In this document: positions 1 through 64,000 of the stretch, piece after piece
Layout: the number at the start of each line of letters is the position of its first letter
How positions within the stretch are numbered: the stretch's first letter is position 1
Made by a program: the position numbers and the translations under genes
Assembly: GCF_003597395.2 (NCBI RefSeq)
Contig: NC_133770.1
Span: forward strand, 2,445,332-2,509,331
Direction of reading: 5' to 3'
Length of the DNA: 64,000 bases
From: Chelonoidis abingdonii
Lineage: Eukaryota; Chordata; Testudines; Testudinidae
Notes under the pieces: model-generated
Databases searched by the model: none
What the model was told of the DNA's origin: nothing
Seen by the model: the letters and a program-made list of their open reading frames with translations, nothing else

Positions 1-360
1 CCAACCACAGATCTCCAGAGTCCTCTATCCTGGGCCATTTCCTCTAGCTGGTTCCAGGTATAGCCCATTTTTTTGCTGCAACCTGCGCCACCTTTCCTGA
101 CTCGTACATGGTCCTCACATTCCATGTGCCTATGGTAATCTTCCTGGTTGCAAGAAGGGTAATCAGCTTAGTGGCTTCCTCACAGCTTTCACCACCCAGC
201 GTCATGCATCTTCGAGTTGAAGACCCTTCTTTTTCCAGGGTAAAAGTCTCTGTTGTCTCTATTGTTGGCGTTTCTGTAGCAGGTTGATTTTTTACGGGGT
301 GGAGTTGTTAGCCCCACGTCCAACCCTCCTCCTTTATCCTGACTTGGGACAGGCAGCTGG
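1..360 (-). mobile_element. Non-LTR retrotransposon fragment (RTE/jockey-like endonuclease start joined to C-terminal tail)
   Basis: Read on the minus strand, 215-90 gives the start of an apurinic-type endonuclease domain (ITIGTWNVRTMYESGKVAQV). It jumps, with a frame change near 60-85, to what looks like the extreme C-terminus of such LINE proteins (NQLEEMAQDRGLWRSVV, about 56-4). The 5' leader of the same element seems to extend to about 360. Everything between EN and the C-terminus, including reverse transcriptase, is missing. Family assignment is by recollection of vertebrate proteins annotated craniofacial-development-protein-2-like. Confidence 0.65.
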
Positions 361-696
361 CCCCAAAGGACCTCTCTGGTGGAGTTGTGGGGTGCTAGTA
401 CTGTGCTTCATTGACAATAAACCTGGCCCAGAGCCTTCATCACTGAACCGAGCCTGTGGTCCTTCTGGGTAGTGCTGTTGAGGTCTGCTGAGCAAGCTTT
501 CTGTGCAGGGCTGGGATAGCACAGCGTGAAAACACACACATATGCCAACTGACAACCTTCTTAATAAAAGTTTTGTTTTCTAAATACTTGTGCTTGAGAA
601 TGGGGAAGTTTTGCCTATTAAAGGCACTGTTGTTTTCTCCCAGGTTTCTGGGTGGAGACATAAAATATTTTTGTTCTGTAATGCTAAAAGGAATTC
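361..696. other. No gene recognised; possible LTR-like fragment
   Basis: An AATAAA at 416-421 sits in sequence resembling the R/U5 part of an LTR (about 320-490), but no partner or terminal TG/CA could be defined. The open frames here are short and not protein-like. Confidence 0.3.
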
Positions 697-738
697 CTGG
701 CCCTTGTTGCTGCCAACAACGCCTGACAGAAGGGTTAT
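697..738 (+). repeat. 3' end fragment of LTR family X
   Basis: About 42 bp match the 3' end of the LTR family seen complete at 3997-5275 (minus) and 20805-22236 (plus): CTGGCCCTTGTTGCTGCC, then a GGCAGAAGGGTTA-like end. The stretch 739-901 up to the hAT element shows nothing recognisable. Confidence 0.5.
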
Positions 739-901
739 ATAAGTAACCTGTTGCGCATTAACATCTCTCTCTGTAGGTATATAGATTTAGTAAATGTTTG
801 TCCTTTAAAGTTTTTGTTTCATTTTCCTATCAGATTTAACTCTGTGTAATCTCTCAAAGCTGTGAAAAGACTGAACACAGAAGGATATGATGAGGTACAA
901 G

Positions 902-3095
902 CAGGGCCTCTGCAAGGATATTTTGTGCACTAGGCGAAACTTCCACCTTGCACCCCCTCCGCCCCCCCGCACATCAGTTCATTGAGGGGCAAATCCCAAT
1001 GAGCCTTTATAGACTCCAGGGGCCAGCCGTGCCCAGAGTCTGCTCCCCAGACCACGCTCTCCTCACCCCCCCCAACTCTCCTGGAGGGTGCACAGCCCCC
1101 CTGTGAGCCATCCCCACCCCACCCTGGCGGCCCTCGCCACAAGTCCACTCACTGGCTTTGCCAGGCTTGGGCCACTGCAGCAGCTCATCAGGGAGGAGCT
1201 GGGGGCTCCTGCAGCAGATGCATGTGGGCAGAGGTCCCAGTGTGCCCCCCACTCACCACGCTCGGGAGCTGCGGCTCCCAGGAGTGTGAACCACTGCCGC
1301 TGCCTCTCCCATAAGCTCAGGGCTCCCCGCCCCAGCTGTGGCTCACATGCCCGGGAGCCGCAGATGCCGAGCATGGCAAGGGGGGAACTGGGGGGCACAT
1401 GGGGGCCTCTGTCTGCATGCATCTGCTGCAACCTTCAGGAGCCCTTGGGGGCCGCACTGAGCCGCAGTCTGGGCAAGAGGGGTGGGCACAGCTGCTCTAC
1501 CCTAGTGGCACCACCACCTTTGCAGGGCTCCTACCCCCCTGCGCTGCACCAGCTCCTCCATGGCTGGGGCTCGCCGCCCCCGCAAGCTGATGCTCTGGCT
1601 CTCCCGTTCCTCTAGAAGGCGGCTTCTCCCTGCTGAGCCAGGGCATCGCTTTTTGGCGCCCCTAGAGCCGTCCTTAGGATTTATGGGGCCCTATGCAGTA
1701 TTATTAAACTGGTGCCCCTATGCCCCACAGCAGCCTGAGCTTGCAGCCTGGGGGGGGGGCGGGGCAGAGGGACATGGCAGAAAGAATAACAAGATACCTG
1801 GCTCGCCTCACAGTGGCGAAGAGTCTCAATTCCCCACAGAGACCCCTGTACCCTCTCCCTCATCCAGAATGGACGTGCAGAAGGTATCTAATTAAAAGCA
1901 CTAAACTTGGGAATAAAAAAATGTCAATCATAGGTTTTTTGATGTGCCCTGAAGTTTGTCAAACATTTATTTGCAAAAACTTTGTAGTAAGGGTGAGTCA
2001 GCTGTCCTGCTGAATACAACATTCAATATTGTGGAATATATGATGCAGCTCTTCTCTGTTTTACATTTTCTTAATCAGTATTTCTAAGCTGATTTTATAT
2101 TTTAAATGTACTCTTAAACCTTCATAAAGTAATCGTTCCAGATTACTACATATGTAACCCAGTGAAACAAACATTATTTTAAATGAATCAGTCACAGAGG
2201 TTTAGTGTGTTCATAACAATGTTCATTGCTTTTAGAAAAAGGGACACATTTACTGTGTGTGATCTCCCTAACAATACACATTAATGAAATTTCACCAACT
2301 TTAAGAAATAAGTTTCCAAAGATTTTAGGCATAACAAAGGATTTTATATCTACTAAGGTACTGATTTTGCTTAAAACTAGTTCATCAGATAGTCAGAAGT
2401 AAAGAAAGGGAAACTCTTTGTCCAGCTATTTGGAAGCAAAGAGCTGTTCCTTCCTTGAGTGGGGGGGAGGACGGGTGAAGGGAGAAATGGATGGACAGAA
2501 AGGACAGGAAGACTTTGGAAGTAAGTTTTTTATCATAGTAATTAAAATGTGTATTTTAGAAAAGGTCTTATGGTTTTTTAAATAAATTCTTAAATGTCTG
2601 AAGATCCCTGCATTTAAAGCCAAAGATGACTGTGCATCTAAAAATCTATGCAAGGGTTTTTTAGAAATGTGATTTTATAATCTTTATCAACTCACTAATG
2701 AAATATTTTTCAAGCAAATTTTAAACTAGGGTCCTGTAGACTGACATGTTCTGAATAAATATTACAGTCATGCACAACTGTTTTTGTCAGTACATTCAGA
2801 AAGTGACAGTAGATACCTGGGGGTTGGCAAATGCCTGTTTTCAGTGTTGTGCTAATAGGTCTGGCAGGCTGGAGCCTTTTTCTCTTTTAACTACTAGATC
2901 CCCTTCCCAGGAGCCTGCAGGAAGGGTCAGAAGAGGGATTGGAAGGCTCAGTAGGGTGGACATTAAGACCCAGTGGTGCCCCAAATTTTCAGGTGCTCTA
3001 TCCAGCTGCTTATGCCTGAGGACAGCCCCAGGCGACCCCAACCCCTTGCCACCCTAGGCCACTGCCTAGTTCGCCTAGTGGTAACACCGGCCCTG
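902..3095. mobile_element. hAT-superfamily DNA transposon, composite and non-coding
   Basis: The left end starts CAGGGCC and the right end closes GGCCCTG. About 20 bases in, both ends share CACTAGGCGAA in inverted orientation. Flanking 8-bp target-site duplications are GGTACAAG (894-901) and GGCACAAG (3096-3103), 7 of 8 identical, as expected for hAT. Inside are a GC-rich block (930-1660), a second hAT-end-like stretch (about 1655-1740) and AT-rich filler (1850-2850). I see no transposase. ORFs in the GC-rich block are low-complexity shadows. Confidence 0.7.
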
Positions 3096-3103
3096 GGCAC
3101 AAG

Positions 3104-3996
3104 AAGGGAGAGAACACTGTACCGAACATCAACTGTTGCAGAAGAGAAAGGATGTTCTCATAAATTAAGAGAATCTGGGTCTGAACTATCTTTTATGGAA
3201 AACCCTGGAGTAAGAAACACATCTAGTCTCTAGTGTTCATGAACGCATTTAGATTTAATTGTACAAACAGAAGAAATGTATCCATGATGGGGATGAGAGA
3301 GAGACCACCGACAGCTCCTTTATCTCACCATGGGACAGGTGCAGCACAGGTGATCACGTTACAAAATTCTTACACATTGTCCTCCAATGAGCTTCTTCCC
3401 TCTCCTGGAGTATCCCTGATAATCATTCCTGTCCCCACTCTTTCCACAGGAGGTGATCATTATGGAAGCTATCTCACTGCTGAGGGTGAGCGGGGAATCA
3501 AGGGAGGGTCTTCTCCAAGTTCGTGGCTTCTGCCCTGACCCCATGCGGCTCGCCTGAGGGCAGCAATGGTGCCCCCCACCCCACCCCACCCCGTGACAGC
3601 ACAGTGGTGCAGGAAAGTTACCATTAATGAGGCAAGAAAAGAAGCAGCTCTGCCAAGGAACCTGTGGCAGTGGATTGCCCAGTATCTCCATGAGAGTTTC
3701 CTGGAGAGCTCTGAGGGCCATTCCCATGAAGTGTAGAAGTCTATCAACAGCCCATTCCGCCGCTTAAACTAGGCCCTCACTTGATTCCCTGCTCACCCTC
3801 AGCAGTGAGATATCCATAATCATCACATCCTGTGGAAAGTATGGAGACAGGAATGATTATCAGGCCCACCCTACAGTGCTGGCTTTCCCCAACTGCCCCG
3901 GAGCCACATGGCCAGTGTACAGCAGGGTCCAGGGACAGTGATTTACCCTGCCTCTGTAGTTACTCACCATTTTGGGGGTCTTGTGGCTTATGTGTG
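3104..3996. mobile_element. Harbinger-associated non-coding sequence with an internal inverted repeat
   Basis: This stretch appears contiguous with 5276 onward once the solo LTR at 3997-5275 is removed, so it probably belongs to the same Harbinger-type element. Its main structure is the inverted repeat at 3416-3504 and 3774-3864. No ORF here looks like a gene. Confidence 0.4.
3416..3864. repeat. Inverted repeat, about 89-bp arms with a 270-bp spacer
   Basis: Arm 3416-3504 and the reverse complement of 3774-3864 align nearly end to end with a few substitutions and a 3-base indel. The shared core is CTGATAATCATTCCTGTC, then TTTCCACAGGA, then TATCTCACTGCTGAGGGTGA. The arms could fold into a long hairpin in RNA. 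I see no promoter or small-RNA hallmark. Confidence 0.8.
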
Positions 3997-5275
3997 TGTA
4001 ACCCTTCTGCCCCTCTGAGTTGGCAGCAACAAGGGCTGGGTTCAGTATCCAGGGGTACCATTTCAACAATGCAATGCAAATCCAGCTCGAGCCCCCATCC
4101 AGCGACCTGGGACAATTACATACCACCCCCACAGGTGCCTCTAGGAGGCAACACTTCCCCTCTCGCAAGCACAGAGTTTGAGTACAGCAAAATCCTTTTA
4201 ATCAAGGAGGGAAGCAATGTGGTATCACATTGGGGAAACACTCCAAACAGAATTCATAACAAACCACGAGCAAAAGACCCACCAAGTAAGTTTGGCAGTG
4301 TCCTTTTCCCCTTAGGGACTTAAGTCCAATCACCCCAAAGTCTCTGTCCCTGGTCAGTCCCGCCCCAGAGTTCAAAAGTTCATCTGCAGAGTCTTACCCC
4401 CCACCCCCCCAGCTGGGTAGAAATGGGGGGGTACACAGGGTGTTAAGGGGGCACCTTACGTGGGTTGAGGCCAACTGCCCCGCTTCTCCATGGAGATCTG
4501 CTGCAGCCTTCACCACGAACAGCTCCACTCCACCAGCCGACCTGTGAGTCACTCCAGCATCCCCACAAACTGCCCTGCTCACTTGGTGTTCCATGGGCTG
4601 GTCCAACTGTCCCACAAGCTGCTCATCTCCACTCTGCTCACTGTTCTGTGGGGCCAACTGTCCTGCAAACTTCTCTGCCAGCCTCTTAGCAATAGATCTT
4701 CAGGCTCCCCCACTAGTTAACACAGCACTTAGCTCAGGAAGTTTAGCTCTTTCAGTGACTTCAGCTCACAGTAGAGAAGCCCCAGTGTTGATACACCATT
4801 GACCCACAGTGAATGCAGCTCAGCAGCTTTTAGCTAGACTCCTAACAAAAATCAAAATTAGTACTGTTATTTAACAGTGATAAGAAAAAGAGGTGCAATT
4901 GGTGCTGCAGACCCTCAAAACAAGCACATGCCACCAAGTGCACATACTCACCCTCTCTCCATTCACTGAGCGTTGGAACCCATGTCCCTAGTCTAGCGAG
5001 TGCTACTTAGTTGATGGCGAGACCCTCTCTCTTAAAACAGTCTCATAGTCCTTCATTCACGTAATCAGAGTAACAACACTTTATTCCTCCAACCCCAATA
5101 ACAGAGAAATTGAGGATCTCACAGCTGTCAAAGTGACCATTTTAGGCTGCAGTGGGCTATGCTAGGCGGGGTGGGTGTGCCTATGCAAACAAGATCAGCC
5201 CCTGAAATTCTTTTCCACACTCACCATAATTCACCACCAGATGGCAAGATAGAACTCATCCTGACTCTGTTTACA
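3997..5275 (-). mobile_element. Solo LTR of family X
   Basis: The element starts TGTAACCC and ends TTTACA on the plus strand and is flanked by TGTG on both sides (3993-3996, 5276-5279), a likely 4-bp target-site duplication. It matches, in inverse orientation, 20805-22236, including the segment with AACTCTGTGCTTGC and a short AG-rich tract. Removing it rejoins Harbinger sequence on both sides. No internal retroviral sequence is attached, so it is a solo LTR. The ORFs at 4394-4802 are shadows. Confidence 0.7.
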
Positions 5276-5419
5276 TGTGCTTGCCTGGGATCAGCTAGTC
5301 AGTGATAGGTGTGTGAGTACAGGGTGTGTTTTAAAGCACTGAATCAGTGTTGCCTGTGTTGCAAACAATACTGCTTCTGTAAAATGCAGCATTTAAACTT
5401 CACAGAGATGACCTTGGGA

Positions 5420-5890
5420 GCCCAGCCTCTCTCTTTGTCATCGTGACAGAACAGTTGCTAAGAATTAGGAAGCGTCTGAGAAGAACTAAGGAGGACTTTC
5501 TGCATGAGGTTATGATGTACTCCACTGCTGAGAAACAGGAATTGAAGGAGTGGCAGGATAGTGAGAAGAGAGAATGAAAGGAGAATGCAGCACTCCAGAA
5601 AGAAGCCACGGAGCAGCTCTTAACAGTTATGGAGCACCAAGCAGACATGCTCCAGCTTCGTGCTCGCCCTCCCCTGCAGCCGCTGTCACAAAACTCTTTC
5701 CCATGCTCCCCCCGGCCCCCACACCACCAACACTAGTATCAACCTCCTGGCTCCACTCTCTACCCACAGCATTCCACTCCTCCCTCCTCACAGGCCAGCA
5801 GTGCGGACTCCCAGAACCCACTGCACTCCACACCCATCCCTCTGCAGTTTGGCCCTGGTGAAGTCCAGTATTTGCTGCATCGTACTCCAA
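5420..5890 (+). pseudogene. Harbinger SANT/Myb-type DNA-binding accessory protein, C-terminal remnant
   Basis: A frame beginning QLLRIRKRLRRTKEDFLHEV runs into an acidic and basic helical region (KQELKEWQDSEKRE), hits a stop near 5574, then reads on in the same frame through ATEQLLTVMEHQADMLQLRA and a Pro/Ser-rich tail. In this family the accessory protein binds the transposon ends and recruits the nuclease. The N-terminal SANT domain itself is not present here. The helical part with a methionine-rich MEHQADML block matches what I remember of the family's C-terminal half. Broken by at least one stop. Confidence 0.6.
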
Positions 5891-6249
5891 AGTACGATGA
5901 TCCCTGTATGATCCCTGGACATATATAAATCTGTAGCAGCCTTGGGACCCGTCCACCTCTTGAGACCTTCCATTCCCTCATCCCTCTCCCTGCTGATGAT
6001 TTGTTTTGTTTGACTCTCTGCTCTGGTTGTTGACTTTCAATAAAAGAATTGTGTTTGTTTGAAATCAATCTTTATTTTATTCAGTGAAAGCAAAAACAGC
6101 ACTGCAAAGCAACATACAGTTGTGTCACAGCCCCTTTTGCATCATGTGCCCCAATCAACTCCTAGCATTACAAGCACTGCAATCCCGAGCATAGCAACAA
6201 ACATTAGTGGCTCTCAGCTTCAAACTGCTGCCTCAAAGCATCCCTGATC

Positions 6250-7310
6250 CTTATGGCCCTGCGCTGTGCCCCTCTAATAGCCCTGTCTCTGGTTGTTCAA
6301 ACTCAGCCTCCAGGCGCTGAGCCCATGTAGTCCAGCCCTGAGTGAAGCTTTCACCCTTCCCTTCACAAATATTATGGAGCGTAGAGCACGCGGCTATAAG
6401 AATAGGAATATTGTCATTGGCCATGTTCAGCTTCCCATAGAGGCTTTTAAACAGCCAAATGCACACTCCACAGCCATTCTGCACTGCTCAGCCTGTTGTT
6501 GAACTGCTCCATGCTGCTGTCAAGTTGCTCCAAGTATTGCTTCATGAGCCATGGCATTATGGGGTAGGTGGGGTCTCCCAGGATCACAATGAGCATTTCG
6601 ACTTCCCTTATGGTGATCTTCTGGTCTGGGAAGAAAGTCACGGCTTGCAGGTTCCTGAACAGGCCAGTGGTCCGAAAGATGCATGCATCGTGCACCTTTC
6701 CGGACCAGCCTGCGTTAATGTCCATGAAATGCCCACAGTGATCCACAAGCACCTGGAGAACCATTGAGTGAATACCCCTTCCTATTAATGTACTTGGTGG
6801 CTAGGTGGTCTGGTGCCAGAATTAGAATGTGTGTGCCATCTATCACCCCTCCACAGCTAGGGAAGCCCATTTGTGCCAAGCCATCCACAATCTCACACAC
6901 TTTGTCCACAGTCGCGGTCTTTTGGAGCAGGATGCGATTAATGGCCCTGCACATGTCTGTCAATACGAGTCCAACAATCAACCTTCCCACTCCGAACTGA
7001 TCGGTAGCAGTCTGGAGTAGTCAGCTTCTACAGTGTGATAGCCAAGTGCTTCTCCACTGACAGGGCAGCTCTTATTCTCATGTCCTTTTACCGCAGGGAT
7101 GGTGTGACCTCATCACACAGTCCCATGAATGTGACTTTCCTCATGCAAAAGTTCTGCAGACACTTCTCGTCATCCCAGACATGAATCACGATATGATCCC
7201 ACCACTCAGTGCTTGTTTTTTGAGTCCAAAAGCAGTGTTCCACTGTGGTCAGCACCCCCGTGAATGCCACAAGCATTCCTGAATCGTAGCTAGTGCTCAT
7301 GGTGAGATCA
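6250..7310 (-). pseudogene. HARBI1-like PIF/Harbinger DDE nuclease, frameshifted
   Basis: Pieces in several minus-strand frames follow the family order. These are an N-terminal helical part (7300-7088, HVWDDEKCLQNFCMRKVTF), CRAINRILLQK then GGVIDGTHILILAPDH (6990-6760, first catalytic Asp), INAGWSGKVHDACIFR (second Asp region) with LGDPTYP (6764-6560), a VECAFG stretch near 6450-6470 in another frame (catalytic Glu), and IPILIAACSTLHNICEGKGES (6420-6340). Ordinary proteins of this family are 350-400 residues, and the summed pieces approach that. At least three frame changes make it a pseudogene. A CR1 tail interrupts the 5' side at about 7338-7428. Confidence 0.8.
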
Positions 7311-7337
7311 GTGTCGCACTCCTCTTGCCTTAGTAGT

Positions 7338-7428
7338 TTAAGGAATCATAGAATCAGAATATTAGTGTTGGAAGAGACCTCAGGAGGTCATCTAGTCCAA
7401 CCCCCTGCTCAAAGCAGGACCAATCCCC
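7338..7428 (-). mobile_element. CR1 LINE 3'-end fragment inserted in the Harbinger
   Basis: The plus strand reads AATCATAGAATC near the left end, then GGAAGAGACCTCAGGAGGTC and CATCTAGTCCAACCCCCTGC, the antisense of the conserved CR1 3' tail. The body is 5'-truncated. The same insertion is present at the homologous place in the second copy (13355-13440). Confidence 0.9.
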
Positions 7429-7989
7429 AGACAGATTTTTTGCACCAGTTCCCCAAATGGCCCCCTCCACTGCCATAACTCCACTGCCACTTGTGACGTT
7501 TTGGTGAGAGCCAGCAGCATTCTGGTCAACAGCTTGGGATCCATTCCTGCAGCCAGAAAGTGGCAGGGCAGGGCATGCAGTACACAAACTGTTGAAAGAT
7601 GGCCCCAAATGCTGATGGAAGGACAGGGATTGCTGGGATGCGAAGCAATGCATCATGGGGCATTGGGACAGGACCCAGGATGCCCCACGACCCCTTCTGC
7701 CTTCCCACAAGTCTTAGCGGCAAAAGAGAAAGAGGTGCTCTGTGGGATAGCTGCCCAGAATACAGCACTCCGAATAGCGCCGCAAGTGGCACAAGTGTGA
7801 ACACATTATTACACAGGCAGCTGTCAGTGTGAACACACAACAGTGGTTTTCCTTTGGTGCTCTCTGAGCGGTGATGTAACTGCCAGCACTATAACTTTGC
7901 AAGTGTAGATGTGCCCTTAGTTTGTGATCTCCTCAAGGCAGGCACGGTCTCTTCTTGTGTGTTTGAAAAGCAGCTAGCTCATACGGGTG

Positions 7990-8104
7990 TGTCATAAACA
8001 GATAGCTAAGGGTTAATGTTTCTTTTACCTGTAAAGGGTTAACAAAGGGAACCAAACACCTGACCAGAGGACCAATAAGGAAACCGGATTTTTCAAAGCT
8101 ACAG
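7990..8104 (+). mobile_element. LTR fragment, first 115 bp (same family as 14037-15062)
   Basis: It begins TGTCATAAACAGATAGCTAAGGG, matching the start of the LTR-like repeat at 14037, and continues through GGGTTAACAAAGGGAACC. It breaks off near 8104, where unrelated sequence begins. I recall this as a very common turtle LTR, but its superfamily is not certain. Confidence 0.55.
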
Positions 8105-8129
8105 AAGAGATTACCTCCCAGCTGGGGAA

Positions 8130-8906
8130 CTGGCACAGCGGTGTTTAGGGGCACTTAGCTATTAGGCTGACTGCCCTGCTTCTCCATGGGTTCTGCTGCA
8201 GCGCTTTAAATGAGCCACTCCAGCCATTCCACAAACTGCTCTAACTTCCTACAGCTATCCCACAAACTGATCTCTCTATGGGTGTGCTCAGCAATATAGC
8301 TTCAGGTCCCCCCTACAGTCCTCACTGATTTTCAGCTTTAAGTATTGGAGCCTCAGTGCTGGTGCACCTTTAGCCTACATGATTCAGCTCAGGCAGCCTG
8401 GTAATAGAACCTTCATAGAATTAAAATTAGCTCTAATATTGAACACAGTAAATGAGAAAAAGAAGGTACAATTCGCACTTCAGGCCTCAGAATAGGCGCC
8501 ATACCTTCCAGAGCCAAGACCACGCAAGTACCGCCACGCCAGCCAGTCCACTAGCTATCCTACCCTATCCCCATCCCATCCCATCCCCACACCCACCCCT
8601 CCTCTCATTCACTAGCTGTTTGATACCCATGTCGCCATTAGTTAGCGAGTGCACTGTAGTTGATGGTGAGTGCCCTCTGCATCATAAAACAGGTCTCATG
8701 TCCTTCTCGTTCAATTCAGAGTAACAACACTTTATTTCTCACTGCCAATAACAAGAAATGTGGGGATCCCACAGCAGCCAAGTACCATTTGGGCTGCTTG
8801 TCGGCAGTCGCTAGGTGGGGGGTGTGCCTATGCACAACAAATCTAGCCCTGAATTCTTTTCCACAGACAACCAGATGTCGGGGTAGAGCTCATCTTACTG
8901 CTTACA
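8130..8906 (-). mobile_element. LTR family X, truncated copy with a C-rich microsatellite
   Basis: This region is colinear with 4440-5275, for example CTTCTCCATGG, TAACAACACTTTATT and CAGATGTCGGGGTAGAGCTC, and ends in TTACA at 8902-8906. The other LTR end is missing. At 8555-8605 it carries a CCATCC-type simple repeat, at the position where the copies at 19.4 and 21.2 kb carry their ACCAC/GGTGT tracts. Confidence 0.6.
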
Positions 8907-9504
8907 GTTTCATCCGCTTCAGCTCCTGTTTTTCTGCAGAGGATCCTTTAATCAGTCATTGAAGGGCCTACAGAAACCTCGCAGTGTTACTGCCTCTAAA
9001 CCCATACTTAATCATCCAGAGTGGATATGTCTGTCCTCCTCACAGTGACTTTGGAGGTGGAAATGTACTATCTCGCGTGCCTCCCTTGTCCTGGACTTGG
9101 GCCGCACTTTCCAGAGATGGGCCAGCAGTGAAGAGGCTGGAGGGGCTGTGGCGCCCCGGTAGACCAGTATCTATCAATGGGAGGCGCAGAGTAAGGAATG
9201 GATGTGAACCTTGGAAGGCAGGGGAGCTTTCGCGAGGAGGTCTCCACGAGCGGCCATAAAATCATCAACACTTGGCTGGCTTCCAATGTTCTCAGCCATT
9301 GGCTAAATTCTGTTTCCAAGTTAACCACAATGGACAGTTAACGAGTTAGGACAACACTTGAGCAACCCTTTAATTTCCACCCTTAAGACAACCCCAGCCT
9401 CAGCTTTAAGACTGAAAGCTGTGAAATAGATGTGGGTGCCTCTTCCCTCTGGAAGGCTTATAGGTAGTCACTTTACGGACGCCGCATCGCGCTACGTCAC
9501 CGCG
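8907..9504. other. No gene recognised
   Basis: Single-copy-looking sequence. The longest open frames (8984-9259 plus, 9068-9328 minus) overlap each other and show no motif I recognise. Confidence 0.4.
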
Positions 9505-9668
9505 GGCTTGACGATCTCGACCTTGCTAAACCCAGAGTTTTTGAGTTCAATCCTTGAGGAGAGTCATTTAGGGATTTGGTGGGCAAAATCTGTCTGGGGA
9601 TTGAATCACTGCCTTTGAACAATGACCTGCCTGAGTCTCTTCCCCCCCACCCTGATATTTCTATGACA
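9505..9668 (+). repeat. tRNA-derived SINE with a CR1-like 3' tail
   Basis: A tRNA-like head contains a box-B-type GAGTTCAATCC at 9542-9552. It is followed by a conserved GTCATTTAGGGATTTGG stretch and a tail ending CCTGATATTTCTATGA, which resembles the CR1 3' end that would supply mobilisation. The box A side is CpG-rich and degraded. The family is by recollection of turtle SINEs. Confidence 0.6.
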
Positions 9669-10158
9669 CATATTAAGCTCAGACAGTTGTCATATACCAA
9701 AGAGAAGCACAGATAATGAGAGAATATCATAGGTGTAGGAACCAAGCCCTCCATTTGCTTTGGAGGTGCTGTCTTTTGGCAAGGGACAATAGATTTGAAA
9801 CCAACATTCCAGTCACATCTACACACACCAACGCATCCTTCTCTCTAACACAGCTCCGAGGATCAAAAATCAGGGTTGTTAGGCACCCTTCTTTGCAAAC
9901 GAGGAATCCAGCTAAATTCTGCATATAGGACACACTGTAGAATAAGAAGTGTTTGAATCTAGCCCTCAAGCTTTCAGCATAATGGCATATTCAGTAGCAA
10001 ATAGAGTGCAATGGCAAGCTGGTCTGGGATAATTAGAAGTTTGTCGTTCTAATTCAGTCTTTCTGTACTGTCTCTTTGTAACTCCACACCTGTTCTACAA
10101 TAGCACAGCGCTCCGGCTGCCGCTGACTAGCTGTTCCACTGTACACAATCTCTAGACA
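9669..10158. other. No gene recognised
   Basis: Mixed-composition sequence without an ORF, terminal repeat or motif I can name. Confidence 0.4.
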
Positions 10159-10996
10159 CAGCGTGGGCAAACTACAGCCCACAGGCCACATCTGGCCCAT
10201 CAGCCTATTTAATTTGCCCTCAGCTCACTAGGGAGCTAAGGTTCAGGCCGCTTGCCCCACTCTGCACAGCTCCCAGGAAGCAGCCCGGCATGACACTCCC
10301 CTGCCGGATCGCGCCCCCCCCCCCAGCCTCCTATGTAGTATACAGAGGCAGAGCCAGGTAGCTCTGCATCGCTGCCGCCAGTCTCAGGCGTCGGCCCTGC
10401 AAGCTCCTACTGGTCATAGGTTTTCCGGGCCACTGGGAGCTGCAGGGATGGCTCCCTGTGGATGGGGCACGCACGCAGTTGCCTGGCCACACCTCGGGCG
10501 GAGGGGGGATATCTTCTAGAGCTGCCTTGTGGCAAGCACCAAGCAAGCCAAGCAGAGCCTGACCTGGCCCTGGGCCCGCCCCAATCCCTGCCATGGGCCC
10601 TGATTCCTCCCCTCTGAACCCCTCACTTGCAGCTTTGGAGCACCCCTCCTGCACCCCAAACCCTCATCCCCAGCCCACCCAGAAGCCTGTACTCCCAGCC
10701 AGCCCTCACACACCCCTCCCTGTACTCCAACCCCCTGCCCCAGACCTGATTCCCCCTCCTGCCTCTAACTGTGTGGTCCTTCCTGAGAGCCCTCTTTCAC
10801 ACCAACATCCCTCATCCCCCCTGTCCAACCGGGCTCCTCTACCCTGAACTCCTGCATTTCTGGCCACCCACAGCCCACACCCCCAGCTTCGGAGGCCTTC
10901 CACTCCCCCGATCCTACCCCAATGTGTGCATTCGATTGACCCCCCATTACAATTTCCATCCCTATGTGGCCCTCCAGGCCCAAAAGTGCCCACCTG
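10159..10996. mobile_element. hAT-like non-autonomous element with C-rich internal repeats
   Basis: The left end reads CAGCGTGGGCAAACTACAGC and GGCCACATCTGGCCC, the familiar hAT/Charlie-type terminus. The right end, ...GTGCCCACCTG at 10986-10996, is its approximate inverse. Internal sequence from 10600 to 10860 is a degenerate CCCAGCCC/CACCCC minisatellite like that at 51170-51650. The flanking 8-mers do not match, so the boundaries are tentative. Confidence 0.5.
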
Positions 10997-11040
10997 CTTT
11001 TAGTGGTGTCTGTATCGCAGCACTGTATAAGGCTACCGTC

Positions 11041-12179
11041 TGACTACCGCAGTCGGCGGATCGCACAAACTCGTTAAAATCGATGCGGGGAATTACCTTT
11101 GAAATTACTATTGTAGTTCGATATATCGCGTCTTCATCTAACACCGTGCTTTTATGATAACTTCCTCGATTCCCCATTTTAATATGTGACCCGCCGACTA
11201 ACTTTGCTCTCTGAATACTACACTACGAACTACTTTTCTTGTCGGTATAAATTAACAACCTCTCCCCCCCTCATGGTTCATTCTTTCTCAACCTTTCCCA
11301 AACCCAAATCGACCCGTTTGCGAACAAGTTTTTGCACCCCCACCGACTGAATCTTACGAGGAATAATCGAATGTCCAAGAGCCGATATCGAGCCTACAGC
11401 GGTGTTTCCGGAGATCCCTGGTTACACGTACAAGATAAAGACTTTTTTAAAACGACTTAAAATCCCTCTTCACTTTTTTAACGCGACTGGCATTTGATTA
11501 AGTAAAAAACTGCCTTTAATTTACATGTCACAGTCCTTGCTAACTTATGAGAGGATGCGATGTATTTTTTTATCGATGCCAGGTGTGACAGGGGAATCAA
11601 TCTAATCCTTCCGCATCTCAAATATCTCGTGACTATATTCTTAGGCTCGTCTACTCTCACTAGGTAGGACGGACAACTGTTATTTCCATGCGTCTGTTAC
11701 AATAACTCACTAAGGAATCGAATCCCCACCTTAGTGGTGGAGGATAAAGTATATCCCATGCCTAGTATCTTGGCAAGGCAACAGTTCACCGCCCCCACAA
11801 TGGAAACTCCTCTCTCCTAATTCAGGCCCGCCTTGCGCTCTCCGTGAAATTAGGCAACAATGGCGTAGAAAATTCAGCTGATGGAAGTAATCGCCCTGGA
11901 AACTGCCCTCTTGGAGTGAAATTAGCACCAAAGAGAGCCTCAGGAAGGGAAAGTTGGCCAGACCACATAAACTTATACTCGTTATGGCTTTCTGAGGAAC
12001 TCTTCCTTAACTGAGTGTTAGAGACTCTGCGTATCGCCCCAGGACCAACGCATCGCAGATAACAAGAAACTAAGCCATTGTCTGGGTTGTTCTTTCCTGT
12101 TCGTACGTCACCACCTGCCAGTGCAGATAATTCTATTTGAATTAAGAGGCAGCACCGGGGAAATGAGGGCGAACATAGG
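11041..12179. other. CpG-rich anomalous stretch, probably low-quality sequence
   Basis: No gene is visible. CpG dinucleotides are much more frequent (for example CGCAGTCGGCGGATCGC near 11048) than in the surrounding CpG-depleted DNA, without the GC content of a CpG island. Together with the error-rich copy that follows, this suggests uncorrected long-read sequence rather than a biological feature. Confidence 0.5.
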
Positions 12180-14120
12180 AGCGTAGAGCACGCGTGCATA
12201 TTAAGCAATAGGAATATTAGTACATTGGGCCCCATGTTTCTAGCTCCAATAGAGGCTTTCTTAACATCTGCCGAAATTGCACACTCCACAGCCAATTCTG
12301 CGCCTGTCTACAGCCTGTTGTTGAACTGCTCCTTGCTGCTGTCAAGTTGCTCAAGTATTGCTTCCATGATCGCCTCATGGCATTCCCAACTCGGCGGTTT
12401 ATGTGTGGTCTCCTCTAGCGATCAGAATCGTGGCATTTTCGATCTCTTCGCCTTATGGTGATCATTCGTGCGTCTGGGTGAAAAAAGAAAGGGGGTCACA
12501 CGAGCTATGCGGTTTCAACTGAACGACAGGCCGTCGGTCCAGAAAGATGCATTCATCGTTAGGGCACTTTCCTGTAGTCCGAGCCCCTGTCTGCTTAATT
12601 GTCCATTGAAATGCCCACACACGTGATCCTACACAGGGCACCTGGAGAACACCATGAGAGATGAAATTATCTCGCTCTCTGTGTTCTCGCATATATAATT
12701 GGTTCTTGGTGGCTAGGTTGGTCTTGGTGTAGCCATGAATTAGAATAGGTGTGTGTTGCCAAGATTCTATCACCCCATTCACAGCTCAGAGTGATAGCCC
12801 CTATTTGTTGCACATAAGGCGCATCCACATATCTCCACTTCACTATATGTCCGACAGCGTCGACGGTCTTTGGAGCAAGGGATGCGATTAAATGGCCCTG
12901 CACATGTTCTGCTCAATTACGAGTACACAACCAAGTCACCCTTTCCCACTCGGAAGACTGATCAGGTAGGCGGTCTTGGAGTTACGTCAGCTTCTACCTC
13001 AGTGTGATAGCCGAGTGTCTATGCTCTCTGTGACAAGGGCAGCTACTTCTTCTTCCATGTACCTTTTTACCGCTGGGATGGTGTGACACTCATTCACACA
13101 AGGTACCTTGAATTGTTGACTTTCCTTTTGCCAAAGGTTTTCTGTCACTTCTCGGTCTCCGAGACATGTGAACTCTCCGCATTGACTTGGTCCCACCACG
13201 TGCAGTGCCTTGATTTTTTGAGTCCAAAAGCAAGCTCGATATCCACTCTGAGTCAGTCACCCGTTAGAATGCTCCAGCATTCCTTCGAATTCGTAGGCAA
13301 GTGCTCATCGGTTGAGATCACGTGTCGCACTCCTTCTTGCTCCTTAGTAGTTTAGGAATCAATAGATCGATCATATTAGTGTTGAAGAGACCTCAGCGAG
13401 TCATCTAGTCCAACCCCCTGCTCAGCAGGATCATCCCCAGAACAGCTTTTATATGCACCAGTTCCCGAATGTGCCCCTCTCCGCACTGCATACTCCACTG
13501 CCACTTGTGAACGTTTGGTGAGAGCCAGCGCATTCTGGTTCGTTGGGATCCATACTGCGAGCCGGAAAGGCAGGGCAGGGCATGCAGTACAGCAACAACT
13601 GTTGAAAGATTGAGCCCCACATGCTAGAGGCAAAGGGCAGGGATTGCTGGGATGCGAGGCCAATGCCATCATGAGCGAGCAGTTGGGACAGGGACCCAGG
13701 ATGGTACCCTACGGACCCGTCTGGCCTTCCAAAGAAGGTCATTTGCTGCAAAAGAGACAGTAGGTGCTCTCGTGGGATAGCTGCCCAGAATATACAAGCA
13801 CTCCGATTTGTGCGCGCAAGTTCGGTCACAAGGTGAATACATTATTACCACATGACGCTGATGTGTCAGGGATGAACGACACAACATGGTTTTCCTCTTC
13901 GTTCTCTCTATGGATGCGGTGATTAACTGCCAGCACTTACTTTGCAAGTGTACATGTGCCCTTGTCCTGTGCAGTCTCCTACAAGGCAGCAACCGGTCTC
14001 TTCTTGTTGTTGAAAGAGCTAGCTTCATACGGGTAGTGTCCTAAACAGATAGCTTACGGGTTAATGTTTACTGTTTCCCTGTCTAACAGGAGTTAACACA
14101 TAGGGAATCGCAAACACCAC
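12180..14120. repeat. Error-rich second copy of the Harbinger segment 6376-8040
   Basis: The order of sequence is the same as 6376 onward: GAGCGTAGAGCACGCG, GAACTGCTCC(T/A)TGCTGCTGTC, GATGCGATTA...ATGGCCCTGCACATG, the CR1 tail insertion (13355-13440), the Harbinger terminus and the start of the LTR. Single-base insertions and substitutions occur every 10-15 bases. The nuclease pieces here are too broken to list as a separate gene. Because the nested CR1 is shared, this is a duplication of the finished locus or an assembly artefact, not an independent insertion. Confidence 0.8.
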
Positions 14121-15062
14121 GACCAGCTAGTATCCAATAACATGAATCATCCGCGCTTTTTTTCAAGCTGTGGTGAGGGAATGTTTGGGTCTGTAGTCTG
14201 TTGTCTGGCTCTCAGCTATGAGATGGGATCGTTTCTATCTCAGCTTCTAATCTTCAGTTTCCAATTGTAAGTACAAAAGGTAGATACAATTATCAGGCTT
14301 GTTATGTTTTTTGTATTGCGTCTAACATTTGTGTGTAGTCTTGCTGGAATGATTTTTTAATTGGATTAATCATTTTTGGAATTACAAGACCTGATTTTTT
14401 TTCATATTTTTTTCTTTTAAGCATAGCCCTGTGTATTGTCAACCTTGATGCAGAGATCATGTGTCATGTGATATTTTCTTTACTTTGTTTTTATTAAAAG
14501 TTTTTGCTTTTTAAGACCTGTTGATTTTTGTTTCTAGGTGTGGACCCATCCAGGCATAATTGGTTCAGGAGCAAAAGGGAAAAGACACGTGGGCGACGGT
14601 GCTCTAAGCGGACCTGCTCTATGTGGTTAACTTCTCCTAGTGGGAGGTTTCCCAGGGAGGGAAGAACTAGGGAGAGAGTTAGGACATTTTTCCGTTTCCT
14701 TGTCTTTTGAGTTCGTCTCTTCTTGCTGGAAAGAGAGGAGACATGTAATACTTGGTATTGTAGATGTGTAAAGAGTTTGCATTATCAGGTAACATCATCA
14801 GGTTAGCCAGAAGGGGAATGGGCTGGGAGGGGTAAAAGGAGGGGGAAATCGGTTTATTTCCCTTTGTTGTAAGATCGGGCATCTAGAGTCTGAGGGGTTC
14901 TCGGGACAGGTTTGGAGGAGGACCAGAGTGAGCCGAAACTGGGAAATTGGCTGGGTGGACAGCGTATCAGATCAGATCTAAGCTGGTAAAAGCTTAGAGG
15001 GTTCAGGCTAGCTTCTCAGGTTATGAACACTAAGGTTCAAATTTGAGTAGGAAAGCTATGAT
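14037..15062 (+). mobile_element. LTR-like element, nearly full length
   Basis: It starts TGTCCTAAACAGATAGC and ends near GAACACTAAGGTTCAAAT...GCTATGA, an imperfect inverse of the start (TGTCATAA versus TTATGACA in the family as I recall it). Inside are GTAAGTACAAAAGGTAG, AT-rich runs and a TATTAAAAG(T)TTTTGC tract typical of an R region. No coding sequence is seen. Superfamily (Gypsy or ERV) undetermined. Confidence 0.5.
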
Positions 15063-15116
15063 AGGGTGCTACCATAAAATATAATGAATAATCTTTAGCT
15101 GCCCTGTGCTGTCCTA

Positions 15117-15521
15117 ATGTGGTTTTCTAACTTAGGATGGAGTGGAAGTGAAGATGACCTCACAGTTGTACCAAGCAGCCATCCGCCTTCACAAGGGGAT
15201 GGAAACATTTATTACATCTTGACAGATGATTTTCCATATGCCAGCAAGCTCTTCCAACCCAGGAACATGTGCTTCCTTAGAGAGAGGACTTATCTGCACA
15301 GTACTGCCTGTGACAGGGCTCCCATTCACTACTTGAGGGTCACCATGCTAGATGACAATTTCATAGTCACTATCGATACAGAAATACTTCAGCCCATGAA
15401 TAAGGAGGAAGCTGCTTTCTCCCTGGCCACCAACACCCTCAGTGAGTGCTTGAACTGTTTCCTGGGCAGTCACAGACATAGCCTTGGAGAAGCAGTGAAG
15501 GCTACAGTGGACCAGTACTGA
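15117..15521 (+). pseudogene. Unrecognised exon-like ORF, frameshifted
   Basis: From about 15180 to the stop at 15519-15521 the frame reads as real protein with even amino-acid use (DDFPYASKLFQPRNMCFL, NKEEAAFSLATNTLSECLNC). Upstream, a different frame reads as protein from an acceptor-like TTTTCTAACTTAG ending at 15135 (DGVEVKMTSQLYQAAIRLHK) and stops at a TGA near 15219. The two halves join by one frameshift, so this looks like one host exon or processed gene with a lesion (or a sequencing error close to the poor-quality region). I do not recognise the family. Immediately downstream is a LINE fragment, so no 3' exon is visible. Confidence 0.4.
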
Positions 15522-15524
15522 AGT

Positions 15525-15770
15525 TAGGCTTACCGACCTGTAATTGCCAGGATCACCGTTGGAGCCTTTTTAAAAAATTGGTGCCACATTAGGTAGCCTC
15601 CAGTCATCTGGTACAGAAGCTGATGTAAATGATAGGTTACAGATGACAGTTAGTATTTCTGAAATTTCACATTTGAGTTCCTTCAGAACTCTTGGGTGAA
15701 TCCCATTTGGTCCTGATGACTTATTACTGTTTAATTTATCATTTGTTCCAAAACCTCCTCTAATCATAAG
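15525..15770 (-). mobile_element. CR1/L2-type LINE reverse-transcriptase fragment
   Basis: The minus strand encodes KSSGPNGIHPRVLKELKCEI then FTSASVPDDWRLPNVAPIF, continuing to GDPGNYR...SLTSV, the conserved N-terminal part of the CR1/L2 reverse transcriptase. It is truncated on both sides. Confidence 0.85.
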
Positions 15771-16010
15771 TGCTAACTCCATGGGTGCTCCGGAGCTGAA
15801 GCACAGATGGGGAAAAATTAGTGAGTGCTGAGCACCCACCGGCTGCCAAATTCCCCCTCTTCCTTCCTCCCACTATGCCTTTTGCCCACTGGTGGCCCTG
15901 CTTACCAACTCCTCTCCTGCCCTCCCAGTGCTTCACCTTTCTGAAATTAAATGCTGCCTTGGTGGGCTGCTCTGTTGTCGTCTCTCCCCTGCTCTGGATA
16001 TTAAATTTGA
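15771..16010 (-). mobile_element. Hybrid of a short repeat and a CR1 endonuclease fragment
   Basis: From about 15925 to 16010, CACCTTTCTGAAATTAAATG and the following bases match the minus-strand CR1 endonuclease/linker at 52585-52650. The part 15775-15925 carries GGTGCTGAGCACCCAC-like motifs common in reptilian hAT-like repeats. Confidence 0.5.
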
Positions 16011-17077
16011 CAGTGGTGTGCGAAATGAAGGACACAGTAGAAATTAGTGTTGATCCTAGTGACCAGCAAAGCCTGGAGCGATGCTGCCAATGCCTCCTGG
16101 AAGTGTTTAAATGTCAATGGGACAAAAGTAATCCCACCCAGAGACCACAACAAAGGACATCTGCTGGTGGAAGAAAAAAAATGAAAACAAATATGGGACT
16201 TTGGGATTACAGATGGGTGACAAATGCTAGTTTTAATTTTAGTTCTTTTCCCATCTGTAAACCTCCTTGTATTCATTTGTGGACTGACATCCCTAATCAG
16301 ACAGCACCAGGGGAAAACCCAATTCACTTTAGGCTGAAATAATCCATTTTACCCCCAGACACTGGGCAGGAAGGTCTGGGAGAGATTGTTTTGCAAATAG
16401 TAGCACCAGTAGGGGAATGGGAGGGTATCTTGCCCTGCAATTTGGAGGCCTTGGGTTCTCAAGAAATTTACAAAAGGGATATATTGGTAGCAATTGATAC
16501 TGGGGTAGGGGTTTCTAATAGCATAAAAGAGGAGGTGAGCTTGCACCTCCTGGTTTGCATTTTAATGGTGGTTTAAATGATTACCTTCTATGTGGTTTTG
16601 GGAATGTGCTACTGGGGGCGCGGAAATTCGGGGATTGTAGCTAAGACCTGGCCCGACATAAGTGATTAATATATGGAGGAAGGCCACATTTTTGAAGATA
16701 GGAGTAGGGAAGGAAATAAATTATTAGGTGGAAACCAGAATGTTGACGTTGAGTAAGATAAGTAAATAGGTCAGTAGGCAAAGACAGAATGTCTAAGCCA
16801 ATTAATATAAGAGGAAAAACACTTAAAAACTAATTACTCCGAATTAGATAATAAGGGACAAAGCATGTAGAGATGAGGTAAAGAGCAAGTTGAATTATCG
16901 TTAGTGTGTGGATGTACAGTGAAGGCAACAAGATGTGTAATGAATCTAAAAGGAGAAGAGTTTTGTGTAATTTTGAAATTATAGTATAGCCCATGAAAAT
17001 ATGTGTTTCTGCCATGTTACAGTTGTTAAAGGATGTAATTTTGATTATAAGTGCCTGAGTTTAAATATAATGAGTTA
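16011..17077. other. No gene recognised
   Basis: AT-rich sequence. A plus-strand frame at 16391-16576 is open but gives no family I can name. No terminal repeats found. Confidence 0.4.
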
Positions 17078-18240
17078 GGGTATGTCTACAGTACAAAATT
17101 AATTCAAGCTTATTTTATTCAAATTTTTGGAAGCAATTTTATACATCCAGTGTTGTGTGTCCCCACTAAAGCACGTGAATTCAGCGGAGTGCGTCCACAG
17201 TACCAAGGCTAGCATTGAATGACAGAGCAGTGCACTGTGGGAAGCTATCCCACAGTTCCCGCAGTCTCTGCCACCCATTGGAATTGCGGGTTAAGCGCCC
17301 AAGGGATGATGGGGCAAAAACATTCCTGTGGGTGTTTCTGGGTGTGTGCCGTCACTCGCTCCTCCCTCCGTGAAAGCTATAGCAGACGCCATACTACCAG
17401 CAGATGGTAGTCTCCTGGTACTATGAATCCACCTCGCATGTCCTCTTGTCTTTCTATCTACTCTTTCATCTAACCATTCCCCGCCATTTTTTGGCCATCA
17501 TAAACAGAGCTGCACAGCTTCTGCCACTTTTTCCATGTTGTTGCTCATGGGTTCCTGTGGAAGCTGCAGACGGAAACAATTCTCTGCTGTTTTTCAGCCA
17601 TCGTGAACAGAGCCACACAGCTTCCGCCACAAACTCTGCTCTCCTGCTCTTGCAGCTCTAACAAGTTTCCCGACTCTGTGAAAGCTACAGAAGACAACCA
17701 TTTACTGCCTTTTATCGGCCATCTTGAACCGAGTAGCTCGTTTCACGCTCTTTTTCCAGGATTACCTGTGCAGGCACCATAGCGCGGCAAGTATGGAGCC
17801 CGCTCAGATCTCTGCTGCAGTTTTGACCATTGTAAATACCTCATGCATTATCCAGCAGTATGTGCAGTACCTGCAAAACCGGGCAAGGAAGCGACAACAG
17901 TGCGATTACTATACTGATGAGGACATGGACACAGATGTTCCTAGAAGCATGGCATGTGGCGATTGGGAGATCATAGTAGCATTGGGCCAGGTTCATGCTG
18001 TGGAATTCCGATTCTGGGCCCGGGAAACAAGCACAGACTTGTGGGACCGCATAGTGTTGCAGGTCTGGGATGATTCCCAGTGGCTGCGAAACTTTTGAAT
18101 GCATAGGGCCATTTTCATGGAACTTTGTGACTTGCTGTCCCTTGCCATGAAGTGCAAAGACACCAAAATGAGAGCAGCTCTCACAGTTGAGAAGCAAGTG
18201 GCCATAGCGCTATGGAAGCTTGTAACGCCCGACAGCTACA
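17078..18240 (+). mobile_element. PIF/Harbinger 5' half, truncated by ERV-A
   Basis: A TTA target site (17075-17077) precedes GGGTATGTCTACAGTAC, a Harbinger terminal inverted repeat. A non-coding leader follows, then the N-terminal part of a HARBI1-like nuclease (17793 on). The element stops in the coding region just before the left end of ERV-A. The continuation was not found on the far side at 40213. Confidence 0.7.
17793..18235 (+). pseudogene. HARBI1-like nuclease, N-terminal fragment with one stop
   Basis: The ATG at 17793 opens MEPAQISAAVLTIVNTSCII, followed by an Arg/Lys-rich block and the helical LWDRIVLQVWDDSQWLRNF region. That region parallels HVWDDEKCLQNF at 7150-7120 on the minus strand, so the two Harbingers are related. 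A TGA at 18096-18098 interrupts. The same frame continues as MHRAIFMELCDLLSLAMKCK and LTVEKQVAIALWKL up to about 18230. The catalytic Asp/Asp/Glu region is absent. Confidence 0.75.
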
Positions 18241-19442
18241 TATAAAACACATATATATATTTGTGGAGATTAATAGAAGGAGAAGGCACTTGTCAGGGCC
18301 CTAGTGGGGCTCTGGGTGATTGCTACTTCCCACCACCCAACACAGATGTAATAAGGTTGAGTAGTGTTCGCAAAAGAGAAACTAAACAACTAATTATTCC
18401 TCAAGAAAGGTTTTTAATGACTTATGACTATAAAGGCAACACAGACAGAATGTGCCTAGTGACTTCACATGTATTGTAACCATTCCCAACCAACACAAAT
18501 TTATATGCAATACTGATACATTAATTAACTATAGTTTACTAATTTTAACCTTTCTATTAACTTATTTAACAACTTATAAACTTGTACTGGCTTTTATAAT
18601 AAACTGAATAACAACTTATCCTGAAGACAGCCACAGCGACATGCAAAGTGTTGAAGAAAAACATAGTTCTTTCTTTCTGGTTGGGTGCAGCAAAGTCAGA
18701 CACTTTATTCTCAAGCAACTGCATAGAGGGAGAGAGTGCGCTAGGACGCAGGGTTTCCCTCTCTTAGGCAAGTCTCTCTACAGGTAAACAGCATTTATAC
18801 CTTTTGTTACGTACAATAATAAGCAGCAGCTGCATTTTGTTTACACAGAGGCTATTTTGATATTTTATTTTTTTTACTTTTATTTACACGACAGTCTACA
18901 TTCCATATCTAACACAAGGTCGCAACAACTTTTTACACAGTTCTTTTTCATTCATCTTACACAGTCCTTAGTTTTGCAAATCTTGTGTTATTAGGGTTAC
19001 AGCTAGCCTGACTCTTGCTAACAGAGAATGTCATGCATTGAAATTCCCTTTAAATTCCTGTCAGTTTTTGCTCTGCTTCCACAAAAGCTATTATTGTTTA
19101 CAAACTACCAGCTTTACCAGTGCCGTACCCATCTTTAACAAGGAGCCACTCACTTGCTCCTCCAGCATCCCACAAACTGGTCCACTACTTTTGGCCAGCT
19201 GCTCTGCAGTATAGCTTCAGGCTTCCTCCACTAGTTAGCACATACTCAGCTCTCATGTCAGATTTCCAGGTCTTATATATTAGCTACCGAGTAGGAGAGC
19301 CCCAGTGCGCGTGCACCATTAGCCAAAGTGAGTTCAGCTCATAACCTGTAGTCTAAATTCGAATGGAAATAAAAAATCAGCTTTGATATTCCACACTGAA
19401 GAGCAGAATAGGTGGAACTGGTAATTCTTATTTCACGCAAGG

Positions 19443-19641
19443 CCCCCGACCACACCACACCCACACACACCACACCACACCACACCACACCACACCATCA
19501 CCACACCCACACCACACCACACCACACCACACCACACCACACCACACCACACCACACCACAAACCACATCCACACCACACCACACCACACCACACCACAC
19601 CACACCACCCACACCACCCACACCACACTACACCAAGCACA
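19443..19641. repeat. (ACCAC)n microsatellite, left arm
   Basis: About 200 bases of CACCACAC-type repeats with interruptions. Its mirror is at about 21140-21345. ORFs in it are trivial repeats. Confidence 0.95.
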
Positions 19642-20373
19642 AACACCTACCCCTAACCTCCTCAATTCACGGGAGTTTGACATGTCCCGGTGTTAGCAAT
19701 GCTACTTAGTTATGGTAAACCTTTATCCATAAAATAGTTTCATAGTTCCTCATTTACTTAATCAGAGTGACAACACTTATTCTCCGCGCCAGTAACAAAT
19801 GAAATTGGGAGATCCCACAGCTGTGAAGAAGTACCATTTTTAGGCTGCGGGGCTATTGCTAGCCCAGAGTGTGGTGTGCCATGCACACGATCAGCCTCTG
19901 AATTCTTTTTCCACACCACCATAATCACCACCAGATGTCAGGGTTAGAGCTCATCCTGACTTCTTACATTTATACAAGTACTTCCACCACCAGTGGACAT
20001 AACGTTTACAGAGCTTGAAGTCTGACAATCTCCTCTCCACCACAAAGTCTGCCCTCAGTCGGGTGGAGGACTGACCTTCCCCTGACACATCTTCCTGTCT
20101 TCTGGGTGGTGCCAGCCCCTTTATAGTCCTTCAACCCTCAGGACCCACAGGTGCAGCCAGTTCAGAGGCCAGGACCAGACTTCTCCCCAGCCCCAATCTA
20201 TTTCCGCTCATTGGGGCTGGCTGAGCAGGGCTAATTACGGTGCCTTGCACCAGCACCCTGCTACAGTCAGGCTGAAGCATTGTTAAGCCTTAAAACTTCA
20301 GAAGTTGTTAAGAAGTGCATTACAGTTAAATTCTGCAAGCATAAGGCATAATTTAGCTAGAAAGCTTTATAGA

Positions 20374-20398
20374 NNNNNNNNNNNNNNNNNNNNNNNNN
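20374..20398. other. Assembly gap (25 N)
   Basis: Exactly 25 undetermined bases at the centre of the palindrome. A fixed small size suggests a placeholder rather than a measured gap. Confidence 0.99.
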
Positions 20399-20518
20399 TC
20401 TATAAAGCTTTCTAGCTAAATTATGCTTATGCTTGCAGAAATTTAACTGTACATCGCATTCTTAACAACTTCTGGAAGTTTAAGGCTTTAACACATGCTT
20501 AGCCTGACTGACAGGTGT

Positions 20519-22336
20519 GCTGGTGCAAGGCACCGTAATTAGCCCTGCTCAGCCAGCCCCAATGAGCGGAAATAGATTGGGGCTGGGGAGAAGCTGGTGC
20601 CTGGCTCTGGAACTGGCTGCACCTGTGGGTCCTGAGGGTTGAAGGACTATAAAGGGCTGCGCAGCCAGCCCAGAAGACAGTGAAGATGGTCAGGGGAAGG
20701 TCAGTCTCCACGACTGAGGCAGACTTTGGTGTAGGAGGGAGATTGTCAGACCTTCAAGCTCTGTAAACGATATGTCCACTGGTGGTGGAAGTACTTGTTA
20801 GTAATGTAGCAGAAGTCAGGATAGCTCTAACCCTGACATTCTGAGTGTGTGAATTATGGTGAGTGTGAAAAAGAATTTCAGAGGCTGATCGTGTGCATGG
20901 CCACACCACACTCTGCGCTAAGCATATAGGCCACACGCAGCCTAAAATGGTTACTTTCACAGCGTGGGATCTCCCAATTTTCATTTGTTACTGGGCTGGG
21001 AGAATAAGTGTTTGTCACTCTGATTAAGTAAATGACGAACATTGGAAACTATTTTATGGATAAAGGTTTCACCATCACTAAGTAGCACTTGCTAGACCGG
21101 GACATGCTCAACTCCACGTGAATTGAGGAGGTTAGGGGTAGTGTGTGTTGTGCTTGGTGTAGTGTGGTGTGGGTGGTGTGGGTGGTTGTGGTGTGGTGTG
21201 GTGTGGTGTGGTGTGGTTGTTGGTGTGGTTGTGAGTGTGGTGTGGTGTGGTGTGGTGTGGTGTGGTGTGGTGTGGTGTGGTGTGGGTGTGGTGTGGTGTG
21301 GTGTGGTGTGGTGTGGTGTGGTGTGTGTGGGTGTGGTGTGGTGGGGGCCTTGCGTGAAATAGAATTACCAGTTCCACCTATTCCTCTCTTCAGTGTGGAA
21401 TATCAAGCTGATTTTTTATTTCCTTCAGAATTTAGCTACAGGTTACTGAGTGAACTCACTTTGGCTAATGGTGCACAGCGCACTGGGGCTCTCCTACTTG
21501 GTGAGTAATCATATAAGACTGGAAATACTGAGCTGAGAGCATGAGTATGTGCTAACTAGTGGGGGAGCCTGAAGCTATACTGCAGAGCAGCTGGCAGAGT
21601 GGAGCAGTTTGTGGGGATGCTGGAGGAGCAGAGTGAGTGGCTGATAGAGTGGAACAGTTCGTGGAGAAGGCGGAAGCAGAACCTCACGGAGAGGCAGGGC
21701 AGTTGGCCCCGGACCACGTAAGGTGCCCCTTTCTACCTAGGCTGGTGGGGGGGACCTCTGCAGATAGACTCTCAAACTTTGGGGCTGCACTGACCCGGGA
21801 CAGAGACTTCTGGGTTGCGGGACTTTTGGGTGATCTTTGGGTTGCTGGACTCTAGGGACATTTGGATTATTGGACTTTGGAGTCTTGGGATGATTTGGGG
21901 GTTGCTGGACTCAAGAGCCCAGGGAAAAGGACACGGCCCAATTTCCTGGGGTGGGTCTTTGCTCACAGTTTGGTCTATGAACTCTAGTTGAGGTGTTTTC
22001 CCAATTTAATGCTTGTTGTTTATCTCATGTAATTAAACCTTTTCTACTACACCGAGACTCTGTGCTTGCTAGAGGGGAAGTATTGCCTCTTTGCGGGGCC
22101 CAGGGGTGTGTGTAAGATTTCCCCAGGTCACTGGGTGGGGGCACAAGCTGGTTTTGCATTACATTGTAGGGAAGGGACCCTTATGTATCGAACCTGGCCC
22201 TTGCTGCTATCAATTCGGCCTGGCAGAAGGGTTACATGAATAAAGCCACGGGTGCTGCAGAAGGAGAAGCCTCTCTGTGCTTTATCGGGGCAGCAGAGAG
22301 CCTCAAGAAGAGGGGCGGGTAAAGGACCTTGTTACA
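20519..22336 (+). mobile_element. LTR-like insertion Y in the ERV-A 3' LTR, containing LTR X
   Basis: The interval starts TGACAGGTGTGC and ends CTTGTTACA, and is flanked by CTGAC on both sides (20514-20518, 22337-22341). In the intact ERV-A LTR at about 40168 the same site is unoccupied. Outside the X copy, Y is only about 390 bp, with a TATA-like CTATAAAGG near 20648 and AATAAAG at 22239, as in a short LTR. Confidence 0.6.
20805..22236 (+). mobile_element. LTR family X inside Y, with a GGTGT microsatellite
   Basis: It begins TGTAGCAGAAGTCAGG and ends GCAGAAGGGTTACA, the inverse of 3997-5275. It carries the (GGTGT)n tract at about 21140-21345. The X/Y junctions share an ATAAA-like motif, but sequence quality prevents a firm target-site call. 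Confidence 0.6.
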
Positions 22337-22374
22337 CTGACACTACTTGACAAGGCTTGTGCATGTTAATCACA

Positions 22375-22386
22375 TCCCCCCTGAGG
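22375..22386 (-). other. Candidate polypurine tract of ERV-A
   Basis: On the minus strand a short G-rich purine run, AGGGGGGA, abuts the LTR start TGTGATTAAC, where plus-strand priming would be expected. Confidence 0.55.
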
Positions 22387-22426
22387 ACTAAACTTCTGGC
22401 TTAGCAAAAATAACATTTATTTAAGT

Positions 22427-22527
22427 ATATTCCTTTATAACAGGGGGCAAATAGTAAATGCAGGCAAATGTTAAGGCCCCAGCAATAACTATGGTAAGAC
22501 AGACTAACAACCTCAGAAGAATGTGGG
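22427..22527 (-). pseudogene. ERV-A putative env membrane-spanning segment
   Basis: The minus strand encodes a hydrophobic stretch beginning LLVCLTIVIAGALTF and ending LPPVIK before a stop, a good single membrane-spanning segment close upstream of the 3' LTR, where env ends. No upstream env domain could be read, so this is positional inference. Confidence 0.4.
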
Positions 22528-22530
22528 CCT

Positions 22531-23349
22531 AGGAATGTTAGGTCCGGGACCTTGACTGAGGAATGTAGTGTTATGCTTGAGCCTTAGAGGTATTTTTAAA
22601 TAATTAATATATATGCATAGATATTTGTATGCAATGGTAGTAACCCAAATTATGACTGGTACTAACAGGGAATGTGTCTATCTAATTTGTAGTTGCTGTG
22701 TAATTGTTTTTTTCTTGCCTTTATGTTTGCTGCCATTTATTTGTTGATTTTTACCTGTGTGTTAGCTAAACGGTTTAGCAAGGTTATGCACATTGTAAAG
22801 TTGTACAGCAGTAATACAGGTTTTACAAAATAACCAAATTGAAATTAAATGACAGTTTATTCTGGTTCAGCTAGTAGTTTTTAGCTGATTGTTATCTTAA
22901 TTGTTCATATATGGTAGATAGGTGTGTTTGACAAGTTTCTTATTCATAAAGCGCTTCGCTTTTCTTTTTTTGATGGTTGGGGGTTTTCTTCACTGTATAC
23001 TGATACTATCTGGTATTTTTGTGGTGTGATATTTTTTGATGTCTTTAGTCTGTGGGATGCAACTTAAACATTCAGTTAACATAATAAAGGTTTTTTGGTT
23101 TTTACATGTTTTTGTTTTTAGTAACCCAATTTTAATACACAGAATAGGGACCAAGTTTTTTATAACCCAAGCTATACTTTTGCAATTATAGTATAGACGT
23201 TTATTTTTATTTGAGGTGCATTACTAATATTTTATATTAAATGTAATGTTTAACAGCTAAAATAAATGTTCACAATCTTTCATAAGAAGGTGTATTGCTT
23301 TTCCTTGCTGAACATTTTGTTTCAGAAAGAGTCAGTAACATAACTTTAA
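22531..23349 (-). other. Decayed ERV-A interior, no readable gene
   Basis: AT-rich, stop-dense sequence in all frames, presumably old env/pol. No motif identified. Confidence 0.4.
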
Positions 23350-24640
23350 CAGGTTTCAGAGTAGCTGCCATGTTAGTCTGAATCCTCAAAGAACAGGAGT
23401 ACTTGTGGCACCTTAGACTAACAAATTTATTTCAGCATGAGCTTTTGTGAGCTACAGCCCACTTCTTCAGATGCATAGAATAGAACACACAGACAGGAGA
23501 TATTTATACATACAGAGAACATGAAAAGGTGGAAGTTCCCATACCAACTGTAAGAGTCCAGTCAATTGAGATGAGTATCATCAGCAGGAGAAAAAAACTT
23601 TTGAAGTGATAATCGAGATGACCCATAGAAGGTGTGAGGAGAACTTAACACGGGGAAATAGATTCAATTAGTGTTAATGACCCCATTCCCAGTCTCTGTG
23701 TTAAATCTAAGTTATTTTATTTATTTTGCAGGCCAAAGAAAATAACAGAACGCACTAGGCCGTATCTTCAAGCCCCAACTAAAACCTCTCCAGGATCGTC
23801 AAAGATCTACAACCTACTCCTCAGAGAGATGATCCCTCACTCTCACAGATCTGGGAGACAGGCAGTCCTGCTTACAGAACAGCTCTCCCAACCTGAAGCA
23901 AATACTCACACAGCAACACACGCCCAAAATAACACTATACCAGGAACTACCTTGCAACAAAGCCGATGCTAACTCTGTCCACATATCATCTATTCAATGA
24001 CACCATAATAGGACCTAACCAACATCAGCATGCCCATCAAGGGCTCATTCCACTGCACATCTACTAACATGAATATGTGCAACAATGCCTTGCCATGTAC
24101 ATGGCCAAACTGGACAGTCTCTAGCGCAAAGAATAATGGACACAATTGACATCAGGAATCATAACATTCAAAAACCAGTGGGAGAAACTTCATCTCTCCT
24201 AATCACTCAGTGACAGACTGAAGTGGCAATTTTTGCAAAAAACAACTAAAAAACAGACTCCAAAGACAGACTGCTGACTCTAATAATATGCAAATAGATA
24301 CCATTAACTTAGGTTTAAACAGGAGACTGGGGAATGGTTGTCATCCGCTAATTGAATCTATTTCCCCATGTTAAGTCTCCTCACACCTTCTATGGTCATC
24401 TCAATTATACTTCAAAAAAGTTTTTTTCTCCTGCTGATGATAGCCATCTCAGTTGATGGACTCTTACAGTTGGTATGGGTATTTCCACCTTTTCATGTTC
24501 TCTGTATATATAAATATCCCCATTGTGTGGTGTTTCCATTCTGTGGCGTCCAAAGAAAGTGAGCTGTAGCCAAGAAAGCTCATACTACAATAAATGTGTA
24601 GTCCTTAAGGTGCCACAAGTACTCCCTATTAATTTTACAA
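23350..24640 (+). mobile_element. Penelope-like element 3' part with GIY-YIG remnant and inverted flanks
   Basis: Between about 23735 and 24345, fragmentary plus-strand frames resemble the linker and GIY-YIG endonuclease of Penelope elements: KTSPGSSKIYNLLLREMIP, IKGSFHCTSTN, then a C-x-N-A-L-P-C-T block and DTINLGLN near the end. The flanks 23350-23680 and 24350-24640 are inverted relative to each other. They carry the reptilian repeat GAGTACTTGTGGCACCTTAG and its reverse CTTAAGGTGCCACAAGTACT, as in the terminal structures of these elements. Many frameshifts and stops. Inserted in the ERV-A interior. Confidence 0.65.
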
Positions 24641-25934
24641 GCTTTTAGAGTCATTTCCTTGTGATACCAACTGTCACTCTGTTAACCGTTAGAAGCACAA
24701 ACTGTAACAACACATGCCTTCCCATTAACATAACAAATAAAATGAAAACATTAAATTAAACCAAAATAATTTTAAATAAGATCATGGAAATACATTGAGA
24801 TGTAGTAATTAAACTTTTAGGTGCTGTTGCTATGTTTGGGAGCCAAATGTGAAACCTGTGAAATATTGTTAGCTCTATACGTAAATGTTTTAAAATATTT
24901 TGCTATCACATTCTTAAAACTATATTTAAAAGTGCAAACTGTTTTGAGTTTAAAAGCCCCACACAAGAAATTGACATTTTGTTAATATTATCTTTACCTT
25001 AATATTGAGGTTGCCCCTTACATTTTTTCTTGAATAACAATAAAAAAAACTTAAAAACCAAAACAAAACTGTGATTTGATAAAAGAGAAGTATTTTAGTT
25101 TGCAATTGCATCATTGTTGTGGCAGAAATATATTACATATATTTAACTGAAATCTTTTTGAACTTTGGCACAAAAATGGTGCATAATGCGTGATAATACC
25201 CCAACCATGATTTAAAATAGTGTGGTACACATATCGTATATTTTTAAAAGGTATAAAATTGACTTTTATTGGCAACAATAAAAAATAGTCATGTGAAACA
25301 CAAAAACATACAACAAACATGAAATACAGGCAAACTTACAATTAAAAACAAATGGTACCAGAATTTTATTTATAACTATACAAAATAAGGCAAACTAAAA
25401 TTAAATAAACCCAAGGTTAAACATTTAAATAAACAAGTTATACTTTGTTAAAACTTTAATAAATATTGAAAAAATGTATATAAATGCTTGCAAAATGTAT
25501 TGTATGTATTAAGGCATTTTTTATTATTTCATATTTAACGTAATTTTAAAACTTTGCCATATGGAAAAAAGAAAAGCTCATGTTTCTAATATTAGTTGTT
25601 TTTAATCCTAACCACTGAGTGTGCCTTTTTGTTGCTTGGCAATCATATTTTAAGAAAGTTAGAAATAATTCCAGCTGTTGCATTCCCTGAAGGGTTAAAA
25701 TAATTAATTTACTGGATTTATGTAAAGTAACATTTTTACTTGTTTTTTTGTTGTTTTGTCTGTTTCAATGCTTTATTCTTTGGAGTTCTGTAAAAAACTA
25801 ACTTTTTAAAAACAAGTAAGAGCTAAAGTGTAAGAAGGTGGGAAAATGGGGGCGGGGTGAGCAGCAAGCAGTGAGTTTTGCAAACAGAGCTGCAATGAGG
25901 AAGGCAGAAGAAAGGGGGCTGGGTGAAGAGCAAC
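24641..25934 (-). other. Decayed ERV-A interior, no readable gene
   Basis: Very AT-rich, with A- and T-runs and no ORF over 70 codons that looks like protein. It probably contained pol, but no reverse-transcriptase or integrase motif survives that I can see. Confidence 0.4.
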
Positions 25935-25938
25935 CTAG

Positions 25939-26322
25939 TGTGAAGTAGAATGAATTATATAAGTAAAAATAAGAATGGATTAAAGAAATGTTGATGTACC
26001 TTTAAAGCAGAAACAAGAAATGTTAAATTAACAGGTGCCAGGAAAAAGAAACATTAAAGTATAAACAAGGGTGCTAAATGGCGAAACATTAACAGAAGAT
26101 CGGTATAGCTAGTAAGGAAATAGTATGCAATGGCTAGCCCAGGTAAACTTCTCAGATTCTGCTTCCTTTGTTATCTTGCTAAGTGCCTCCCCTTTTATCT
26201 GTATAAATAAGATCGTTTTTGGTGTCTTGTATGGGGCTCACATTATCTGGGTGTATTAGCAGAGCGCTGGGCTAATAAAACAGAGTGGTCTGACAAACTG
26301 AGTCCTGAGTCTAACTTTGAGA
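25939..26322 (+). mobile_element. Solo LTR of the ERV-B family
   Basis: 384 bp from TGTGAAGTAGAATGAATT to CTAACTTTGAGA match both ERV-B LTRs (32847-33195, 38279-38662). Flanking CTAG on both sides (25935-25938, 26323-26326) is a 4-bp target-site duplication. TATAAATAAGAT and an AATAAA (26275-26280) give promoter and polyadenylation signals as in the parent LTR. Inserted in ERV-A. Confidence 0.9.
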
Positions 26323-26334
26323 CTAGGAAGGTGG

Positions 26335-26985
26335 CAAAATGAAAATACAGGCAGCAACAGCGAGTTTAGCAAACTGAGAGAGCATATAAAGCACAAAATT
26401 TAACCGATATGTAAAAATATTTAAGAAAGAAGGGTACATTTCCAGATATGAGCGTGGACTGTGGTTCCGTGGGTTAAAGCGGTTGGGAACCTGCACAGTT
26501 GGGAACTGCTCTCCTGGTTTTTATTCTGTCTCTGAGAGTGAGGGTAGTTACCTGCTCTTGTAAAACCTGAATTTGTTCCCCCAGTGTTTGTTTGACATTC
26601 TTTTTATTCACTTCCCTGCGATTGAGTCACAGCTCCTGTTTTCTAATGTGCTCTGTGAACTGTTCCATTTTTGTCTTCATTCGATTTACCCATTTAGTGA
26701 AAGTATTGGGTGCTACTTCTTTACTTGTGCGTTTCGTTCTGACAGGCACCAGTTTAGGTCTCAGTTTAAGTTTAACCTGAACCTGGCATTTATTATAAGG
26801 TGGTGGTTTCAATACAGTGGATCCAGTTTTATCTTTTAGTTTTGCTAGGGCCACCTTTTTCCATTTCTGTCCCCATTTTTCAGGCACAGGGTAGCTACCT
26901 GAAGCCTTCTGTTTATCAAAATTATTTATAACAGGGGATGGCACATGTACTTCTTGTAGGGTTCTTGCAGCTGCAGAGTGGTGGC
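26335..26985 (-). pseudogene. ERV-A gag-like remnant, part 2
   Basis: The minus-strand frame is open from the CR1 junction to about 26627. It reads a basic, matrix-like protein (EKWGQKWKKVALAKLKDK, RPKLVPVRTKRTSKE, FTKWVNRMKTKMEQFTEHIR). After one stop it continues with a coiled-coil-like LGEQIQVLQEQVTTLTLRDR. Position just downstream of the primer site supports gag. No zinc knuckle seen. The upstream part lies beyond the CR1 insertion at 31943-32120. Confidence 0.5.
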
Positions 26986-26998
26986 TATCCAGTTTATT

Positions 26999-28503
26999 GC
27001 GCTGAGTGTAGCATGTATGATTACCTGCCCTGTGGGTGGGTGGCATATGTGTGCAGTCGGTGCAAGGAGCTCCTGGCCCTCAGAGACCACATACGGACTT
27101 TGGAGGCCAGGGTGCTGGAACTGGAGGAGCTAAGGGAGGCAGAGAGGTATGCTGATGAGGCTTTCCGGGACACTGCAGAATTGTCCCACCTCCGGTCAGA
27201 CAGCCCCTGCGCTGTTGAGGAGGATGAAAGGCCCAGGGAAGCAGAGCAGTCAACGGGAGCAGAGGGAAACCTTCCCATAGTTGGGACCCTCCTTCCAGAT
27301 CAGGCCTGCACAACATGCAGCCCGGGGGCCATATGTGGCCCACATGGACTCACTCATCCCCTGTGGGCCGCACAGTAGGTGGGCTCACTGTGTGGCCCAT
27401 GGGGGTGAGTAGGCAAGCGGCGGGTGAGGGAGGGGGGCTGGAGAGGCGGGTGGGCAGTGGCAGGAGGTGAGGAGGCAAGCCAGGGGAGTGGGGGGCTGAG
27501 GAGGTGAGCAGGCAGGCAGTGCCGGGGGGGGCAGGTGAACCGGTGGCGGGGGAGGGATGGCTGAGGAGGCAAATGGGCATGCAGTGGCGGGGGCTGAGTA
27601 GGCGAGCTGGGGGGCTGAGAAGGGGAGCGAGGAGTCAGTGGCTGGCCTGTTCTACTGATCTGGTCTGGCTCCCATCCCCTCTCCATGGGTTGCAGCTGTC
27701 TGGGGGTTCCGCCTTCCATGCTTTCCTCAGTCACACCTCATTCATTCAACAGGGAAACTAATTACAAAGTGGGGGGAAGATCTTATTCTACTTCTAGCAA
27801 AAAGATACTTTTATTTTACCTTAATTATACTACCTTAGGGGCCCGCTATAACATGTTACCAAGGTTCAATACTGCTGTTTCAGTGGGGCAGCGCTGGGGA
27901 AGGAGGGTTTGTTTCCCTGAGGTGGGCGGTGCTGGGCGTGGGTGGGAAGTATTTTAGGGGGCTGGGCAGTGCTGGGGGTGGGGAGGTCAGTGGGCCCAGG
28001 TGGGTTTGGCCGTCAGCTGTTTTCTTTGGAGTAATATGGCCCTCACCGCTTTACGAGTTGTGCAGGCCTGTTCCAGATGGTACTGGGATTGCCTTTTGCA
28101 CTGAGGTTGCCTCTCTGGGGGAGGGAACTCCAGTTGCTAGGAAAATCATTAGAAACGTAGATAGCTGGGTTTGTGATGACCCAGAGAACCGTATGGTGAC
28201 TTGCCTGCCTGGTGCAAAGGTTGCAGATCTCTCGAGGCATCTAGACAGACTTATGTGTAGTGCTGGGGAGGAGCCGGTGGTCGTGGTACATGTAGGTACC
28301 AATGACATAGGGAGGGGTAGGAGAGACGTCCTGGAGGCCAAATTTAGGCTGCAAAGGAAGAGACTGAAATCCAGGACCTCTATGGTGGCATTCTCAGAAA
28401 TGCTCCCAGTTCCATGCGCAGGGTCAGGTAGGCAGGCAGAGCTTCAGAGTCCTCAATGCGTGGATGAAGATGATGATAGTAGAGAGGGGGGTTTACTTCA
28501 TTA
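26999..28503 (+). pseudogene. CR1 ORF1 (zinc/coiled-coil N-terminus and SGNH-type esterase), split by a hAT
   Basis: The N-terminal part has paired cysteines (YCAEC, CSRC) followed by a leucine/glutamate coiled coil (TLEARVLELEELREAERYAD) up to 27300. After the hAT (27301-28070) the frame resumes with TGIAFCTEVASLG, SWVCDDPENRMVTCLPG, an amphipathic stretch and VVVVHVGTNDIGRGRRD. The last contains the GTND block of SGNH hydrolases known from CR1 ORF1. ORF1 proteins bind RNA and assist retrotransposition. One later frame loss near 28500 ends the readable part. Confidence 0.75.
27301..28070. mobile_element. hAT non-autonomous element with perfect 8-bp target-site duplication
   Basis: The ends are CAGGCCTGCACAAC and GTTGTGCAGGCCTG (exact inverted repeats). 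TTCCAGAT flanks both sides (27293-27300, 28071-28078). 770 bp, GC-rich with GGCTGAGGAGG-type tandem units at 27420-27640, no transposase. Removing it and one TTCCAGAT rejoins CR1 ORF1 in frame by eye. Confidence 0.92.
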
Positions 28504-28809
28504 GGAACTGGGGAAATTTTTGGGATGGGGTCCTGTACAGGAGAGATGGGCTCCACCTAAACCAAAGTGGAACCAGACTGCTGCACTAAACATTAAAAAG
28601 ATTGTAGAGCAGTTTTAAACTGAGGAGTGGGGGAAAGACGACTGCTGCAGAGAGCATGTGAATCGGACACAGACTTCTCTTAGGGGAGAGTCTGATGATA
28701 GAGAATCTCCAGGTTATGTCAGGAGCAGGGATGGAAGAGGATGATAAACAGTCACATAAAGAATCTGACACTCAAGAAAGGGAGCACAATGAACAGGGAA
28801 TAGTTTTAA

Positions 28810-30780
28810 AGTGCTTGTACACAAATGCTAGAAGTCTAAATATAAGCTGGTGAACTAGAGTGCCTTGTGAAAAGGAGGATATTGATATAATAAGCATCAC
28901 AGAAACCTGGTGGACCTGAGAGCAATCAATGGGATGCAATCATTCTGGGGTACAAAATATATCGAAAGGACAGAACAGGTCATGAGGGGGTGGGGGGGGA
29001 GTGGCCACTATATGTGAAGAATGTAGAATCAAATGAGAAAAAATCATAAGTGATCCACATGTTCCATAGATCTCTATCATAGAAATTTCATGCTCTAATA
29101 AAAAATATACATTAGGGATCTATTTCGACCACCTGACCAGGACAGTGATGATGATGATGAAATCTAAGGGAAATAGAGAGCTATCAAAATTAAGAACCCA
29201 ATAATAGTGGGGGATTTCAATTATCCCCATATTGACTGGGAACATTTCACTTCAGGACGAAATGCAGAGATAAAATTTCTCAATACTTTAAATGACTGCT
29301 TCGTGGAGCAGCTGGTACGGGAACCCACAGGGGAGAGGCAACTTAGATTTAATCTGAGTGGAGCGCAGGAGCTGGTCCGAGGTAACTAAACAGGACCACT
29401 TGGAAATAGTGACCAATATCAATAGCATTCACATCCCTGTGGTGGGAAGAACATCTCAACAGCCCAACACTGTGGCATTTAATTTCAAAGGGAGCTATGC
29501 AAAATGAGGGGGTTAGTTAAACAAAGTTAAAGGTACAGTGCCTAAAGTGAATTTCTGCAAGATACATAGGTGCTTTTTAAACACAACCATAATGAGGCCG
29601 ACTTCAATGTATACCCAAATTAAGAACACAGTAAAGAACTAAAAAGAGCCACCGTGGCTTAAAACCATGTAAGAACAGTGAGAGATAAAAGACTTCATTT
29701 AAAATGGAAGTCAAATCAAATAGCGAGGCACAATAGAAAGGAGCATAACACCTGCCAATTTAAGTGCAAGAGTGTAATAAGAAAAGCCAAGGAGTTGAAG
29801 AACGGCTAGCCAAAAACTCCAAATATAATAACAAAATGTTTTTAAGTACATCAGAAGCAGCAGCCTGCTAACAACCAGTGGGGCCCTTGATGATCGAGAT
29901 ACAAAAGCAGCACTTAAAGACGATAAAGTCATTGCGGAGAAACTAAATGGATTCTTGCTTCAGTCTTTCACGCTGAGGATGTTAGGAGATTCCAAACCTG
30001 AGCTGGCTTTGTAGGTGACAAATCTGAGGAACTGTCACCGACTGAAGTGTCACTAGAGGAGCGTTTTGGAATTAATTGATAAACTCAACATTAACAAGTC
30101 ACCGGACCAGATGGCATTCACTCAAGAGTTCTGAAAGAACTCAATATGAAGTGCGCGAACTATTACTAAGTTTGTAACCTGTCCTTTAAATCAGCTTCGG
30201 TAACCCAATGACTGGAAGTTAGCTAATGTAACCGTAAATATTTAAAAAGCTCTAGAGGTGATCCCGCAGTTACAGACGGTAAGTCTAACATCAGTACCAG
30301 GCAAATTAATCAAAACATAGTTAGAATCAAAATTGTCAGACACATGAAACCAATAATTTTTGAGGCATAGTCAACAAATGGTTTCTGTAAAGGATTCGTG
30401 TGCTTACTATCTATTAGAGTTCTCTGAACGGATCAATCAAAACATGTGGAAAAGAGGATCCAGTGGCCATAGTGTACTTAGATTTCCAGAAAGCCTTTGA
30501 TCAAGGTTCCTCACCAAAGGCTTTACGTAAATTAGCAGTCATGGATAAAGGGAAGGTCCTTTATGGCTGAAACTGGTTAAAAGACAGGAACAAAGGTAGG
30601 AATTAATGGTAAATTTATCAGAAAGGAGAGAGGAATAATAGTGGTGTGCCCAAGGTCAGTTCTCGGACACACTCCTATTCAATTTATTCATAATGTATCC
30701 GGAGAAAGGAGTGAACAGTGAGATGGCAACGTTTGCAGATGATACTAACTGCTCAAGATGTTAAGACCCAAAGCAGACTG
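28810..30780 (+). pseudogene. CR1 ORF2 endonuclease and reverse transcriptase, decayed
   Basis: Readable pieces are KEDIDIISITETWWT (about 28875), MGDFNYPHIDWEHFTSG (29207, the catalytic GDFN of the endonuclease), the linker around 29640-29980, DFQKAFD (near 30483), the catalytic FADDT (about 30737-30751), and downstream lariat-like helical parts to about 31620 (FNRRRFKTNQRKFFF). At least ten frame changes or stops. Codes for target-primed reverse transcription in active copies. Confidence 0.75.
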
Positions 30781-31025
30781 TGAAGAACTTCAAAAAGATC
30801 TCAAAACTAAGTGATTGGGCAACAAAATGGCAATGAAATGAAATGTGGCTAAATGTAAAGTGATGCCATTGGAAAAAATAACCCCAACTATACATACAAT
30901 ATGATGAGGCTAATTTGCTACAACGAGTCAGGAAAAGAGTCTTGGAGTCATCGTGAACAGTTTTCTGAAGATGTCCCGCAGTGTCAGAGGTGGTCAAAAA
31001 AGCAACAGGTGTTTTAAAAAAAATC

Positions 31026-31225
31026 TTTTTTTTAAAAATTTTAGAATAATAACATTAGGGATCTATTATCGACCACCTGACCAGACAGTGTGATGATTGA
31101 TGAAATCTAGGGAAATTAGAGAGGCTATCAAAATTAAGAACCCAATATAGTGGGGATTTCACTTCAGGACGAAATGCAGAGATAAATTCTCATATTTTAA
31201 ATGGACTGCTTCATGGAGCGTACTC
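31026..31225 (+). mobile_element. 200-bp CR1 endonuclease fragment inserted in the CR1 3' region with a 13-bp duplication
   Basis: 31050-31225 repeats 29110-29305 (CATTAGGGATCTATT, CGACCACCTGACCAG, ATCAAAATTAAGAACCCAAT, TTCACTTCAGGACGAAATGC), lacking about 30 internal bases. TTTAAAAAAAATC occurs at 31013-31025 and again at 31226-31238, exactly bracketing the insert. Confidence 0.75.
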
Positions 31226-31942
31226 TTTAAAAAAAATCATTAAAAAGGGGATAGAGAATAAGACTGAGAATATATTATTGCCCTTTACAAATCCATGTGA
31301 CCCCACATCTCGAATACTGTGTACAGATGTGTCTCCTCACCTCAAAAAGATATACTGGCACTAGGAACGGGCACTAAAATCATTAGAGTTTGAGAGGGTT
31401 CCATATGAGAAAGATTAAGAGGCTAGATTCTTCAGTTGGAAAAGAGGAGACTAAGGGGTATGATAGAGGTCTATAAATCCATGAGTGCTGTGGAGAAAGT
31501 GGATAAGGAAAAGTTATTTACTTATTCCCATATACAAGAACTAGGGGTCACCAATATGAAATTTAATAGGCGCAGGTTTAAAACAAATCAAAGGAAGTTC
31601 TTCTTCACACGCGCAAGTTAATTTGTGGAACTCCTTACCTGAGGAGGTTGTGAGGCTGGGACTATAACAGCATTTAAAAGAGAACTGGATAAATTCATGG
31701 TGGTTAAGTCCATAAGTGGTGGACTATTAGCCAGGCTGGGTAAGAAATGGTGTCCCTAGCCTCTGTTTGTCAGAGGGTGGAGACGGCTGGCAGGAGAGAG
31801 ATCACTTGATCATTGCCTGTTAGGTTCACTCCCTCTGGGGCACCTGGAATTAGTCACTGTCAATAGACAGATACTGGGGTAGACTGGACCTTTGGTCTGA
31901 TTCGGTACGGCCGTTCTTACGTTATGTTCTATTTTCTTATGT

Positions 31943-32120
31943 AGCTGTTTCCAATGTTTTATTCTGTTCCTGTGCTGGCTGTCTCTGAGCTGCTTGCCAC
32001 CCTGCAAGGGGAGTGGGAGCAGTCCAGGGCTATGTAGATTATTTTGATTTTTCTAACTTCTTCCTTGTTACTGTTACTTGCCCCACCAATTTTGTGGCAT
32101 GTTGTTTTAACCCGTTAGCA
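31943..32120 (-). pseudogene. ERV-A gag-like remnant, part 1
   Basis: Minus-strand reading from about 32115 gives a Lys/Gln/Thr-rich protein-like run with two frame changes, ending in HRNRIKHWKQL at the CR1 junction. It is assigned to gag only because it lies between the primer site and part 2. Confidence 0.35.
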
Positions 32121-32740
32121 GCCATGGTTAGAGTTTGCAATATTTTAATTGGACCATAAACTTATTTAGCTAATTATTAAATACCAGGGGGGAATGAAAC
32201 CTTACAATTGTGGACCAGCCACAGAACTTCACAATTTTTTTTACTTATTAACACTCAGGAAAATACAAACTCACAGCGGCAGATCAGCCCCAGCATAAAA
32301 CAATCGTCTTAACTTATGCTGATGCTGACACTCTTACCGCAAATCAAAGGGACAATATGATGGTTTATGACGCTAAGGAAATAGGATCCTTCATAAGATT
32401 ATAGCAACAAGAAGGCAAAGACACAAAAGGTTCACTAACCATGACCTGAGAATCCAAAACCTGAAATTCGACAACAAAAAAGAACACTGGCAGATGTAAG
32501 TACACGTTTGGCAGAGTTTTTTAAGTTATTCCAAATTTTTAGCTATTTTAACTGTAGGTATACCTTTGTGCATTGCTCATCCCTTTATTAAGTAGTGTGT
32601 ATCAGATGACTCTTTTACTTCTTTTTAAAACTATAATGCAGAGGTTTGTGGGTCTCAGGGCAGCCGGTTTAAGCGTCTGACTGCATCCCCTCATCCCAAA
32701 ACTACCCAAAAATTCTTGGAATTCCTGGAATATTCCGGAA
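32121..32740 (-). other. ERV-A leader, no gene read
   Basis: Sequence between primer site and the first gag-like run. AT-rich, no ORF of note. Confidence 0.4.
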
Positions 32741-32758
32741 ATCCTGCTGACTATGCCA
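32741..32758 (-). other. ERV-A primer-binding site, tRNA-Ser type
   Basis: The plus strand reads ATCCTGCTGACTATGCCA directly against the LTR. This equals the 3' end of a vertebrate serine tRNA plus CCA except for two C-to-T changes, both at what would be CpG positions. The minus strand (TGGCATAGTCAGCAGGAT) is the primer site. Confidence 0.75.
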
Positions 32759-32846
32759 TGTGGAGATTAATGGAAGGAGGAGGCACCCATCAAGTCTCTA
32801 GGGGGGCTCATGTTAGGGCCCTAGTGGGGCTCTGGGTGATTGCTAC

Positions 32847-33195
32847 TGTGAAAGTAGAATGAATTATATTGTATGTACCTTTAAGCAGAAATAAGAAATG
32901 TTAAAATACAGGTGCCAGGAAAAGAAACATTAGGCATAAACAAGGGTGCTAATGGCGAAACATTAACAGAAGATCGGTAATAGTTAGTAAGGAGATAAGA
33001 TATTCATGGCTAGCCCAGGTGCCAGCGTAACTATCAAATTTTGCTCCTTTTTATCTGCTAAGTGCTCCCCCCCTTTATCTGTAAATAATAGATAGTTTGT
33101 GTCTGTATGGTGCTCACGATATCTGGTGTATTAGCAGAGGCTGGCTAATAAAACAGTCGTCTGACAAACTGTGAGTCCTGAGTCTAACTTTGACA
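32847..33195 (+). mobile_element. ERV-B 5' LTR
   Basis: 349 bp, colinear with the 3' LTR but lacking about 25 bp near the start and with several small indels. Promoter-like and AATAAA (33149-33154) signals are retained. Confidence 0.9.
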
Positions 33196-33198
33196 ATT

Positions 33199-33215
33199 TG
33201 AAGTTCCACCGAGAT
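33199..33215 (+). other. ERV-B primer-binding site, tRNA-Gln type
   Basis: TGAAGTTCCACCGAGAT follows the LTR by three bases. It complements the 3' end of glutamine tRNA (ending ATCTCGGTGGAACCTCCA) with one base lost and one changed. Confidence 0.65.
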
Positions 33216-34355
33216 GGCAAACTGTCTTCACTGGGGCTGTGTGATTCCGACCATGTTTGTAGGGACCATGGCAGCCGGCACCTGGGCATTGGCCGACGGT
33301 CCTCGCACTAGAGAGAAAAGGGCACAACCACAGTGAGTCATACGCCATCGAGGCCTGTTGGTTCCCACTCTTTCTGGTAGGGATCCCGGGATCTGACTAC
33401 AGGAATCTGGTCAGGTAATTATTTCTGTGGTTTTGTCCGGACTGAGGACTGTCCTGGTCTCTGTGTCTATCCGTCCTCTGTGGAGTGTTTGAGTCTGGGT
33501 GCCATCTCTGTCTGGGGATCGGCTGACCAAGGGGTTCTGTCCTCGCGTTGAGTGAGTGGAATCTGCACAATCGCAGCCGCACCGCACTTTGGGTAAAACC
33601 CTGATGTGAAAGCAAGGGCGATTGAGACAGTAGCCTGTGGGCTCCTTTTGTGTGTTGCAGGGCATGCTCTGCAGAACCCGAATTTCCTTCTTGTATGATT
33701 GGTGTGTGAAGTCCTCCTGTATTGGTAACCAGACATCTAAGTCGGGACATTCCCTAAATAACCCGGCTTATTTTATGTATTTAGGATGGGTCCAGATTTC
33801 CTGTAAATTTCTGAAAAATGGGCTAGGCTAACTCAGGGGGATCCAAACTCAGTGGCCACTGTTAAAATCTTGGAACAAAGACTGAGTGAAGTCTTAAAGG
33901 ACAAATTCGGCAACCTAAAACTAAATTGGCTAAAGGAGAGGTTAATGCTTCATGCAGTGGTGGGAAGAGGCAAATCGTAGGTGGACAAAATCAAAACTCT
34001 CCTCTCTCAAATATTCAAATAATAAGTTAAAAGCTTTATTAAAAGCTCTTCTCCCACCACCAGACTGAGCGCTCCCCTCTACCGATTCTCCAAAACCGGA
34101 TGACCACCCCCTCATACTCCCATCTCATTGTAAAAAGCAAAAAGCCCCTTGTTCTTGTTCCTTTGTTGACTGCCTCAAAACTGATTTTTAGTGTTCCAAT
34201 ACCAATTCAGCAAGGAGGGTGGGCTCTTCACTAGCCCCCACCCTTCCTGGTCCCTTCCTTGAACATTTCTTTCAAATTGTGAAGTGACCACAATAGCACT
34301 CACAAATGGTTCATTGGAAAAAGCAGGATGGGCCCAGACAAACAGGCAAGCACAG
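33216..34355 (+). other. ERV-B leader and possible gag start, unreadable
   Basis: A plus frame near 33830-33970 reads LTQGDPNSVATVKILEQRLS and ...KDKFGNLKLNWLKERL, which could be the gag start, but I cannot assign it firmly. The minus-strand ORFs at 33397-33750 are shadows. Confidence 0.35.
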
Positions 34356-36030
34356 ATAAAGGCTGGTCTACACTACGCGTTTAAATCGATTTAAAGTGTT
34401 AAATCGATTACGCTGTACCCGTCCACACTACAATGCTCTGAATCGATATAAGAGGCACTTTATATCGATTTCTGTACTCCCCCAGACGAGAGGAGTAGCG
34501 CTAAAGTCGATATAAACATATCGGATTAGGGTTAGTGTGGATGGAAATCGACGTTCTTTGCCTCTGGGTGGTATCTCACAGTGCACCACTGACCGCTCTG
34601 GACAGCAATCTGAACTGGATGCAGCGGGGCACGGTAACAGGAAAGCCCGAACTTTTGAATTACATATTTCCTGTTGCCAGCATGGAGCCTGATCAGCACG
34701 GGTGGCCGATGCATCCCAAATCCAAAAAAGAGCTCCAGCATGACCATACGGGAGATATGATTGATTTCGCGATGGAATGGGGAGACACAATCTGTTCTAT
34801 CAAAGCTCCGTACAGAAGATAATACCAAAGCGTTTCGAAAAATCTCCAGGCTACACAGTGCTGCGTTGACAAGCGTAAAACGGGAAGCCGAGTACTCAAA
34901 TGGACGCTCAGCGGAGGGAGGGGGTACTGAGGACTCCAGCTATCCCACGTCCACAGCAGCCTTGAAAAGTATTTGCATTCTTGGCGAGTTCCCAATGCTG
35001 TAATTCAACACAGTATCGGCATGGTTCAGGAATAGCTCCTCATTTCTTTCCCCACCCACCAACGTGAAAGAAAGGGGAAAGAATCATGTTCTTGACTTCT
35101 TTAATGTCACCCTCTGTGTACTGAATGCTGCTGGTAGAACGCGATTGCTGCAGCAGTGAAAGAGCAGTATTTGCTCCTTCCCCTCTCTGGTGCAGACGTG
35201 CGAGTAGAATGGTTATCTGTCCTCATGAACCCTGAGTGCTCCAATGCTTTTTAACTGATAGGGGGTGCTAAGGTAAAACAGAATGATTCCTGGTCGCTCC
35301 CAGTAAGATAGGACAGAACGGGCTACGTAACCATTCTTCATCATGAGCAACTGGGGGCCTGAGCTTCAATCGGCCCCTCCCTTCCTGTGTAAAGAAAGAT
35401 TCTTGTACTGCCTGGACTGTCATAGCGCAGCAAATCTGGGCTCCTCTCCCCGCACCACTATTTGTCCGCCTGGACTGTCAGCCGCGGAGGCTGCCTCCCC
35501 CTCATTTTATCTTCACTAACAAGTCTCTGTTTCTTATTCCTGCATTTTTCTTTATAACTTCATGACACAATGGGGGTGGGGGGGGACATCCACATAGCCC
35601 AGGGAAGGTTGGGGGAGGAGGAAGCAATGGGTGGGGTGTTGTTGCAGGGCAACCCCTTGAAATACTGGACCCGGAGCACGCTGTGCTCTGAATACACTGG
35701 TGCCTCTAGTACACTTGCCCTATTCTAGGCGGACTGACTCTATTTTTAGAAACCTATAAGAAGGAATTGACTTCGGGAGTCCATTCCCAGTTTTGCTTTG
35801 CACCCGGGCTGATCTCAGCCAGGGGCACTCAGACGTACAGAGGAGAGAGATTAACCTCACTCATTGCCAGTTTACGTCTGGCCAGTAACGGTACAGGACA
35901 ACTGGTAACCATCTTTGCTATCATCGCAAAAGCAAAGTGAATTGCTGCTGTGTACGCATGGATATCGCCTTTTCTGCGCATCCAGTACACTATACGGGCC
36001 GGAAAAAAAAAAAAAGCTGAACGGCTCCAT
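34356..36030 (+). mobile_element. PIF/Harbinger with a SANT-domain remnant, inserted in ERV-B
   Basis: The terminus-like GGTCTACACTACGCG at 34366 is followed by ATCGAT-rich sub-terminal repeats and then a remnant SANT ORF: MEPDQHGWPMHPKSKKELQ at 34683, then after a frame change EDNTKAFRKISRL and NGRSAEGGG (34810-34925). The following non-coding kilobase, up to an A-run at 36003-36016, matches what I remember of the internal region of turtle Harbingers. No nuclease gene present. Confidence 0.6.
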
Positions 36031-37279
36031 GCCCAAAGTACTATATAATGGGCTATGTGTATGTTTTAATTCTCGGAAAAGTGTTTAAAAGTGTTAGCAA
36101 CCACCAGAGACAATTGTAAATTGTAATGTAAGTACTGTGTTACAATAATCACATTTACTATTTGCCACAAGAACAACAAAAAAATCGCAGCTTACTGTAA
36201 GCACTGATTTAGCTGAGTTGTCTATAAATCTTAGCATTAAATGGTAAACAGTTACCAATCATCTGTTAAAGGTAAAAATATAATATAGTTCCTAGAAAAA
36301 ACTGGACCATTCATATTATACACACAAATGGGGACATGTTAAAAATTGCCACTGCAGAAAAACATAACAGCTTACCATTGGTATAACACATTTTCTGGAT
36401 GGTCTCCCACAACTACTGGCATACTAATGTTACTACCCCTAATTGTTTTTGGTTTTAAATTGTAAGTGTTTAATTGAAATGTTTAAAATGTGCTGGTAAA
36501 TGAAACAAATGTGGGCAAAGCTAAAGCCACAGGCCCAAATCACCTCCCAGTATTTTCTATTATGTGAACTAAATAAGAAGTGACACTGGCGATTAATAAT
36601 CTTAGTGTCAAAAGGGGGATATGTAAAAGCAGGATTTTATAATGTCCCATAAGAATTAAAGTAAAATTTAATTTCATCCTGCTAGCCACCTTTTTTAAAT
36701 AGCAAAAAGAAGTTACCCCCTGGGACTATAAGATTCTGCTTTCCCATATGCATTACAAATTGGGCCCTCTCTCTTTGTTTTAAAATTTAGGTAGTAAGAG
36801 ACAGGATTCTCTGTTGTGTCTATGTTAAGTAAATTAGAGAAACATTGAAGGCCTGGGTCTCAATGTAAATTGTCTTGGTTATTAATTGTAAAACTTTGCA
36901 AGGTTTAATTTACAATGCTTTTTTGCTCAATATAAAATACTACTGTTTGTATTCTCAATCTGTTTGTGTGAATAAGAAATGTATGCATCAGAAAAAGATA
37001 AGGTGTGAAGGCCATTGTTATAGCCAGAGTCAAGAAAGAAGTAGTAAAAAAACTTAAAAAAAAAAATAAAAAATCAAAGAATCATCAGGCACTGCTTACC
37101 ACCCCAATGGTTGTTAAACTATCTGGCATCGCAGCATGAATACATGCTTCACAGTGTAAGAAGACACCCTCCCCAGCAAACCAATCAACACCTCAGGGCT
37201 GCGCAGAGTCAGTTTTGACTCCAGAAGAAAACGTAGAGGAACAGCCTGCAATAGCTTACAATCTACGTTTTCGTAGGGG
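36031..37279 (+). other. ERV-B interior, no readable gene
   Basis: AT-rich, stop-dense. One short hydrophobic run near 36400-36460 could be an env or pol trace but is not assignable. Confidence 0.35.
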
Positions 37280-37421
37280 TTGCCAGAAGCAGATGACTAC
37301 ATAAAGCAAGGCCCAAGAAGAAGCAGTAGTGAGCCTAGTGCCTGCTGCCTGGTGGACATAAAACTGTTACTGCAGTTCCCTCAGTTGAGGTTGTCAGAAC
37401 CAGAAGGGCCCTGCCTCCAAC

Positions 37422-38240
37422 ATGTGCCTCTGGTGGTGCCTGTTCCTCGGCTGCTGGTGTCTTAAGATCTGGGGAGTCCACAATAACAATTCTTTTATCC
37501 AGCAGCATGTGTGGATAGCTCAGACTCTTAATATTTCTAAATGCTGGGTATGCAGCCACATCCCAGCCCACTCTCAAACTGGTGTTCCTATCTTGGCTAT
37601 CCCACTCAATTCCCCAGAGCTCACTGGAGGACCTTGTCTGTTTAACACAATATGGAACAGTAATGACACCTGGGAAGAGGCTATTGGCAGTTCCTTTATC
37701 CCACTTGGGGGAGTAATACACCAGGTAAAAAGGCTCCTGAGGTTACAAGCAGTAGTTAAAATAATGGCAAATAAAATCGGAGAAAGTTTAAGAACTCTGG
37801 CCAAAGAAACAGGGGCGATCCAACAGGTGGCCCTCCAAAACCGTCAGGCATTGGATATAGTGCTGGCGGCCAAAGGAGGGACCTGTGCTCTCATTGGGAA
37901 AGAATGTTGTGTGTTTATACCTAACAATACCAATGAGGTAATAGATTGCGCTAGCCACTTAGAACAAATCACATATCTTCCCCATGAAGAGCCGAGTTCT
38001 TTATGGAAGTGGCTAAGTAACCTGTTCAATTTCTGTGGCATAGGAAACTGGTTGTTTCAGGGAGCACTAACTATCCTGTTTGGAATCTTAGTGATTTTTG
38101 TATGCTTTCAGTTAATCTCCTGTTATATCCAGAATTGTGTCACCCAGGTGACTGCCCCAAAACAGAGTGCTAAAATGATGATTTTGAATATCGCTGATGA
38201 ACAAAGAGATAAAGTACAGTTAATATGTGGAACGCAGTAA
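37422..38240 (+). pseudogene. ERV-B envelope: internally deleted surface unit with intact transmembrane half
   Basis: The open frame of 272 codons ends at a TAA 36 bases before the 3' LTR. It contains a CWVC motif (residues 41-44; the CxxC of gammaretroviral surface subunits). A heptad-like helix follows (about 105-150) with the LQNRQALDIVLAAKGG immunosuppressive-type region, then a CX6CC motif (C155...C162-C163). Next come a second helix, a membrane anchor of about 23 residues (211-233) with a preceding tryptophan/phenylalanine-rich stretch, and a 37-residue tail. Known full-length proteins of this type are roughly twice as long. The receptor-binding region, most of the surface subunit, the cleavage site and a fusion peptide are not present, so the ORF start is arbitrary. 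Not a functional envelope as it stands. Confidence 0.85.
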
Positions 38241-38263
38241 AATGTTGGTCATGGGTTAGCTTG

Positions 38264-38278
38264 ACCAAAAGGAGGGAT
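38264..38278 (+). other. ERV-B polypurine tract
   Basis: CCAAAAGGAGGGAT directly precedes the LTR start TGTGAAAG. The tract of ERV-C (58379-58393, minus) is nearly the same. Confidence 0.85.
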
Positions 38279-38662
38279 TGTGAAAGTAGAATGAATTATA
38301 TTGTAAAAATAAGAATGGATTAAAGAAATGTTGTATGTACCTTTAAGCAGAAATAAGAAATGTTGAAATACAGGTGCCAGGAAAAGAAACATTAGCCATA
38401 AACAAGGGTGCTAATGGCGAAACATTAACAGAAGATCGGTAATAGTTAGTAAGGAAATAAGATATTCATGGCTAGCCCAGGTAAACTTATCATATTCTGC
38501 TTCCTTTGTAATCTTGCTAAGTGCTCCCCCCCCTTTATCTGTATAAATAAGATAGTTTGTGTCTTGCATGGGGGCTCACATTATCTGGGTGTATTAGCAG
38601 AGTGCTGGGCTAATAAAACAGAGTGGTCTGACAAACTGTGAGTCCTGAGTCTAACTTTGACA
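38279..38662 (+). mobile_element. ERV-B 3' LTR
   Basis: 384 bp, TG...CA, with TATAAATAAGATAG (about 38543) and AATAAA (38613-38618). Confidence 0.92.
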
Positions 38663-40212
38663 CTACTTCCCACCACTCAACACAGATGTAATAAGGTTGA
38701 GTAGTGTTTGCAAAAGAGAAACTAAACAACTAATTATTCCTTAAGAAAGGTTTTTAATGACTTACAACATGAAGGCAACACAGACAGAATGTGCCTAGTG
38801 ACTTCACATGTATTGTAACCATTCCCAACCAACACAAATTTATATGCAATACTGATACATTAATTAACTATAGTTTACTAATTTTAACCTTTCTATTAAC
38901 TTATTTAACAACTTATAAACTTGTACTGGCTTTTATAATAAACTGAATAACAACTTATCCTGAAGACAGCCACAGCGACATGCAAAGTGTTGAAGAAAAA
39001 CATAGTTCTTTCTTTCTGGTTGGGTGCAGCAAAGTCAGACACTTTATTCTCAAGCAACTGCATAGAGGGAGAGAGTGCGCTAGGACGCAGGGTTTCCCTC
39101 TCTTAGGCAAGTCTCTCTACAGGTAAACAGCATTTATACCTTTTGTTACGTACAATAATAAGCAGCAGCTGCATTTTGTTTACACAGAGGCTATTTTGAT
39201 ATTTTATTTTTTTTACTTTTATTTACACGACAGTCTACATTCCATATCTAACACAAGGTCGCAACAACTTTTTACACAGTTCTTTTTCATTCATCTTACA
39301 CAGTCCTTAGTTTTGCAAATCTTGTGTTATTAGGGTTACAGCTAGCCTGACTCTTGCTAACAGAGAATGTCATGCATTGAAATTCCCTTTAAATTCCTGT
39401 CAGTTTTTGCTCTGCTTCCACAAAAGCTATTATTGTTTACAAACTACTAGCGTTACCAGTGCCGTACCCATCTTTAACAAGGTACAAAAACATAGACAGT
39501 TTCTATATATTGATTAACTATTGACTACTACTATCTTTAAATAACTTGAACAATTTACTAATACAATTAAACTATAATATTAATACAAACTTAAGATTAA
39601 TTAGCTCGAGCACAACCAGACCTCTTCAGCCCAAAATCTTACCCTGCGTTCTTCCAAAGATATGTTGCCTTTAGTTGACCGTTTTCCGCATTGAGCAAGT
39701 ACAGATGGTCGGGGAAGCCCAAGTCCCTTTGGTTCAGGGAGTGTATGTAAGCCTAACAAAGAGTGATCTCTTTTAGGTCAACACACACACAAACACTTGC
39801 ATCTTAACACCTTATTTATACAGTATTTGCTAGCCGTGTTTCAAAACAGGTCAACCAATGAAGTTGGCCAAATGTTTCAGTGTGATATTTGCGGTTGTCT
39901 TGATTTTATGAACTGTGTACCTGTGCTCAGCTCATCTTTTTTTTTTTTTTATGCGGCTAATTGTGGTCAATTTGCTAGACTCAAAAATGCTTAAGTTAGC
40001 TTAAAGAGGTATTTGGTTGCAGAGCATAGTAACCACAAATCTGTATATCTCTACAGAGTTTTCTCTTTAGTCTACAAAGCTGTCTAGCTAAATTATGCTT
40101 ATGCTTGCAGAATTTAACAGTACTCGCTTCTTACAACTTCTGGAAGTTTTAGGCCTAACACTGCTTAGCCTGACACTATTTGACAAAGCTTGTGCACATT
40201 AATCACAATATT

Positions 40213-40679
40213 CAGTGCTGCAGAAGTGGGCTTTTAGGAGTAATCTCTGATGTGAATGCTCCCCTGTTCAGCACTCACAATCCCTCTCTGCCATGTACTT
40301 CAGGCCAAGCTGATGATTGGAATGTAGGAGCAAATGCAGTGGATTGGGGTGTGTATGTGTAACATCTTGTTAAAATGTAGTAAAGGTTTCCAAGGAAATG
40401 GTTTTCTTTTAGCATGGGTTAAAAGATCTGTGTGTCAGAGATGAGAGTGTCTCAGAGAGGAGATCTGAGAGACTAGAAAAGTGTGCGTGTACTTCCCTCA
40501 GGTTGGGGGCGGGGTTGTTTGGTTTGTTTTAGTTTTGAAAAATGTTTGATATTTGATGCAGTCAAGTCCATTAGATTAAGAAGGAAAAAAAGGATGGGAC
40601 TTTTTTTATTAGCATAATTATATAAGAATCAAAGATAAGTTTTAGCAGTATCTAGAGAGGGAGCAACTTTATCAGAGGT
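40213..40679. other. No gene recognised
   Basis: Right flank of ERV-A. It does not continue the Harbinger nuclease seen on the left flank. Confidence 0.4.
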
Positions 40680-40906
40680 CTTGTTTACACACAAACTTGC
40701 ACTGAAATAATTAAATCATTTTAATTTACACCTTTTGTTATTTCAGTGCAAATCTATGTGGACATATTTCCATTTAGTTTAAGACAGTATTTAAACAGGA
40801 CACTTTTATTTTGAAATAACAGAGTCCACACAGAGTTGCTGTGAAATAAGAGATTTTTAATTGAATCCAATTTAGTTATTTCAGAGTGAGTTTGTGTATG
40901 GACAAG
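40680..40906. mobile_element. MITE with about 31-bp terminal inverted repeats
   Basis: CTTGTTTACACACAAACTTG...TGAAATAA at the left is matched by the inverse of TTATTTCAGAGTGAGTTTGTG...GACAAG at the right, about 26 of 31 positions. A third copy of the TTATTTCAGTGCAAAT motif is internal. CAGAG lies just outside both ends (40673-40677, 40909-40913). 227 bp, no coding. Confidence 0.75.
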
Positions 40907-40913
40907 CTCAGAG

Positions 40914-41732
40914 CCAGAGAATAAAATACGGCTCCATTGAAATCAATGCGAGATTCCAACCAGATAATTTATCTCTACCTGCAGTTTTCTGGGGGATGGT
41001 TCTTAGCATTGTCTCTTACCTATTTCTTCCAGGACATCCTTCAGTGTAAAATTCTCTGCTACCGATGGTGAGTCTGAGGAAGATGAAAAATAGGGGAGAG
41101 AGAGAGAAGAAAAAGTGGCACAAGAATAAGAGGGTGTTTGTGAAGAAGGTAGCAGAAATCAGAAGAGATAAATCCAACTCTCCCTTTAGTCATGTGTGAT
41201 CTCCCTCCACTAACATGAAAATCTCTCATATCTATAACTGGAATATGGTAACCCTGCCTTGATGATTCATATTTTAATAAATGAATAAAGCAATTCCATA
41301 GGTGCATATTTCAATTTCTGCTAAAAGAGTGATGATTCCTTTAATACCAAAGAGTTTAAAATTGGAACTGTATTATATAGGATAAAAAAATAATCCCTTC
41401 TCCTCTTTCAGTGCAGCCATGGTAGAAGTTGCTTGATTTAACTGGACACTGTTAGTGGTTAAGTATAAAATACCTAAGTGTTGCTGTATATTTATGATTA
41501 CATGTTAATGATTTTAATGTTAAAACAATGATTTTGTGTATTTCAAAATGGAGTCAGTCACCTTTGACTTCTGGGCTTCATCTTGGGTTTTGCCCTCACT
41601 CTCTGGAACATTCAAAGGCTGTTGGAGAAGCGGTTTGAGCCAGGTTTTCCTGCCTTTGGTGAGGTTCCATCTGCCTGGGCATTCCACCACTTCAAGACTC
41701 ACCTCAGGTTTTCCTGCCACGGAATCTTTAAA
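40914..41732. other. No gene recognised
   Basis: Unique-looking sequence with short overlapping ORFs on both strands (41520-41856) that do not resemble a known family. Confidence 0.4.
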
Positions 41733-41782
41733 AACAACAAGGAGTCCTTGTGGCACCTTAGAGACTAACACATTTAGTTTAA
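41733..41782 (+). repeat. Fragment of the reptilian Penelope/SINE terminal repeat
   Basis: CAACAAGGAGTCCTTGTGGC and ACCTTAGAGACTAACACATTT correspond to the motif at 23396-23432. Confidence 0.8.
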
Positions 41783-42373
41783 ACCAGCCAAAGTTGATCA
41801 CTTTTGAGCAACACAGCTCTGTCTGCTGCATACCTAGAGTAGGTGTGTTCATGTAAATACAATTTGCTCCTGAAGTCTCTCCTCCTCCCAGTTATCTGTC
41901 AGAGGAGAACTCATTCAGACCCTGCTTACACTGACATTCTGGAAGGGCTGGAGATATCACCAGACAACCTTAATTCTGCATCAACAAAGCTCTTTGTCAC
42001 TGCACAGAAAGGCTGTAATGCTGGTAACCGCCCAGAGCATCTTCATGGGGTATGGTGAGACTGAGGTCCTGGGTCATGTGGCCACAGCTGAGGCATGTGG
42101 AGCTATCAGGGTTTTGCAGGTTCTAGCTGCAGGGGCTGGGTTAAGCAGTTTGGAGTAAAGCTGACGGAGTCTCTGTGTGTCCTTGAGAGAAGCAGTGATT
42201 AAAAGACAGCTCTTGCTGGGAACAAGCTGAGACACCTTTTCTGGAACTTCTGCAAAAGAGGGGCTGCCTGGGCATAGTTTGTTCCTGCTGCTGTTCAGGG
42301 AAACAGGACTGTGACGCTTCCCAGGGCACCCAGGGTTGTGAGGCATCTCGCTACCACCTGCCCTTACTGCAGA
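41783..42373. other. No gene recognised
   Basis: No motif, no convincing ORF. Confidence 0.4.
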
Positions 42374-42540
42374 GGGATCTCACAAAACTGAGTAACTGGG
42401 CAACAAAATGGCAGATGAAATTCAATGTCAAATGCAGAATAATGCACATGGCAAAACAGAATCCCAACTATCCATACAAAATGATGGGGCCTAAATTAGC
42501 TGTTACCCTTGAAGAAAGAGATCTTGGAGTCATCTGCAAA
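42374..42540 (+). mobile_element. CR1 reverse-transcriptase fragment
   Basis: Plus-strand KLSNWATKWQMKFNV, then after a one-base loss IMHMAKQNPNYPYK and LEERDLGVI, the region just after the FADD motif in CR1 (compare 49913-50098 on the minus strand). Truncated both sides. Confidence 0.85.
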
Positions 42541-43119
42541 TTTATAAGAATCCTTCTCACCTTGCCTATATCATCCTGAACATATTCTCCAGCTTCAGAA
42601 GACTTAAAAATTATCTCCAGTCATCAATGGGACAGACCCAACTGACTAGTGTAGCTGTCTTTAACATGCATTAAAACAATACCAGGGAACTAGATGAAGA
42701 TAAGATTCATCCAGAAACTGCAGTGAGACATAATGCCTTTAAACTGGGATGTTAGTGAAAACAGCTTGTAGGCAATTGAAATGATTTTAATATGCTGTAG
42801 TTTATGATATTGTAATTATATAGTTCATAACAATTTAATCGTTATTAAAATAGTGAAGAGATCAATGATCGACACATTCAATAACTAGCATGGATAAAGT
42901 GCAGAAATATGCTGAAAATAGCTTCCCCCAAAATCGGTACAGCCCCCCCCCAATACCCCCCCCCTCCACTTCACAAGCACCCACTGGTAAAAACAAAACG
43001 CAACTCCTATGGATCTGATCATCATTCTGTTTCCACTGCTTTCCACCCTCGCCTCTTGTTCCTGGGTTTGTTGAAATTCAGCAGGGAAGCTGGCTGTCTG
43101 GGAAGCAGGGGGCCCCCAC
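42541..43119. other. No gene recognised
   Basis: Low-complexity C-run at 42945-42965. Otherwise featureless. Confidence 0.4.
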
Positions 43120-43345
43120 TGAGGGACCTGTACACGCTAGCACTTATGTCAATGTAAGTGATGTTGCTCAGGGGTGTGGAAACCCCCCCATTGCGCACGG
43201 TAGGTTACACCGACCTGAGCGCCGGTGTGGAGAGTGCTATGTCAGCAGGAGAGCGTCTGTCATTGACACAGAGTGTCTGCACTAGCGCAGACACAGCCAC
43301 ACAGCTGCAGCGGTACAGTCGTGCCACGAGAGTGATTCTGGGGTG
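43120..43345. mobile_element. Possible DNA-transposon (MITE) fragment
   Basis: The phrase GTTGCTCAGGGGTGTGGAAA and TTACACCGACCTGAGCGCCG resembles an abundant turtle MITE as I recall it. Terminal repeats not defined. Confidence 0.35.
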
Positions 43346-43448
43346 ACTAGCCCTGCTTGTATTCAGTGCAGCCATTGGGCCTGGGGCCAGGTTTAAAAGG
43401 AAGTAGCTACACAGTTCCAATATATATATTTTTTTCTCAAGGCCCACT

Positions 43449-43525
43449 GAATATCCCCTCTAACCACCCCCACTAAATACCCCCTCTAACCACTCCCACT
43501 AAACACCCCCGCTAAATACCCCACA
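43449..43525. repeat. Short tandem repeat, about 25-30 bp unit
   Basis: Three imperfect units of ATACCCCCTCTAACCACCCC(CACTAA). Confidence 0.75.
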
Positions 43526-43574
43526 TTGTGGAGCCCTGTGAAGTTATGAGTGTAATATAATATATCATTGAACA

Positions 43575-44591
43575 ATGACAGGGCCAGAAAGAATTAATTA
43601 ACTCACAGACTGACATGACCCATGGCCCAAATTTAAAGACTTGTTAGAAAGATTAGTAAATGAATAGAACTTTGAAATGCAACCTGCATTGTTAGAGTTA
43701 GAGGCGCAGATGTTTGTTTGCTCAGGTCTTGTGACATAAGCAAACAAGTCTTGTCTATTGTTATAGCTTCAATTCAAAGATCAAAAAAGGAATATTAACA
43801 TTTACGATGACACGAATGAAATAGTATTGTTGTCTAAATGTCTCTTTGAAGGTTGTGATAAAGTGTATATAAACTGTTTAATGGATAAATTACCCTGTGC
43901 TAATTGCCAGGATGTTTGGGAGACAGATGATTAAGCTTATTCTCTCAGGCCAAGAAGCTGCTGAAAAATGTATAAAAACCCTGGGACATGATCCTTCTTC
44001 ATCTCAGATCTGCTCTGGGTTTCCAGAAGGGGAAACCCTAAGCCATAAGAATCAAGATCCCCAGTCATTGACTGGAATCACCCTGAACACGGACATTGGA
44101 CTCTACCTCTGGACTATTTCTAAAAGGACTTATGGCAACTACAAACTCACCTCTGCTCTGTATCTGAACCTCAAGAGTTGAATTCAAGTCTGTCTGTATA
44201 TTGATCTTTTAACCAACACTCTCTCTCTTTTCTTGTTTAATAAATTTTAGCTTAGTTAACAATAATTGACTATAGCGTGTATTTTGGGTATGTGGCTGAC
44301 CCTTTGGGATTGGAAGAACCTTTTCTTTTATATGATGAGATAAGATTTTCAGTGATCATCATCATATCTGACGTGTGTCTGGACAAGGGCCTGAGGCTGG
44401 GTACTTTAAGATAATTGCGTTGTTTGGACTTCTGAGTAACCAGTGAAGTACTACAGAAGCTGTTCTGTGCTGGCTTGGTAAACTTAAGTATTGGAATATC
44501 CACCAGTGTTTGGGGTTTGTCTGCCCTGTTCTGTTCGCAGTTCACCCTAATTGAGTGACCTCAGCTGGCTCCCACGGGCACTATCGTCACA
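43575..44591 (+). mobile_element. LTR-like repeat, about 1 kb
   Basis: TGACAGGGCCAGAAAG at the left and ...ATCGTCACA at the right are candidate TG/CA ends. TATAAAAACCC (43970) and AATAAATTTTAG (44238) are spaced as promoter and polyadenylation signals. No target-site duplication found. The 3' part (GACCCTTTGGGATTGG) is shared with 48300-48450, so both belong to one family. Confidence 0.5.
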
Positions 44592-44812
44592 AGCCCGCAA
44601 CAATTTTACATTTTTGAAAATTTAGTTCAAGCTGGAGGAGTCACAAACTGACGTTTCCATGAGTGTAACTGTTAATTCACTGAACAATGGGGGCAGAGGG
44701 AGTTCTAAGATTTTTATACCAATAAAAGCCTTAACATTAAACAAGTGTTCCAAACCTCATTTTAAAATGGTAAAAACTACAATAAACCCCTGTCTCGGCT
44801 GATTGTAATCAA
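44592..44812 (-). other. Presumed 3' untranslated/flanking region of the GIMAP gene
   Basis: No canonical AATAAA is seen on the minus strand between the stop codon and the LTR-like repeat. Confidence 0.3.
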
Positions 44813-45489
44813 TTAGAGTATAGAACAAAAACTTTGGAGAGATGACCTGTCATTCTCAAACATTTTTTTAGTATAACAGGGCCATTCACAGTTTCCACAC
44901 ACCATCTCATCAATCATTTCAAGCAATTGAGAAACCTGAGCAGACTTTTCTGTTCCTTCGGCTTTATTGTTGAAAGCCAAGCGTCGGTTTCCACAAGTCT
45001 GTATCAGACTTTGAAGATCTTTGTCACCCGCTGATAAGAACTCGTCCAGTGTTTTGTTCCTTAAATCTTGTTTTCGGGTGAACAGGATGATCATGTATTT
45101 CTTTGCTTTAAAGTTGAAAACCCTTTGTATCTCCTTCACCACGTCCTTTTCTTCTTGGGTGAAACGACCCAGCTGTATGACATGAATAATGGCATGGAAT
45201 CCTGGAGAGAGGTGTTTAACAGACTCACGTATTTTTTGGCAAGTCTCTTCGTTACTTTTTTTACTGTCAAAAAGGCCAGGACTATCAACCACTGTAATTT
45301 TCCTCTCATTAACAACTGCTTCCTGTCTCTCACAATCCTGCGTAATTGAAGAGGGTGAGATATCCGAAAGAAATTTTTCAGCACCAAGAATCATGTTTCC
45401 TGTTGCACTTTTTCCAGCTCCAGTTTTACCAACAAGAAGGATTCTTAGATCAGATTGTCCTGGGAAGAAGGGGATTCTTAGATCAGGTG
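44813..45489 (-). CDS. GIMAP-family GTPase, terminal exon (AIG1 domain)
   Basis: This exon encodes an immunity-associated (GIMAP/AIG1) GTPase, a family that controls lymphocyte survival from membranes of the ER, Golgi, lysosome or mitochondria. Residue numbers count from the intronic ATG at 45499. P-loop GKTGAGKS is at 24-31, G2 threonine at about 53 (SSITQD), DSPG of G3 at 72-75 and the family-specific conserved box around [17 protein letters not shown]4-type TRKQDL comes next, then the helical C-terminal part. The true exon starts at 45489 after a strong acceptor (pyrimidine tract then CCCAG), in phase 1, so the ATG at 45499 is probably not the start. Translation stops at TAA 44813-44815. 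The C-terminus ends FCSIL, a possible CaaX box. No frameshift or stop. Shorter than many GIMAPs, lacking the usual long C-terminal coiled coil. Confidence 0.9.
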
Positions 45490-46849
45490 CTGGGAACAAG
45501 AGAGAGAGAACGTCATCCAGTCAGTACAGCTTACTTCAATCATGAAAAAATTGTTCATGAATAGTTTGTTGAACTGGAAATCTTAGCTCAGTTTCCCTTG
45601 TTTGTGATGGTTTATTTCAAAAGTTTACTAATCATAAATAAACTCCATTCCATACCTGCTCCTCCTACCCTCTTCACCCCTGCCCCCTTCCCTTCACATT
45701 GATTTTCACTTAGCTTTCATTTTCAAATAACACCCCACCCCAAAAATGCACTAACACGCTGTTTGCTGCCATCACATTGTTCACCCTGCTGGTGTGTTCT
45801 ACCCCGTCCCCCACCCGCTGTCTGTCCTGTCTGTCTGCAGTGTAAGGTCTTTGGGACAAGGGCCACCTGCTACTCCGCATTGCCAGCGCTCGTGATTCTC
45901 CATGAGTGGCGGGATTGCAGAGGGGCTGGAGCCTGTCTGATGATGCTGTGAAAGCGCCAGCCCCTTGGGAAGTGCAGCCCTGCCAGAAGCCGACGAGTCT
46001 TCCCTCCACTGAGAGGGGAAAAGATCCCAGTGCTCATGGCAGTGCCCCTCCCTCCTGCCCCTCCCCTGCTGTGAGCAATAAGGACAGGGTCATGCTTCTG
46101 CTCCTCTGCCCTCCCCCTGCAGCATCCAGCCTAGGCAGGGCAGAGGGGTGACAAGCCCCTGGAGCTGCTCTCCCTGCCTGGAATGGAAAAGGGAACCTGC
46201 TGCAGCCACCCCAGGCCTGGGAGAGGGCGAGGAAGCCCAGGAGGAGCAGAGGTGAGGCTGGTGGTGGCTGAACAGACGGGGACTGGAGCGGAAATAATTG
46301 CTGGGCAGAGCTAGGCAGCTGTGGGGTGAGAGCTCCTGCAGCAAGGGCCACACTCACCTCACCTGATACGTGTGTGGGGGGGCAGCACTAAATGTCACCC
46401 CCTGCGTCCTTGGGCTGGGCAGGGGGAGTTCACCAGCAAAACACCCCAGTGCCCGACAACAGGCTGCTGACACAAGCGTTTCTGTGGTGCCCCAGGGTGA
46501 GAGACAGAGAGGCCGACCCCCATTGCATAGCACAGTTATGGCTGACGTGGAATTACTACAGCTGAGCGTGAGACCTGGGAAATGAGCCCAGCACAGGGAT
46601 GTCTGGCACCTTTTGACTTCTGCTTTGTACATCTGAAGGTGCTGGGCCTGATCCGCACCAAATGGAGCTTGTCTAAGTGTATGTTACTTCAGTGAGTGTT
46701 TGACCCCCTGTTTAAAGTCAGGGAAACAGTCCTGTGTGGTGTCTGATAGGGACTGAATTGGAGCATCCCTCAAAGGGAGCCGAGCCAGGACTCTGTGGGG
46801 TCAGAGACGTCCCATCCACAGAATGGGCCAGAGCAGTCGCCCTGGGCCC
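45490..46849. other. GIMAP intron, no gene recognised
   Basis: GC-rich stretches (45750-46500) contain overlapping ORFs on both strands with proline/serine-rich composition and no motif. I treat them as intronic repeat sequence. Confidence 0.4.
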
Positions 46850-47236
46850 TGTGCTTTGGGGGGCCCCATGCCAGGCCTGCTGCCAGCCCAGCTTGGCCTC
46901 GCTCCACCACCCTGCCCTTGCTTCAGGGGGCCAGTGCGGGGCCAGCAGCAGTGCTACCGACCTGGCCCTGCTCTGACCTGCTGGCTCGCAGCGTTGCTTG
47001 GGGAATGAGGGAGGTGGGGGTTTGGAGGAAGGGGCAGAATGGGAGCACAGTGGGGGCAGAGCAGGGACGGGAAGTGGTGGGGGCTTAGGGAAAGGTGTGG
47101 AATGGGGACCGGGGTGGGATGGGAGCAGAGCAGAGGCAGGAAGTGGCAGGAGCTTAGGGGAAGGTGTGGAATGGGGGTGGGGCTTAGGGTGGAGTGGGAG
47201 GGTTGTCCCAGGCCCCACACCCCACTAGGGACAGCC
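46850..47236. mobile_element. hAT-like element end with a 60-70-bp minisatellite
   Basis: The right end CTAGGGACAGCCCTG (47226-47236 region) is a hAT-type terminus. Internal units of GGAAGTGG(T/C)...GGAGCTTAGGGGAAGGTG and GGAATGGGG repeat about three times (47030-47180). Left end unclear. Confidence 0.45.
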
Positions 47237-47999
47237 CTGTGTGGGGTGCAATATGGGGGACATGCCCTTAACATTGTGTTAACACATTCAGTGGCAATGA
47301 ATTGCCCTTGTATTGTGATAAGTGGTGGTTCTGGGGGCCATGACTGAGGGATTCCTGTGGGGAGCATGAGACAGCTCCCTGGGCACACTTCACAGGCGCT
47401 CCGCACTCCTGCCTTCCTTCTGGTCACCCAGTGCCCTCAGTATGGCCAGAGGGACCACCAGAAGACGGGAAGGTGAGAGCTGATAGGACAAAGGGAGCAT
47501 GTCTAGCATCCAGAAGGGTGCTCCAGAGCCCCATTGCATTTTGGGAGTTAGCACAGAAGTGGAGGGGCCCTGCTTACCCATCTGCATCAGGAGAGAATCA
47601 CAGAGGTGTGAGCTGGCCCATCCATCTCAGCAGCTGTTCTTCTCCCTCTCCCAATCCAGGTTGTGTGGGCCCTGTTGTGCCAGACCATTTTTCAGCACAA
47701 TCTGCCTGTGCATGTGGATTTTAGTGCACTTTGAAATATCAGGCTGGTGATGCTGGCATAGCTGGTGCCAGCTCATGCCAAGGTCCCCATACCTCAACTG
47801 AAGGCTGCCAACACAGAGCTGGAATCAATTTAGCTCCCCTGTGTGTGAGTAGTGCTCAAACAGGTATTAGAATGATAAGAGTGGGTCTAGTGTTCAGATT
47901 TCATTGAATGCTCATGAGCTGCTGCTGGCACTAATCTCTCTGAGATCGTCTGTATCCAGCCCACTGAGAGTTTGTGCTGTGAGCCTTTCTGATTGTGTA
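47237..47999. other. No gene recognised
   Basis: Intronic sequence. ORFs at 47390-47750 lack motifs. Confidence 0.4.
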
Positions 48000-48600
48000 A
48001 ATACCAGACAGAAGAGAGACATTAACTAGTGTGAAATGCGGGTCTCCAACAGAAGGTATCACATCCTGCCTAAGAGAGAAGGTCAATTGACACCAAATGG
48101 ACTTCGGTGGAATATTAGAGGACAAAAGACTTGGTTGTTTCCCCCCCATAAAGATGGGTTGTGCAAATGAATTGTTAGAGCTGGGCACCCCCGGGTGCCT
48201 GTGCCTCCACTCTGTCCCCTCCCCCTGCCCTCCCGCCCCCCAGGCTCCAGTCACCTTCGTTTATGTGTTTATATATTTACCTGCTTTCACCATGTGACTA
48301 ACTCTCTCATTTCCTTTTCCTATTTAATAAATCTTTAGATAGTTTTTTTATAGGAGTGGCTACAAGTGTCTTTGATGTAAGATCTGCGCTGCAGTTGACC
48401 TGGTGTAAGTGATTGGTCCTTTGGGATTGGGAGTAACCTGAATATTGCTATGATCCAAGGGACCCTCTGTCACAAAGGCAAGCTTTCGTGGCTGGCAAGA
48501 CAGATCTGAATACTCAGGGGACCATCTGTGACTTCATGATTAGACTGTTATAGTGCCTGAGGGATTCACACTTGATACTTAGTGAAAGCTAAGTATAGAC
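48000..48600 (+). mobile_element. LTR-like repeat related to 43575-44591
   Basis: ATTTAATAAATCTTTAGATAG (48323) and GGTCCTTTGGGATTGGGAGT (48414) parallel the second half of the repeat at 44235-44320. Ends undefined. Confidence 0.4.
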
Positions 48601-49084
48601 TACACTGCCAATTTGGGGTTTGGGCCCTGCCTCCTAACATTCTGCCCTGAGGTTGGTACTCACACTCGGCCACTGCAGACAGCCTGAGACAGCTTTTAGG
48701 GCCAGACTCCAAAGGAGCCACTTTGCAGCCCCTGTCCCAAAGCGGAATGTAGGCAGAGAGTAGAAACTCTCCCCAGTAGCAGATATTCACAGAAATTGGA
48801 CAGGATTTAAACTCACTGTCTCTCCAGGGTGCTTGGGTTCAAGGACTTCTACCCATTCCCCACAGGCACCAAGTGTCTGTGCTGGCGTTGTCAGCTCCCC
48901 AGGCTGGAGGTGTTCCAGCCTCCCGGCACATGTGCAAAGCATTGTCTCTGGAGTGCTTCCCTGATCCGAGCCAGTTTGGAGCACAGCATTTCTGGCTAGT
49001 CAAACAACAGAATAAGAGCACTCCTAGTCTTCATTAAGGGGCCAATCCAGGCAGATGCTGAGGGTAATCAGTGCCTCATAGGCA
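48601..49084. other. No gene recognised
   Basis: No ORF or repeat that I can name. Confidence 0.4.
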
Positions 49085-49280
49085 GTATTCATAAGAACAG
49101 CCATACTGGGTCAGACCAAAGGTCCGTCAAGCCCAGTATCTTGTCCTCTGACAGTGGCTAATGGCAGGTACCCCAGAGGGAATGAACAGACAGGTTATCA
49201 TCAAGTGATCCATCCCCTGTCACCCAATTCCAGCTTCTGGCAAACAGAGCTAGGGACATCATTCTTGCCCATCCTGGCTA

Positions 49281-50545
49281 TTAGCCATTGATGGATTGAT
49301 CTTCCATAAATGTATCTAGTTCTTTTTTGAACCCTGTTATAGTCTTGGCCTTCACAAGAGTCTCTGGCAAGGAGTTCCACAGATTGACTGTGCCTTGTGT
49401 GAAAAAATACTTTCTTGTGTTTGTTTTAAACCTGCTGCCTATTATTTTCATTTGGTGGCTCCTTGTTCTTGTATTATGAGAAGGAGTAAATAACACTTCC
49501 TTATTTATTTTCTCTATACCAGTCATGATTTTATAGACCTCTATCGTATCCCCCCTTAGTCGCCTCTTTTCCAAGCTGAAAATTCCCAGTTTTATGAATC
49601 TCTCCTCGTACGGAAGCCATTCCATACCCCTAATCATTTTTGTTGCCCTTTTCTGAACCTTTTCCAATTCCATATATCTTTTTGAGATGGGGCACCACAT
49701 CTGCACACAGTATTCAAGATGTGGGCATACCATGGATTTATATAGAGGCAATATGATATTTTCTGTCTTATTATCTATCCCTTTCTTAATGATTCCAACA
49801 TTCTGTTTGCTTTTTTGACTGCCGCTGCACATTGAGTGGATGTTTTCAGAGAACTATCCACAATGACTCCAAGATCTCTTTCTTGAGTGGTAACAGCTAA
49901 TTTAGACCCCCATCATTTATATGTATAGTTGGGATTATGTTTTCCAATGTGCATTACTTTGCATTTATCAACATTAAATTTCATCTGCCATTTTGTTGCC
50001 CAGTCACCCAGTTTTGTGAGATCCTTTTGTAGCTCTTCGCAGTCTGCCTGGGACTTAACTATCTTGAGTAGTTTTGTATCATCTGCAAATTTTGCCACCT
50101 CACTGTTTACCCTTTTTCCAGATCATTATGAATATGTTGAATAGGACTGGTCCCAGTACAGACCCTACTGGGACACCACTATTTACCTCTCTCCATTCTG
50201 AAAACTGACCATTTATTCCTACCCTTTGTGTTCCTATCTTTTAACCAGTTACCAATCCATGAGAGACCTTCCCTCTTATCCATGACAGCTTACTTTGCTT
50301 AAAAGCCTTTGTGAGGGACCTTGTCAAAGGCTTTCTGAAAATCTAAATACACTATATCCACTGATCTCCTGTCCACATGCTTGTTGACCCCTCAAGAATT
50401 CTAGTAGATTGGTGAGGCATGATTTCCCTTTACAAAAAACATGTTGACTCTTCCCAACAAATTATGTTCATCTATGTGTCTGAACAATATTGTCCTTTAT
50501 TAAGATTCAACTCAAGTTTGCTCGGTACTGAAGTGAGGCTTACAG
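49281..50545 (-). pseudogene. CR1 ORF2 reverse transcriptase, C-terminal half
   Basis: SLTSVPSKL (about 50505), then the catalytic AKFADDTKLLKIV (50098-50060), CEELQKDLTKLGDWATKWQM, KCKVMHIGKHNPNY, and the long open run 49832-49281 ([60 protein letters not shown]). A few frame changes between 50420 and 50100. Comparatively young. Confidence 0.9.
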
Positions 50546-52079
50546 GGGAAAAAAAAAAAAAAAAAAAAAAAAAAGCCGCTGGCTGGCACAGATATTTATA
50601 ACCCAGGTGATCCTCCCCCCGCCCCACCTGCTGCCCCTCTGTGCCTCCCCTGAGTGTCCCCCGGCCCCGACTTGCTCCCCCTGGCCCGGAGCAGAGCAGC
50701 TCCATGCTTCCACTCCCTGCAGCAACTGCTGTCGCAGGGTCCTAGTGCCCCCTTTCTCACTGCCAGGGCAGGCTGACTCTGAGCCTGCCCTTCCGCCTCA
50801 GACCCTTTCATTTTCCCATGGGACCCTCCAGCAGCACAGGGGGTCCCCCTGCCTGCAGTCACTGCTCCTGCCCCATGCTGGGCAAGGAGGCAGCCCCATC
50901 CCTCACCCCCCAGTGAGGCTACAGTCAGGGGCAACAGCAGGGGAGAGGCTCACGCAGCGCCCCCGGCATCCACCACGGGGGAGGAGAGGGAGATTCCTGG
51001 ACCTGATAGGGGCCTTAGGAGCACATGCAGTCACAGTGGTGGGGGTGAGTGTGCTGCTGGGGGGGCAGGAAAGGGGGAGCTCCTTCTCTAGAGCTTGCTG
51101 CTGCTGGCAGGGAAAGGGCTGGGGGGAGTCCTCCTCTGTAGCCCCTGTCCCGGAGCAGCCTGCCTGCACCCCAAACTCATCCTCAGCCCTGCCCCACCCC
51201 AGAGCCCACACCCCAGTCAGAGCTTTCACCTCCCCACCGCACCCTCAACCCTCTGCCCAAGCCCTGAGCCCCTCCAGCACCCCAAACACCTTATCCCCAG
51301 TCCCAGACAGAGCCCTCACCCCCACACTCCTACTTTTGCCCCCAGCCCTGAGCCCCTACCACACCCCAAACCTCCCATTCCCAGCCCCAGACAGAGCCCT
51401 CACCCCTACTCTCACCCTGAGTCCCTCTTACATTCCAAACCCCTCATCTGCAGCCACAACCCACAGCCCTCACCCCTGCATCCCATCCCTCTGCACCCCT
51501 CCCATCCCCAATCTCCCTCCCAGAACCTGTACCCCTTCCCTCCACACCCTTTCCCATCCCAAAAGTCCCTCCCAGAGCTTGCACCCCAATCCCCTGCCCC
51601 AGCCTAAGGCCTGCACCCCAGACCTCCTTCCTCACCCAAACTCCCTCCCAGAGCCTTGGGTGGGTGGGGCGGGTTCTGGGCACCACCAAAATTTCTACAA
51701 ACCTGCCACCCCTGATCCTGCCCTGCAGACCTGAACTCCCAGCATTCTCAGAACACTTGCTAATCCCTAGTGGCCACTGCTGATATCCAGCACCTCCCTC
51801 CTCTCTTAACCTCTGAGTCCCTCTCTGGATTGGAACAAAGACCATCTTGGAAGCAACATTACCAGCCCAAGCAGTCAAAAATCATGAGCTGACCCCCGCA
51901 GAATCACAGGCTTCACCACTGCCCCTTCATTCATTCTTTGGCGGCAATTTGGCAGCAGGCCCTTCCCTCCAAGAGGGACTGAGGGACCCGCTGGCGAATT
52001 GCTGCCAAAGAGCCGCCCCGGGGGAGGGTGCAATTTTATATTCTTGTCTTGGGCACAAAAATACCTAGTTACGGCTCTG
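50546..52079. mobile_element. hAT-like element with a CCC-rich minisatellite, flanked by an A-run
   Basis: The right end CACAAAAATACCTAGTTACG then GCTCTG (52079) is the inverse of a CAGAGC-type hAT terminus. The left edge is a run of about 28 A (50550-50575). The internal 51170-51650 is a degenerate CCCCAGCCCTGAGCCC/CACCCCAAACCC tandem repeat. A 375-codon plus-strand ORF across it is purely compositional. Confidence 0.6.
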
Positions 52080-52381
52080 GTGAAGACCGATGCAAAGAAT
52101 TCATTTAGTTTCTCCGCAATGACTTTATCGTCTTTGAGCGCTCCTTTAGTAGGTCGATCATCCCGTGGCCCTACTGGTTGTTTAGCAGGCTTTCTGCTTC
52201 TGATGTATTTAAAAAAACTTTTTCTATTACTTTTGGAGTCTTTGGCTAGCTGTTCTTCAAATTCTTTTTTACTCTTTTTAATTATATTTTTATACTTCAT
52301 TTGCCAGAGTTTATGCTTTTTTCTATTTTCCTCATTGGGGTTTATCTTCCATTTTTTAAAGGATGCCTTTTTGCCACTCAT
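52080..52381 (-). pseudogene. CR1 ORF2 linker between endonuclease and reverse transcriptase
   Basis: WKINPNEENRKKHKLWQMKY, SKKEFEEQLAKDSKSNRKSF, KYIRSRKPAKQPVGP and VIAEKLNEFFASVFT are in order and in one frame. This is the typical basic linker. Confidence 0.9.
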
Positions 52382-52830
52382 TGCTTCTTTTACTTTGTTG
52401 TTTAACCACGGTGGCTCTTTTTTGGTTCTCTTACTATGTTTTTTAAATTGGATTATACATTTAAGCTGAGCCTCTCTTATGGTGTCTTTAAAAAGTTTCC
52501 ATGCAGGGATTTCCTTGCATGGATTTCACTTTTGGCACTGTACCTTTTAATTTCTGTTTCACTAATCTCCTCATTTTTGTGTAGTTCCCCTTTCTGAAAT
52601 TAAATGCTGCAGTGTTGGGCTGCTATGAAGTTTTCCCTGCCACAGGGATATTAAATTAATTATATTATGGTCACTATTACCAAGCAGTCCAGCTATATTC
52701 ACCTCTTGGACCTGATCCTGTGCTCCACTTAGGACTGAATCAAGAATTGCCTCTCCTATGGTGGGTTCCAGGACCAGCTGCTCCAAGAAGCAGTCATTCA
52801 GCAACACAAATGATCAGGCCTTATAATTCT

Positions 52831-52990
52831 ATGGACCAGCCAATTTTCCAAGTCTCCTTACACACAGTTAGTATGTCTCCTTATACAAACCACATGCATC
52901 CAGTTCAGGGTCTCTGTCTTGGTTCTTCAAAGACGTTCATGGAATAAGTCCTAGCTACCCATGAGATAGTCTCTTTGACCCAGGCCCACA
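52831..52990. other. No gene recognised
   Basis: Short spacer between CR1 and the tRNA-like repeat. Confidence 0.4.
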
Positions 52991-53770
52991 AAAGGACTTA
53001 GACATCTAGAAAAAAAATCACCAGAATTCACAAAGCCTCAGTTAGGGCCCTAGGCTCCCTATGCAATGAATGGGGAGAGAGCTAGGCAGGGAGCTGTGTA
53101 AGACAGCCCAGGGGCTATACCAATCACAGGGGTATGTCTTAAGTCCTGCTGTTGTCAAGGATTCAGGCTCCTACCTCTGCTTGGGGCCCCCAGCTGTGAA
53201 ACCTGGAGTCTGACACCTCAATTGTTTCTGGCAAGTAACTCTGGAAGGGGAGCTGGTGGTGCCACCTCCCTCATACCTTTTAGCACTGACACTAGAGCAC
53301 TTACCTGGGATGTGGGAGGCCCAGGTTCAAATCCCCCTTCTGCCTGCTGCAGAGAAAGGATTTGAACAAGGATCTCTCACTTCTCAGGGGAGTGTGCTAA
53401 CCACATGGGATAGTCTGATGTGAGTCTCTTTCAGTCTCTGCTATTGAAGCTGTTGCACTTTGGACAAATAATGGACTAGTCACTGGAGCAAGAGGACAGG
53501 ACACAGGGTCTCCTACCTCCCAGGTGAGCACCCTGACCATTAGACTACAAGTTGTAAGGGAGGCCTCACCACCTCTGGGATTTCGTATGGGGCCAGTCCA
53601 GTAGGCTGCTCAGAGGATGCCCAGGGGGGTTAGGTGTGAGCTAGGCCTTGTGCACGTGCCCAGAGGCAGAAACCTAGCCACCTAGGGAACTTTTATGGCA
53701 AAAATTCAAATGCCTACAGGCTTAGACAGTAGCTGAGCTGGGATTTTAAGGATCTCAGTAGTGCCTACAT
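52991..53770. repeat. tRNA-like interspersed repeat, copy 1
   Basis: It contains two tRNA-like modules: GGGAGGCCCAGGTTCAAATC (53318, box-B-like) and, on the other strand, TAGTCTAATGGTCAGGGTGC (about 53545-53526). It is paralogous to 56850-57430 (shared GTGAGTCTCTTTCAGTCT-type and GGAGACCC...TTCAAATC segments). Confidence 0.6.
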
Positions 53771-54611
53771 TTTGGCCTCAAGTTCCTCAGTCCACTTGTG
53801 GCTAGGGGTCCCTCTTTCTCTCTCTCTGTCTGACCGCAGCTTCCCAGGATGGCTACATTAGGCCAGAACAATGAATCTGTTGTCCAGCAGGGGAGACTCA
53901 GAACTACAGACCTGGGCCGTGGAACTACTCCCAGCTCGGACAAAATAATAATGACTGTGGGAGGACATACAAAGAGGGGAGATAAAGGGGGACACCATGT
54001 GCAGGACAAATGGGAAGACAAAATAATGTCAGGAAAGGCAGGTTGAGAAAAGAGGGCAAATGCTGTGTGAAGAGGTTGAGTTGAAACACTGGCCGCACAC
54101 TGTGACATGAAAGGGCTTCTACCAGGTATGGTCAGCTGTTCTGATATCAGAGGGAAAGGGGACAGGCAAGCAGCTCCAGTGGGGAGGAAGAGTCGTCTGC
54201 AGCTACAAACCTGAGCAGAGCTGCAGCTGCTGCATGGTGGTGATGAGGGCCTGGCTGATGTTTGTGCATTGAATTAATGAACGGCACAAGGTAGAGATGC
54301 TGCTTACCGTGGGCAAGCATGACTCATGTGCTTTACACTGCAGCATCTTATTTATTTTTCTCCAAAGAAAACAAGTGGAAGTGAGGAGGAGGAATGGATT
54401 CTGTTTGTATCCCCAGAGAGCAGGGCAGGGAAACTCAGTTAGACAGGGCCAGAAACATCCAAAAGGGTGGGAAACTCAGTAGCTTGGAAGCTGGACAGAA
54501 ATCCTCTATTATGGACATGTCTGACAGCCTCAGCCAGGGAGCTGAGCCCATCTGAGCTCAAGGAGAAAAGATTGAAATGTAGGTGTTAAAAAGACTGCAC
54601 TGTGGACTCTG
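53771..54611. other. GIMAP intron, no gene recognised
   Basis: Short ORFs on both strands without family motifs. Confidence 0.4.
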
Positions 54612-55290
54612 CAGCTTAATGATGGATCAAGAGATCTAGGGGTCATAGTGGACCACAAGCTAAATATGAGTCCACAATGTAATACTGTTTCAAAAAAAGC
54701 AAACATCCTTCTGGGATGTATTGGCAGGAGTGTTGTAAGCAAGACATGAGAAGTAATTCTTCTGCTCTACTCCACGCTGATTAGGCCTCAGCTGAAGTAT
54801 TGTGTGCAGCTCTGACCACCACATTTTGGGAAAGATGTGGACAAATTGGACAAAGTCCAGAGAAGAGCAACAAAAATGATGAAAGGTCTAGAAAACATGA
54901 GCTATGAGGGAAAATTGAAAGAACTGGGTTTGTTTAGTCTGGAAAAGAGAAGACTGAGAGGAGACATGATAACAGTTTTCAAGTAGCTACAAGGAGGAGG
55001 GAGAAAAATTATTCTTTTTAACCTCAGAGAATAGAACAAGAAGCAATGGGCTTAAATTGCAGCAAGGAAGGTTTAGGTTAGACATTAGGAAAAAATTCCT
55101 AACTGTCAGGGTGGTTAAGCACTGGAATAAATTGTCTAGGGAGGTTGTAGAGTCTCCATCATTGGAGATTTTTAAGAGCGGGTTAGACAAACACCTGTCA
55201 GGGATGTGACAGATGGTGCTTGGTCCTGCCATGAGTGCAGGGGACTGGACTTGATGACCTCTCGAGGTCCCTTCCAGTCCTATAATTTTA
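54612..55290 (+). mobile_element. CR1 LINE 3' end
   Basis: Plus-strand protein traces ([23 protein letters not shown] with frame changes, [27 protein letters not shown]) lead to the tail GGGACTGGACTTGATGACCT, CTCGAGGTCCCTTCCAGTCC, TATAATTTTATGATT. 5'-truncated. Confidence 0.9.
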
Positions 55291-55339
55291 TGATTGACCA
55301 AGAATCATGTCTGCTCTGAGGGCTGGGTCAGATTTGGGA

Positions 55340-55990
55340 TTGTGTGCAATTCTGATTTTCCATGTGTAAGAGAGGCACAGGGACACAGAAGGGCTACTAA
55401 GATGATCAGAGGAATGGAAAACCCACCTTATGAGAGGAGACTCAAGGGTCTTGGCTTGTTTAGCCTAACCAAAAGAAGGCTGAGGGGAGATATGATTGCT
55501 CACTATAAACACATCAGAAGGAAAAACACAAGGAGGGAGAGGAGCTATTTAAGTTATGACCCAACGCTGACAGAAGAACAAATGGATATAAATTGGTCAT
55601 CAACAAGGTTAGGGTTGAAATTAGGTGACGGTTTCTAATCATTGGAGGAGTGAAGTTCTGGAACAGCCTTCCAAGGGGAGCAGTGGTGGCAAAAAACCTA
55701 ACTGGCTTCAAGACTGAGCTTGATAAATTTATGGTGGGGATGATGGAACTGCCAACAATGGCATATAGCTGATCTGTGACTGCTAATAGCAAATATCTCC
55801 AGCAGCCAATGATCAGACACTAAATGGGGAAGGTTCTGAGTTACTACAGAGAATTCTTTGCCAGATGCCTGGCTGCTGGCTCTTGTCAAAATGCTCAGCG
55901 GCCAACTGACTGCTCTATTTGGGATCAGAAAAGAATTTCCCCCTGGGTCAGATTGGCAGTGGGGTGGGGATTGCCTTCCTTTGCAGCACT
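55340..55990 (+). mobile_element. L3/CR1-like LINE 3' end, older
   Basis: [38 protein letters not shown] and FWNSLPRGAVVAK-type traces are followed by a 3' part with TGGGATCAGAAAAGAATTTC and CCCCCTGGGTCAGATTGGCA. Diverged from the CR1 next to it, so a separate, older insertion. Confidence 0.8.
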
Positions 55991-56620
55991 GGGCGCAAGT
56001 CACTGACAGGTTTAAAGTCATGTAAATGGTGGATTCTCTGTAACTTGAAGTCTCATGAGTTGAGGACTTCAGTAGATGAGTCTATAGTGGGGAACACAGG
56101 GTTAGCTTAGTGTTCTACACGTCTTTTCCTGGAGAGGAGGCCACTGGGGAATTCTATTCCCCCTTCCCCTCATGAGCCTGCCTGGGATGGAATTACTGAA
56201 TCAAAACTCTTCTCCTCTCTCCTCAGAAAGGACAGGCTGGGAAGGTTCATCATGCAGAGATTTAACTGCCACTGGCTCTGCAGGGAGAGTAGGAATCCTG
56301 AGCACGCTCCATCTGCCCCTTGCTCTATTCAACACAAGACCAGGCAGAGTGGGCTGGACCCTGAATATCTGGTCATTGATGATTCTCTGGTGGGAGAACT
56401 GCAGTGGCCATGTGGCCCATTCCAGATATGAACATAATGCCGACCAAAGTCCATTGAAATCACTGGAAAGACTCCCCGTGATTGATGTCAGTGGGTATTG
56501 GGTCAGGCCTATATTGAGCCAATGAACAGCTGCCTGGCAGCACAACCTGGGCCCATGATGCAATGACTTGATCACACGATTGTCACAACTTTCTCCAAAT
56601 ACAAATGGTAAAAATCTTAC
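55991..56620. other. GIMAP intron, no gene recognised
   Basis: ORFs at 56172-56629 on both strands overlap and lack motifs. Confidence 0.4.
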
Positions 56621-56720
56621 CTTCAGCACATCCAGATGCAGCAGGGGGAGCTGGCTGGTTACCTATTTTCTCTGTTAAGGAGTCTATCCCCACATCAGTG
56701 CTCAGAATCTCACGGAATTT
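56621..56720 (-). CDS. Probable upstream coding exon of the GIMAP gene
   Basis: A 100-base minus-strand exon is bounded by a strong acceptor (CTCTCTTTCTTTAATTCAG ending at 56721) and a consensus donor (GAAG/GTAAGA at 56620). It encodes KFREILSTDVGIDSLTEKIG followed by NQPAPPAASGCAE and one extra base. Its donor is phase 1, and the GTPase exon at 45489 begins in phase 1, so splicing keeps the frame and yields an alanine codon at the junction. The intron would be 11.1 kb, filled with repeats. The encoded segment is a short helix plus a Pro/Ala linker, plausible as an N-terminal extension. No initiator ATG in this exon, so at least one more 5' exon must lie further upstream, possibly beyond ERV-C. 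Linkage to the GTPase exon is inferred from phase, strand and order only. Confidence 0.6.
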
Positions 56721-56849
56721 CTGAATTAAAGAAAGAGAGCGGAAAGTGGTCATTACTCGGGCCTGGCCACAAAGGGACTGAGGCGTTGTGATGCTGAGTG
56801 CTGCAGCACCTAACTTGCAGGCACCTAGAAAATCACTGAGATCCACAGA

Positions 56850-57430
56850 GTCTGAGTTGTCTGTCCAGGGTCCCTACACCCTGAATGGGGAGAGACAGGC
56901 ACCTCAGAATGGGATCCACAAAAGCCAACATGCTAGGTGTGGAGTCCCTTAAGGCAGCCAATGGGAAATGCAAAAGGGGGGAGGTGTCCTAAGCCATACA
57001 CCACTCTGGGATTTAGGCGCCTAAGTCTGGGCTGCAGGGAGGTGGCTGTCTCTGTTTGGGATGCACAGCCAGGAACTCTGTCCTGGAGTCAGGTGCCTCA
57101 TCTATTTCTCACCCAGTACAGCTGGAGGGGTGTGAAGGCGGTGAGTGCCCTAACCCTGGACTGTTGGGTCTGCTGATGTGGGTCTCTCTCAGTCTTCTTA
57201 TTGAAGCCTTTGTATAAATAATTAAATATGAATTGGGCCAGACAGCAACTGAGAATGACTCACTAGTCCAGTGGTTTGGAGACTCGTGGGAGACCCCAGT
57301 TCAAATCTCTTCTCATCCAGCAAAGGGGGTGACTTGAGCCTGGGTCTCCCACATCCTGGGTGAGTTCCCTACCCACAAGTTTAGATTATAACAGAGTCCT
57401 TCTCTTTCCTGCCCTCCCATCCCCCCACCC
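56850..57430. repeat. tRNA-like interspersed repeat, copy 2
   Basis: GGGATTTAGGCGCCTAAGTC, GGGAGACCCCAGTTCAAATC (57286) and GGAGACTCGTGGGAGACC parallel copy 1 at 52991-53770. Confidence 0.6.
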
Positions 57431-57473
57431 ATTCTGTCTGGAGGAAGCTGTTCTCTACGCAGATGATTTGGGA

Positions 57474-58378
57474 TGTCGTGGAAAAGACCATCACTTTATT
57501 GAATTTGAATCAGATAGCCTGAGGCAACCTTTATTGTTATAGCAAGAATACAGGTGTACACAGGGAGAGACGGCGTAGTCTTATGCAAAAGATAGGCCGC
57601 TCTGCCCCTTACAAATTTCACCAAGCTTATAAAGGTTAAAACCGCAAAACGTCATATTGGTTACACAAGTTATTTGCCTTTTTTGGTAATTAATATTGCA
57701 AATCAGCAGGTTATGTACTGTGAGTTCAGTTTGGGGTGTTTCCAGCTACAATTATGCTGACTGTCTTATGACCCCTTGATACATATTGCAAAAGTCATTA
57801 AAATATTGCTTATTAGCAAGCTAGTCAAACATATTTCATGTGTTCTGGCAGTGATTGAGCTGGTTATTTTGATAACCCCTCCTTGGAGTTTCCCTTAAAC
57901 AAGCATTATCCATTATATATACTGCATAAGGAAAAGCTGGCACTCGAGGGGGCCCCTTGCCCCCCCCCCCTTAGTTCTTCTTTTGTCAGTGTTCTATACC
58001 CTGTTTCTTCATATCTAGTTTCCTCCCCACCCAGTGCCTGGTATACTGATAAACAAGTTTATTTGAGAACTAAAACCATGGCTTTTATTTTACATTAATT
58101 TTTAGCTAAAGCTTAAGGCCTGGATATATGGGCTTGTAGGACCATAAAGCTAAAAGCATTTAATTGTTACAATTTTATATGTTAAAATTATAGAGGCTTA
58201 TATCAGTGTCAGGGCTCTGCAGCAGGGACTGATTTGATTACTATTTTAATCAGGGTCCCGCTGCAGTATCCATGACAGTGACAGCAAACTCTTAAAGGCA
58301 GTGATGGCTAGACAAGGCTCTATATGGATGGTTGCAAAGCTTCGTCTAACAAGACGGGGGGGGGTATGGTCCCTCACA
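57474..58378 (-). mobile_element. ERV-C 3' LTR
   Basis: On the minus strand it runs from TGTGAGGGACCATACC to TTTTCCACGACA, 905 bp, directly after the polypurine tract. TATAAGCTTGG (minus, about 57635) and AATAAAGGTTGCC (57535) give TATA and polyadenylation signals. A second AATAAA lies near 57500. A G/C homopolymer at 58356-58364 is present near the LTR start. Confidence 0.85.
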
Positions 58379-58393
58379 TTCCCTCCTTTTGAT
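58379..58393 (-). other. ERV-C polypurine tract
   Basis: The minus strand reads CAAAAGGAGGGAA directly before the LTR. It is nearly identical to that of ERV-B. Confidence 0.85.
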
Positions 58394-58414
58394 GCCTTTT
58401 ATGGCATCAAACTT

Positions 58415-58900
58415 TTAAACTTGGGTATTTAGTAAGTTGAGAACTTCCGTGTTCAAGTCTTGAGCTTCGAAGTAAGAGGGGTTGTTATTATTTTTGTAAA
58501 TTGGCGAAACTAGGGCTAACGATTGTGGTGAGGTGCGTGGGGTAGATATTGGGCTGGGGCAATATTTTTTTTTACAGCAACAGGAACAAATACAAATAGA
58601 TAACAATAGTCCTCCCCCCAATAAGCGCCATACAAGATACTTATGAGCAAGGGATGGCTGGAGGACCTTTGTAATTTTGGCAGAGGACATCTGTATCCAC
58701 ACAGAGAGTAGTGAGTCTATGGGCAGTTAGGAAGACATTTAGCTCGTGCCTGATACATGTTTTTAAGGATGTGGAACTGCCTTTGTAATTGGGAGATTTG
58801 TTGGACTTCTGGTAAAAGAGACAACAACGTATGAAAGCGATCTGGCACTATTTTACATGCGTGCACCTGAGCCAGAGGCCAATACCAGCTTGATTTAAAG
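58415..58900 (-). pseudogene. ERV-C env transmembrane C-terminal remnant
   Basis: The minus strand near 58630-58560 encodes a membrane-anchor-like run (WRLLGGGLLLSICIC) followed by clustered cysteines and lysines (SCCCKKKYC), typical of a palmitoylated cytoplasmic border. A heptad-like LLPEVQQISQLQRQFHILKN lies further upstream (about 58815-58755). Frames change between them. Position just 5' of the polypurine tract supports env. Confidence 0.6.
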
Positions 58901-60197
58901 AAAAACTAAATTAAAGTAGATTATTCAGATTTGAAAGACAAACATTTTGCAAACAGTTTAAGTTTTTAAGAAGGTAGATCAGATTTTTGTATTCAGTGGA
59001 CAAGGACGTGCAGATGTTTATTAAAAAATTTAAACTACTGAACCAAGACACAAGACCCTTCACTGAAGCTCTTTTACCAGTTTAACAGAATACAACCACA
59101 AATATTACATTAATACATACACGTACAGAGCAAGGTGATACTTTTGCTGACAGCATTCTGGAACCCCCATGATGTGACTATTGTGGAGAAGGGAAAAACT
59201 GAGTTTTTATTAGCGTTGCTTTTACCCCTACATTATAACCGATTTCAACTGGTGCTAGACAAAACTGAAACTCTGAACACCAAGAGAGATCAGCTAGCCT
59301 GTGTAAGAGACATGTTTTGCAGCTTAAAGAAGGGGTTATTTAGGATACAGCCACAGGTCCATTTAAAAGCTCTACCTAGGGTTTGACTGGACATGCCACA
59401 AAAGCCTCTGAAAAATAGTTAGTCTGAAGAAACTAGTCTACCCTAGAACTCAGTATTTTTAGTGTTTGTATTAAATATGGAAGGGTTATGGCTTTACTTG
59501 TAACAGGAGCTGTTGGAATAAGCTGTTGAATGCACTGGAGCTGAGGGGGTCCTAGGGGCCAATCAGTTCACAGGTTATCCTAATTCTATCCAAATATTAG
59601 GTGTTATTTCTGGGGCGCCAATCAAGAAATGGTTAGGGCCATTGGGTGGTTTTACTTCCCACACATCCCGGTGGATGACCCAGTCCCACATACGACCTTC
59701 CCAAGGATCTGGGAGGATTCGATATGCGGGAGCCCACACCCCTTTTACGGGCCCATAGGCCTGGAAGGAGCATTGTGAGCACCAGCATTTTTATCCAGAA
59801 AATCTTTGAGTGGGTCTCCAGGGCTATAACTTAGGTGGTATGCCTGAGGCATTTGTAAGGGCAGTGGGCCAGGTTTGGTGCTTGAGGTCTTTTGAGTGGA
59901 GGCTAGCTGGACATTAAGGAGATTTCTGTATTTCAGAGCAAGCATGGTCCCACTGCGATACCTTTCCAGCCTCAGCGATACTTAAGATTAATTTTTTTTT
60001 AGCAAATCTTGGGTAAAGACCCGAAGAGTGGAGACAACACGCAATTCGCTCACCAGCCCAGACACCGCTTACCTGCGCCCTGGAAATAAGCCCTATGGTC
60101 TATTTTATTTGGCCCATTTTTATTATGCTACTGATTTTTTAAATATCCCAAACTGAGGTGGCACTATTTTTCCTGTCCCATAAGGAGCCAGCTAAGA
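58901..60197 (-). other. Decayed env region of ERV-C, no firm gene
   Basis: Minus-strand protein-like runs occur at 59945-59745 (KPGPLPLQMPQAYHLSYSPG) and, in another frame, around 59740-59590 (WVIHRDVWEVKPPNGP), both plausible env but not assignable. The plus-strand ORF 59135-59386 is probably chance. Confidence 0.4.
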
Positions 60198-60217
60198 CCC
60201 TTTTTTTTTTTTTTTTT

Positions 60218-60480
60218 GGCGGGAGGATGCACCCCAAGTTTGCTGCTGTACTAATCCAAGGGCAGCCCCTTGGGAGCAGTTGGGCAGGTAGTAGTGATTT
60301 GGAAGTGGGATTAGAGGTGGAATAAATTTGATAGTTCCTAGTCTGGCATTAAATATGGTCCATTTGAACCCCCCAGAGTTTCCTTTTCTAGAAGAACCAT
60401 ACCACAACTGTTGGTTGTACACTTGGATACTTTTTCGGGAGGCTTTTATGTTCGTTACATGGGAGGGGGAATACTAAAAC
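60218..60480 (-). pseudogene. ERV-C env surface-unit-like remnant
   Basis: A minus-strand frame reads NQQLWYGSSRKGNSGGFKWT, then NARLGTIKFIPPLIPLPNHY and a CSQG segment, ending at a 20-base A-run (60198-60217 as T on the plus strand). Assigned to env by position and general character. Confidence 0.45.
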
Positions 60481-61109
60481 AGGATACAGGCTATGTTGTT
60501 GGTTACTGGAATAGCCTCTAAGCAGAAAGATATTCCCGTGGCCAGGCAAGTCCTGTGGGTATATGTTTGGTTGTTTACTAGTGAGGCTACTGATAGCTAA
60601 GATTTAGAAAAATATTACTTTCCCATCCCCACCCCAAGTTTATTAAGAAGGAGAGGTTTAAGGAACATTAAAAGTTTTATTTTCAGACAGTTTTGGCTAG
60701 CCTCCGTAAACTATTCTTTGAGATTTCGTAGTCTTAATTCACTTAGCTGTTCAGCAGTGAGGCAGCAAGGGAGAGGTTACTAGCACAATCACTCACCTTG
60801 CTTGGTTGGAGGCTTTATTATGTCCTCAGGTGGAGTTTTTAGCGAGGCTCAAAGGCTTAGTGGGTAGTGAGAACCATGGGCAGGTAGGCAATTCTTGGCA
60901 CTTTGCAGCGGTGTTGGTAATTAACAGGATTTGATAAGGTTCAGTAGTACCATGGCAATGGAGTTATTGTGCAGTAGAGTTAGTGTCGTGAGCACTGAAA
61001 GATGGTTAGCAGAGATCTGGAGGGAGAAATGGTTGCAGAGGTAGGATGCTGCACAAGAGAGGATGAATGTGTTAAGTTCTACATCCACTGAAGAGGCTGC
61101 ATTGACCCT
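60481..61109 (-). other. Region between lectin stop and env: probable lectin 3' untranslated sequence
   Basis: Minus-strand AATAAA at 60814-60819 lies 290 bases after the stop and is not followed by an A-tract in the DNA. A donor-like AAG/GTGAGT follows at about 60798. No viral protein can be read between 61109 and about 60480. Confidence 0.45.
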
Positions 61110-61718
61110 TTAAGTGATCTTAAATATTGTATCCCCTTCTGCGGCACTGGGCTTCCTCTTAGAGCACTCATCCGGCTGCTTGCAGATGAAATATCTCTCT
61201 GAGTAGCACCTGGAGCTGCTGACCCCATATTCATCCAGGTAGGCGCACTGCCCTTCCCCTCTGACCTGAAACAGGTTGTTGAATATGGTGCTGTTGGTCC
61301 ACTTCCAGGGCTGGCCCTCACCTTGTTCCCTTTGGAGGCCAATCCAGTGGTAAGGGACCCCTTTATAGCGCAGCATGAAATCCAGCTCTGGCAGGGAATC
61401 AATGGAAGCCAGAGAGGCGTTGAAGGAAGAGCAGTGGCTCTGGCTGTTGTTCCAGTTCCCTTCAGTCTTTGAGAAGTAGTAGCATTTCCCTCGGTATCCC
61501 ACCCAGCCACTTGGGCATGCAGCAGTGACATGGGGTGGGCAGCCTGGGCAGGGGAAAGGCTTCCTGGCTGCCAGTGCAATTATGGTGATGATCAAAGCTG
61601 TGATGACGACAGTAACGATAATTGGGATACGTTTAGCTTTAATGCATTTTAGGCTGAAATCAACACTTCTTCCCCTTTCTTCCACCAGTCCGTGACCCGG
61701 CAGCATTTCGTCGGTCAC
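61110..61718 (-). CDS. CLEC2/CD69-like type II C-type lectin, intronless, inside ERV-C
   Basis: A 202-residue type II membrane protein of the NK-complex lectin group (CLEC2D/CD69-like), whose relatives are ligands of NKR-P1 receptors or leukocyte activation antigens. The 30-residue cytoplasmic tail ends in basic KAKR. A membrane anchor is at 31-51 (IPIIVTVVITALIITIIALAA), then a short stalk with C57 and C60, then a complete lectin-like domain from C68. C68/C79, C96/C179 and C158/C171 form the expected disulfide pattern. WIGL is at 125-128. No EPN/QPD or WND calcium-site motif, as usual for this group. Asn-glycosylation sites are at 90, 100 and 142. Ordinary CLEC2 genes have about five exons; here all parts are in one uninterrupted ORF, so it derives from a spliced RNA. 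It lies between integrase and env of ERV-C on the same strand. The ORF is intact although viral neighbours are broken. ATG at 61718 chosen as the first in-frame ATG after a TAG at 61764-61766. Confidence 0.9.
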   Translation of the reverse strand: MTDEMLPGHGLVEERGRSVDFSLKCIKAKRIPIIVTVVITALIITIIALAARKPFPCPGCPPHVTAACPSGWVGYRGKCYYFSKTEGNWNNSQSHCSSFNASLASIDSLPELDFMLRYKGVPYHWIGLQREQGEGQPWKWTNSTIFNNLFQVRGEGQCAYLDEYGVSSSRCYSERYFICKQPDECSKRKPSAAEGDTIFKIT

Positions 61719-61727
61719 CTTTTCACT

Positions 61728-62110
61728 GTAGACCCAGTCTTCTGGTTTCAGCGAGTGGCAGAGCTACTGTATATAAAAGACCTAACACATTTTGTTAGTG
61801 CCTGGCAATAATTAGGCATTGTGTCATTTATTAAATGAATGTCCATCTGAGTCAAGGTCAGCAGGGCACTGTTGGTAGTCACATTGGGTGCCCTGGCAGA
61901 AATTTTATGAGGGCTGAGTGTGGTTTTTCAATTGGAAGTGGCTTTTTAAGGGCATTTGGCCATACTGGATTTGTGAAGCTGCACATGACTTAGTTATAAA
62001 TTGTCCAGTAAAATTGGGTTTACATTCACTGTTGCTACTCACAGGTGTGCCAAAGTTTTACAACAGTTTTGGCCTTTGCCTTTTATAAGGAAATATATTA
62101 GTAAAACTGG
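61728..62110 (-). pseudogene. ERV-C integrase, C-terminal part, running into the lectin
   Basis: After the MITE, minus-strand frames read a Lys/Thr-Val-rich run (AKAKTVVK, about 62065-62040). Later comes NYCQALTKCVRSF (about 61825-61785) and finally, in the lectin frame, LCHSLKPEDWVYSEK (61763-61719). The Pro-x-Asp-Trp-Val core matches the C-terminal-domain motif of gammaretrovirus-like integrases. The tail beyond it is replaced by lectin sequence. At least two stops and frame changes upstream. A splice-acceptor-like TTTTATATACAG/T ends at 61767, where env acceptors of gammaretroviruses are usually found. Confidence 0.6.
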
Positions 62111-62403
62111 GGCCACGTCTAGACTACGCGCCAGATCGGCGCGTTAAAATCGATCGCTCGGGGATCGAAATATCGCGTCTGGTCTGGACGAGATATCTCG
62201 ATCCCAGAGCGTGCTTAGATCGACGGAACTCCAGCTAGAGACCGGACTTCCGATTCGACACAGCGAGCACGACGGATCGATCTGCAGGTGAAGACGGGTG
62301 AGTAAATCAATTTTTAAGATTAATTGATTTCAGGCTACGCTATTCTCGTAGCTGAAATGTGCCGATCGAAAATCGATTTAATCTCCGTATTGTAGACCTG
62401 GCC
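62111..62403. mobile_element. MITE (Harbinger-like) inside the ERV-C integrase
   Basis: The ends GGCCACGTCTAGACTACG and the inverse of CGTATTGTAGACCTGGCC match at about 15 of 18 positions. A CpG-rich internal palindrome around 62140-62215 (GATATCTCGATCCC against GGGATCGAAATATCG) could fold back. TAA follows the right end. Removing it brings two integrase pieces together. Confidence 0.75.
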
Positions 62404-62590
62404 TAACACATATTTACAGGATTTTGGTATGTTTATAAAGTCAATCTGAATATTTACACAGGGTCTCCACAGAGTGGGGTGAGCTGCCGGTTTAGTTCGG
62501 ACTGGCTTTTTACTGTTGTGTGCCAGACAAATAGGGCAAGAATTACAATATTGTTGAGCCATGATCGAAAAAAAATTTTTTTTTTCCCTT
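62404..62590 (-). pseudogene. ERV-C integrase, zinc-binding and core start
   Basis: Minus-strand QQYCNSCPICLAHNSKKPVR gives the CxxC half of the HHCC zinc-binding domain, followed by the core entry NIQIDFINIPKSCKYV, whose Asp is the first of the D,D(35)E triad position. The frame ends in the MITE. Upstream, pol is lost. Confidence 0.8.
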
Positions 62591-63305
62591 GACTGCCCTG
62601 TTGCAGCCACAACTTTGGATCGATTTTTTGTTTAATTTTGTGTTTAGGCAAACCAGTTATTATAAAACAAAAAATTATACACACCAAGAGTGCCGATTTA
62701 TTTACAGACTTTTTTTTTTTAAAAAAAACCAAGATATTTTTACTTTTATAACACCTCCTTTGCAACATTTGTACTTAGTTTTACTGCTTAATTTCCTTCA
62801 ATAACTACAGAGTTAACTTAACTTTTACTTCCTCAAACCGCAGTTGCCGTTTGTAGGGCCCAATCCTTATTCTTGCTGCATTATTTTTTTCATGGGCACA
62901 GACATTATTTTACTACCGATTTAACAGTGAGGGTGGGCCTTTTGACTAAACCCCCTTTTATCTATTTATGCACACCTATTTACATACACATATTACATAT
63001 AGATGCGTCTTGTTTAATAATTAACATTTTTTTTATGTCCGGACTTAATACAATTTTTTCTTTGAGGCAATAACAACCCCTCAGCACCGTTGCATTATAA
63101 AAGAGTAATAACAGGGCTACAAACAACAAATAAAATCGGGAGAACAACAGCATAAACAGCACAATAAAATTCCTTCCTCGGTTTAACTATATTTTTGGGA
63201 AGTGGTCTTGCTGGGTTCAGGCAAATTTTAGCCAGCTGGGCAGACCCAATGTGCCCAACCTGGTCAGCATGATTGGCTCACAATGCCCACAAGGAGGGAG
63301 AGACC
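62591..63305 (-). other. Deleted/decayed reverse-transcriptase region of ERV-C
   Basis: AT-rich, with homopolymer T/A runs. No reverse-transcriptase motif is readable between protease and integrase. A full-length pol would need about 2.5 kb here, so most is deleted. Confidence 0.5.
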
Positions 63306-63600
63306 TTAACCAGCAGTTCCTGTTGCAACAAGGAATGGCTGGAGTCGGTGTCCCCCCACAGGAGCTTGTTCCTCCTGTAACAGAGCCAAAACTTCGTTCT
63401 GCACAGGATTAGGCACCTCCAGAAACACCCCATCAGGGGAGCAGAAAATGGTACAGTTTAATTTACACAGCAAATCCTTTCCCAATAGGTTGACAGGAGA
63501 ACATGGACTAAGGAGAAACACAAGATGAGCCGAAAGGGGACCAATAGAGACAGAAAGTGGGGACGAGACAGAGTGGGGAACAGGAGTATTACTCACCCCT
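63306..63600 (-). pseudogene. ERV-C protease, C-terminal part
   Basis: The minus-strand frame reads CSPVNLLGKDLLCKLNCTIF then SPDGVFLEVPN. The LLG(R/K)DLL block is the conserved C-terminal part of retroviral aspartic proteases. The catalytic DTG is upstream and not readable. Downstream the frame closes within 100 bases. Confidence 0.8.
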
Positions 63601-63845
63601 ATTGCAGTTACATCTGAAGAAAGGGGAACAGAAGGAAACTTTTATGCCCTAAGGGTAGAACGAGATACTCCAGCATTTATCGAGCAAGGGGTAGCAATAT
63701 CAGTTTATTTAAACATGAGACCGTAGGGCCAGTTTAATCAACTGACAGGAGTGGGGCGATGACATTATCAGTCTCGTTATTAGTCTCCTGGCTTTCCTAA
63801 CAATTAAGCGGTGGCGAAGGTGGAATAGGGAAAATCTGACAAGTA
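63601..63845 (-). other. ERV-C gag/pro junction, unreadable
   Basis: Some protein-like runs with stops (about 63720-63610). The catalytic part of the protease should lie here but is not recognisable. Confidence 0.4.
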
Positions 63846-63869
63846 AGGATATGGGGTTTTGTTTGGGAC

Positions 63870-64000
63870 TCCTCCAGGACGAAGAAAAAACCCAAGGGGG
63901 GACGCATGAGGCAATTTCTTATAAGATGGCTTTCCTGCTTACAGTAGACACAGCCCTTTCTACGAGAGCATTTAGTTTTCCAGTGCTCTTCTGGGAAAGG
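63870..64000 (-). pseudogene. ERV-C gag nucleocapsid zinc knuckle
   Basis: The minus strand reads EHWKTKCSRRKGCVYCKQES then HLIRNC. CVYCKQESHLIRNC is a C-x2-C-x4-H-x4-C knuckle, which packages genomic RNA in functional viruses. The reading frame enters from beyond the window edge. Confidence 0.8.

Follow-up and report, generated by a model that had tools for sequence, protein, structure and literature searches.

Sequence comparison indicates that one endogenous retrovirus (ERV) family of the tortoise Chelonoidis abingdonii has transduced mRNAs of its host on at least three occasions, all within a viral stretch of about 300 bases, and we regard it as very probable that spliced host transcripts entered this family at the pol-env boundary and were then propagated as viral cargo. 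An earlier note on the window (the whole stretch of 64,000 nucleotides analysed, G000:C2:2445332-2509331) had proposed the retroviral capture of a host lectin, a proposal which is now supported by a joint shared between several loci, by LTR pairs, by target-site duplications (TSDs) and by lectin-free relatives.

The window lectin and its provirus

The open CLEC2/CD69-type lectin frame that the note had described on the minus strand at 61110-61718 is present, with 202 codons running from a GTG at 61718 to the stop TAA at 61112-61110, and it is confirmed by sequence as well as by Pfam and PDB matches. Read from the ATG at 61706 (61110-61706, minus strand), its 198 codons encode a predicted CLEC2D-like type II lectin comprising a cytoplasmic part, a transmembrane segment and a C-type lectin domain (lectin 1). 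Pfam Lectin_C matches it at 3.4e-13, the nearest PDB matches are CLEC2D (3e-41) and CD69 (1e-35), and the nearest relatives by sequence and tree are likewise CLEC2/CD69. The UniRef protein P0001 of Chelonoidis abingdonii is identical to it (100% over 88% of the query) and has a different C-terminus, and a search of phage and viral-contig collections with the lectin returned no relative.

The frame lies within a captured host cDNA (60939-61726, minus strand) which comprises exons 2-6 without introns and part of the host 3'UTR, with no poly(A). This insert takes the place of about 46 nt of the integrase 3' end and is in frame with the integrase, whose degenerate 3' part (61727-62109, minus strand) ends in ..LKPEDWVY at the joint with lectin exon 2 and is common to at least 41 places in the genome, the window included. 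We take this piece to be a putative integrase on the basis of a motif; it has no match in PDB or Pfam, and Pfam Integrase_H2C2 in a related locus (L030) scores 0.053, below the cut-off. Past the lectin, viral pol-end sequence resumes (60866-60938, minus strand), all or part of which adjoins the integrase in 23 of the 24 lectin-free loci (seven of them aligned), L042 being the one without it. The note had placed the lectin between integrase and env; more exactly, the insert replaces the integrase end and is followed by pol-end sequence (60938-60866).

At the deletion point 60865/60866 (minus strand) about 119 nt are gone, including the env ATG and a signal-like start; the deletion has GT..AG ends and, judged against lectin-free copies, is common to the window, L002 and C994. 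The broken env-side region that follows (58379-60865, minus strand) has homologues in lectin-free loci and carries a viral AATAAA (60819-60814) and an A17 run (60217-60201), its label as env being putative and based on position and on the signal-like start. Viral sequence on both sides of the lectin, as had been claimed, is borne out downstream by a polypurine tract and a 3' LTR (TG..CA; 57474-58378, minus strand) homologous to those of L002, L022 and L024, and upstream by a broken protease trace (63309-63641, minus strand; Pfam RVP 0.067, below the cut-off) and a trace at 63800-64000 (minus strand) with a zinc-knuckle-like motif, presumably gag nucleocapsid. Between these, a nested 294-bp element with terminal inverted repeats (62110-62403), which is also found inside the L022 provirus, interrupts the integrase, and a broken integrase N-terminal trace (62404-62631, minus strand) resembles pieces in lectin-free loci. 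The 5' LTR of the window is reduced to a 59-bp remnant.

Other pieces of the family contain a gamma-type capsid (Gag_p30, 2.6e-13, in the L051 piece of the L022 provirus), a protease above the cut-off (RVP, 8e-6, in a piece of the L003 provirus) and an RNase_H (2.8e-6, in a lectin-free locus). Target duplications of 4 bp are the rule in class I (gamma-like) ERVs, and we label the family class I-like: its 4-bp TSDs and Gag_p30 fit, while the broken env-side pieces tried gave no Pfam env match, gamma-type TLV_coat included.

Related proviruses and host source genes

The integrase end occurs at no fewer than the 41 places mentioned, and the best 30 of 41 were examined, a set that includes the window and in which L023, L025 and L028 overlap L002, L003 and L004. 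Among these 30 loci, 24 are lectin-free, and the seven that were aligned represent the pre-capture sequence. The integrase-lectin joint of the window recurs at L002, L018, L022, L024 and on the unplaced contig C994. The note had suggested looking for multiple loci at which LTR-flanked proviruses contain both junctions; within the same genome, the provirus at C1:347.49 Mb (L002) has two LTRs and a GCAC duplication and contains both junctions, collinear with those of the window, and three further chromosomal places and the unplaced contig have the 5' joint. LTR pairs with distinct 4-bp TSDs, at different chromosomal sites, were established for L002 (GCAC), L022 (GTGA) and L024 (TCTG), with L003, L004, L018 and C994 not fully delimited. 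The paired LTRs differ at 38 of 946, 17 of 937 and, in two pieces, 44 of 1007 aligned positions, respectively, gaps being counted in the lengths. Because three carriers have paired LTRs and different 4-bp TSDs, the lectin-1 cargo moved as a retrovirus. The copies could instead descend from segmental duplication of one provirus-containing segment, and C994, which matches part of the window at 95.6% identity and differs from it mostly by indels, may be a duplicate or a chimeric contig; however, the different TSDs at the LTR edges of L002, L022 and L024 refute this for these three loci, and as a general account it is extremely improbable.

Two further cargoes were found, and all three cargoes sit in viral orientation with viral sequence on both sides. 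Lectin 2, a different spliced CLEC2 gene, lies just inside the env start at two loci (L003, L004), and a spliced MAFK is present at L022 and L024. A 33-nt remnant of lectin 1 precedes MAFK, which has therefore replaced most of lectin 1 in a virus already bearing the lectin. Among the six lectin-1 places, lectin 1 is open over its full length in the window only; the sister copy L002 has three stops in the lectin frame. The nested element is present in both the window and L022, whose pol sequences are 1.5% apart, and in one env segment the two MAFK carriers, L022 and L024, differ by 3.5% versus 6.8% between the window and L022. The two remaining segments give a weak recombination signal: 4.3% for L022-L024 versus 5.0% for window-L022 in an upstream env segment, and 3.7% versus 2.6% in the integrase end. 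By these comparisons, at least one carrier is evidently recombinant.

All three cargoes have recognizable host sources, and none of them has a poly(A) tail. The comparison with multi-exon CLEC2-like genes that had been suggested identified host exons 2-6, with introns, on C12: a multi-exon CLEC2D-like gene at C12:3.05-3.07 Mb, of which the window insert is a precisely spliced copy with four introns gone. Five host blocks match window positions 61719-61661, 61661-61568, 61570-61382, 61383-61271 and 61272-60939 at 86-98% nucleotide identity. Lectin 2, which is CLEC2B-like, corresponds to a gene at C12:3.293-3.302 Mb through four exons at 91-96% and the last exon of a paralogue at 89%; the four introns covered are absent, the last one judged via the paralogue. 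Four C12 CLEC2 stretches were also considered as parents of lectin 2 and none is the parent, the best match being the C12:3.29 Mb gene. The MAFK host gene is at C9:11.94 Mb, and the viral copy lacks its intron of about 1.17 kb and bears a zipper deletion. In a tree of 48 proteins, none of the 200 bootstrap replicates (0%) placed the viral lectins in one group. Lectin 1 clusters with tortoise P0002/P0011 (99/89), and the partner of lectin 2 is Gopherus P0121 (92/84, not starred), both being members of a seven-member group to which Chelonoidis P0122, Mauremys and Chrysemys also belong (99/92).

The competing model of the note, a LINE-made processed retrocopy of the lectin that landed in one old provirus, accounts for an intronless copy, and the 16-nt viral stretch beside lectin 2, found on the 5' side in L003 and on the 3' side in L004, could be read as the target duplication of a LINE-type insertion. 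However, the same joint recurs at multiple chromosomal loci, including three proviruses that each have a TSD of their own. Also, LINE copies keep the host 3' end, whereas lectin 1 ends inside the host 3'UTR without poly(A) and lectin 2 stops 3 nt past its own stop codon, without host 3'UTR. The A-tract invoked for this model, given as A20 at 60198-60217, is in reality a run of 17 A, shorter in 10 of the 10 related copies that align across it, and the AATAAA is found in seven of the seven lectin-free copies aligned; both are viral, and neither marks a poly(A) tail. An 18-nt repeat (60680/62056) considered as a target duplication falls outside the true joints (61726, 60939). A single-locus LINE event is thus refuted for lectin 1 by the several loci, the lack of poly(A) and the truncated 3' ends, and we give the LINE model next to no credence.

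Mutation pattern and cargo fate

We have analysed the changes in lectin 1 and MAFK with gapped columns dropped. The 21 changes private to the window lectin comprise 8 synonymous and 13 nonsynonymous changes and no stops, for a neutral expectation of 5.8, 14.4 and 0.8; at that stop rate, by simple arithmetic ignoring indels, about 45% of sets of 21 changes would contain no stop. No signal of purifying selection was detected in these private changes or in the viral MAFK, and the suggestion that the open lectin reflects recent arrival or continued selection is not borne out, since the window-private changes are neutral-like. The same figures count against the view that the ORF was domesticated by the tortoise and kept by host selection, which the 202 open codons versus three stops in L002, and the existence of a UniRef gene model (with a different C-terminus), might favour; we consider domestication unlikely. 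For MAFK, 48 shared changes included a non-homologous 3' tail and 31 were counted after dropping the last 40 alignment columns. Among these 31 changes common to both viral copies, 17 are G>A and one is C>T, a strand bias of the kind that retroviral replication would produce and one that points to evolution during such replication.

It is possible, if somewhat doubtful, that cargo entered the proviruses by chance and was copied as a neutral passenger without benefit to the virus. This agrees with the lack of detectable purifying selection, with a single fully open copy at six lectin-1 places, and with carriers that have a damaged integrase and, in three cases, no env start. Against it, the same boundary has received three different genes, among them two immune lectins from a single family, MAFK replaced lectin 1 in a virus already bearing a lectin, and the G>A changes common to both MAFK copies are strand-biased.

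Proposed mechanism and known systems

Uptake of the host mRNAs would most likely have occurred by template switching of reverse transcriptase at the pol-env boundary. The 5' joint of lectin 1 coincides with the border between host exons 1 and 2, and splicing of a read-through RNA, instead of a switch, could have produced it; the lectin-free copies aligned have no GT donor at this position. Viral genes are broken in all the examined carriers of lectin 1 and lectin 2, with no autonomous lectin-bearing virus seen among them, and carriers may often have been defective, needing help in trans to move, as classical transducing retroviruses do. The least certain step, put forward by analogy with the cytomegalovirus lectin RCTL, is that infected cells would have displayed the lectins as type II glycoproteins that engaged NKR-P1 (KLRB1)-type receptors and damped NK attack, and such a decoy function is offered as a proposal. 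MAFK may have altered transcription in infected cells. Tentatively, the pol-env boundary may have served this retroviral lineage as a recurrent slot for host-gene cargo; the lineage would have repeatedly taken NK-receptor ligands (the two CLEC2 lectins) as missing-self decoys, exchanged cargo (lectin for MAFK) and recombined, in which case its fossils would be the retroviral counterpart of herpesvirus NKR-P1 evasion, a reading that we find plausible without leaning towards it.

Most known examples of host genes captured by retroviruses are oncogenes carried by viruses of laboratory or farm animals. Acute transforming retroviruses carry spliced host cDNA in their genomes, usually at the cost of viral genes, and v-maf is a large Maf. 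The tortoise ERV resembles these viruses, AS42 among them, in bearing a host cDNA, which in AS42 is also of the Maf family; its cargo is, however, a small Maf (MAFK) with a zipper deletion and no known tumour link. AS42 carries v-maf, as an extract of the source states (PMC4763111). ERV gene capture is already known from crocodilians, in which extracts of the report describe captured KIT-ligand (KITLG) in CrocERV29 and nectin3 in CrocERV31 (PMC4299795). As in the tortoise, spliced host mRNAs are found there in several copies of reptile ERVs, with ORFs that survive in broken proviruses, and KITLG lies between pol and env; unlike the tortoise family, with three genes, cargo replacement and no selection signal, each crocodilian group has one gene and purifying selection is reported, by the same extracts (PMC4299795). 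RCTL of rat cytomegalovirus, a viral CLEC2D homologue engaging the inhibitory NKR-P1B, is similarly a CLEC2D-family lectin that resembles the host's; according to extracts of the source it is a spliced herpesvirus gene for which binding and an effect in vivo were shown, whereas the tortoise lectins are known from sequence (PMC4041007). Chelonid herpesvirus 5, a turtle virus, has two predicted C-type lectin-like type II proteins, F-lec1 and F-lec2, and the extract consulted gives no more than 12-23% identity among the lectins compared (PMC3462797). Open-access titles and beginnings of abstracts, a scope leaving subscription papers and preprints mostly outside, yielded no ERV with a CLEC2, C-type lectin or MAFK cargo, nor serial capture.

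These results bear on annotation, as the UniRef models P0001, P0165 and, judged by its residues, P0166 of Chelonoidis abingdonii appear to be proviral cargo. For at least three captures in one natural family, the joints, the integration marks, the host sources and the empty relatives can all be read from a single genome, so the capture mechanism can be dated and tested. Two of the cargoes are CLEC2 family members, a class of NK-receptor ligands with which a herpesvirus blocks NK cells, and retroviral NK evasion by a stolen ligand thereby becomes testable.

Lectin 1, a spliced host copy inside the provirus

The lectin frame at 61110-61718 on the minus strand, described in the earlier note as intact, is indeed open on re-reading of the window (C2:2,445,332-2,509,331). 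Its product is a C-type lectin-like protein of type II that belongs with CLEC2 and CD69, with a Pfam Lectin_C match (3.4e-13) and matches to the solved structures of CLEC2D (3e-41) and CD69 (1e-35); among the matches listed, tortoise and turtle CLEC2D-like proteins are nearest to this lectin 1. A multi-exon gene on chromosomal contig C12 (protein P0011) aligns to the window in five minus-strand blocks, at 61719-61661 (86% identity), 61661-61568 (98%), 61570-61382 (87%), 61383-61271 (88%) and 61272-60939 (91%, extending into the 3'UTR); the window has none of the four introns that separate these blocks in the gene. The 5' joint coincides with the host exon 1/exon 2 border, where the host intron ends in ..ATAG followed by GTGGAGGGGTGAC and the window reads ..GGGTCTACA followed by GTGAAAAGGTGAC; the 3' end, at 60939, lies inside the 3'UTR. 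The direct parent could be a gene other than that of P0011, since the Gopherus protein P0002 is closer to lectin 1 (86% versus 80% protein identity). Three predicted C. abingdonii proteins in UniRef, P0001, P0165 and P0166, appear to be proviral cargo rather than ordinary host genes; P0001 agrees with lectin 1 at every residue across 88% of the query and has a different C-terminus.

The pre-capture state was read from an alignment of seven lectin-free copies, in which GGGTCTACA is followed by about 46 nt of further pol and then by the stretch found 3' of the lectin in the window; lectin 1 therefore replaced those 46 nt. In the window pol and lectin 1 are continuous in one frame (LKPEDWVY, then SEKVTDEML). 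The flanking regions are named integrase and env partly on the basis of motifs and position. About 119 nt holding the env ATG and signal-like start are absent at 60866/60865 in the window, in locus L002 and in the unplaced contig C994, and since this deletion is bounded by GT..AG, it looks as if an RNA splice had been fixed in the lineage carrying lectin 1. Two signals had been weighed earlier in respect to a LINE-made retrocopy landing in an existing provirus. The AATAAA near the lectin is viral, being found in 7 of 7 lectin-free copies. The A-run, given as A20, has 17 A in the window, and is shorter than this in all 10 related copies aligning across it.

Related proviruses carrying the joint

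Both junctions recur in the same genome in L002 (C1:347.49 Mb), collinear with window 59605-62107 at 91.6%, including the lectin. Both are also present in C994, and the 5' joint in L018 (C2:12.51 Mb), L022 (C18:13.63 Mb) and L024 (C1:104.35 Mb). Three of these are flanked by paired LTRs and 4-bp duplications: L002 (95.5% identity, GCAC), L022 (96.9%, GTGA) and L024 (93-94% in two pieces, TCTG). The primer-binding sites, TGGTGCCGTGACTCAGAT in L002 and TGGTGCCGTGACTCGGAT in L022, are tRNA-His-like. Searching the 2.26-Gb genome with the integrase end found at least 41 places, 4 of which extend into lectin 1; among the best 30 of these loci, counting the window, 24 lack the joint and any lectin, 4 have the lectin 1 joint and 2 have a different lectin, lectin 2.

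C994, a 6.7-kb contig, covers loci L005, L015 and L016. Compared with the window it has 28 mismatches in 2205 at its centre, 194 in 1582 (~12%) at its 5' end and 89% identity at its 3' end, and this mosaic may be a recombinant, a duplicate or a chimera, possibly an assembly product. L022 also looks like a mosaic, judging from segment divergences: in pol, window-L022 differ by 1.5% and L022-L024 by 6.8%; in downstream env, L022-L024 by 3.5% and window-L022 by 6.8%. Upstream env (4.3% for L022-L024 versus 5.0% for window-L022) and the integrase end (3.7 versus 2.6%) are less telling. Mosaic genomes are expected when retroviral genomes are co-packaged. Nested in integrase at window 62110-62403 is an element of 294 bp that ends in terminal inverted repeats. 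It is found in the window and L022, partially in C994, and is absent from L002 and L024; its presence in two separately located proviruses suggests that the retrovirus probably took it along.

Further cargoes: MAFK and lectin 2

In L022 (1956-2423) and L024, a spliced cDNA of the small Maf MAFK replaces most of lectin 1, the order being 33 nt of lectin exon 2, MAFK 5'UTR and coding sequence, and env-side sequence. This remnant indicates that MAFK entered a virus already carrying lectin 1. The viral MAFK matches Pfam bZIP_Maf (8.5e-23), with MafG as the nearest solved structure; host MAFK on C9 is 82% identical and has an intron of ~1.17 kb absent from the viral copies. The zipper carries the same deletion in both copies and the C-terminus is truncated in both, the frame being open in L022 (155 aa) and interrupted by one stop in L024.

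Lectin 2, in L003 (C1:80.08 Mb) and L004 (C3:8.78 Mb), derives from a different CLEC2 gene; at the amino-acid level the two copies are 53 and 49% identical to lectin 1. Its best-matching host gene, at C12:3.293-3.302 Mb, has exon identities of 92, 96, 91 and 95%; the last exon of a paralogue matches in addition, at 89%, and the match ends 3 nt past the stop codon. Searching the genome with lectin 2 gave no additional intronless copy ranking above lectin 1 itself. In L003 lectin 2 lies 3' of the env signal-like start, and a 16-nt viral stretch is found 5' of lectin 2 in L003 and 3' of it in L004, which could result from a template switch back upstream or from target duplication. The frame is open across the TM and lectin domain in L004; in L003 the front part is in another frame. 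L004 also holds a 299-aa open env-side frame (167-1063, minus strand), with a weak DUF1182 match (1.8e-4) below the cut-off. In a tree of 48 proteins, the viral lectins formed one clade in 0% of 200 bootstrap trees: lectin 1 clusters with tortoise P0002 and P0011 (99/89), and lectin 2, at lower support, with Gopherus P0121 (92/84), inside a group of seven including Chelonoidis P0122, Mauremys and Chrysemys (99/92).

Mutation patterns and a proposed route of capture

The 21 lectin 1 changes private to the window comprise 8 synonymous, 13 nonsynonymous and no stops (neutral expectation 5.8, 14.4 and 0.8), and L002 has 18, including 3 stops; neither set gives a signal of constraint. Those of the window are balanced between the strands (C>T 7, G>A 7), as germline decay would produce. 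The 31 MAFK changes common to both viral copies are asymmetric on the coding strand (G>A 17, C>T 1), a hypermutation-like excess as in retroviral replication. The corresponding 38 lectin 1 changes, unpolarised and taken against a host gene that is a paralogue, have no asymmetry (A>G 12, G>A 9, T>C 5, C>T 4).

Most likely, reverse transcription switched template to packaged host mRNAs, and the cargo would then have replicated as provirus, probably with helper functions in trans, since integrase is damaged and the env start is damaged in three carriers. Captures in crocodilian ERVs are described in PMC4299795, with KITLG between pol and env and nectin3 at the expense of env. Herpesviruses, one of turtles among them, are known to carry C-type lectin-like genes (PMC3462797). 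In open-access literature searched by title and abstract start, no ERV with a CLEC2 or MAFK cargo turned up, nor did serial capture in one family. The rat cytomegalovirus CLEC2D homologue RCTL engages inhibitory NKR-P1B and appears to stand in for the host Clr-b-like ligand (PMC4041007); by analogy, the tortoise lectin would be displayed on the cell surface as a putative NKR-P1 decoy.
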